64,000 nt of DNA from NCBI GenBank assembly GCA_011033025.1, contig WFMF01000576.1, positions 35,143-99,142 on the forward strand, written 5' to 3'. Positions 1-64,000 of this stretch are shown here, one piece after another; position 1 is the first letter of the stretch; each line of letters starts with the position of its first letter. The position numbers and the translations under genes are program-made. The notes under the pieces are model-generated. The model did not search any database, was not told where the DNA came from, and saw only the letters and a list, made by a program, of their open reading frames with translations. Origin of the DNA: Beroe forskalii. Its lineage: Eukaryota; Ctenophora; Nuda; Beroida; Beroidae.

Positions 1-469
1 ATGCAATTGATTTGCTTGATAGGCGTAACAAACCAAATTCTTATAAAATTATAAAATAAAACCAAATCTCCGGTATCATCTCCCACATTATCTCACTTTA
101 CATGTAGGTGGAGTGTGACTAAGAGGGCACAGAAAAGCAACGTGACAACACAGCATCCCGCTCTGATTGCCAGCGTTCTTGTGACAACAACAGCCCTGTT
201 AACAGTGTCAATCCAAACTCCAACGTAGAGTGACAACAGGGCAAGCGGCAAAGTCTGCGAGAATTGGACTGGTTAATGATAAAATTTTGATGCTTTAATT
301 ATTCTCTTTTGAAATAATCGGAAATTAAAGTCAAAGGTATTTCTCTATATGCACTGGTAAAAGTGACACTAACCCTAAAGAAATAAAAGCAATGACCAGG
401 TGGGTCCCCGTCTGAGACTAGTGAGACTCTCAGTTGTCTCAATGTCTCACTGTGAGACATGTAAGAGTC

Positions 470-687
470 TATCTAGTCTCATCTAGTGAGACAAGCCTTA
501 GGGAGTTAACTGTTAAACTTGCCTGCAGGACGAGGTAAACTGTCGCCACTACCGTAAAGTGGTTGTTGAACATCAGCAGGGTTAGGAACTTGGCGACTGA
601 CAGGTTAACCAGAGTCACTGTGAAGCGTTCCAAACCCCAGGCCAGGGAGAAGAGAGCGATACCGAGCGAGCTGGGATCCCGGATCAT
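470..687 (-). CDS. possible exon of an unidentified membrane protein
   Basis: An open stretch begins with ATG at 685-687, eight codons after an in-frame TGA. It encodes about 70 residues that are strongly hydrophobic (FSLAWGLERFTVTLVNLSV, then FTVVATVYLVLQ), like one or two membrane segments. Its base composition is richer in G+C and more codon-like than the flanks. After the codons for LVLQ comes CAG then GCAAGT, which matches the consensus of the rare GC-AG donor class, so the coding part could end near 532. No family is recognised and no partner exon was found, so this may be chance. Confidence 0.18.
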
Positions 688-1027
688 GGTCTGACTCGTG
701 CCGACTGCACTTCACTGATCACTCGTGCCTCAGAAACTCAACTGACTCGTGCCGGTGGTACTCGGTTTTGTTACGTTTAACTGTTCAATGCAAGGGGTGT
801 TGGGAGGGTTAACAGATTTGTGGCCCTATGATCAATTAATCAAATTCAAATTAAAGATGATAAGTCAACCCTAGAAAACCAGCATGCCCTTGTGTCGTTT
901 CAATCATGGATTATAAACTTGCAACATAAAGGATTGTTCTGGGACAAAGTACAAATTCAAAAGTCAAGTATCATAACTGAGTTAGTGTATTTTGCACGAG
1001 TGTAAGGATAGACAGAAACATCAACTT

Positions 1028-1387
1028 TTAAAAGTGATGCTTATTGAACATCATGTACATCATGGGCTTGGGGTCAAAAATCATTTCTTGAGGCTCTGGA
1101 AAATCATTCAGTGTTTCATGAAACACAGAAATGTAATTAAATGTGAGAGACTCATACAAAGTTCTATCATACAAATCAGATGATAAGATATTATTTACAC
1201 GAGCAATGCAACACTCATCAGGTGTCGATAAACGGTAGATCCAAACAGTTAAAAGCAACACGCTGGCACTTAATTTTGAAATAATCGTAATATCAAATTT
1301 AAAACACATTTGGATAGAAGCCACATCAATCACCAACAAGATAAAAAGATTTACTAAAACAGATAAATTTCTTGAACTCGATCTCAT
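1028..1387 (-). CDS. possible small hypothetical ORF or exon
   Basis: A 119-codon open frame in AT-rich DNA. The N-terminus is hydrophobic (LVNLFILLVIDVAS and SVLLLTVWIY) and the C-terminal half is more protein-like, with acidic and aromatic residues (CCIARVNNILSSDLYD, NDFPEPQEM). It could be a secreted or membrane exon upstream of the candidate at 470-687 on the same strand. No family, splice partner or promoter is recognisable. It is listed because the composition is not simple repeat. Confidence 0.15.
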   Translation of the reverse strand: MRSSSRNLSVLVNLFILLVIDVASIQMCFKFDITIISKLSASVLLLTVWIYRLSTPDECCIARVNNILSSDLYDRTLYESLTFNYISVFHETLNDFPEPQEMIFDPKPMMYMMFNKHHF

Positions 1388-1777
1388 TGAAATTGCAAAA
1401 AATCAAAACATAACAAAAAATAAACAGAGTACCTACTTGATCATCATAGAAATAGAATACGACAGCATAATCCTGCTTGAATCATGTAATTACAAACTTG
1501 AATTAATCGAATTAATTTACTAATTTCTCCCTTTGTAAAAAGCAAATTTTGAACCATTCTCAAAATAATAGATGAAGCTTCATATTTAAATTATTGAAGC
1601 TCCTCATATTATCACAATGTTCGAGGTGGCTGACGTCTCAGTATAAACTTAACATTTGTACAATCCACCGAAAGTAAATCCAAAACCATAACCAAAACTA
1701 ATAATAAAAACTGTCCCTGAATCGGGTGAGGGATGCCGTGATAAATAATATCAAAACCTAAATTAAAATAACTATAA

Positions 1778-1905
1778 CAGGGGCAGTTCGTAGTACAGTT
1801 CGCAGGTTGTTCGCGTGCGCGGCTTAAGCTTGCGCGGTATACAGGCATATGATTTATACGCAGCGCACACAAAGAACGTGCAAAGAGCAGTTCGAACTGC
1901 CCCTG
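1778..1905. mobile_element. short inverted-repeat element, CAGTTCGAACTG family, copy 1
   Basis: About 128 bp bounded by inverted CAGGGGCAGTTCG and CAGTTCGAACTGCCCCTG, with a GC-rich interior that can fold back. Related copies lie near 36012-36124 and 43335-43465. There is no coding capacity, so it looks like a MITE. Confidence 0.6.
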
Positions 1906-2007
1906 GAATGCAAAGAATATGGGAGGTGAGTATCATCCTTCTTCATAATAAACTGCGGGAAGTGAAGTGTCCATGCATGAAATGAATAACCACTAAGTCG
2001 CTCAAGT

Positions 2008-2871
2008 CTACAGATTCGGCCTCTTCTTGGGCCGAGAAGGCCGAGGTGGCCGGCTAGGGGGAGGCGTATTACCACCCAAACCAGGGTTACCAAGGTTACC
2101 AGAGCTACCATGGTTACCAGGGTTTCCAATGTTAGCGTATTGGTTGACTGGGATCTCCAAGTTAATAACACTGTCCAAGTCGCCGTCTGACTTAATGCTG
2201 TGCAGTGCTGGGTCAGTGCCCGCACATAACGTCCCTTCACCCAGTGTCTCATAGCCAGGGAGCTTCATGGAGGTGGCGAGAGATAAAGCGCTGTAGCCAC
2301 CAGAGTCATCTGGCGTGATGTGAGGACCAGATGGCGTGATATTAGAACCAGAAGGCGTGATATTAGAACTCGATGGCGTGATATTAGAACCAGATGGCGT
2401 GATGTCACATTGCTGCGTGATGGGAAGTTCAGCAACAGATCCAGAAGGAGGATTTGTGCCGCGGGGAAGACTTTTAGACAACTCCTCAGCCTTCGGACGA
2501 ACAGGTCGCTTGGGAGCAGAGACTGGGGAGTGGCCCTGAGAGGGGGCGGCGCCCTGAGAGGGGGCGGCGCCCTGGATACTGCCGGACGCGGGTTGGTTGG
2601 TGGAGAGAGGGGGTGGGAGGAGGGGTCGAGTGGGGGGTTCAGGGGTGGGATGTACAGTGTTAAGAGTGGGCTGAGCAGTGAGCTCTGCAGTGGTAAGAGC
2701 GGGCTCTGCAGTGATCAGAGTGGGCTGAACTGTGTTTGAAATAGGCTCTGTAGAAGGTTGCACAGTGCTAAAAGTAGGGTGGGGAGGTTCAGATATAGGG
2801 GAAGCGTTCTGCTGGGCCATGAACTCCTCGTTGAAAATGTCATCTGGATCTATCAGGCACATCTCACTCCT
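2008..2871 (-). CDS. terminal exon of an unidentified proline-rich protein
   Basis: The exon begins after a ..CCCTACAG acceptor at 2872-2873 and runs 288 codons, the last being a TAG at 2008-2010. It opens RSEMCLIDPDDIFNEEFMAQ, an acidic segment. A low-complexity region rich in Thr, Pro and Ser follows (repeated TVQPT/TAEP), then a basic-proline stretch (PKRPVRPK). Next come four near-identical NITPSGS units, a Gly-Asn run (GNPGNHGSSGNLGNPG) and a C-terminal PPSRPPRPSRPKKRP, a typical SH3-ligand-like tail. The frame continues in phase 0 from the exon at 3131-3328. I do not recognise the family. A cytoplasmic adaptor with SH3-binding tails is an inference from composition only. Confidence 0.6.
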   Translation of the reverse strand, partial: RSEMCLIDPDDIFNEEFMAQQNASPISEPPHPTFSTVQPSTEPISNTVQPTLITAEPALTTAELTAQPTLNTVHPTPEPPTRPLLPPPLSTNQPASGSIQGAAPSQGAAPSQGHSPVSAPKRPVRPKAEELSKSLPRGTNPPSGSVAELPITQQCDITPSGSNITPSSSNITPSGSNITPSGPHITPDDSGGYSALSLATSMKLPGYETLGEGTLCAGTDPALHSIKSDGDLDSVINLEIPVNQYANIGNPGNHGSSGNLGNPGLGGNTPPPSRPPRPSRPKKRPNL

Positions 2872-3130
2872 CTGTAGGGATTGGGAACAAGTCATAAACA
2901 GTCATGAAACAGTCATGAAACAGTCATAAAACAGTCATGAAACAGTCATTAAACAACATCGCAGCTGACGACGATTATCACAAGATTTTCGAAAGCTTCT
3001 TATTACAATTCTCCCGTATCAGTCATATCGTTTGAACTTCATTTTCTTGAGAACATAACATGAAAAAGATACGACTTAGGCGTTGATAGAAAAATAAAAG
3101 AACACCGCCAAATTATTCCTAATAACTCAC

Positions 3131-3328
3131 CGGAACATCTGGAACTTTAGGGGGAAGTTGGGAAGGTCTGGCTGGGGTGCTAGGAGACCGCGGAGGGAGG
3201 GAGGAGGCCGGGGGACGGGAGGGGGAAGAGGAGGAGGAGGGCGATCCGGCCACTACAGGGTCCTGTCCTTTCTCATAGACAATCACCCGTCCATCGTCCA
3301 GCGTTATCTTGTATGTTCCGTCCTCAAA
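3131..3328 (-). CDS. penultimate exon of the same proline-rich protein
   Basis: The exon is 198 nt (66 codons, phase 0 at both ends), with acceptor ..TTCTGCAG before 3328 and donor GTGAGT after 3131. It encodes a short folded-looking segment (FEDGTYKITLDDGRVIVYEK, then GQDPVV). A Ser/Pro run and PARPSQLPPKVPDVP follow. The 259-bp intron to the terminal exon ends in a good polypyrimidine tract. Earlier exons must lie at higher coordinates, but none could be found before repeat copy A starts near 5455. The gene may be interrupted, or its upstream exons may be far away. Confidence 0.55.
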
Positions 3329-3694
3329 CTGCAGAATTTGATGATGAGATGGTGGTAAAAAACTTTGAAAAAAGCAAAAAACACAGAGATGGCTTAGTGT
3401 AAAGGTGTTAGGTGAGACGATTTGAATTAACCGCCCTCTTTTCTACTTCTAACTAATAACTTGATAACACGATACTAGCTGATAACTTGATAACACTAAC
3501 ACGATACTAGCTGATAACTTGATACTTCGATGAAGTGGAAACATCCGCAGTGGGAAGGAAGCCACACGACCATTTACAGTCATTAAATAGCTAACTGTAA
3601 TATACCCCTGATTTACTGCATCCTGGCAACCAGCACTTAGTTAGGTATAATAACTGTACTAACTTAGCACGCTTGTCTCTTAGGTCAGTGGGCG

Positions 3695-4235
3695 GAATAG
3701 AGGGTTGCTTTGTTGTCTTGCAGAGTGTTGCTTTGCGGTAATGTTGCTTTGTTGTCTTCGACTCTTTGCAGAGTGTTGCTTTTGTGGAAATGTTGCTTTG
3801 CAGTACAGTAGATGTTGCTTTTTAGAATGTTGCCTTGTTACAATGTTGCTTTGCAGTAGATGTTGCTTTGTGGTTGATGTTGCTTTGTGGTGGATGTTGC
3901 TTTGAAGTTATGTTGCTTTGTGGTAGATGTTGCTTTGTGCTGAGTGTTGCTATTAAGAATGTTGCTTTGGGGAAGATGTTGCTTTGTGCTGAGTGTTGCT
4001 ATTAAGAATGTTGCTTTGGGGAAGATGTTGCTTTGTGAAGAGTGTTGCTATTAAGAATGTTGCTTTGTGGAAGATGTTGCTTTGTGGTTATGTTGCTTTG
4101 TGGATGTTGCTTTGTGGATGTTGTTTTGTGGATGCTGTTTTGTGGTAATGTTGCTTTGTGGTAAATGCTGCTTTGTCGTGATTGTTGCTTTGCAGTGGAT
4201 GTTCTTCATGCTGTATGTTGCTTTGTTGTGAGCAA
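3695..4235. repeat. GTTGCTTTGTGG minisatellite
   Basis: About 540 bp of imperfect tandem units of 15-20 bp built on TGTTGCTTTGTGG(T/A)AGA. A distantly similar GTTTGCTGTGGAT array is at 56955-57130. Open frames reading through it are repeat artefacts. Confidence 0.85.
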
Positions 4236-5454
4236 GTTAATGGCAGTAATATAGAGTGCTTTTAGAGCCTCTCTATTCTGTTCTGGGTATAACCAGGCGC
4301 TTGTTTTACTCATTAGTGCATTAGGAAGCCTTGCAAGTACAGCATTACATCATGAGGAATATATGTGGACACTAATAAGTGCAAACATCTGCAGTTGTGA
4401 GCAGCCAATAACATGTTTTATCTGAATTCGCCGGGCGAATCATAGGTCTGATGTCATCAGTCGGTAACTTTAGACCAAGATAATGACTTCAACCAAGTTT
4501 AGTATCCCTTTGCATCTTGAATATTGATGCAGTAACCTTGGAACAGCATTTAACCCACTTCTTATACCTTATAAAACTTATAGGTTACAGCGTTATATAC
4601 TGTTTTTGTGTGTGCTTCATCTTATAGGGCGGGGTTTTGTAATTTGTTAGTTTTCTCTGAGAATATATTAAATTATATCGCGACACATCTCAGCGGTGAC
4701 GTGCATGATTTAAACGTTTTAAATCATCAGACTTTTCAAAACTTTTAGCTCTAAGCATTCTTATACTTTCTAATATACTCTTGAGAACTTTGTGAGCTTT
4801 TTACTTTGTAAGCTTTTTGAATCTAATAGTAGCTGTTTTGCAAATATGGTGTAATTGCTGTCGAGTAACGTTCCAAACGCCCGTCCTTCCCTCCTTATCA
4901 TTATCAACTTAAGTTTAGTTAACCCACAGCCTGTTCAACCAATTAGAGCAGAGGATTTAACCGATACTGTGTGCTGGTTGGTCTAGGCGTACCGTGGGTA
5001 AACCAGCCCACCGTCTCCCAGTTTACTTGAGATCCAATCCCGAGCTGCAAATTCTGGGCAACCCTGGTGTCCGAACTTTCTTACACACCACCTTCTGATA
5101 TAGATAGACCTCGACAGCGAGCAAATTTGTGCTTTATGTTATGCATATATAGAGTAGTTATTTGCTTGCTGTAAAGCGCCTTAAAAGCACCCAAGCGCGG
5201 TGTAAAACACCGCGCCTCCAAAGGTCGAGACACCACGGTATCACAGCCTTGCAAGTGTGAAGACGCTGTGGCCAGACAGAATCACACCGATGATCTTTCC
5301 TCAGCCGGATTGACAATGAAGTGAATTTTTCCTCTTTTTTCATTTCAACTTATTTGCACCTCAAATTGAAATCTAAATAGTACTGCTTTGAACTCCGAAG
5401 TGTTTTTAGTCTAGTCGGCCTCACTGAGGATGAAATAGTCCATATTACGAAAAG
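4236..5454. other. no gene seen; one GC-richer block
   Basis: No supported exon. The block at about 5158-5345 is richer in G+C than its surroundings and has an open minus-strand frame of 61 codons (HRCDSVWPQRLHTCKAVIPW). It could be part of an interspersed element, but no second copy is present in this window. Confidence 0.4.
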
Positions 5455-5830
5455 TAAGGGTATCCGATATAACATTGCATTGATAATAAATACTGATATG
5501 TCACAGAGTACCTGCCAGTCGTAATGAATTTCAACACATTAAGTCCCTCCCCAAGATGGGAAATCTGTTGTCATGTTATATAAGTTCAGCGATCGCTGAG
5601 CCGTGAATAAAATGTGTTTTTCGTTCAACCCCAAAAACTTTTCTTTGGACTTTTGCCAAGTTATCAAATAAACAGAGCCGTGAAGAATATTCTACACCAG
5701 AGCGAGGTGCTGACAATGCCAATTAATTTAGCTTTTCCTCCAGCCACGTGAAAATTCCGTCTGACGTGTCACTAAACACGCTAAATGCATGAATTACATC
5801 ACTCCGCATCATGCGCCTTCCTCACACCAG

Positions 5831-6420
5831 ACAGGCTCTGATTGGTCAGTATACCACGTGGCAGGCTCTGATTGGTCACTTTACCACGTGACAGGCTCTG
5901 ATTGGTCAGTATACCACGTGGCAGGCTCTGATTGGTCAGTACACCACGTGACAGGCTCTGATTGGTCAGTTTGCCACGTGACAGGCTCTGATTGGTCAGT
6001 TTGCCACGTGACAGGCTCTGATTGGTCAGTGTACCACGTGGTAGGCTCTGATTGGTAAGTGTACCACGTGACAGGCTCTGATTGGTCAGTACACCACGTG
6101 AAAGGCTCTGATTAGTCAGTACACCACGTGGCAGGCTCTGATTGGTCAGTATACCACGTGGCAGGCTCTGATTGGTCAGTACACCACGTGACAGGCTCTG
6201 ATTGGTCAGTTTGCCACGTGACAGGCTCTGATTGGTCAGTGTACCACGTGGTAGGCTCTGATTGGTAAGTGTACCACGTGACAGGCTCTGATTGGTCAGT
6301 ACACCACGTGAAAGGCTCTGATTGGTCAGTACACCACGTGGCAGGCTTTGATTGGTCAGTGTACCACGTGGCAGGCTCTGATTGGTCAGTGTACCACGTG
6401 GCAGGCTCTGATTGGCTCTG
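5831..6420 (+). repeat. 30-bp tandem array with CCAAT and E-box motifs
   Basis: About 20 near-identical 30-bp units. Each carries CTGATTGGTCA (an inverted CCAAT box in NF-Y-like context) and, 10 bp further, CACGTG (a canonical bHLH E-box). The variable positions lie between and after the two motifs, while both motifs are kept in nearly every unit. Because 30 is divisible by 3, open frames run through both strands (DWSVYHV on plus, TNQSLPR on minus). These are by-products, not proteins. Confidence 0.9.
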
Positions 6421-7545
6421 CTCAGAACACCGCGCGTGATGTTATGCGTGATGTTATGTGTGACGGGCGTGAACTGCCCTGGAAGCCATTTGGCTGTCAC
6501 TTACCACTTTGGTTGTCACTTGCATATGTAAGTGGGTGCACATTGCAGTACATACACACGTGTTCAGGGTCGCAGGCTTCTCTCATGTAGAGGAATGTCT
6601 TTAACATTCTCCCATGTGAATTTATTAGATGCTTTCTACCTGCAGTCGTTTCTAGCATAATATTCTCAATATCAAGTCAAGTTGTGCCTTTTCAGACCGC
6701 TTGTCATAGAAATGGGGTTAAGGACTGGGTCCGTTAAGTTGAGTATTGCTTTCACCACACCACCTTCGATCAATTACTCTTAAGCAAAGAGATTAGAGAA
6801 GCCAGCTGCCAGATTATTCTGGCACGATTATCGCCTCATTTCTGCAGCATTTTGACCTATAAATAGCGTGAAAAACTTAATTTGATACATTTGCTTGATA
6901 AGGCAAGTCTCCAAAACTTGGAATCATCTTACAACTTTACAATTTGACATTGCAGTTTGCTGACCGTCCAAAACATTGCATACTGGAGGATGAGTAGTTT
7001 GAAGGTAAGCTGGAACTCTGAGTCACATATCAGGTTACACTGTATGCTGTAATTAAAACCCGTGCATGGAATGAAGGCGATGTGACGTCATCAACTCACC
7101 AGCTTAACTACTGATAATGACGTAATCTTAACCACCTATTTCAGAGTGTGCAGGGTATAACAAAGCCTCCTAACATCTGACATACTGTGTGCGTGGTATG
7201 ATGTTGTGTGTGTGGGTTTGATAGGTTTGATTTAGTGCTCTCCGCTGAGAATAGTAATACTTTTGAGTGTCACACTCACTGCAACTTAGTGACACTTCGA
7301 GTGTCATACTCACTGCAACTTTGTGACACATGTGCTTCGAGACTCGAGTGTCATACTGTCACACATGCGTAATATGCGTGTGGATGAACCTATCGGCAGC
7401 ATAATTATTAGCTTTCTTTCATATTCCCACTGGCCACAGGTCCATTTGACAGTGTCTAATCATAAATCAACCCTGCAATCGCATGACGTAAGATTTCAAC
7501 CAATCATGTCACGCTCACCTCTATTATACACGCATAATACATGGC

Positions 7546-7554
7546 ATATATATA
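7546..7554 (+). promoter_or_regulatory. TATA-like box in repeat copy A
   Basis: CATATATATACCC is followed 30 bp later by CAGTAATGTACAGTAATTAG. The same arrangement is kept in copy B (24430-24437). It lies about 1.1 kb downstream of the CCAAT/E-box array and about 1.2 kb upstream of an AATAAA, which outlines a possible transcription unit. Confidence 0.35.
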
Positions 7555-8830
7555 CCCGCCTATCGTATTATTTCAGTAATGTACAGTAATTAGAGTATAC
7601 CGGGCTGCTGCTACGGCTGAGTGTTAGAGAGAGTGTACAATGTGTGTGTGTGCGTGTCAGTGTGTTCTCTCTCCCTGAGTACCGTGTGTCAGTGTGCTAT
7701 TACTTTCCCTACCGCGCTCTCACTCCTGTTTGCTGTGCATTATTTCTTCCTTGTATTTCTTTCCCGTGTGCTGTGTACTTCTTGTATATGTATTCCTCAG
7801 GGCTGCAGCGTGTACAGACTACAGTGTAGCATTATACTTGTCGCTTTATTCTTTACGATTTACATACGACTTTATTGCAGCATTTCTTATTGACTGATGC
7901 TTACTTCACAGTTTAAGTAGCATCAAATTAAGCCATAAAAATGCTTAATTTGGTGCTGTCTAATAGTAATATAGTGGCGCTTCTTAATTTTCGGAGTTCT
8001 TAATTTTCTGTAATAAGGAACTTGCTGACTGCTGCTCAGTCTCGCAATGCTCAGTCTCACGAGTGGTATAGTGCCATAGTGGTATACACGTCTTACAGAG
8101 TACAATGTACATGTGTATTGTGTACATGTCACTGCAGCGTGCAAGGGGCAAGGGCTGCGAGCCCCCTTTAAGCCGCGCAATTTGCTTTATAATTTTAAAA
8201 ACATTGCGCCGCGTCACGCGCAGATAAAAAGCCCGCGCGCGGCGCATTGAAACAGTGCCGACTTGGTCACGTGACCAAAATCTTTGACCCGACCTGGGGC
8301 AGAACCTGAAAAACCAATTAAAACTCAGTACACGGAGTATCACCTCCACATGGCATGAACTGGAAGTGTCGAGTTTCTGCCCCAATTACTGATCTTCGAA
8401 GTGGTACATCAGAATCGTTACAAGTCGTTTTGGTTGATTCGATTGATTTTGGTTGATTCGATTGATTTTGATTGTTCAATTCATTTTTGTGTAAAATGTA
8501 GGTACATGTGCTTACTGTACTCGAGTTTGCGAGAGTTTCATCTCTGCTACTCAAAGCACGACCTATATCACTATTTTCTTATTTTGCTAGCTGCTGAGCA
8601 GCTTTTGTTTTCGTTTTGTACTTTTGTAACGTCAGCGTGCCTTTTTTGTGTAAGTGCACTTTTCTGGTGTTCGAGCAATGGGCAGCTCTCTGGTACATCT
8701 AACGGCCTTTTTAATAAATCGGGCCCCAAGACCAAATACGTTATTTGAAACTGCCCTTTGGAACAAAATTTCCAGCATTCATCAAAATTTGGTCGAAATC
8801 TGATAAAATCCATGACTTAAATCTTGAAAT

Positions 8831-9600
8831 CGTAGATACTAAAAGCAGGAACTAGCGAAACCACCCCGAAACAAGCCGAAACAAGCGGAACGACCCGAAA
8901 CCACCCCGAACCAACCCAAAAACCTTCCGAAACAAGCCGAAACAAGGCGAACGAGGCCGAAACAACCCGAAACAGCCCGAAACAAGCGAAACAAGCGAAC
9001 AACCCGAAACAAGCGATCAACCCGAAACAACCCGAAACAAGCAGTTTTGCATTTTCCACTTGTTTCGGGCTTGTTTCGGCTTGTTTCAGCTTGTTTCGGG
9101 TTGTTTCGGGTTCCAGCTTTTAGTAAAATTTTGGCCAGTTCGGGGTTGTTTCGGGTTGTTTCGTGTTTTGCTGCCATATCAAGCGAAACAAAAACAAAAC
9201 AGGAACGAACCAACCCGAAACAGGAATCAACCCGAAACAAACGGAAAATACCAAAACTGCTTGCAGTTCATGTCGATTCGGCTTGATTCGTTGTTTCTGG
9301 CTTGTTTCAAGTCGGGATTCGCTTTGTTTCGGGTTGATTGTTATTCGTTTCGGGTCGATTCGCTTGTTTCGGGTTGATTTGTTTGTTTCGGGTTGGTGGG
9401 TTATTCAGCTTGTTTTCGCCGAAACAAGGCGAAAACCGCGAACGTCAACCCGAAACAAGCGAATCAACCCGAAATTCCGCCCTTGTTTCGGCGAAACAAG
9501 TTGAATCAACCCACAACAACCCGAAACAAGGCAAATCAACCCGAAACAAGCGGAATCAACACAGAAAAAGCAAATCAACCCCAAACAACCCGAATCAACA
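8831..9600 (+). repeat. left terminal inverted repeat of the foldback element
   Basis: A unique-looking terminal 30 bp is followed by an array of about 10-bp units (CGAAACAAGC, CGAAACAACC) that reverses orientation near 9055. Frames through it give runs of CFGLFRVV or PKQAESTRN in different phases; they are not proteins. Confidence 0.8.
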
Positions 9601-11929
9601 CGGGATTAAACTGTGAATTCCAAGGAAAGCCCATGGTAAAGTTTGTACAACTGTAGTACTGTATTAGTAGCTTGACTTCCATCCTACAGCATGTTGCAGA
9701 AGTTGACACTGACATGGGCTATTTCACTTCTGTGCAAGTAAGAATTTAAATTCTCATGGATATGTCTAGTGTCCACACTCCACGGCCCCTGCCCAAATAT
9801 ATAGCATCCCAATCCATACGTGTATCAATTTATAATACCTGAGGAGCGAATTTTGGGGCAGATTTTCTATTCTGGGGGGCAATTACTTCACTGCGATATA
9901 TCCATTATCCAATATCTATTCATTCTCGGGGACTTTTTGAGAAATTTGCTCTTCAGAAAGGAAATGTTGAAAGTTTTGAGCATAAATCTTTCAAAGAATT
10001 TAAAACGAACGGAAAGTTCTGTGGCAAAAAATGACTATCCAAAGCAAGAGCGGGGTTTGGAGAATAACAGCACTATTATATCACTATTAACATGGATTGA
10101 ACACTGAGTTCGACGAAAATCGTAAATCAGAACATGACATGTATTACGACTTGTGGCAGCTTGAGCTACGAAGCATGAGCCCGACGGCCAAGTTCGCTCA
10201 TTGTTACTGATATGTATCTTCATAAATCATTGGGCAGAGGCATCAGATTGTAAAATAAGTTGAAAAGTAAAGAAAGAAAGATCTCAGTGGCTGGGTAATT
10301 GCATATATGGTGGTTTTAATCTACAAGAGAAATAGGAAGAGGTAGTAAAACAAGAATTTGTTTATTCTTTGTAGAGAAAATCCTCCAAACTGGGGCTACA
10401 GCCTACGGCAAACTACTTAAGCCATTATTGACCAATGAAGACCCATAAACGTTAGAGCTGGCAGTCACACAAGCTCCATAAAAGAGTAAAAGGAGCAAAG
10501 GTGCTTTTGAAATTTTGAAACCATGCATGGTGTAACACTTTTTTTGACCCATAACGTTCTTAAACAACGTTATGATTTGCATCACTAGTCTGAATGCAAA
10601 TTCTGGATCCATTAAAACAATCATAATGTAATTCACAACGAAACATCTGACATTTGTTTGAAATGGAGAAGATTTTGCCGAGGGTAGCACCGCACAAATA
10701 ATAAGTCGCACACGAACAATATGCCCCCTGACACTGTCAGTGACAGTATAAATTTTGCGCTCATTGTTCGCGCGCGACGGCAACATGCCCGCAGGTTCAG
10801 CGGCAGTAAGGGAAATGTCGCAAATGTCATTGGTTGCGTGAGAATCCTTCATATTTGTTGCAGTACAGTGCAAGTTCATTGCTCATACGGCCCGTGCACT
10901 TATCTCCATCGTCATGTAATTGACCGTACGTTGTTCATCTTATTCACTTATGTCTTTATGTGAAAATGCAAGAACTCGAGAAGTGATCAAATTGGCATTC
11001 TATGCCACGCAGCCCAGTAAATTCGCCTGGTAAACTTTGAATGAATTGATATCGAGGGACAATTCGAATTGATTCGAGTGTTGTCCGAATTGGAGTCGTC
11101 ATTTTTGAGACTAAAACACGGATGACGATGATACTGATAAATGAACATGTTTTAGTAAATGTCATAACTTTAACACCAATTCATGAGTTATATAGTCAAA
11201 ACATGAATGATAACTGACCGCAAATAATTTTTCCATTACGAATTGTGAGTTGTATTTCATTTGTTGCAAATTAAGGGAATAACATGATTAATTATAATGA
11301 TTAATGACGTTTTATTTAAAATGATTATTTTTTACCACGAATAAGGATCATTAGTATCATTTTTTGGTTTTGAGAAAGATCATAATTGTCATAATTTGAT
11401 GATTGTTAGCAAACAAGACTGTTAAGTACTGTGCCTTAATGAGTTAACGAGGATAGGAACCTGAAAACATTCTGGACCTCGGAGTGATTACGTTATTATG
11501 TAATTATCAGTCAGACACAGTTGATCAGTTAGACAAGAATAGGGTGGTGATGAATGGTGAAAATAGATAACGTAGCCAGAGTATTTTATCTACATACTAC
11601 AGCACGGAAGTGCTTAATATGATCCAGTCAACCTCTAAATAGTTAGTTGGAAAGGAAAATAGAAAATAGAGATCTGTGAGATCAGGATGCTATTAACATA
11701 CAAATATGCAGTGTACGCAGTGTTTCACAGTTGACAGGTAAAATGAGCCGAATGAGTTGGGATTGAGTAATAAAGTCGCCTATCATGAAAAAAAGGAGAT
11801 ACAATTATAAGTTCATAAGATTTTGTATACACATCTCTAAGAGTGCCTGATAGCTAGATGACTAGAAGAACATATTTTGACAAACTGAATACTTCAATGA
11901 ATATCCTCATTAGTTATGTCCCATAATTA
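9601..11929. other. core of the foldback element, no transposase recognised
   Basis: AT-rich DNA without a convincing coding region. The longest open frame (10403-10879, minus, 158 codons) has a weak hydrophobic stretch (APLLLLLFYGACVTASS) and no catalytic signature. A transposase, if once present, is lost or not recognisable. Confidence 0.5.
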
Positions 11930-12701
11930 TACGGTTGATTCAATTCTGACTCTGACACTTATTCCGGATTGATCATGGTCGGCTTCAGATTGGATTCGGC
12001 TCGTTTCGACATTGATTCGGGTTGAATGTTTGATTTCGGTTCGATTTATTGCGCAGGAAACAGTTTCGAAACAAGCGAAACAAGTTGAAACAAGCGAATC
12101 AACCCGAAACAAGCCGAATCAACCGAAACAAATTCCGAAAAGAAGCTGAAACAAGCGAGCGAATCAACCTGAAGCCGAAACAAGTGGAAATGCAAACTGC
12201 TGTTTCGAGTTGATTCGCACTTTTCGGGTTGTTTCGCTTTTTTTCGGGTTGAGTCGCTTTGTTTTGGGTTGATCCGACTTGTTTCGGGGTGATTCGGGCT
12301 TGTTTCGGGGTGATTCGGCTTGTTTCGGGTTGTTCCAGGTTTTAGTAAAAAATTGGCTTGATTCTGGGCTTGATTCGGTTGTTTCTGTGTTTTTCTGTGA
12401 ACAGCGAAATACAGAACCAACTCGAAACAAGCGAAAGCTGAAACGTTGAACAGTTGAAATGTTGAAACACCCGAAACAAGGAAAAAAGCAAAACTGCTTG
12501 TTTCTGGGTTGTTTCTGCTGATTCGCTTGTTTCGGGTTGTTTCGCTTGTTTCGCTTTGTTTCGGGTTGTTTCGGCCTCGTTTCGCCTTGTTTCGGCTTGT
12601 TTCGGAAGGTTTTTGGGTTGGTTCGGGGTGGTTTCGGGTCGTTCCGCTTGTTTCGGCTTGTTTCGGGGTGGTTTCGCTAGTTCCTGCTTTTAGTATCTAC
12701 G
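11930..12701 (-). repeat. right terminal inverted repeat of the foldback element
   Basis: Mirror of the left end. The outermost 145 bp match the left terminus almost base for base, with a single indel. The inner part is a diverged TTGTTTCGGG array. Confidence 0.8.
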
Positions 12702-12711
12702 ATCTTGAAAT

Positions 12712-12941
12712 ATTATCTTATTTTTGCTGTCTTTTCATGATAGCCTGTTTGAGAACATACTACTTCCACAATAGCGTTTTATGGGCTTTCAACACGAGTA
12801 CAGGGATATTATGTGAATTGCATGCCACATAACATTAAAAATATTTTTCGACCTACAATATTTTATTCTGGCCTTTAATAATTTAATTGACCCCACTTTA
12901 ACTGGCCATTTTATTCCAGCCTTTTTGGGCCAAAATTCTAG
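12712..12941 (+). repeat. long repeat copy A, part 2
   Basis: This continues copy A after the foldback insertion and aligns with 26054-26287 (TATTATCTTATTTTTGC, then CATGCCACATAA, then GACCCCACTT). Similarity ends at CCAAAATT, next to the retrotransposon debris. Confidence 0.8.
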
Positions 12942-12943
12942 TT

Positions 12944-15064
12944 CCTCAGTTCTTTCCAGTGTACAGTGTCAAAGATCTTGTCCAGCGTTACAAAATCGGC
13001 CTGAGAAAAGTCTAAAGCCCTGAAGTTCATCTCATCTAGGTATGTAGCCTGAGCATCCCCGATGGCGCCTGGAACAAAAGATAACAAGGCACTCACCATG
13101 TGGTGATCCGATATCTCTGTTGGTTCAGCTTTGACATCAAGTACCAGTCTGTCATTGTTGCAGAGAACGAGGTCGAGAGTGTTGATCCCCTGGTGGGAAC
13201 AGTGACCATCTGACTAAGCAAATGAGTTGCCATGAAGTTCAATAAGCGCTGAGCTGAGGTTTGACTCTGAAGTTCCGCCACTCTGAACCTGGAGAGACTC
13301 CCACTCAATCTGAGGCAGATTAAAGTCACCTGTAATGAAGATGTCATAATCTGTGCCTGGAAGGTTTTCAATAGCATACCTCAGATGGTCGAGAAGATTC
13401 GAAAACTGGAAAGAGTAGCATCTGGGGGTCTGTAGATAACTGCCACTAACAGCTTAGCAGATGGGTAGATGTTGTAGAGCCCTGACACACCGTCATCGAA
13501 ACTTTCAGACACTGAGATGGGGAGAGATGAGAACGAGTAGAGCATGACCTCCCCATTCCTCTTGTCGCGGTCACACCGTGAGAGGGAGTATCCTGGTATC
13601 TGGAGCTGAGCATCACTGATGTAGGACTTTAACCAGGACTCCGTCACCGCGATAAAAGGAAAAGCTGACCAGACTGACGTCTCTCCTCGACATGACCAGT
13701 CAGCTCGTTGAGCTTCCATCTGCCAGCACTGTTTGCAGATGGGTTGAGACTCCTCGCATTTAGAAGTAGGAGGGATGAGGGAAGCTCGGGATGTGATGGT
13801 TGGATAGCCTGACCATTCCCGGTGGGGGTGTAGGAGCTGGGTAGTACATCGGTGTTTGGATGTGTGGAGCGGAAGGTACGTGACTGGCTGACACGCGGCT
13901 GCACCTGATCCAACTTCTTCTCCAGCGCCTCTAACTTGGTCGCCATTCCACGACCAAGTTCTGCAACTCTAAAAATCTGTCGATTCCGAGTTGTGCTGTT
14001 GTTGTTGCTGGCCTTTCCCTTTAGTAGCTGCTCGGAAGTTCGAGGAGGCTTCTTTGACAGCACGAGATGGAACTTCGAACAGTCTTTCTTGTAACATGAA
14101 CCACTCTACCACAGTTTGCAGATCTCGGGTGATAGAATTTTGCAGTCTTTGCCCTTCTTACATCCTTTCCTCCCTGTAGCACCACCTTCTCTGAACTGGT
14201 TACAGACCCTAGGGTGAGTGGCGACATCGAGCCCTGCCGACCTCCTTTCTTCCCGCTGATTCCATGGGGCAGTTCCAGCTCAGAATCTCTGGCAGATTGC
14301 AGAAGGAGGAGATAGTCGGTGGAGGAATCCTGGCGAAGGAGCAGCTGCTGAGTCAGCTGACGCCTCAGACGAGATGTTTACAAAACTACTAGTCTGAGAT
14401 GATGGCAAAGTATTCGGTATAAGTCCTTTAGAACTGTCAGATGTACCGTCCAGTGACTGGCTTTCCTGAGACGATAGCGTTCCGAATTGTGACGGATCTC
14501 TGTTTCCTAGGTGCAATCGTCAAGAGAGATTTGTGACAAGTGTCACAGAGCCAAACAAAACCGGTCGGAGCATTCATCGCGTCTAGAGTCTGGTGCAGTA
14601 ATCTGTTTCTGTCGCAGTCGTGAGATCCTTGAAAGCACTTGAAACAGGTGAAAACGGTTGAGCTTGGCTCATGATCGATCAAATAGTCGTCCCCACACCT
14701 CACCACACTTTGGCCGGCATCAGAGCCATGAACGCAAGGTAAATGCGGCCAACAAGGTAGACTTAGTGTAGATCTTGTAACTGTCTTTATCCGCAAGAGC
14801 AATCTCCAAAGAACTCAGCACAATTCTCGAGTAACGTGACATTGAACTGATTAAAACGCTGAATGTTGATCGCTCGTGATTGAAAATAGTCAAATTGGAA
14901 ATGACTGGTCTGACAGACGACGCAGCCTTTTCTAGGAGTTTTCCAATGATGACTTTCACGTTTTCACTGTCATTTTGGTGACGATTCGATGCCATATTGT
15001 CTTGTATATACACGGTAGAATGAACACAATGCAGGTATGGCAGCAGTACACAGTTGATAAGCAC
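12944..15064 (-). mobile_element. decayed 5' half of a CR1/L2-like non-LTR retrotransposon
   Basis: Read on the minus strand. The first part (14437-15064) encodes an ORF1-like protein with a PHD-type zinc-finger pattern (FTCFKCFQGSHDC, then WLCDTCH). The part at 13644-14063 has a coiled-coil piece (LEALEKKLDQVQ) and then LLLLNARSLNP, the typical start of an ORF2 endonuclease. The next frame (13381-13719) has FIAVTESWLKSYI, IPGYSLSRCDRD and VAVIYRPPDA, and 13000-13380 has a GDFNLPQIEW segment and SDHHMV. These are apurinic-endonuclease motifs. Frameshifts and an in-frame stop break the coding. The reverse transcriptase is missing: the sequence stops at the junction with repeat copy A. Confidence 0.75.
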
Positions 15065-15498
15065 TAGCTGATAAGAGAGCTACAAAATCGCAACCAAATA
15101 GAAAAGTATACCCACATGTATAAACCTGTACAAACCCCCTCGCACGACTCGGGAGACACCAGCTCTCAGAGTTAGAGGGTGTTTTATTGCGTCACTCTGC
15201 GATATGAAACATCTGCCCTCCAATTCTGGGGAAGGTTTCTAGAATCACAATGTTGTACGAGTTGACGTTTAGTAGGTCTCACAATTAAACACATTTCATT
15301 GTAAATATTAAATAAAACTCGTTTCGTGGTATCCAGCATAATTATGGAACGAAGTTATAATATATGTAACATATTTTGCATGGTTCTTTGAAGAGAAACA
15401 TGTGACGAGTCAAATATGAGAATATGTTTGGAACGTTTCCCATCTGTTCAATATATTGACAATATATTCCAATATATATTATTATCTGTCATGGCATA

Positions 15499-15636
15499 CC
15501 TTCGAACCAGAAATATAGCCATTATAGGCGACAAAAATTAAGGCGCAGGATATTAAGACTGCCAGATTTAAAGGCTATTTTTTTTTCAAAATCGCCTAAA
15601 TTTCTTGTGGCGTATATTTCTGGTACTAAGGTAGCT
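15499..15636. mobile_element. short inverted-repeat element shared by both arms
   Basis: ACCTTCGAACCAGAAATATA and, inverted, TATATTTCTGGTACTAAGGT bound about 140 bp. The equivalent sequence is at about 34415-34552 in the right arm, so this insertion predates the duplication. Confidence 0.45.
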
Positions 15637-16559
15637 ATGAGACAGAGCTCTCTCGGAGAGCAAAATATGTGTTTTAGAAGCCTGTTATCTTAGATTTAGC
15701 AGGTACTAGCATCAAAACAATTCGTAAATTCGTAAAAATAATGCTAAAGCTATTTTTATGCATACTCATATTTTCTGAGTTTCTGGCTTCTGCCTAAAAT
15801 TAAAAATAGAGCTAAACCTATTTTATGGTCTTAATAATAATGCTCACTTTTTCTGCCTTTCTGGGGAAGATACTACATTTAAGATGACATAATCGTAAAT
15901 TATCTCTTAATTTCTTAAGTTATTGTGCAACAAGAACATGGTATCCAACAAACTTGATATAAATTCAAACCGCTGAAAAGGCTAAAATAAGAGTCAGCGT
16001 TTATATTTTGAGATAAATGCGATCATTAAGTCCGAGACAAGGCTGGTCCAAGTTAGCTGGCTTCAAAGGTTTTTATCTCTTCAGTTTTATCTCTTCATCG
16101 CCAAATATGACATAACAGCTGATATACATTCAACAATCATAATATTAAAAACAATAAGCAATAGAATTTAAAACCCTTTTCATAGTTTGTAAATATATCA
16201 ACATGAGTTTCTCATCTTGAAGAAACAATCAGTATCAGGTCAGGAAAACGTCAACTAAACGTCCAGAACAATGCGAGTATGAAGATTTCCGTCAAGTATG
16301 GCAAAGCTGTCTTCGATACCCTGTCTATAATACGCAGCTATTTTATATCACCTTATCCGTGACCCACCACTCATTCTTACCCCATTCCTGGTTTCGAATT
16401 GTCAAGCATTTGGCACAGTGAGAACTGTGTATAATACACATACATTGTCACTGCTTTGACCTTTCAGTTCTTGCAGCAGTGTAATCCGGTTAAGTCTCGT
16501 ATATCACTCAGTGTTCTTCTTTTTCAAGTTTTGAAAGCCCCCTGAGTTCTTCTTCCTCT

Positions 16560-20545
<3,986 letters not shown>

Positions 20546-20639
20546 GCTGTACGTTTCGATGATGAATCCCACGATTATAGTGCAGTGAGCTAAGATCTAA
20601 TGAACTCGATCTATAAATGAATAATATTATATGTTCCAC

Positions 20640-22330
20640 GATCTATTAAGCAACAATCTACTGAAGTATTGACCCAAGATCTATCTATCTATGTTCCACG
20701 ATCTAGTGAGCTGCGATCTAAGGAGCTACGATCTATTGAGCTACGATTTTCTGAGCTATACGATCTACTGAGCTACGATTTATTGAATTACGATAGATTG
20801 AGCTACAATCTAACGGGCTACGATCCAATGAGCTACGATCCAATGAGCATTTGATCTCACGACATTTGATCTCCAGACAGTCCATCTGCGACACTTCATC
20901 TCCACATAGGACATTTCATCTCTAAATTTAGGCTACTGTAAATTGATAGTGGGCTCTAATCGAGTACGACGTTTGATCACAAAGGGTACGAGATATGATC
21001 TCAAGGTACGACATTTGATCTCTAAGTACCTATAGAAAGTGATTCCAGGCTGCGACGTTTGATCCCAAGGTACGACATTTGATCTCTGGGTACGACATTT
21101 GATCTTTAAGTATAAGAGAAATTGATTCCAGGCTGCGACGTTTGATCCCAAGGTACGACGTTTGATCTCTTGGTACGACATTTGATCTCAGGGTACAACA
21201 TTTGATCTCTAAGTAGAGAAATTGATTCTAGGCTGCGACGTTTGATCCCAAGGTACGACGTTTGATCTCAGGGTACGACGTTTGATCTCAGGGTACGACA
21301 TTTGATCTATAAGTAGAGAAATTGATTCCAGGCTGCGACGTTTGATCCCAGGGTACGACGTTTGATCTCAGGGTACGACATTTGATCTCGGGGTACTACA
21401 TTTGATATCTGAGTATAGAAAGTGATTCCAGGCTCTATGTTCCACGATTTAGTGAGCTACGAATTAGTACGATCTACTGATCATTGATCAACGATCTATT
21501 GACCCCCGGTGTAATGATCTATCCTCCACGATTTAGTGATCATGATGCTACGATCTAGTGAGCCATGATCTAGTGAGCTTCGATCTATTGAGCTAGTACG
21601 ATCAATATATGCTTTGTTCCACGATCTATTGATCATTACAATCCAGTGCGCTATGATATAGTTCGAGCTACGATCTAATGAGCTACGATCTAATGATCTA
21701 TGTTCCACGATCTAGTGAGCTACGATGCATCGAGATTCGAGGTACGATCTACTGATCCACGATCTGTTGATCAACGATATGAATTAAGCTAGGACCTACT
21801 GAGCTACGATCTACTGAGCTATGATTTATTGAATTACGATCCATTGAGCTATTATCGACGATCTATTAAACTACGATGCATTGAGCAACGATCTAACGGG
21901 CTACGATCCACTGTTCTACGATCTATTTACTTTTAGCTACATCTATTGATCTATGTTCCACGATCTAGTGATGTACGATCTTTTTACCCACGATGTAATG
22001 ATCTATGTTCCACGATCTATTGACTTTGAGCTATGATCTACTAAGCTACGATCTATGCTATGTTCCACGATCTAGTGAGGTACAATCTAGTGAGTCATGA
22101 TCTAGTGAGCTTCGATCTAATGAACTACGATCTATGTTCCACGATCTATTGCTCTATTGATCTATGTTCCACGATCTAGTGAGCTACGATCTAATGAGCT
22201 ACCATCTTATGATCTATGTTCCAAGATCTATTGAGCTACGACGCGATCTACTGAGCTACGATTTAGTGAGCAACGCGATTTATTGATCTATGTTCCACAA
22301 TCCTGTTCAAAGATCTAAATCCAGTTCTAC
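20640..22330. repeat. compound satellite between the duplication arms
   Basis: About 1.7 kb built from two interleaved unit types. Blocks 20640-20860 and 21430-22330 use ACGATCTAGTGAGCT-like units of 12-15 bp, with recurrent TATGTTCCACGATCTA. The middle, 20870-21430, uses units of about 20 bp around GGTACGACATTTGATCTC, with GGCTGCGACGTTTGATCCCA returning roughly every 100 bp. No coding capacity. Confidence 0.85.
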
Positions 22331-23012
22331 GATCCTGTTCCACAGGGCGGGGGGCGAATAAATACATAATAAACAGCAGTTCCGACATTCCATATTTGAT
22401 TTGTGTTGATAGCTTCATCAGATCATCAGTTTTTCGATATATCATTTTCAATCAAAATATGAATCGATGTAAACCGCGCACGCGCATAGTGCGCGGCTCA
22501 TATAAATGATAACGTACATAATCTCCAATTAATTGAGCCTTTCTTGAGCGTTACTTGACGTAACGCGCGAATGACATTTTCATGTACGCCGCGCACCCCA
22601 ACGAGTGCACAGTGTTCGCTGGGTATTACTAAAAGTTAGGGTATCCGATATTACATTGCATTGATAAGGAATGATGATATGTCACAGAGTACCTGCCAGT
22701 CGTTATGAATTTTAGCACATTTAGTCTCTCTCGAAGATTGGAAATTTCTCGTCATGTAATATGAATTTAGCAATCGCTGAACCGGGAATAAAATGTGTTT
22801 TTCGTTCAACCCCAAAAACTTTTCTTTGGACTTTAGCCAAGTTATCAAATAAACAGAGCCGTGAATAATATTCTACACCAGAGCGAGGTGCTGACAATGC
22901 CAATTAATTTAGCTTTTCCTCCAGCCACGTGAAAATTCCGTCTGACGTGTCACTAAACACGCTAAATGCATGAATTACATCATTCCGCGTCATGCGCCTT
23001 CCTCAAACCAGG

Positions 23013-23243
23013 CAAGCTCTGATTGGTCACTATACCAAGTGGCAGGCTCTGATTGGTCAGTATACCGCGTGACAGACTCTGATTGGTCAGTATACCACGT
23101 GACAGGCTCTGATTGGTCAGTATACCACGTGACAGGCTCTGATTGGTCGGTTTACCACGTGGGAGGCTTTGATTGGTCAGTGTACCGCGTGGCAGGCTTT
23201 GATTGGTCAGTATACCACGTGACAGGCTCTGATTGGCTCTGCT
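23013..23243 (+). repeat. 30-bp CCAAT/E-box array, copy B
   Basis: About eight units of the same 30-bp repeat as at 5831-6420, here more diverged. ATTGGTC is kept in every unit. CACGTG is kept in most, with CGCGTG or CAAGTG in a few. Confidence 0.88.
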
Positions 23244-24514
23244 CAGAACACCACGCGTGATTTATGACGGGCGTGAACTGCCCCGGAAGCCATTTGGCTG
23301 TCACTTGCCACTTTGGCTGTCATTTGGTGGGTGTAATGTAAGTGAGTGCACATTGCAATACATACACACGTGTTCAGGGTCAGAGGCTTCGCTCTTATAT
23401 AGAGGAATGTCTTAAACATTCTCCCATGTGAATTTATTAGTTGCCTTCTACCTGTAGATAAGTCGTTTCTAGCATAATATTTTCAATATTAACCAGGTTG
23501 TGCCTTTTCAGACTGCTTGTGGTAGTAATGGAAAAAAGGACTGGGTCCGTTAAGTTTAATATTGCCTTTACCAAACCACCTGTGGTTTTGAAACATTAAA
23601 AAAAGAGAAGCAAGCTGCCAGATTATTCTGGCACGATTATCGCCTCATTTACACAACATTTTGACCTATAAATAGCGTACAAACCTTAATTTGATACATT
23701 TGCTTGATAAGGCAAGCCTCCAAAACTTGGAATCATCTTACAACTTTACAATTTGACATTGCAATTTGCTGACCGTCCAAAACATTGCATACTGGAGGAT
23801 GAGTAGTTTGAAGGTAAGCTGGAACTCTGAGTCACATATCATGTTACACTGTATGCTGTAATTAAAACCCGTGCATGGAATGAAGGCGGTTCAATAAGTC
23901 ATCAACTCACCAGCTTAACTACTGATAATGACGTCATCACAACCACCTATTACAGAGTGTGCAGGGTATATACTATAAGGAGAGTATAACAAAGCCTCCT
24001 AACATCTGACATACTGTGCGTGATGTTGTGTGTGTGGGTTTGATGGGTTTGATTTAGTGCTCTCCGCTGAGAATAGTAATACTTTCTAGTGTCATACTGT
24101 CACACTGAGCGTGACCGCTCGGTGTTGCTTACCCACAGTAGTATTACTTCCAAGTGTCACAACTCACCGAAACTTTGTGACACTTCGAGTGCCACACTCA
24201 CTGAAACTTGTGACACATGTGCTTCGAATGTCACGCTGTCACACACATGCGTAATATGCGTGTGGCTGAACCTATCGGCAGCATAATTATTAGCTTTCTT
24301 TCATATTCCCACAGACCACAGGTCCATTTGACAGTGTCTAATCATAAATCAACCCTGCAATCGCATGACGTAAGATTTCAACCAATCATGTCACGCTTAC
24401 CTCTAATAACGTACACGCATAATACATGGCATATATACCCGCGCCTATTATTACAGTAATGTACAGTAATTAGAGTATACCGGGCTGCTGCTACGGCTGA
24501 GTGTTAGAGAGAGT

Positions 24515-24655
24515 GTACACTGTGTGTATGTGTGTGTGCGTGTGTGTGTGTGCGTGTGTGTGTGTTCTCTCTACTGTGTGTTGTGTGTGTCAGTACTTAG
24601 TGTGTCAGACAGTGTGTACATTGTGTGTGTGTGTGTGTGTGTCAGTGTGTTCTCT
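24515..24655. repeat. TG-rich microsatellite in repeat B
   Basis: Runs of (TG)n broken by CGTG and CAGTGTG. The shorter counterpart in copy A is at about 7640-7665. Confidence 0.8.
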
Positions 24656-25360
24656 CTCCCTGAGTACCGTGTGTCAGTATGCTATTACTTTCCCTGCTCT
24701 CACTCCTGTTTGCTGTGCATTATTTCTTCCTTGTATTTCTTTCCCATGTGCTGTGTACTTCTTGTATTCCTCAGGGCTGCAGCGTATACAGACTACAGTG
24801 TAGCATTATACTTGTCGCTTTATTCTTTACGATTTACATACGAGTTCATTGCAGCAGTTCTTACTGACTGCTGCTCACTTAACAGTTAAGTAGCATCAAA
24901 TTAAGCCATAAAAATGCTTAATTTGGTGCTGTCTAATAGGAATATAGTGGCGCTTCTTAATTTTCGGAGTTCTCAATTTTCTGTAATATTGGAACTTGCT
25001 GACTGCGGCTCAGTCTCACAATGCTCAGTCTCACGAGTGGTATACAGTATACACGTCTTAGTGTCTTACAGAGTACAATGTACATGTGTATTGTGTACAT
25101 GTCACTGCAGCGTGCAAGGGGCAAGGGCTGCGAGCCCCCTTTAAGCCGCGCAATGTGCTTTAACTTTAAAAACATTGCGCCGCGTTACGCGCAGGTAAAA
25201 AGCCCGCGCGCGGCGCATTTGATCAGTGCCGACGTGGTCACGTGACCAAAATCTTTGACCCGACCTGGGGCAGAACCTGAAAAACCAATTGAAACTCAGT
25301 ACACGGAGTATCACCTCCTTATTGTATGAACTGGAAGCTTCGAGTTTCTGCCCGAATTAC

Positions 25361-25599
25361 GGTCAGTCTCCCATATAAACGGGAGCCTTCATTATCTATA
25401 ATGACAATGACGTCACTCAGAAATATAATTAAGCTCGCCTAGCGCTTAAGGACTAGGATAAGGGTCAGGATTCGTTAGGGTTAGGATTAGGATTAAGGTT
25501 AGGGTTTTGGTTAGGGCTATGGTTAGGTTTAGGATACAGAAAAATTGGCGTTTAGATCTGTGACGTCACTCTGCAGCGCCGTTTATATGGGAGACATGT
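25361..25599. mobile_element. 239-bp MITE with 9-bp target duplication and TTAGGG-like interior
   Basis: The flanking direct repeat CCGAATTAC is at 25352-25360 and 25600-25608. Copy A has an uninterrupted site (CCCAATTACTG near 8383). The ends are inverted around TCTCCCATATAAACGG. The interior (about 25450-25540) is a degenerate GGTTAGGATTAGG series. The 9-bp duplication suggests a Mutator-like origin. Confidence 0.75.
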
Positions 25600-26287
25600 C
25601 CGAATTACTGATCTTCGAAGTGGTACATCAGTCTCAGAAGCGTTTCAAGCCGTTTTGATGGATTCGATTGATTTTGGTTGATTCGATTGATTTTGATTGG
25701 TTCAATTCATTTTTGTGTAAAATGTACATGTGCTTGCTGTTCTCGAGTTTGCGAGAGTTTCATCTCTGCTACTCAAAGCACGACCTATATCATTATTTTC
25801 TTATTTTGCTACCTGCTGAGCAGCTTTTGTTTTCGTTTTATCTTTTTATAACGTCAGCGTGCCTATTTGGTGTAAGTACAATTTTCTGGTGTGTTTGAGC
25901 AATGAGCAGTTCTCTGGTACATCTAAGTTCGGCCTTTTTAATAAATCGGGCCCCAAGACCAAATACGTTATTTGAAACAATCTTGGACCAAATTTCCAGC
26001 ATTCATCAAAATTTGGTCGAAATCTGATAAAATCCATGACTTAAATCTTGAAATATTATCTTATTTTTGCCATTTTCTCAATAATAATAACCTGATTGAG
26101 AACATACTACTTCCACAATTGTGTTTTATGGGCTTTCAACACGATTATAGGGATATTATGTGAATTGCATGCCACATAATATTAAAAATATTTTTCGACC
26201 TACAATATTTTATTCTGGCCTTTAATAATTTCACTGACCCCACTTCAACTGGCCACTTTTATTAACCAGCATTTTGGACCAAAATTG

Positions 26288-27636
26288 AAAAATGTACTTG
26301 GTCCTTTATGCCCGGTAATAGGGGTTGCATGACGTCATGACCATGATTTACACTGCTGCACTGCTGACATCACCCGACTATTTTTAGCATCACAATACCC
26401 TACTCACATCCTACACAATGCATTACATCACCCCCTATAACAGCTGAATTAGACATAGCAAGTGCTAATTACTCCTGGGCTAGCTACTCGTTCCTAATAT
26501 TCCTAATTCTCCCTGACCTTTGTTGACATGCACTTGTGGTAGTCACTTCATACACTCTTCATCGCATACTCAACTCGTCGTCAGGTTATGTGCGGAGATG
26601 ACGTCATTATCATAGCTTAGAATGGCGCACTTGTGACGTAAACCCGCCTGTATTTCGTTTTAGGGGTGTTTATTGTAGGCTGCTTTATATCTGTTTAAAC
26701 TATACATTCTGCTTTCATCATAATATACAGCTGTCAGTTTGAAGTAAGCATTTCCCTAGAGGTTCATCAGTTGAACATTGTGAGCTATGATGATAACGTC
26801 ACTCCAGTCTACCAATCAGAACTGCTTATACAAGAAATACATGCCTGTTATAAAGTAGACAGCCCGCGTTTCATTAAGAGGGAGAGAGAGGTGTTAGAAA
26901 GAGAGTAAGAAAGAGAGTTAGAAAGAGAGTAAGAAAGAGAGGTAGATGGACAGGCAGAGAGGGAGAGGTAGTTAATGGTAGCTAGCTTCGCATTACGCAT
27001 AGCAATTTGGGTATATTTCGTTGCTGTAAAGAGGTTGCTGTATATTGCTGCTGAAAGGGTTATGTTGCTGTTGCTAGTGGTTGTTACAATGAGGTTGTTA
27101 ATAGTTGTTGATAATTCGGAAGTTCTCATTACCCATTTGTAAGTCTCTATCTGAGAGCTCTCTCAGTCTTCCCTCTCTCGCAAGTGTTTCACTCCTTTCC
27201 TCTCGTGTGTTTCACTCCTATCGTTAAACACATTGTGTTGATAACATAATGCTGCATTATGTTTTATTGTCACTTGTTTTCCCGTATATTAATGCAGAAC
27301 TCTGTCAATAAAACCTTCTTCGAATAAGATCATCGACCAATTTAGCGCTATGTTTGACAGTAGTTGGTCACTTGCCAGTTTCCTTATTTTCTATACTTCC
27401 CCATTTTCTTGTCACGAAATTCCAAAAATCCCTTCTTCCCTTGACCAAATATCACCCATATGCGTGCAAATGCGTGATGCATCGATTGAAGCGATTGATA
27501 AAGACGCGCATTTTACTTTTCATAGAATTTCTGTTGATATTTACACGTCTTTATCGATCGATCCACGCGCACACATATGGGTTATTATACCCGGACCTCT
27601 TAATAAAGACAATAACCTCCCACCCCTTCTAGGACC
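26288..27636. other. intergenic DNA before the right RCBTB-like gene
   Basis: No supported gene. A GAGA-type purine tract (AGAGAGAAAG units) lies at 26876-26965. The last few hundred bases must hold the promoter or 5' UTR of the RCBTB-like gene. CCCCTTCTAG just before the ATG could be an acceptor for an untranslated first exon. No clear TATA box was seen. Confidence 0.4.
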
Positions 27637-33499
<5,863 letters not shown>

Positions 33500-34916
33500 A
33501 GAGGAAGAAGAACTCAGGGGGCTTTCAAAACTTGAAAAAGAAGAACACTGAGTGATATACGAGACTTAACCGGATTACACTGCTGCAAGAACTGAAAGGT
33601 CAAAGACAATGTACGTTTATCAATTCTCACTATGCCAAATGCTTGACAATTCGAAACCAGGTATGGGGTAAGATTGATGGGTCATGGATAAGGCGATAAA
33701 ATAGCCGCGTATTATAGACAGGGTTATCGAAGACAGCTTTACCATGGCTAGATAATAGGAACTTGACGGAAATCTTCGTACTCGCATTGTTCTGGACCTT
33801 TATAGTTGACGTTTTCCTGACCTGATACTGATTGTTTCTTCAAGATGAGAAACTCATGTTGATATTAATAGCAAACTTTGAAAAAGGGTTTTAAATTCTA
33901 GTGCTTATTGTTTTTAATTATGATTGTTGAATGTATATCAGCTGTTATGTCATATTTGGCGATGAAGAGATAAAACTGAAGAGATAAAAACCTTTGAAGC
34001 CAGCTACTTGGACCAGCCTTGTCTCGGACTTAATGATCGCATTTATCTCAAATAAACGCTGAATCTTATTTTAACCTTTTCAGCGGTTTGAATTTTTATC
34101 AAGTTTGTTGGATATCATGTTCCGGTTGCACAATAACTTAAGAGATAATTTACGATTATGTCATCTTAAATGTAGTATCTTCCCCAGAAAGGCAGAAAAA
34201 GTGAGCATTATTATTAAGACCATAAAATAGGTTTAGCTCTATTTTTAATTTTAGGCAGAAGCCAGAAACTCAGAAAATATGAGTATTGAATACACAAAAT
34301 AGCTTTAGCATTATTTTACGAATTTACGAATTGTTTTGATGCTAGTACTTGCTAAATCTAAAATAACAGGCTTCTAAAATATATTCTGCTCTCCGAGAGA
34401 GTTCTGTCTCATAGCTACCTTAGCACCAGAAATATACGCCACAAGAAATTTAGCCGATTTTGAAAAAATCGCCTTATTATCTGGCAGTCTTAATACCATG
34501 CGCCTTAATTTTTTGTCGCCTATAATGGCTATATTTCTGGTTCGAAGGTATACCATGACAGATAATAATATATATTGGAATATATTGTCAATATATTGAT
34601 GGGAAACGTTCCAAACATATTCTCATATTTGACTCGTCACATGTTTCTTCTTAAAGAACCATGTAAAATATTATGTTAGTAAATATATTATAACTTCGTT
34701 CCATAATATTATGCTGGATACCACGGTACGAGTTTTATTTAATATATTTACAATGAAATGTGTTTAATTGTGAGACCTACTAAACGTCAACTCGTAAAAC
34801 ATTGTGATTCTAGAAACCTTCCCCAGAATTGGAGGGCAGATGTTTCATATCGCACAATAACGCAATATTACACCCTCTAACTCTGAGAGCTGTTCGTGCG
34901 AGGGGGTTTGTACAGG

Positions 34917-36799
34917 TCTGAGAGTTAGAAGTTACTGTTTGTCACTAAAAATTTCATCCTTTCATCCATGCTTCGATTTGTGGTTAAATGACCATTCGTT
35001 TAGCCACTATATACTCAGTTTTCCCTCACTTAAAATTCTCACTGAACGTTATCCCACGTCAGACATTGCATTATTCATGTTCATTGGATGTCTGGTTCAT
35101 CCTCGTATTTCACTCATTGAACGGCTCACAGGAATTCAGGAATTTAGCGCCTAGCTTTATTAATTAAGTCATGTTTAGCTGACCTCATAGGATAGATATT
35201 CCTTATTTTTTATATCGAGCTTTAATATTTTCTGGAAAAATGACAAATAAATAATTTCACGAGACAGCATAATATGGTCTGTGAGATCGTTTTTTTGTGT
35301 ACTGGCTGAGATTTCAGAACATCAAATGCATCAAAAGCTTCGGCAACAGCCTTTGTCTTTCTCACAGGTGAAGCGTCTCAAGTTGCGTTGGAGCGAAAAT
35401 CACTCATGATTCAAATCTTGACTTATCAGCGGCAATGTAACCATCTCTTTATCAAAAACGCTCAATATAGGAAAAAACAAAAAAACTCATATTATGAGGG
35501 TTTTTTGTTTTTTCCAATGAGTCATAGCTTGTAGATCAGTTGATCGCTGATCTATATCTTCCTTCTAAGACCCCCCTAGAGTCATGTGAGGCAGTGTCCT
35601 TCGTGTTAAAAGTCCCTTCTATTCATATGACTCTGAAGATTACAGCCTTTTCAGGTTTCCTCTACCAGTTCTATGGGTTCTACCTACGTACATATAGGTA
35701 TATATTTATATCTAATATAGTTGTCTTCACGTTATTATATACCAATATATATAACCCGGGTGCAAACAGCGACCGGAAAACAGATGAGGGTCTGGGCGGG
35801 GTGCCAAAAACAAGAAAACAGAGGAAGGCTGGATGCCAACTCCAAAAAATATAATTATTCTAAATTCTCTACTTAGACTTAGAGAGTGTAGGTACGGTAG
35901 TTTTTTTAAAATTATTATTCTATTGCTTTGAAGTGGAAGCAGGGTGCCAATATGACAGCTGGTGGTAGTGTGGAGGTTGAACAGGTTAAAATACACCAAA
36001 TTTACACTTGCGGTGACAGTTCGAACTGCAGTTTGTGCGTCTTTTGTGTGCGCGGCGTACAGGCATGTTTTTTGTGTCTTTACGCCGCGAAAGACGCGCA
36101 AACTGCAGTTCGAACTGCCCCTGTAAATTGCTTAGCTTTATATCTATCCTAAAACTCTTAGAAGGCAAAACTGTTTGATTTCTGAACTCTTCGACATCCC
36201 GTAGGGTTGGCCAATATCCAAGTCCGACTTCTTTTCAGAAAACTGAAAGGAAACTTCAATTAGCAGCATTAAATTAGTTCATCCGAGACGAAGTTGGTTT
36301 TAGCTGTGGTCTCCCATCTCAAAACGACAATTTGTGGGGCGTGGGACTTTTCACACGGCGGGAAGAATATTTGAAGGGCTTATAACAGCATAAAAATAGT
36401 GCCAGAAAGTATAATTCTCCTCAAGAAAAACATGACTTTCTAGAAATTTGAACCAGGTATATGACGTGCACTAAAGTGGAACATCAATAGCGCCATTAAA
36501 ATTCTTGATTAAGATTTAATACCCAGCATTATTCTCATAAAAAGTAGCACGCCCATGTTGTGAATCTCTTAGCCACAAAAGCCTGCGCTTCTAATTGAGA
36601 ACCCATTGAACGTCAGAACCTAAATTATAAAATGCAATTGTCACTTCTAACACCCGATTCTCACTAAATCTCTCTCTTTTGTCACTTCTAACACCCGATT
36701 CTCACTACATCTTTCTCTTTTGCGTTGCATGATCAGTAAAGGACAGTTCTGGGCTTTTCAGATCTAACATCCACCAAAGTAATTCTACAGTCACCGGGA
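34917..36799. other. intergenic region without supported genes
   Basis: AT-rich DNA. It contains a near-perfect hairpin at about 35463-35518 (GGAAAAAACAAAAAAACTCA, a short loop, then its complement) and the MITE at 36012-36124. Short open frames show no family features. Confidence 0.5.
36012..36124. mobile_element. CAGTTCGAACTG-family MITE, copy 2
   Basis: The inverted ends GACAGTTCGAACTGCAGTTT and AAACTGCAGTTCGAACTG are followed by CCCCTGTAAATT. The outer TTTACA may be shared at both ends. Same family as 1778-1905 and 43335-43465. Confidence 0.65.
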
Positions 36800-38701
36800 A
36801 TGGGCATCATTTTAGCATACTTATCAGTTTCATTATGCGTAACAACGCATAGTGTGGCAGGCAGAAATACAACACTTACAAAGAACTCTGATGCATCCCC
36901 CTTTCTTCAGACTTCTTCTAAAGGGAGCGTTACAACACAACCCATCACTACCGGACCGGATCCAAATGAAGGTGTGCACATGATGACTGATATCAACAAA
37001 TCCACTCCGCAAGCTACACAAGAAACTCTGCAGGCAATACAAGACGTTACACCCACATTGGAGATCACCCAACTGGTTCAAGAGCCCCCATTGATAACAG
37101 AGACTGGCATTCCCGAGATAGGGGTTCAAGAGCCTCCATTGATAACAGAGACTGGCATTCCAGAGATAGGGGTTCAAGAGCCCCTATTGATAACAGAGAC
37201 TGGCATTCGAGAGACCGTTCTCCAAGAGCCCCTATTGATAACAGAGACTGGCATTCCCGAGACAGGGGTTCAAGAGCCCCCATTGATAACAGAGACTGGC
37301 ATTCCAGAGATAGGGGTTCAAGAGCCCCCATTGATAACAGAGACTGGCATTCCAGAGATAGGGGTTCAAGAGCCCCCATTGATAACAGAGACTGGCATTC
37401 CCGAGACCTCAGCACTGGAAGATATCCCTGCTGATATGCTGGAATGCGTGACCTCCACTCCCCCCTCCCACACTCTCCTCCACAGTTTCTACACCCAGAC
37501 ATTACGTCTCTGTGGGGAGTACTGTTTCCACCTCTCCTCCTGCCATACCTTCTCTTTCAATTTACTGACACGGCAGTGTTCCTTGCATAGCAAGGGAGAG
37601 GACGGTGTCCATTCAGAGGGACATAGCAAGGGAAAGCATGGGAAAAGCAGGGGAAAAGATAACGGAGCCTTGCATGAGGAACACAGCAAGCACTATGACG
37701 GAAGCAGAGGAAAAGATGACAGCCACAGTAAGGGAAAGTATGGGAAAAGCAGGGGAAGAGATGACGAAAACTTGGTTAGTTTCAGCATTTCCTGCTTGGA
37801 ATGCCCCAATAATTTGTCAGGTCTGCTCGAGGAGACTCCTCCGAAGTACCTCAAATCCGAGGCAGTTCTTATCGCTGACCGGAAGACCTGGAACCAGTGT
37901 CTCCATGTCTTCACTTCGAGTGATCAGTACTATCTGCGCTGGGAGGACTGTAGTAGGGCCTCCTTGTGGACTGTAACCAGAACCCATGCTACCTTCGCTG
38001 GAAGGAGGAATGTGATAAGGATCCTCCTCTACGACCCACCTCACTACCCACTGGCGTGGCTAATCAACTCCCAGCTCCCAACCAAGGGATCTCTCGGGAT
38101 TATCCGCACACTGCCCGATTTCTTTGATCCGGAGAAAACCTGGTCCTTCCCTGAAAAAGACCAGCTCTACAACATAACCTTCCTCATATCCCGCAACTAT
38201 CTGAACAGAGAGTGCAGCTTTGCCGTTAGAGGTCTGGTGTTCCGGGGTTGGGAGACCTGGGAGTTGGAGGACTACACCGAGATCGCTGCTCCTCTGCCCA
38301 CTCTCCACATGGCTGATTTGAGGATCTGGAAGCCGCATGCGAGGGGGGTGGTGTGTGGAGTGGGGGAGCTGCGAGTGGAACACAGCCGAGTGAGGAACCC
38401 TGGAAGAGTGCCGTTCTTCCTGAACGGTAGTAGAGTGGGGGTGGTGTGTAGGGAGGGGTATCAGGTGGCAGAAAGTCGGAGGATGGTGCAATGGGTGACA
38501 TGTAGCGAGCAGATCAAGCTCCAGCCCTGTGTCCCTATTAATATGAGTACTGAGACAACAGTGAGCATAACAACAGAGGGGATACCAAAAGAGGGCATAC
38601 CAACACAGGCGATACCAACCAAACACATGTCGTCACAAGAGGGTTATAACTCAGGATCGATCTATTTTCTGGCAGCGATCACCGCACTTCTTGTCTGCTG
38701 A
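36800..38701 (+). CDS. secreted, probably GPI-anchored protein with 16-residue repeats and a sushi-like C-terminus
   Basis: A single-exon gene of 633 codons, notable in this intron-rich DNA. Residues 1-21 are a signal peptide (MGIILAYLSVSLCVTTHSVA). A Thr/Ser-rich segment suited to O-glycosylation follows to about 90. Then come seven 16-residue repeats (VQEPPLITETGIPEIG), to about 205. At about 215-263 there is a cysteine cluster (LCGEYCFHLSSCHTFSFN, RQCSLHS) reminiscent of PAN/apple or WSC modules. Next is a Lys/Gly/Asp/Ser-rich linker (GKHGKSRGKDNG), then a roughly 280-residue ectodomain. It ends in a sushi-like piece (FFLNGSRVGVVCREGYQV, WVTCSEQIKLQPC). The C-terminal SGSIYFLAAITALLVC with no cytoplasmic tail fits a GPI-anchor signal. 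An AATAAA lies 34 bases after the stop. Function unknown; a cell-surface or matrix role is inferred. Confidence 0.75.
   Translation: MGIILAYLSVSLCVTTHSVAGRNTTLTKNSDASPFLQTSSKGSVTTQPITTGPDPNEGVHMMTDINKSTPQATQETLQAIQDVTPTLEITQLVQEPPLITETGIPEIGVQEPPLITETGIPEIGVQEPLLITETGIRETVLQEPLLITETGIPETGVQEPPLITETGIPEIGVQEPPLITETGIPEIGVQEPPLITETGIPETSALEDIPADMLECVTSTPPSHTLLHSFYTQTLRLCGEYCFHLSSCHTFSFNLLTRQCSLHSKGEDGVHSEGHSKGKHGKSRGKDNGALHEEHSKHYDGSRGKDDSHSKGKYGKSRGRDDENLVSFSISCLECPNNLSGLLEETPPKYLKSEAVLIADRKTWNQCLHVFTSSDQYYLRWEDCSRASLWTVTRTHATFAGRRNVIRILLYDPPHYPLAWLINSQLPTKGSLGIIRTLPDFFDPEKTWSFPEKDQLYNITFLISRNYLNRECSFAVRGLVFRGWETWELEDYTEIAAPLPTLHMADLRIWKPHARGVVCGVGELRVEHSRVRNPGRVPFFLNGSRVGVVCREGYQVAESRRMVQWVTCSEQIKLQPCVPINMSTETTVSITTEGIPKEGIPTQAIPTKHMSSQEGYNSGSIYFLAAITALLVC
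37079..37414 (+). repeat. 48-bp coding tandem repeat, 7 units
   Basis: Seven 48-bp units each encode about QEPPLITETGIPEIGV. Units 3 and 4 are the most diverged (ETGIRETVLQ). The low divergence of the others suggests recent expansion, so copy number could vary between individuals. Confidence 0.9.
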
Positions 38702-38734
38702 TTCACAATGACCGGGATATGATGAACGGAGTAG

Positions 38735-38740
38735 AATAAA
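38735..38740 (+). terminator. polyadenylation signal of the GPI-anchored protein gene
   Basis: AATAAA 34 bases downstream of the TGA. The neighbouring synaptojanin gene converges from the other side, with its own signal at 38992-38997. Confidence 0.6.
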
Positions 38741-38991
38741 CTGATAAACAGACTTGCTAATTTATGTTGGAAACCGGCGTTTACCAGATACATATCAGTA
38801 AATATAATGTATAAACCTTTTCTGTGATAAAATCTTTAGCGCTCTGTCCAGTCTTTCCTAAGAAGGAGATCTTCGAGTTTGGAGGTCTGAAAATTCAGTG
38901 AAAAACGTGAGAACCTATGACAAATCTTCGAGTTGGTAAGTAAACTCAGTAGAAAAGAAAGAAAAGAAGGATCGAACATAGGTATAATCAT

Positions 38992-38997
38992 TTTATT
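38992..38997 (-). terminator. polyadenylation signal of the synaptojanin gene
   Basis: AATAAA on the minus strand, 68 bases past the TGA at 39065-39067, which supports this as the true 3' end of the gene. Confidence 0.65.
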
Positions 38998-39064
38998 GGG
39001 TGCTTCTAATGACTATCAACGAATGGCCATAATTAGGTCTATAAGTTCATACTATGTAATAATA

Positions 39065-39225
39065 TCACCTAGAGGGTCGCACGGGTCTGGGTGGCGCCAG
39101 CTCCTCACTCCCATCGTTGGCTCTGTAATCAGCGTACTCCTCCTTCTTACTGCTGAGGACTGAGTCAGGGGTCGCGTACTGGTGAGAATCCTCATCCTCC
39201 CTGGTATCTTCAGATGACGTCACCA
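39065..39225 (-). CDS. SYNJ: synaptojanin last exon
   Basis: It begins after ..CTATTCAG and joins the preceding exon across a split ATG codon. It encodes an acidic stretch ([20 protein letters not shown]) and ends [11 protein letters not shown] then TGA. The closing PPRPVRP is a likely SH3-ligand motif. The position of the stop is supported by the AATAAA just downstream. Confidence 0.75.
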
Positions 39226-42200
39226 CTGAATAGGACGGGGTCAGTGGGCGGGGTTCAGTCGAAATTAATAATGTTATTCAAGTATGCCAGAGCACAATCT
39301 CAGAAGGGCAGCAAGTATTCTTCAGAATTGATAGTAATCTGCCAAAAAACTGATAGTAAATTGTGTAATTGATAAAAATATTGTTTACCTAATTCATTAT
39401 AAATTGATTAACTGATATAATAATTTGTTTACTTGATTCGGGTTTAGAAGGGGCGCCTCCAGGGAAGGGGGCTGGGCGAGGGGGTTGACTTCGCCTGATG
39501 GCCTCCGAGGGGGGTCGGTTAGTGGGACGAGGAGGTCGCGCCACATCCGAAGAGGAGGAAGTAGAATTAGAGGGAGGGTGAGTGGAGGGAGGAGGGGGGC
39601 GGGAGAAGGAGGGAGGGGGCGCGGGTCTAGCGGGCCGCGGGAGAGAGTTACTCGTCTCTGATTGGCTGGGAGGAAGTGAGCTGCTGCTCGCTGATTGGTC
39701 CGGAGGGAGAATGCTGCTCTGTGATTGGCCAGGCGGAGGAGGGCGGGAAGGAGGGGGAGGGCGAGGAGGAGGCACCTTCTTCACCGGCGTAGTCTGGAAA
39801 GGGTTGGTGGATAAAATTCATAGTCATCCGAGCATGTTGAAATCGTTTATGAATTATGATACGAGAAAGTTTTAAAAACAAGAGCTTTCGAACAGCATGT
39901 GCTAGGCATCGTCAGCAATTCAAATTTCAAAATTTTATTACTTTTTAGAATCAGCTAATTCTTTGCCTGAATAACAGTTAAATTTCGAAAGAACGATAAA
40001 ATCCTAAAAGTCATGAATCTTCTTGAGTATTTAATCAGAAATAGGACGAGTAGAGTGGTTACGAACATCTTCAATTGTAACAATTAAAACGTCGTGTTCT
40101 TGTGATATTTCAATGAATATATCATTCATCATAGTCATACATTCTGAGAAGTTTATTGGTTAGAACATACAACTGACACGCAACATATTCATATCACTAA
40201 GCTCTTATCTTAGCTAAATCTATAAATAATTGAATTAAATTAATTTATTGGAAAATGCAATGCACTGAATATATTATACGATAATCTACTGTCTGCTATT
40301 ATGTGAAATACAATATACATTATACAATATACACAGCAATTGGCAATGTCAAGGCACGAGCACTGTACTCAGTACACGGTGACGTAATGACGTATGTGAG
40401 CTAGTAGAGAGAGAGAGAGTATGTTCTAACCAATAAACTTCTCAGAATGTATGACTATGATGAATGATATATTCATTGAAATATCACAAGAACACGACGT
40501 TTTAATTGTTACAATTGAAGATGTTCGTAACCACTCTACTCGTCCTATTTCTGATTAAATTGACGAAGAAATCCCTATTCTACACACCACTTCTTGAGTA
40601 TCAACTATCAGCAAATTAATACCTGATTGAGCGGGAGTGATTTAAGGATGACGGGAGTGTATTCCTCATTCTCTGAATCATCTGAGTACTCCCCTTCCTC
40701 TTCCTCCTCTTCTGCTTCTTCTGTAAGTGTGTCCTCAATACAGGGTATACCAATCTCTGTTGCATCTCCCTCGCCCAACGCCTCGTCACTCTGTCGATTT
40801 GTTACAATTTACTTTGAAATTTCATCGATAAGCTCAAATAATAACTATGAGGCATTTTCTAAAATCAACCCCCATGACATATTATGTTTCTTTTAATCAA
40901 TTCACAAATCTCTAAATAATCAAAATTACCCATACGCGGCAATTATATTCGTTTCATATTACCGGAGTTTCGATGTCGAGTAGTTTCTCAATAGGTGTGA
41001 GCTGGAAGGTAACGTTAGTAGGTTCGTGGCCCGTGAGTGCCAGCCAATCGTCAGTCCTTAGTAACCCCTAGTTACCCTTAGTAACCCCTAGTAACCCTTG
41101 GCAACCCCTAGTAACGCTTTGTAACCCCTGGTAACCCCTAGTAACCCCTGGTAACCCCTAGTAACTCCTATTAACCTCTAGTAACCCCTGGTAACCCCTA
41201 GTAACCCTGCACTCACCTCAGTCTCATCTAGCTGCAGAGCCTGAAGAGCTGAGACACTGTCCTGGAAGGTGAAGTGCATGACTCCCTCAGGGACCCTGAC
41301 CAGGGTTATAACCCCGAACTGCTGCATCTGTTGTAACCCCTAGTAACCCCTAGTAACCCTTAGTAACCCTAGCAACCCCTAGTAACCCCTAGTAACCCTG
41401 CACTCACCTCAGTCTCATCGAGCTGCAGAGCCTGAAGAGCTGAGACACTGTCCTGGAAGGTGAAGTGCATGACTCCCTCAGGGACCCTGACCAGGGTTAT
41501 AACCCCGAACTGCTGCATCTGTTGTAACCCTTAGTAACCCCTAGTAACCCCTAGTAACCCTTAGTAACCCCTGATAACCCCTAGTAACCCTTAGTAACCC
41601 CTAGTAACCCCTAGTAACCCTGAGCTGCATGACTCATCCCTCAGGGACCCTGACCAGCTGAGACACTGTCCTGGAAGGTGAAGTGCATAACCCCTAGTAG
41701 GGACCCTGACCAGGTAGTAACCCCTGAACTGCTGCATCTGTCTCATCGAGCTGCAGACCCTGAAGAGCTGAGACACTGTCCTGGAAGGTGAAGTGCATGA
41801 CTCCCTCAGGGACCCTGACCAGGGTTATAACCCCGAACTGCTGCATCTGTTGTAACCCCTAGTAACCCCTAGTAACCCCTAGTAACCCTTAGTAACCCCT
41901 AGTAACCCTGCACTCACCTCAGTCTCATCGAGCTGCAGAGCCTGAAGAGCTGAGACACTGTCCTGGAAGGTGAAGTGCATGACTCCCTCAGGGACCCTGA
42001 CCAGGGTTATAACCCCGAACTGCTGCATCTGTTGTAACCCTTAGTAACCCCTAGTAACCCCTAGTAACCCCTAGTAACCCCTAGTAACCCCTAGTAACCC
42101 CTAGTAACTAGTAACCCTGCACTCACCTCAGTCTCATCGAGCTGCAGAGCCTGAAGAGCTGAGACACTGTCCTGGAAGGTGAAGTGCATGACTCCCTCAG

Positions 42201-45200
42201 GGACCCTGACCAGGGTTATAACCCCGAACTGCTGCATCTGTTGTAACCCTTAGTAACCCTTAGTAACCCTTAGTAACCCCCTTAGTAACCCCTAGTAACC
42301 CTTAGTAACCCTTAGTAACCCTGCACTCACCTCAGTCTCATCGAGCTGCAGAGCCTGAAGAGCTGAGACACTGTCCTGGAAGGTGAAGTGCATGACTCCC
42401 TCAGGGACCCTGACCAGGGTTATAACCCCGAACTGCTGCATCTGTTGTAACCCCTAGTAACCCCTAGTAACCCCTAGTAACCCTTAGTAACCCTTAGTAA
42501 CCCTTAGTAACCCCTAGTAACCCTTAGTAACCCTGCACTCACCTCAGTCTCATCGAGCTGCAGAGCCTGAAGAGCTGAGACACTGTCCTGGAAGGTGAAG
42601 TGCATGACTCCCTCAGGGACCCTGACCAGGGTTATAACCCCGAACTGCTGCATCTGTTGTAACCCCTAGTAACCCTTAGTAACCCTTAGTAACCCTAGTA
42701 ACCCTTAGTAACCCCTAGTAACCCCTAGTAACCCCTAGTAACCCTTAGTAACCCTAGTAACCCTGCACTCACCTCAGTCTCATCGAGCTGCAGAGCCTGA
42801 AGAGCTGAGACACTGTCCTGGAAGGTGAAGTGCATGACTCCCTCAGGGACCCTGACCAGGGTTATAACCCCGAACTGCTGCATCTGTTGCAGCACGGCCG
42901 TAACCCTGACCAGGGTTATACCCCCCTGTTGTAACCCTAGTAACCCTTAGTAACCCCTAGTAACCCTTAGTAACCCCTAGTAACCCTTAGTAACCCTTAG
43001 TAACCCTTAGTAACCCTTAGTAACCCCTAGTAACCCCTAGTAACCCTGCACTCACCTCAGTCTCATCGAGCTGCAGAGCCTGAAGAGCTGAGACACTGTC
43101 CTGGAAGGTGAAGTGCATGACTCCCTCAGGGACCCTGACCAGGGTTATAACCCCGAACTGCTGCATCTGTTGTAACAGATCTACTCACGTAACACACACG
43201 GTGGGGTTGGGAGGTCCTATCCCTCGGAAAACCTTCGAATACATCCCCAACTTCTGCTGTGAATTGATCTTCCTGACCTCGATGTCAATCACACCCAGAA
43301 CAGGTCTGCAGAGGTATTGGTAGTCAGGTGACGATTAACGGTGACAGTTCGAACTGCAGTGTGCGCTGCTGAAGTTTGCACGGCGCACAGACCTGTTATT
43401 GAATATTCATACGTCATATGTCTATTGTCTATTAGCACACCATAGTTCGAACTGCCCTTGTAAATGGCAAATGTATCACGCATAGTGAATGTTCAACTGG
43501 AAATACGAAGCAACACTTACTGACATGTTTTACAGAAATAAAGATACAATTGCTCGCGAGTGACCGAGTGAGCTGACCTGTGATCAGAAGTTTTGATTTC
43601 CGTGTTCCCGTAAAACACAAGTTTACCCGGCGACAGGGCGTCTGTGAACTGAAACCTTTCATTGCACCTCCACAGCACCCGATCACACCTGATTGGGGTG
43701 TTAAGTGACGATACTGAGAGGAATTGGGTGTCTAATTACAAACACAAGGAAATATTTTGTCCTGAGATAATAGTACAGCAGCTGACAGAATAGCGTTAGC
43801 CCGAACGGGCGCAATTCTTGTTATTTCAGTTTTTGTAGAGACCTAGTTGGGAAACAATGGTCCTTCTGGAAGTGCTGCATAGTAAAGTGTTGAAGAATAT
43901 GTGATAGGACGGGTAACCCGACGATGTCAGTACGGACGAGAATTCCTTGGTATTGAATTACTCGAGGTAGAACTGGACAATAGGGTCCCTAGCTTTCGAG
44001 TGCCACCTAAAGCTGTTGAACTACTCCTTGAATAAGTCTAAGCTTCTAAGGAACCTGCCTTTTACCCAAGAGTTCCTCAGTTACACCTTGTCAGACGGCA
44101 CAACCATTGAGCCCAGCAAAACTGTAAGAGACCTGGGTGTTTTGCTCTCAAATGACTGCTCATGGACACCACACATCCAGAAGATGCTGATATCAACCAG
44201 AACAGTTGCTGCTTGGGTCCTCAGTGTATTCCGTACAAGAACTCCCACACTCATGATAACCTTGTACAAGACAATGGTGAGGAGTAAATTGGAGTACTGC
44301 TGCCCTGTTTGGAACCCAGCGAAAGTTGAAGATATCAGAGATATCGAAAACATCCAGCGAAACTTCACAAGGAAAATCAGTAGCTGTAAAGGACAAAACT
44401 ACTGGGAACGCCTAAAGACCCTTAAACTCATGTCTCCAGAGACGCAGAGAGCGATACACTATTATCCACACATGGAAAATAGCTACTGGAGCTGCTCCAA
44501 ACGACATTGGCATGAGCTTCAAGAAGAATCTAAGGCTAGGCCTGAAGGTAGCTGTCCCCAGCCTCAACTCTAAAGCCCAAAGATCCGTAGCAACCCACTA
44601 CCACAACTCCTTTGGAGTGAAAGCAGCCCTTCTCTGGAACCTTCTTCCCAAATCTGTAAACGAACAGTCCACACTTGACTCATTCAAAGTGGCTCTGGGA
44701 AGATTTCTTGAGAGCTTTCCCGACACACCTCCAACAACAGGATACACTGCTGTAAACAGCAACAGCCTTCTTGAATGGAATCTTCAGAGATGTTCCAGAA
44801 TGGCAGGCTTGGAAGACTCGCATGTTGACGTCGCCCATCTGTGATCCCGGCTAAACGGACTCTAAGGTACTCTAAGGTAGGTAAAGCGTTCAGATAGACA
44901 CACGTTTTCGGCTCCCTTTACCTACTAAACTATTCCTATTGCTTTATTCTTTGTTTTTGATATTTTTTGATGGTTGATTGATTTTGTATTGTTATATCTT
45001 TCTGCACTGTAACTTCACATCATAATTTTCAAAGATGCGAGGATGATGCTATTCGGTTTCTATAGGACAGATCGTCAGATCATCCTGTCCTATCAAGTTT
45101 TTTTTTCACACTCCAGAGTCGTTTCCGATTTAACATGAATTCACAAGTTCAACTGAGTCACGAACAAATAAGGAGAAGGAATGTGAGCACATTTCACCAG

Positions 45201-48200
45201 GAAGGCGATCTGAACTTGTCGCTGGTAACGTAGCAGTCAGATTCCAGATAGATAGGGCGTTAAGCGATGATATTGAGAAGAATTGGATGTCTAATATCAA
45301 ACGCAAGGAAATATTTTACCAGGAGATAATACCACAGAAGCTGAGACTTACAGGTCAGCCTATACAGGCGCAATTCTTGTTATTTCAGTTTTTGCAGAGA
45401 CCTAGTTGGGAAACAATGGTCCTTAATGGAAGTGTAGTAAAGACACGAAAACGACGTTTCAAGTAGCATCGACGATGCACACGAAATAACGTGGTATTAA
45501 ATTACATGAAATGGAACAGAGGAAGCTTCTTTATTCTAATCCAGTGCTACAATATGGCGTATTATGCTTTTTCTTGCAACCAATGCGGCGTTAAACTTTG
45601 TTTGATTATCTATCAAAATTGACATTTAATATGAATTCGAAAGATCAACGGAGCCACGAACAAATAAAAAGGAAAGTAATTTACCAGGCAGGGGATCTGA
45701 ACTTTTCACTGGTATCGTAGTAGTCAGAGTCCAGGTCGTACTTGTAGGTAGGGGCAAACTCTAGGGGGCCTTCGTTGTAGTTCTCAAACACCTGCGAGTA
45801 GATTGGTAACCTGTCGACATTCTTAAACCTACGTTAACAAAATAGGGTAAACTTCGACAAACGAGGATAATTTTAAAAGTGATATTTGATCAGTTGTATG
45901 ACCTAATCGTTTTTCAACAACATTTTCAGGTTTTGGCTTAAAAATCGTGAATATCCTTCGTCATCAACGTTAAGTCGTAAACGTTATTAACAACGGTACC
46001 TTATTAACAACGGTAACTTGTTAACAACGGTACCTTATAACAAGATCTTGAAGGAAGGAACCTTATTAACAACGGTACCTAATTGACGATGGTATTTTGT
46101 AACAACAGGACCAATGGCTACGTTATTAACAACGGTACGATATTAACAAAGGTATGTTATTAACAACGGTAACTTATTAAGAACAGTGCCTAAATGACAA
46201 CGGTACCTTATTAAAAACGGTACGTTATTAACAACGGTACCTTATTAACAACGGTACCTTATTAACAGCGGTACCTTATTAAGAACGGTACCTTATTAAC
46301 AACGATTATTAATATCATTTACAACATTTTAAACAACATTATTATAAATGATTATTAACACAATTAAGCAAGGCAACTCAAAAATTAAATTGAAAACTAA
46401 TGACCAGAGCTGCAGCACATGCCCTTATATATGATGGTTGACACCACTCAGTCATCAATGACGAACGGCACATTCCGCATACCAACTCTATGACGTTGAC
46501 ACCACTCAGTACCCAATCAAGCATGACGAATAGCGTTACGTCTAGATGTGTTGATTTTTGCTTAAAATTTTGCATCATTTTAATTCTTTTTAAATTTGAT
46601 CTACATTTACTCATTTACTCATTCCATATTGTTTTATATAGGGATCAGACATTACGATTGTAATTTGATCATTATTTGTTTAATCCTGTTTAATTAATCC
46701 TGTTTAATACCAACATCAAGACGTTGACACCACTCTGCACCCAATCGAGCATGACGAAAAATGTTACGTGCCCACTGCCCATACCAAATCGATGACGTTG
46801 AAAGCACACAAATTTATTACGATAAAAAGGAGCCCATTTTTTCTCTCTCACACTACATGCATCTAATATTCATTCAAAATTCGTAATTTATGAATATAAA
46901 TTTTAAATACGTTCGTCCATCATCAAAACAAAATCGAAATATAACAAAACGTACGCGCGTGCGCGGTAATTTCGCTACATTGACAGTACATGGCGACTCC
47001 TAACAAAAACCTAGCGCGCTACGCAATCAGACTTTTAAACTGTGACCGCCCCTTGAGGAGTAATTTGTTTGGAAAAGAGCCTTCAGAGTTCAGTGTCGAA
47101 TTTCATGTTTTCATTTGGAATTACGAAAAACGTATCCGGTATCTCATGCATGTACACAACCAAAAGCAGGCCAGGTTGTGTGTTTAAAGGTCATGTTGTG
47201 TGTTTAAAGGTGATACAAACATCTTACTTTTAGAAACAAAGATAACCGATAATAATTGGCTTGGGCAAACATTCGAATTAACAATTTCGGAATACTGTCA
47301 TCTCTTAACGTTGTCTCCCTTACCTTTCCCGCATTTTTCTGCACTGTAAGTTGATCTCCACACTGCAAGTCGTACCAGGCCTTCTTCTTGACTAGATCCC
47401 GTATCTCGTGGTTAGCGTAGTCTATTCTGTAGTTGAAATCACCACACCAGAAGACGTAATCGTGGTCTTCTATTTCCATGCCCTGGAATTAATAGTCTTT
47501 TGATCACTGAAAATGGTCTTACGATCACTGAAAGTACGGCTTTTTGCATGTTCGCCGGAAGAAAGAAGCAGAACATAGAGCACTTGAGTAGGGCTTGGAA
47601 TGAACAAGTAAATACTAAATAATTCACCTTAACTTTCAATCAGAAAGGAAAGTATCAGACAAATTACCAAGAACTGAAATGTATAAGATCAAGAAAAGCC
47701 TCTAACATACGTTATCAAAGAGAGCCTTATCTCTTATCAGCTCATAGTGCTTATTCCTGTCCAGTACATGTGTCTGTCCTGCAGCCAGATGAGCACATAC
47801 GAAACAGATAGAAGTAGAGTAGAGGTTGAAGGAGATGGCAACACCTCCCTTGTTACCAGTCTTCCCTTTCATTCCTGTCTTGATGGCGTCTATACAGATA
47901 TCACTGAAAACAAGGATAGCTAGTGGGGGTGCAGTCTATACGCTATATTATTACCCTCCCGTGGCTCAAACTCCAGTGTGATAATTATCGATATATCACT
48001 CCTTTATAGAACTACTGAACAGTGGCGGAATAATAGAGCAGAATATCGTTGAATAAATTGTTGATTTTATGAAGGAGCACTCAAAATCTATAAAAACGTT
48101 GAATTCAGACGAGGGTCGTCAGACCCGAGTGGGAGGGAGTACTGTTTTGTCGGGTAATAATACAATTAACTAACTCATGGATCGTGTGATATCGAAAATT

Positions 48201-51200
48201 GTCAAACTCGGCTAACGCCTCGTGTGATAATTTTCGATATCACACTCCCAGTCGTTTGTTAATCGTACATTATATAGTTTAAACTTTAAAGAGATGAGCA
48301 ATATCAATGTCGTGATTTTACACGTGCACCTTTTGTAGGGCAAGGTCAATGAACAAATACTGGATAATGGGGGTGCAAATGTAAACTAAACACTAGGTAA
48401 AGTCCGGTTTGTCCGGTCCCAGTACATCCATTTCCCTGAAATAATTTAACGCTGGGTAAAGTCTTATTTATCTAGGACCTAGAGTTGGCATTTTTCACCC
48501 TTACGTGCAGTGTTGGAGGTGCTTTGCCTTGACGAAGACGAACAGACAGACACCCACAAGTTGTTTTGCAGACAGGAGAATGTAGTTTGTGTCACGACAT
48601 AGGATCTCTGGAACCGTGAGCTCCATAACCCTCGCTTCGTTTGGCTGCGAAGAAGAGTCTCATGAAACCTTTCAAATTTATATTAAGGAAATATTTCAAG
48701 AATTTACATCATTTTTACAAATTTCCGATATCTCCCTAAATTATCAAAGCTAGAATTGAGTCAAAGTACAATAACGACATGCTAGTATGCTACAGTATCT
48801 ATATAGTCGTAATTACAGTAAGTATACTGAAAAGCTGAACGCAGATAAATTTGTGTCATTTTTCATTGTGTACCTTGTAGATACGATGTTTCCTGCAGTC
48901 AGATCAACCAGCTCCTGTAAACCAATAGCAATCACATCAGGCCCATCCTTGTGGGTCAGTGCCGACTTGTCCACATAGCCAAAGGAGGGAGTTTTAGAGT
49001 CTGAGAGGGAAGGGAGAAACAGGAAAATTAAGTCATTAGGAAATTGGGAAATCAAGAAAAATCAATCAATTAATCAATCAACCAACCAACCAACTACCTT
49101 AGGAGGTTTATTTATAAAGGTTGTGATTTGGGGATTTTTCAGAAAAATCCCCATTTTATCACCCACCATGACATTTCGAAATGACGTCATTATCATATGT
49201 TAACGAGAGTAATAACTTGAACAATCCCCATCTTTTCAACTTACCAAAATTTGAAACACCGAAATTTTATCCCACATAAATACACCTCCTAAGGTAATAA
49301 ATAAAAATAAAAGTACATTTGTCACAAAGCAAGGGGTACCTAAATCTTGCTTCTGGTTCTGCAGATTTTCATCGAGCATCAGTAAGTCATCGCAGATTGT
49401 TCCGTGGTTCTTGTTTTGTAAAGCATTTGCTACCTCAGGAGCGTCCAATAGCCATTCGGCAAGCTTATCTTTGTCGTCTCGGATTATTTTACCTGGTCAA
49501 GGAAGGGGGCATCAAATACACCATTGATCAATTGTGAAATTACTGTTAAATACAACAAGGGGTATGTTCAAGTAATATTCAGATCTTAAATAACACAGCT
49601 ACTGTATTCAATCAAAGTGTAATATTAAAACGTGACGTTTTTCGTCGTCACATGACTTGATCATGCACATTACAAATGTCAGGATAAAGAGTTAACCCTT
49701 ATCTTGACCGATATATCTGACCTCCGTTACTGTTCCAGGTTCCTACTGCAACTCGTATTGGTAGCTTGGTGGAGTAATGTTGAGATTCCGATAGCAGGCA
49801 GTCCACAAACGTACTGGGTACTGGGAGAGGAAGAAGGACGCTTAAAATACGTTACATTACGTACATAGTACGTTACAGTACCATATATGGTACGCGATAG
49901 TAATAACGTGATTTACTCTTTTTTCAGTACGTGGTTTACCCGTTCTTTCTTCTTTTCTACGCTCAGGAATAAAGTGTTTACTGTTTACGCATCCCAAGGA
50001 CAGGTAGCAGTGTAATGTAACCTGATATACACATCTCCCAAAAATATGTACAGGAATACGCCTCCCAAAATATGTAGAGAAATTATTGGCAGCACTCCTC
50101 ACTCCTCTCTACTTCTCTAATACAAGATAATTACACAGTGTATATTTCTACATATTCATACACAGAAAACTTCAAAGAATTTTCAGGTATACTCTTCCTG
50201 CAGTTGACAAATGAAAGCACATACACATGCAGGTTTGGAGGATATTTCAACATCAAAATAGATTTCGAGATTACACGCGTTTCATGTACAGAAAATAGGC
50301 TCCAATTGGTGCCTCTCGTCATGATATAATAACAATATGAAATGTCGTTGTATTGACTTAAAATTGAACAAAATCTTACTCATATCAAATCTTTTATTAA
50401 GATAACCAGCCCACGGGGACCCAGAGATAACTCCAGTCACAGGCGATCCCAATTGACAAAAAAATCTACATTTTCCAGTATTGTTCCAGTATTTCAGTAG
50501 GTATAATACCTACTGAAATACTGAAACAATACTGACAGTATTTTGACTCACGGAATCGTTCGAACTTTGAGATAACGGGAGCGAGTGGTTTGTCCGGGTA
50601 GAGGAGGAAGTCCTCGATACTCTCCTGTCTATCATCGTCCAGGAAGTTGTTCTGTATCGTCCGTTTAACGGAGCGAGTGGCGTCCGTTATCTTACCCATC
50701 TGAAGGAAGAGTAGCTGGGCAGGGTGAGGAAGAGGTGAGGAAGAGGTGAGGAAGAGGGTGAGGAAGAGGGTGAGGAAGAGGGTGAGGAAGAGGTGACTGC
50801 TTTTAAACGGGGGACGGATCTACATTCTACAAGAAATCCAGACAGAAACCCCGGCACGGGACCTCCCGCTGGGAGGTCCCAGGAAGAGGCATTCCAAGCA
50901 TTAAAATACCTTTGATGTGAATTCAAAACAAAATAAAACGCCGTCATCGATTTCGAGAAGTTTTTCATGCCATTTTCATCCTGAATTTGAATGATTTATT
51001 ATGCATTCGTCCATAGGATTCGTCCATATGATTCGTCCATATGAGCGTATGAAATATAGAAATATGTATACCTGGGCACATTATATGCAATTGTTTTTGT
51101 TCCCTTTTATTCATTGAGCTCCCGAACATAAAACTATAAAAGTACTATCGCTAATTCTAATGACTATATAGTATGGACGTGAGATGGTAGTGGTCAGTGG

Positions 51201-54200
51201 ACTTAGCACCTGCTTGAATTAATACACGACTTAGACAGTTAGACAAAGCATTGTTGCTTTTTACTTCCTAATTGCTGTCCTTAAGGTTAAGTTTTACATT
51301 TTGATCGCATGTTTTTTCTCGTTTTCGCTATAGTCCTGATTCCTGACCCATCAACGTTCTATGTTGACACCTTCTCTGATATTTAATCAGAAATAGGACA
51401 AGTAGAGTGGTAACGAACATCTTCAATTGTAACAATTAAAACGTTGTGTTCTTGTTACAATTGAATATGTTCGTAACCACTGTCCGCGTCCTATTTCTGA
51501 TTAAATTGACGAAGAAATCCTTATTATACACACTTCTCTGATTATATCAAATTCTGCTTTTCCTTAGAAAACTTTCTTCATGGTAAACAAGTTTGCTGGG
51601 GGATCTGAAAGAGTGTTTTAAATCAGGGATACCTTTCCTGACGCAGTCTTTAGAGCCCCCGTCCCGCAGTACGTCCTGGAAACCAAGTTAGCGTTGGTAT
51701 GCCAGCACTTATCCAGAGCTGTCTGGAACTTATCTATCTGCGGTACTGCAGCTATGTGTTCCAGCTGCCGGTACAGGACTTTGTTAGCTACGAAGGACTG
51801 GACGGAGTTGGTCCGGTCAATGCAGTCAAGACAGTTGGTACGCAGGACACCCTCCTGAATCCTGAGCAGAGAGTGGGTGTTAGGAAGGGAGATGGAGAGA
51901 GGGGATCAAGTTATGTCATTTGGTGGCGATAGGACGTGGGGGAGAATTCTTTTGGGGGGATGATAGGAGTGAAAGGGTGGGAACGTTGGGAGTGGAGGTA
52001 GGAATGATCCAGGGAAGGTGGTGCAAGAAGGGGGAGGGGCGGAAGAGATTATTTAAGAGGTTTATGACACAACCTACCCGACACACTCATCCCCACTCTG
52101 TCTGAATATCCCACTAAATCCCACGAAGGGGGAGGGGGGAGTGGGGGATGAGAGGGGGGTTGAGGAATGGGAAGTGGGGGAAGAGGAAGGGGGAGGGGTA
52201 GGGGGAGTAAGAATGACCTACCCGACACACTCATCCCCGCTCTGTCTGAATATCCCACTGAACCCCACGAAGGTCTCAATGTCCTTGTAGAGAGTGTTGA
52301 TGGGTTCTGTTCTCCCGCCCCGGCACGCCGAGTGGTAGTCGAAGTTCCGAATCATAACGTCGTCATGGATACTGTCCAGCTGATGCGCCTGAGAAATGGA
52401 GAATTTATACGTCCAAACGAGAAAAAGGCGTTATGATAGTGGTGATATAACGGTTATCAGCTTAGCGCGAAGTGGTAAGCTGATGACGCTGATCTGTTTT
52501 TTGTGCAGAGCTTAGTCAGTGGCTAAGAATGATTTAATTGAATATTGAGAACAAATTGGCGTGACAAAATACTTTTTTAGTTGACAGTCCAGTCTAGCCA
52601 GATCTCGCTACGCTGCGGCAAGTAAAATTGCAAGGACTGTTTCATAATATTATCACACCTAACGCATGATGATAACACTTACAAATCTCCAGTGTTACTA
52701 GCAAGTAGTTGTGAGTTGTGACAGTAACATAACATTCATAACGTCTCACGGAGGGCGTGAGAAAGAAGCACTGATGTAGCACTCTTAGCTCGTCATCAGT
52801 GGGAAACGAGTTTAATCTTCGTGTCAAAATTTGGGATACGGTGGATGCGTAATCAGTGGACAGTGTGGAATTAGTTAAAACTTTAAAACTTCGTATCAAA
52901 GTTTGGAATACAGTAAGAATGTTATCAGTGATTCTGTGGGGAATGAGTTACAACTTTGCATCAATGTATCAATATTTGGGATATACGGTAGGAATGTAAT
53001 CAGTGGAAACTGGAAAGTAAGTACTAAAACTTAATATATCAAGATTTGGGATATACTGTACGGTAGGCTAATGAAGTGTTACGTCGAATCAACGTGTTTG
53101 TGATATATCAGGGATCATTTTATCGATGAAGCGTATCGAAATGTTCATCCGTCAGATAAATAATAACATATTTGTGATAGGTATATCTTAGTATCTTATC
53201 TGAGCCCTGAGTCCACCAAGGCCTTGATTCGTCGTCAAACTTCACTAGATACTTAGACGGATAATGCCAGAGCAACCCCATAAGATCATCTTGCTTTCTT
53301 GGTTTTGTCTCGCTGTATGGGCTTGTTTGGATAGTAATCGGTTTTGACTGAATGCTTACGAACGCTGGAGTTATTTCTCCTGCACATCTGGTCCAGTATT
53401 TTATTTCATAAATACTTGAATTAGTAAATAGATACCAAGTTAGCAAGTAAGTCACTTGAAGCTTTCAAATTTTCAAATGAGGGAGTACCTACTTCAATTC
53501 ATAGCAATGAAGTGATGACCTCAGAATTCAGATTGGATTATGGAATGAATTATTAACATAATATTATTTTAAGTAAATTTAAGAATCACAATAATGATCA
53601 AATGGGACCGCATCAGACATCATTGATAAGCAACTCTACTTTATAATGAATGAAAAGATTAATAAAATGCTTGTTAAAATTCAGCTAGTTTATTCTTTTG
53701 TTTGTGAAGTTGCAGCTCACTTAGAATAATACTGAAACTCTCATTTTGACTTTGTGTTAAATTGCTCATTCTTCATTATCATCGAATCATTTCGGATAAT
53801 TCACTCCTGATCGGTAGGTACTTCTTGTGCCTTGTACTCTTGTATAAGTGTATAGCTGTAAAAAGGCTTTCACTTCGAGTTGCTTTGTTTGATAACTTAA
53901 TAATGCTTAGACTATTACTCTAATAATTATGTTGTCCTTGACCTTAGAAACACGTTAAGTTAGATTGGAGTATATATATATTATCATCTGAGTTGCTTAG
54001 TAAACTTGTTTTGTTACGCTAATGAAAGTTGATCATAAATGAAGCTACCACTGATATTACAAAGTCTACCGTCTACGTAATACAATGGCTTATTGTTGAG
54101 TTATCACATTGCATCACGCTAATCCTATAAGTAGGCATTGTGTAGGTCAGTAGACATTATGTCTAGCGTCTGGTAATATAAAGAGGAGACCTTTAACTCT

Positions 54201-57200
54201 GTAATTAACAATATATCACCATACCAGTGCCCAGTTATATGACGTATTATAATACGGTAGCTTGATAAACCGTTTAGATGTGGTGAATGATAAGTATCTG
54301 CTGTTGTTGTTATAGTAGTATAATGGTACCCAGTAACTATAACTTGTCAGTCGTTCTAGAGAGTAGCAGCACTAGGGATGTTTCTGATTTTGTATCCGGT
54401 TTCCCGATATGCGCGTGTCTAGGTATGTATTCTAAGTAAGGTGATATAACATAAGTACATAGACTTATAGAGATGTTGTGCAATGTTTATCAATAGGAAC
54501 ACTCCTTTCATTTTCTGTTAATGCTACGTCAGAAATTGTCTTGTTCGAATCAGTTCCTTAATTTAACTCGGCTTCGGCTCGTGTGATTATTGATTCACTG
54601 CTACCTTACTACTACTAGTTCAATTTTTACTCGTTCAAGTTTCATATTACCATAATAAGATAATATTATGATGATGAATTAGAGAAGAGTTGCCACCATA
54701 TTGCAGAGTAGCAGTGGCTCGCGTGACGAAACGTTTAAATGATTTATTAGTACTGTTCCCATTCAAGCGGTATGTGAGTGTGTTATATCAAAGAATTTCA
54801 GCGACGTACACACCACACACACACACACACACACATCTGGTTGTCAAAAAATAGAATGTCGTTTTTCGAGACATGCTGACATTTGAACTCAATTCCACAA
54901 ACCCGTAATAGATCTATGTTTGGTAACCTCCTTTTTCAGAGAAGTTTGACATTACATGTTGTAATTTGACTTTATATTACACATCACATTCTTTGAAAGG
55001 TGTTCCACTCCATTACACGGTAGTATGTTACCCTTCGGTTGGTGTTCAGTAAACCGTGTGTGCAACAGCTGTAGGGTAACCGTTTAAACACTGATACTCT
55101 TTCCTTGGGTCTTTTGACACTTTGACACTTAAACACCGATACTCTTTCATTTGCTGTAGAGCCTCAGGAACCGTTTAAACACTGATATACTTTAATTACT
55201 ACTTCATTCAGAGTCTTTTGACAGTCTTTCCTTTTGACAGCGTTGATGCAGTCTGCGTTTTGAACTGTATCTTTTTCAGTGTAACCTTACAAGTTGATAC
55301 TATGCTTTGCATTGTATTGAAAAGTCCGCATCCCGATGGGGTAGATTGTAACCCAAATTAGGGAGCTATCGAGTGTCAGGGGGCAGGAAGACAGGACACC
55401 AATTGCTGACTTACAACAATACCTGGTTACCTAAACGTTACCAACAGTGTTTAAGGTAACCAGCAGGGGTTAATTTCTTTACTGGACCGCAAAGCCGGAA
55501 GTTTGTACCATTCTCTGAACTCTCCTGATCCTAATTAAGTAATTAGTAACTGATTCTGTGTGTGAAGTTTCACTGTATTTCAGGAGTTGCCACCATCATT
55601 TGCATTGCTGAGGTGCTAGTAACTTGCTTTCCTTTGAAAAGCATTGTATAGCATGGCGCTTGCTGGTTTTGTGTTTTTGCAAGCAGAGGGGCGCCGCTTT
55701 GTCAATAATTACAGGAGATTATTGGTCATCTGATTTTGCCGGGTCCAGATATGCGTCAAATCCGTGGTTATTGAGTTATAGGTTATAAAGTATGGTTTAT
55801 AAGTGTTGTGTTATATTCCCTTCTTTGTCATGAGATTATACAGTTAGCTTTGCTGATCACATTGTCTTTCATCCGAGCTTTTCTTGTTTGCCATAAACAC
55901 TGACCAGTGTACAGCCATAGAAATATTACTTTATTAGAGAGTGTTCAAAAGGGGTCCATCCAACGTTTTGTGAATGTTTTATGTTCCTTTCTTCCAGTAT
56001 ACAACGTCAAATGAAACTTTATTTCTTGAACCTTTGATCAATTAAAAACAAAACTTTTAAGTTTCTGAATAACCCGTCATTGTATTGATGCTCAGGAACA
56101 CTGTCAGAAGACTTAAAACGTTCCCTTTGACAGCCTCAAACCATCAACCATGACATCCAATACCCATATTGGTTGGTCTCATACTTAGTATAGTTGTGTT
56201 ATTTACGTAAGTACTGCTGCTGGCTCACGTCAATAAGGGGCCCGGATTCCGAGAAATCGACTGTCTAAGAATATTACGATCGATGAATTCTACTTCATAA
56301 TGTCTAGGATGGACGGTTGGTGGTTATCAATATTCCTAACATCTGTACACTAATCGTTACAAATTTCATGGACACGCACCTATTGGGTACATTTTGGGAC
56401 ATTTCCCGAGGGATGTATCCGGTTTTGACTCGCAGCCAAGGTCTAAAAGTCTAAACCAATATGAACCCGATCAGGAAAGTGTCTATCAATCGTAGAACGT
56501 CAGAGGGTTCTATTCTCTAATCTCTACCCTAATCTAGTAATCTTTACCCTAATTTGTAGCCTAATGCAGTATCGACTTACCATACTGGTACAGGGTGATA
56601 TGTTCACAAAGACGTTTACCTCGTCATTGGTTAATGAACATGACATACATCCCGCTGTAATCAGGGAATAGGTATACGATAGTTACGTCAACATCATAGC
56701 TTTATATAGGCAGCTGATTACGTATTCCGGCATATATTCTCGCTTGAGCCCTTAAATCCATGATTGAATGAGCGTCTCAACTGTCAAAGGAAGGCAAGGA
56801 CTTGTAACCTTTGTGATTCCAGTGACCCACGGTCTTCAGAGGTTTCAAGGGTTGTGCTTGTGTATCGGATTACCTTAGTACGTTGTTTATGATGATTAAA
56901 TGGAGTGTTTATAAGAGGTGTTTATGTTTGGCGTGAATAGTTATCTCCAAGAATTACAGCAGATGTTTGCTGTGGATTTTTACTGTGGATGTTTGCTGTG
57001 GATGGTTGCTGTTTGCTGTGGATGTTTGCTGTGGATGTTTGCTGTGGATGTTTGCTGTGGATTTTTACTGTGGATGTTTGCTGTGGATGGTTGCTGTTTG
57101 CTGTGGATGTTAGTTGTGGATGTTTGCTGAGTGTCCGTCGTACAATTTTTTACTTAGTTAAAACGTTCAATGAAACGATAAAATCAGGAGCTTTTGTTAG

Positions 57201-60200
57201 TTTTTGCTTGATTTGCTTTGCTTATTTCCGATGATTCGCTAAGTTCAGCGTCCACTAACGCCATGCAGAGCGGAGAACGTTTGAAAGTTTGAAAGATGAA
57301 AGTTTATTCCATGGCTTTGATTGGATGATTTGTAGTGATGAAAGTTCGCACATTTCTAGTCTTGTGTAAAAAACTCTAACTCGACATATCAACTAGCATA
57401 TCCTAATTTATGTCCTTATTTCCTACCTGGTATCGCTTGTATTTCCTGCTTTCCTATCTTATCAATGTACCTGATATTGTTTGCTGAGCCTGTTTTCATC
57501 GGATTCAGCCTTGTTTGAGAGAAGGTTCAGGATCATAACCAGTCCGTAGTTGCGCTTCAGCAGCGTCATATGCCTGAAAAAACATACCTTATAAGTTATA
57601 ACAGGAAATTAGGTTTACATGTAATTGAGCCATATGCCCTCAAGAAGTGCCTTATTTCATGTATTATAATGACATGTTGGTTCATTTTTCTGTATGCGTC
57701 ATTTCCTTTAAGGATGTCATTTAAAAGTTTAAATTAAGTGTACATACTCATTATTCATACGGTGACAGCAAGCAATCATAATAATAAATCGGTCATGAGT
57801 CGTCTGGGAAATACGGTATTATCGGGGTTTAGAATCCAACATTTCACCATTATTTCATTGACAAGATGAAATATGGTAATCACTAATCAGAAGCTACTCG
57901 TTAACTACTGTAGTATTATTCTGTCTCCACTCGTGTCTGATTGGCTCCACTAATTTTTCCGAGAGTTCGTTGTTTGGTTATGTTTTTGAGGGCGTAGCAG
58001 CCCACCGCTGACAGATTGGGGTTAACGGTTCTGTTCTCGTTGGGGGACTAAACCCTGCGCACGAGAAATGGGTGGGTAGGATGACGTCATTATCATAGCT
58101 CAATGTAGTGAGTTGATGACGTTGAACTGCATCACACATCGTCTATTCTAGTATTCTCGTTGGGGGAATAAAAGATGATAAGATCGGTTAATTAAACGTC
58201 GGGCGCGAGAAATAGGCGGTTCAGCGTCATCAACTCACTACATCATGATATTATGATAATGACGTCATCCTACCCGCCTATTTCTCGTGTGTGGCGTATA
58301 GTAACGCCAAGCAGGCCGGGACTCAGTTCAGCTATAACTCTATAAGAGTATAAGCATCTGTTTCCCGGGAACTGCGTAGTAACCAAGCCTTTTACTGTTA
58401 ATATGAATCCAATAGATATCTCAGTTTCTTATATATGAATAAGTATGAGGGGTGGGGGGCATGTTAAAGTACCATCTCATACTCTCATAGTACCACACAT
58501 CAATTAATCACGTAAGTCAAAGCTCGGCCCTCATTGGCTAAGAGTTCTCACGTGACACTAACTTGTCGTAAGCGACTTGGGTCAGCTCGTAGCCTCGTGT
58601 CATCGTTAACTTGTGGGACCCAACCTGAAGAGAGATTCTAGATGAGCCAGGAGAGTAGTTTGCAGAATATAAAGGGTAGTTTGTAGAAGAGGCGATCTAG
58701 ATGAGGGTACTTTGTAAGTATAGTCTACATTATCATTGGAGTCATCGAATTTGCCTGTGTGTTGAATGTATTAATGCATTGTAAAGGAATGCATGAATTT
58801 CCATATTCATGCCTGTTTTGCTCAAAAAGTCAAAAAAATTAAACACACAGGGAGTGAGTTGATCGAATCACTGCAACTTTAAACTGTGTTTTGTAGATTA
58901 AAATAATTACGAACTACCCTCATAAACCGGCAAGATTCAATCGAATTCGAATATACAATTACTGAAGATCAAATTGAATTGATCAATTGAATCTTGCCGG
59001 TTGCTTTGTCATATATTAATTAATATAACGCGATATAATTTCCCTGTAACCCCCTACACTTTGAATGTCTATTTTCTTATTTTCGTGTAAATATTGACAT
59101 TTTTTGCCCAAGATACTATGTCGTAAGACGATGCAATCAGCATGATTCAAAACCGTCGAGCTTATCATTTTGCTTTTGTTATTAGCAAGTTCTCCTGATT
59201 TTATAACCTTATAACCTAAATCTGCGCACGAATTATTATCATTTAAGTATTAAGTAACAATTTTTAGGCTGATCATGAATTTTAGTTGCAGTTTTCTGAA
59301 TAAGTAGATTTCTGTGGAATAACTCCATGCATTTTATTTACTAACTACCTAAAGAGTAAGAGCATCGTGACTGTAGCCACGGTTTCGTTTCTTTACTTAA
59401 AATATGGTAGCGAGATTTGAAGGATAAATGCAGGTCACTGCCCTGTTCTAAAGTGCTCTAAACTTCTAAACGTGTACTACTTGCTCTATATAGCAACAAT
59501 AGTGTAGATTTCTTGTAGCAATGAAAGAGTGAATAAATCAATAACTCAAAGCATTTATTAGACTTTATAATGTATCTGAAATCTGAATTCATTTTATGCA
59601 TAGTGTACAGTGGTCTGTCAGTCTGTGTACAGCTTATAATAAATAAATAAATAAATAAATGTTAAATACTTATAATACGCCTTATAGTTGTCATAGAATT
59701 CAAAGTTGAAAGAGAGTATCTTAAAACCTAACTCCACTATAGGGTTTCCATTATCTACTTGGAATCTTTTATCTAGATAAATAGATAATTTTTTCGCAAT
59801 TATCTAGATAATCTAGATAATTTTTGAATCCGGAATTTATACATATTTGACACAACTTTCAACGGAGTATCATCCCATAACCAGCTGTTGGTTATTCACA
59901 TTGTTGTTAATTGAAATTTATGATATCAATGACCACCAAAAGATCATTTGATATCGAATGAAGTTCAGGACATTCGTTGTTTCATTTGATTAAGTTGAAA
60001 TAATTAATCATCCATAAAAAAGTAGCAACAAGTTCCTCATCTACCCATCAGTCGCTATAAACACTTGCATTAGCCATTATCCATCGGAAAGGAGTCAATT
60101 AATGACGAATTAAGGTTGATTTCATGATGATGGCCTCGGACAGTCGGAGTTGCTGGAGTGAGAATTAGAGAATAAGAAAAAGGAATGAAATTCCCCCATT

Positions 60201-64000: not shown

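Follow-up and report, generated by a model that had tools for sequence, protein, structure and literature searches.

The synaptojanin gene in the window analysed here, a 64,000-nt stretch of the Beroe forskalii genome, contains nine copies of a 111-nt segment that, in comparison with the proteins of relatives, is a 5'-truncated exon starting mid-exon and no whole exon. We consider it moderately probable, from the sequence, that a tandem duplication between the middle of this exon and a minisatellite was followed by amplification, that one copy enters each mRNA, and that the others are surplus donors. Possible similar arrays elsewhere in the genome are a more interesting point than the synaptojanin array alone.

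Homology to Mnemiopsis and Bolinopsis proteins and domain profiles identified the gene carrying the array as ctenophore synaptojanin on the minus strand, and both agree with the assignment of the repeated segment to its RRM-like region in an earlier note on this DNA. The Sac domain is present (PF02383, 4.1e-16 on part of the domain; CLDCIDRT in the translation), as is the inositol 5-phosphatase domain (PF22669, above the cut-off in two of three stretches at 1e-25 and 3.7e-10, and below it in the third at 9.1e-4), and a proline-rich C-terminus was recognized by eye in one exon as a 14-residue stretch. The DUF1866/RRM-like domain is incomplete, its profile being matched up to position 97 of 146. 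The Mnemiopsis and Bolinopsis relatives each have one complete RRM, in line with the single RRM stated earlier for the vertebrate enzyme, and the array raises the question of whether the RRM was lost in the B. forskalii lineage. The features are listed in Table 1.

Table 1. Features of the synaptojanin locus, in window coordinates.
Feature	Positions	Strand	Basis or remark
E4, synaptojanin exon	52222..52388	-	tblastn, Mnemiopsis and Bolinopsis proteins
Echo of E4 3' end with donor, 58 nt, 94.8%	52072..52129	-	exon query
E13, synaptojanin exon	45685..45791	-	tblastn, Mnemiopsis and Bolinopsis proteins
Echo of E13 3' end with a donor, 55 nt, 85.5%, more diverged	45193..45247	-	exon query
E15, exon preceding array; ends AC^GTGAGT, phase 2	43189..43305	-	tblastn and reading frame
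Copy 1	43056..43166	-	22 nt from E15 donor; read-through from E15 meets an immediate TGA
Copy 2, 133 nt long	42773..42905	-	acceptor at 42905 in phase with E15
Copy 3, identical 111 nt	42543..42653	-	ungapped scan
Copy 4, identical 111 nt	42331..42441	-	ungapped scan
Copy 5, identical 111 nt	42127..42237	-	ungapped scan
Copy 6, identical 111 nt	41918..42028	-	ungapped scan
Copy 7, three changes, without GTGAGT donor	41736..41846	-	ungapped scan, splice-site scoring
Scrambled partial copy, containing decamer pieces	about 41620..41735	-	adjoins copy 7
Copy 8, identical 111 nt	41408..41518	-	ungapped scan
Copy 9, one synonymous change	41217..41327	-	ungapped scan
Decamer minisatellite GGGTTACTAA/G, between and after copies	within 41068..43055	-	pattern search
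Truncated exon after array, 35-residue open frame; candidate acceptors 41067, 41001	40963..41067	-	tblastn, frame
E17, acidic exon further downstream	40623..40790	-	frame and alignment to relatives
^, splice boundary.

When the whole window was scanned without gaps on either strand, allowing up to 35 mismatches, all nine copies were found on the minus strand from 43166 down to 41217, with starts at 43166, 42883, 42653, 42441, 42237, 42028, 41846, 41518 and 41327. Seven of the nine are identical across 111 nt and the one at 41846 is rearranged, so the earlier description of eight near-identical copies and a rearranged ninth stands, as does the 133-nt extent given for copy 2. CAG directly precedes the unit in every copy, GTGAGT directly follows it in eight of nine, and reading from a copy into the adjoining spacer meets a stop after 11–15 codons in all nine. 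The minisatellite unit is 10 nt, and these tandem short units are homogeneous within the array; an exact three-unit pattern gave 35 overlapping matches in the genome, all 35 at the array. Neither the length of the spacers between copies (71–217 nt) nor their string of A/G variants is constant, which argues against plain copying by the assembler, and offset self-matches of 271–693 nt at 95–97% fit block duplication. Two exon searches of the 216-Mb genome, which scored the best candidates only and give lower bounds, each placed all nine listed matches at the synaptojanin locus, and matches to the array query elsewhere in the genome cover its minisatellite parts.

The unit encodes beta2-beta3-alpha2 of the RRM. 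In three related proteins (P0001 of Mnemiopsis, P0002 and P0122), coding sequence lies immediately 5' of the position of its ATG, which indicates that the unit is truncated at its 5' end and that its CAG is an exonic (glutamine) codon. The donor GAG^GTGAGT looks like the only part of the unit that resembles an old splice site. The 15 RRM codons before the unit were not found by tblastn with the Mnemiopsis and Bolinopsis proteins, and beta4 coding after it was not found by alignment or tblastn, including upstream of the truncated exon that follows the array. The relatives disagree about an intron at the donor position: P0123 equals Mnemiopsis P0001 over its first 40 residues, up to LDETE, and diverges straight after LDETE(V), so that its Mnemiopsis-like contig probably has an intron there, whereas P0122, which looks ctenophoran, is a single open frame across this position. 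The same disagreement bears on an early idea that GGGTTACTAA might be leftover beta4 coding (GLLR.TDDW in frame), as P0123 suggests an intron at that place and P0122 suggests none. A complete RRM rebuilt from tandem units was rejected, since the start of alpha1 and beta4 are missing.

Splice sites were scored with matrices built from 16 acceptors and 17 donors of the synaptojanin gene itself. The array donors scored 7.3 in eight of nine copies. For the 16 real acceptors the leave-one-out median was 6.9 bits. The CAG^ATG acceptors reached 1.1 bits in copy 1 and lay between -5.9 and -2.7 in the other eight copies; eight of the nine were below 14 of the 16 real acceptors, and the remaining two real ones, at -6.2 and -4.9, were equally low. 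Pyrimidine content was 40–47% at the array acceptors, whereas 17 real acceptors averaged 71% and went down to 40%. Of the two splice sites ascribed earlier to each complete copy, the donors stood in eight of nine copies and the acceptors were not supported, being exonic codons that score poorly in eight of nine; the 5' truncation and these scores likewise speak against the 111-nt unit as a splice-competent exon. The acceptor proposed at 41001 lies in sequence that is coding in the relatives, and the copy 2 acceptor at 42905 scored 3.3 bits.

Based on the anatomy of the array, we infer the following course of events. The first step would have been a tandem duplication whose breakpoints fell midway through the RRM exon and within the minisatellite of the next intron. 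This would have produced a unit composed of the 3' part of the exon, its donor, and minisatellite, and unequal exchange or replication slippage may later have multiplied and homogenized such units. The same instability could have removed the adjacent coding sequence on both sides. One copy would be used per mRNA, most likely copy 2 (42905–42773), which was chosen by homology, as it encodes VTAVLQQ where the Bolinopsis counterpart has VTAVLQE, and the remaining copies would act as surplus donors within the intron. Between the two options that the earlier note left side by side, silent decoys appear to fit better than tandem inclusion.

Stepwise inclusion of the 111-nt copies, by which the number of beta2-beta3-alpha2 units in synaptojanin would vary, agrees with the good donors, with the identity of seven copies and with the reading frame, for all six combinations of copy 2, with 0, 1 or 7 extra copies, and one of the two downstream acceptors were open, as anticipated from the 0-0 phase. 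However, the acceptors of eight copies are poorly scoring exonic codons, copy 1 lies very close to the E15 donor, copy identity is explained equally well by recent amplification, and added units would leave the RRM incomplete because its flanking parts are missing; we regard stepwise inclusion as very improbable. Splicing might instead use acceptors inside the copies, yielding 45-nt pieces (15 residues) or a 79-nt exon entered from E15 in any copy. The internal site CCTTCCAG^GAC, which delimits 45 nt in phase 0, scored 8.8 in every one of the nine copies and also in the scrambled partial one, and GGTCAG^GGTCCC, in phase with E15, scored 4.2, above the site at 42905. Entry from E15 at the latter site left the frame open from all eight donor-bearing copies, and therefore copy 2 need not be the copy used. 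Both sites are conserved coding sequence in relatives, so their scores may be by-products, and we think such usage improbable.

If the gene copy were decaying or the assembly faulty, damage or error would account for the array, for the absent RRM parts and for the frame slip in E10. This slip, between a 13-residue stretch and EILCRD relative to Mnemiopsis and Bolinopsis, supports that reading, together with the RRM codons not found on either side of the unit and the contig end, which lies 664 nt past the first matched exon; in tblastn, Mnemiopsis exons align from residue 217 onward, and residues 1–216 are unmatched where the contig ends. Nevertheless, 19 exon pieces give a single open frame of 914 codons, although the E9–E10 junction was picked to preserve the frame and is probably wrong as modelled, and in tblastn the Sac and phosphatase exons are well conserved (most rows 67–93%, E8 52%). 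No second RRM locus was found in searches of the 216-Mb genome that scored the best candidates, and the array spacers differ among themselves. Decay or error is rather unlikely in our judgment, and the account of one used copy with surplus donors is the one we retain.

Intragenic minisatellites (VNTRs) combine a short-unit repeat, higher-order units and near-identical copies. The synaptojanin array has all of these, but its higher-order unit bears an exon end with a splice donor. In Dscam the exons are complete and have diverged from one another. The synaptojanin copies are mostly identical and truncated, for which reason Dscam-like exon choice was rejected. A series of homologous exon copies flanked by other exons is shared with Dscam-type mutually exclusive clusters (PMC1397879). 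Tandem exon duplication yields head-to-tail exon copies within one gene, partly in introns (PMC9013439). The synaptojanin array resembles these in arrangement, but its copies are missing the 5' end of the exon together with the acceptor, are for the most part identical, and have minisatellite sequence between them; copies that are complete exons flanked by two splice sites, which define that class, are not what the 5' truncation and acceptor scores indicate. Intron gain by tandem genomic duplication, in which an exonic AGGT is duplicated and the second copy serves as acceptor (PMC3443670), is alike in that local duplication multiplies splice sites, whereas the synaptojanin array multiplies a donor and any new intron there would be putative.

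The genome seems to contain comparable arrays at other sites. Within the synaptojanin gene, a 3'-end echo with donor was found for two of 22 exon queries (E4 and E13). C781 has the same build as these exon-end duplications with donor and joins synaptojanin, E4 and E13 as a putative donor array; C204, C365, C1072 and C356 are putative acceptor arrays, and database support for exons at C204, C365, C1072 and C503 is absent or weak. Other loci resemble the array, including a GPCR-like exon with 25 strong in-frame tandem acceptors, all 24 spacings of which are multiples of 3. We tentatively suggest that this genome might repeatedly amplify exon edges, each comprising the end of an exon plus its single splice site and placed head to tail beside the exon, at 2 to 25 similar sites, with length varying between individuals and copy number altering splicing, which we hold to be possible rather than probable. 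If so, comb jellies would provide transcripts in which the number of near-identical donors or acceptors is graded by nature, which would allow splice-site number alone to be tested as a determinant of splice choice and would reveal an early step in the birth of introns and isoforms; in the GPCR-like case, a ladder of in-frame isoforms from one gene could result.

A special link with the minisatellite of the array was not demonstrated: of the 50 related-minisatellite loci, 17 had a non-repeat duplication separated by repeat, as did 5 of the 25 control tiles (Fisher p 0.28), a comparison that is weak for loci and tiles alike, with unequal repeat content (28,576 masked bases in loci and 5,994 in tiles) and with one positive tile being the E4 echo and another adjoining the E13 echo. 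Loci were taken either for their likeness to the array or from among the first 100 entries in a list of 1121 pattern matches, L099 being excluded for its overlap with L054, and the controls were 2300-nt window tiles from the same gene region, two array tiles excluded. Among 12 of 51 loci viewed by eye, whole or in part, L051, L064, L077 and L084 were unclear or not exon-like, and L052, L054, L055, L057, L091 and L095 were exon-like.

The minus-strand synaptojanin gene spans the window from close to the contig end down to roughly 2.1 kb, as placed by a translated search with relatives' proteins, and the window is itself the end of a 99-kb contig. Over the region searched, identity was 69% to the Mnemiopsis leidyi protein P0001 (624 bits) and 72% to the Bolinopsis microptera synaptojanin P0002 (619 bits), both obtained with a query containing a doubtful E9-E10 exon junction; the next-best match in the protein search with the predicted product scored 325 bits. 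Profile matches to Sac (PF02383), 5-phosphatase (PF22669) and DUF1866 (PF08952) are consistent with synaptojanin, and two vertebrate synaptojanin RRM structures matched the RRM segment (1ufw, E 2.5e-4; 2dnr, E 0.003).

The ungapped window scan confirmed the array of 111-nt copies described in the earlier note: seven of the nine are identical, one carries a single synonymous change, and the remaining one, which is rearranged, has no donor. The spacers (71-217 nt) consist largely of the decamer GGGTTACTAA or GGGTTACTAG, and the exact three-unit decamer pattern gave 35 overlapping matches genome-wide (216 Mb, 1134 contigs), all 35 in this array. Among the matches listed, with the best candidates scored, no DUF1866 or RRM-exon match lay beyond the array (9/9 here).

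Both relatives have one RRM; in their proteins TVCVTC, 15 residues counting the C, and then LTAVMQEMQKFG (VTAVLQEMQQFG in Bolinopsis) are followed downstream by LDETE and VLNHTLDIHLKSTADDW, on to ITPIERLLD. The repeated unit extends from MQQFG to LDETE, with 33 of 37 residues the same as in Mnemiopsis. The CAG formerly read as its acceptor is a glutamine codon, and the unit starts inside a stretch that is coding in relatives; VTAVLQQ ahead of it is retained only in copy 2. The translated search with relatives found in the window neither the 15 residues before VTAVLQQ nor VLNHTLDIHLKS, expected after LDETE. The decamer passes straight into ACTGACGATTGG, where a run of 31 residues is contiguous, and therefore the acceptor that the earlier note assigned to the next exon falls within sequence coding in relatives. 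That acceptor scored -0.1, with TACTAAC, a branch-point-like motif, just upstream. Whether it or the alternative in-frame acceptor is used, the predicted protein lacks beta4.

P0122, a 133-residue open frame on a 4091-nt contig that looks ctenophoran, carries the stretch from C to an 11-residue segment in a single frame and has no intron at the LDETE donor position. AlphaFold modelling of P0122 used 18 sequences and gave a mean pLDDT of 72.5, with ten-residue means of 89-96 across residues 31-100. In the model the unit corresponds to residues 53-89 and is predicted to form beta2, beta3 and alpha2; of alpha1 it holds just the final residue, and beta4 is absent from it. The first modelled strand is partly upstream translation, probably intronic. 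The first 40 residues of another comparison protein, P0123, are identical to P0001. Since the two diverge directly after LDETE(V), an intron at this point in the P0123 contig is suggested, and the window donor GAG/GTGAGT coincides with it.

Coordinates of the features (window positions, except the last row)
Feature	Position	Strand	Detail
Array	43166 down to 41217	-	nine copies
Copy 2	42905-42773	-	acceptor at 42905
Exon E15	43189-43305	-	precedes array
E10 frame slip	48505-48644	-	within exon
Next-exon acceptor, earlier note	41001	-	
Next-exon acceptor, alternative	41067	-	in frame
Intronic duplication	43701-43887; 45260-45442		by E14; by E13 echo
Shared 30-nt tandem repeat unit	5830-6415; 23016-23236		~17 kb apart
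48-nt tandem repeat	37075-37406		6.9 copies
Open frame containing it	37556-37068	-	
7-nt repeat	62803-63197		starts at donor of exon 63336-63199
Tandem acceptors, C356 (L091)	1005-3109 of C356:166900-171000		25 acceptors

Splice sites were scored with weight matrices derived from the gene itself (16 acceptors, 17 donors), whose real acceptors had a leave-one-out median of 6.9 (range -6.2 to 12.2). The array donors scored 7.3 in eight copies. At the unit ATG, eight copies had acceptor scores between -5.9 and -2.7, against 1.1 for copy 1; the copy 2 acceptor at 42905 scored 3.3. Every copy also contains the internal acceptors CCTTCCAG/GAC (8.8) and GGTCAG/GGTCCC (4.2); entry at the latter keeps the frame open from E15 to the next exons in 8/8 donor-bearing copies, and the resulting 79-nt exon gives the same protein from any copy used. 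The E15 donor and the copy 1 ATG acceptor are 22 nt apart, below the usual intron length. Read-through from E15 into copy 1 meets an immediate TGA, and read-through of a copy into its own spacer stops after 11-15 codons in 9/9 copies. The frame-neutral inclusion proposed earlier held in the frame computation for copy 2 plus 0, 1 or 7 copies. Judged from the sequence, our reading is that a single copy, by homology copy 2, would be used per mRNA, with the others as surplus donors.

Self-comparison showed offset matches of 271-693 nt (95-97% identity), which point to block duplication. A single unit pasted by the assembler is unlikely, because the spacers vary in length and in variant strings. 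This allele may be decaying, or the region may be misassembled: exon E10 slips frame against both relatives in the translated search, through either an error or real damage, and the contig terminates within the gene.

Among 22 exon queries from the synaptojanin gene, E4 and E13 each proved to have one donor-bearing duplicate of their 3' end in the intron immediately downstream (58 nt, 94.8%, and 55 nt, 85.5%, respectively); the remaining matches were solely internal repeats of the last exon. Donor scores were 6.8 for both echo and original of E4, and 4.2 and 7.3 for those of E13. An intronic duplication of ~187 nt (82%) was also observed.

Of 51 related-minisatellite loci fetched, 12 were inspected by eye, and six of these looked exon-like. 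On C781 (L054, L099), a Cys-rich exon-like segment has both splice sites (acceptor score 11.8) and an Ephrin_rec_like match that falls short of the curated cut-off (8e-4). Two further copies are without the 5' part and keep the donor (5.7 in 3/3), and a GGGGTTACYA-type repeat separates the copies. Contigs C204 (L052), C365 (L095) and C1072 (L057) are the mirror image, with 3'-truncated exon-like copies keeping the acceptor (seven, scoring 1.0 to 14.1) beside related minisatellites; database searches gave no firm family match. On C503, a short open segment without database support occurs in two copies. The C356 acceptors (7.4-13.1; units of 78 or 87 nt) lie in one open frame of 743 codons leading into a GPCR-like, 7tm_1-like segment (5.7e-5, partial, below cut-off), possibly as a ladder of in-frame acceptors; their spacings are multiples of three in 24/24, which is weak evidence because there are only two unit lengths. 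Counting against a wider pattern, repeat-separated duplications occurred in 17 of 50 related-minisatellite loci and 5 of 25 window tiles, a control that is not independent (p 0.28). Local duplication of a general kind, in a genome rich in repeats, may be the process at work.

Tandem repeats account for 13% of the genome of another ctenophore, Hormiphora, where indels occur at an elevated rate in introns (PMC8527503). The synaptojanin array comes closest to two known kinds of event: tandem exon duplication (PMC9013439), and the gain of introns through tandem genomic duplication (PMC3443670). Among the literature matches listed, which covered few subscription journals, tandem exon-end arrays with minisatellites in ctenophores were not reported. 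Within the window, further tandem repeats were observed (see table), the 48-nt one inside an open frame that sits between matched exons of the synaptojanin gene.
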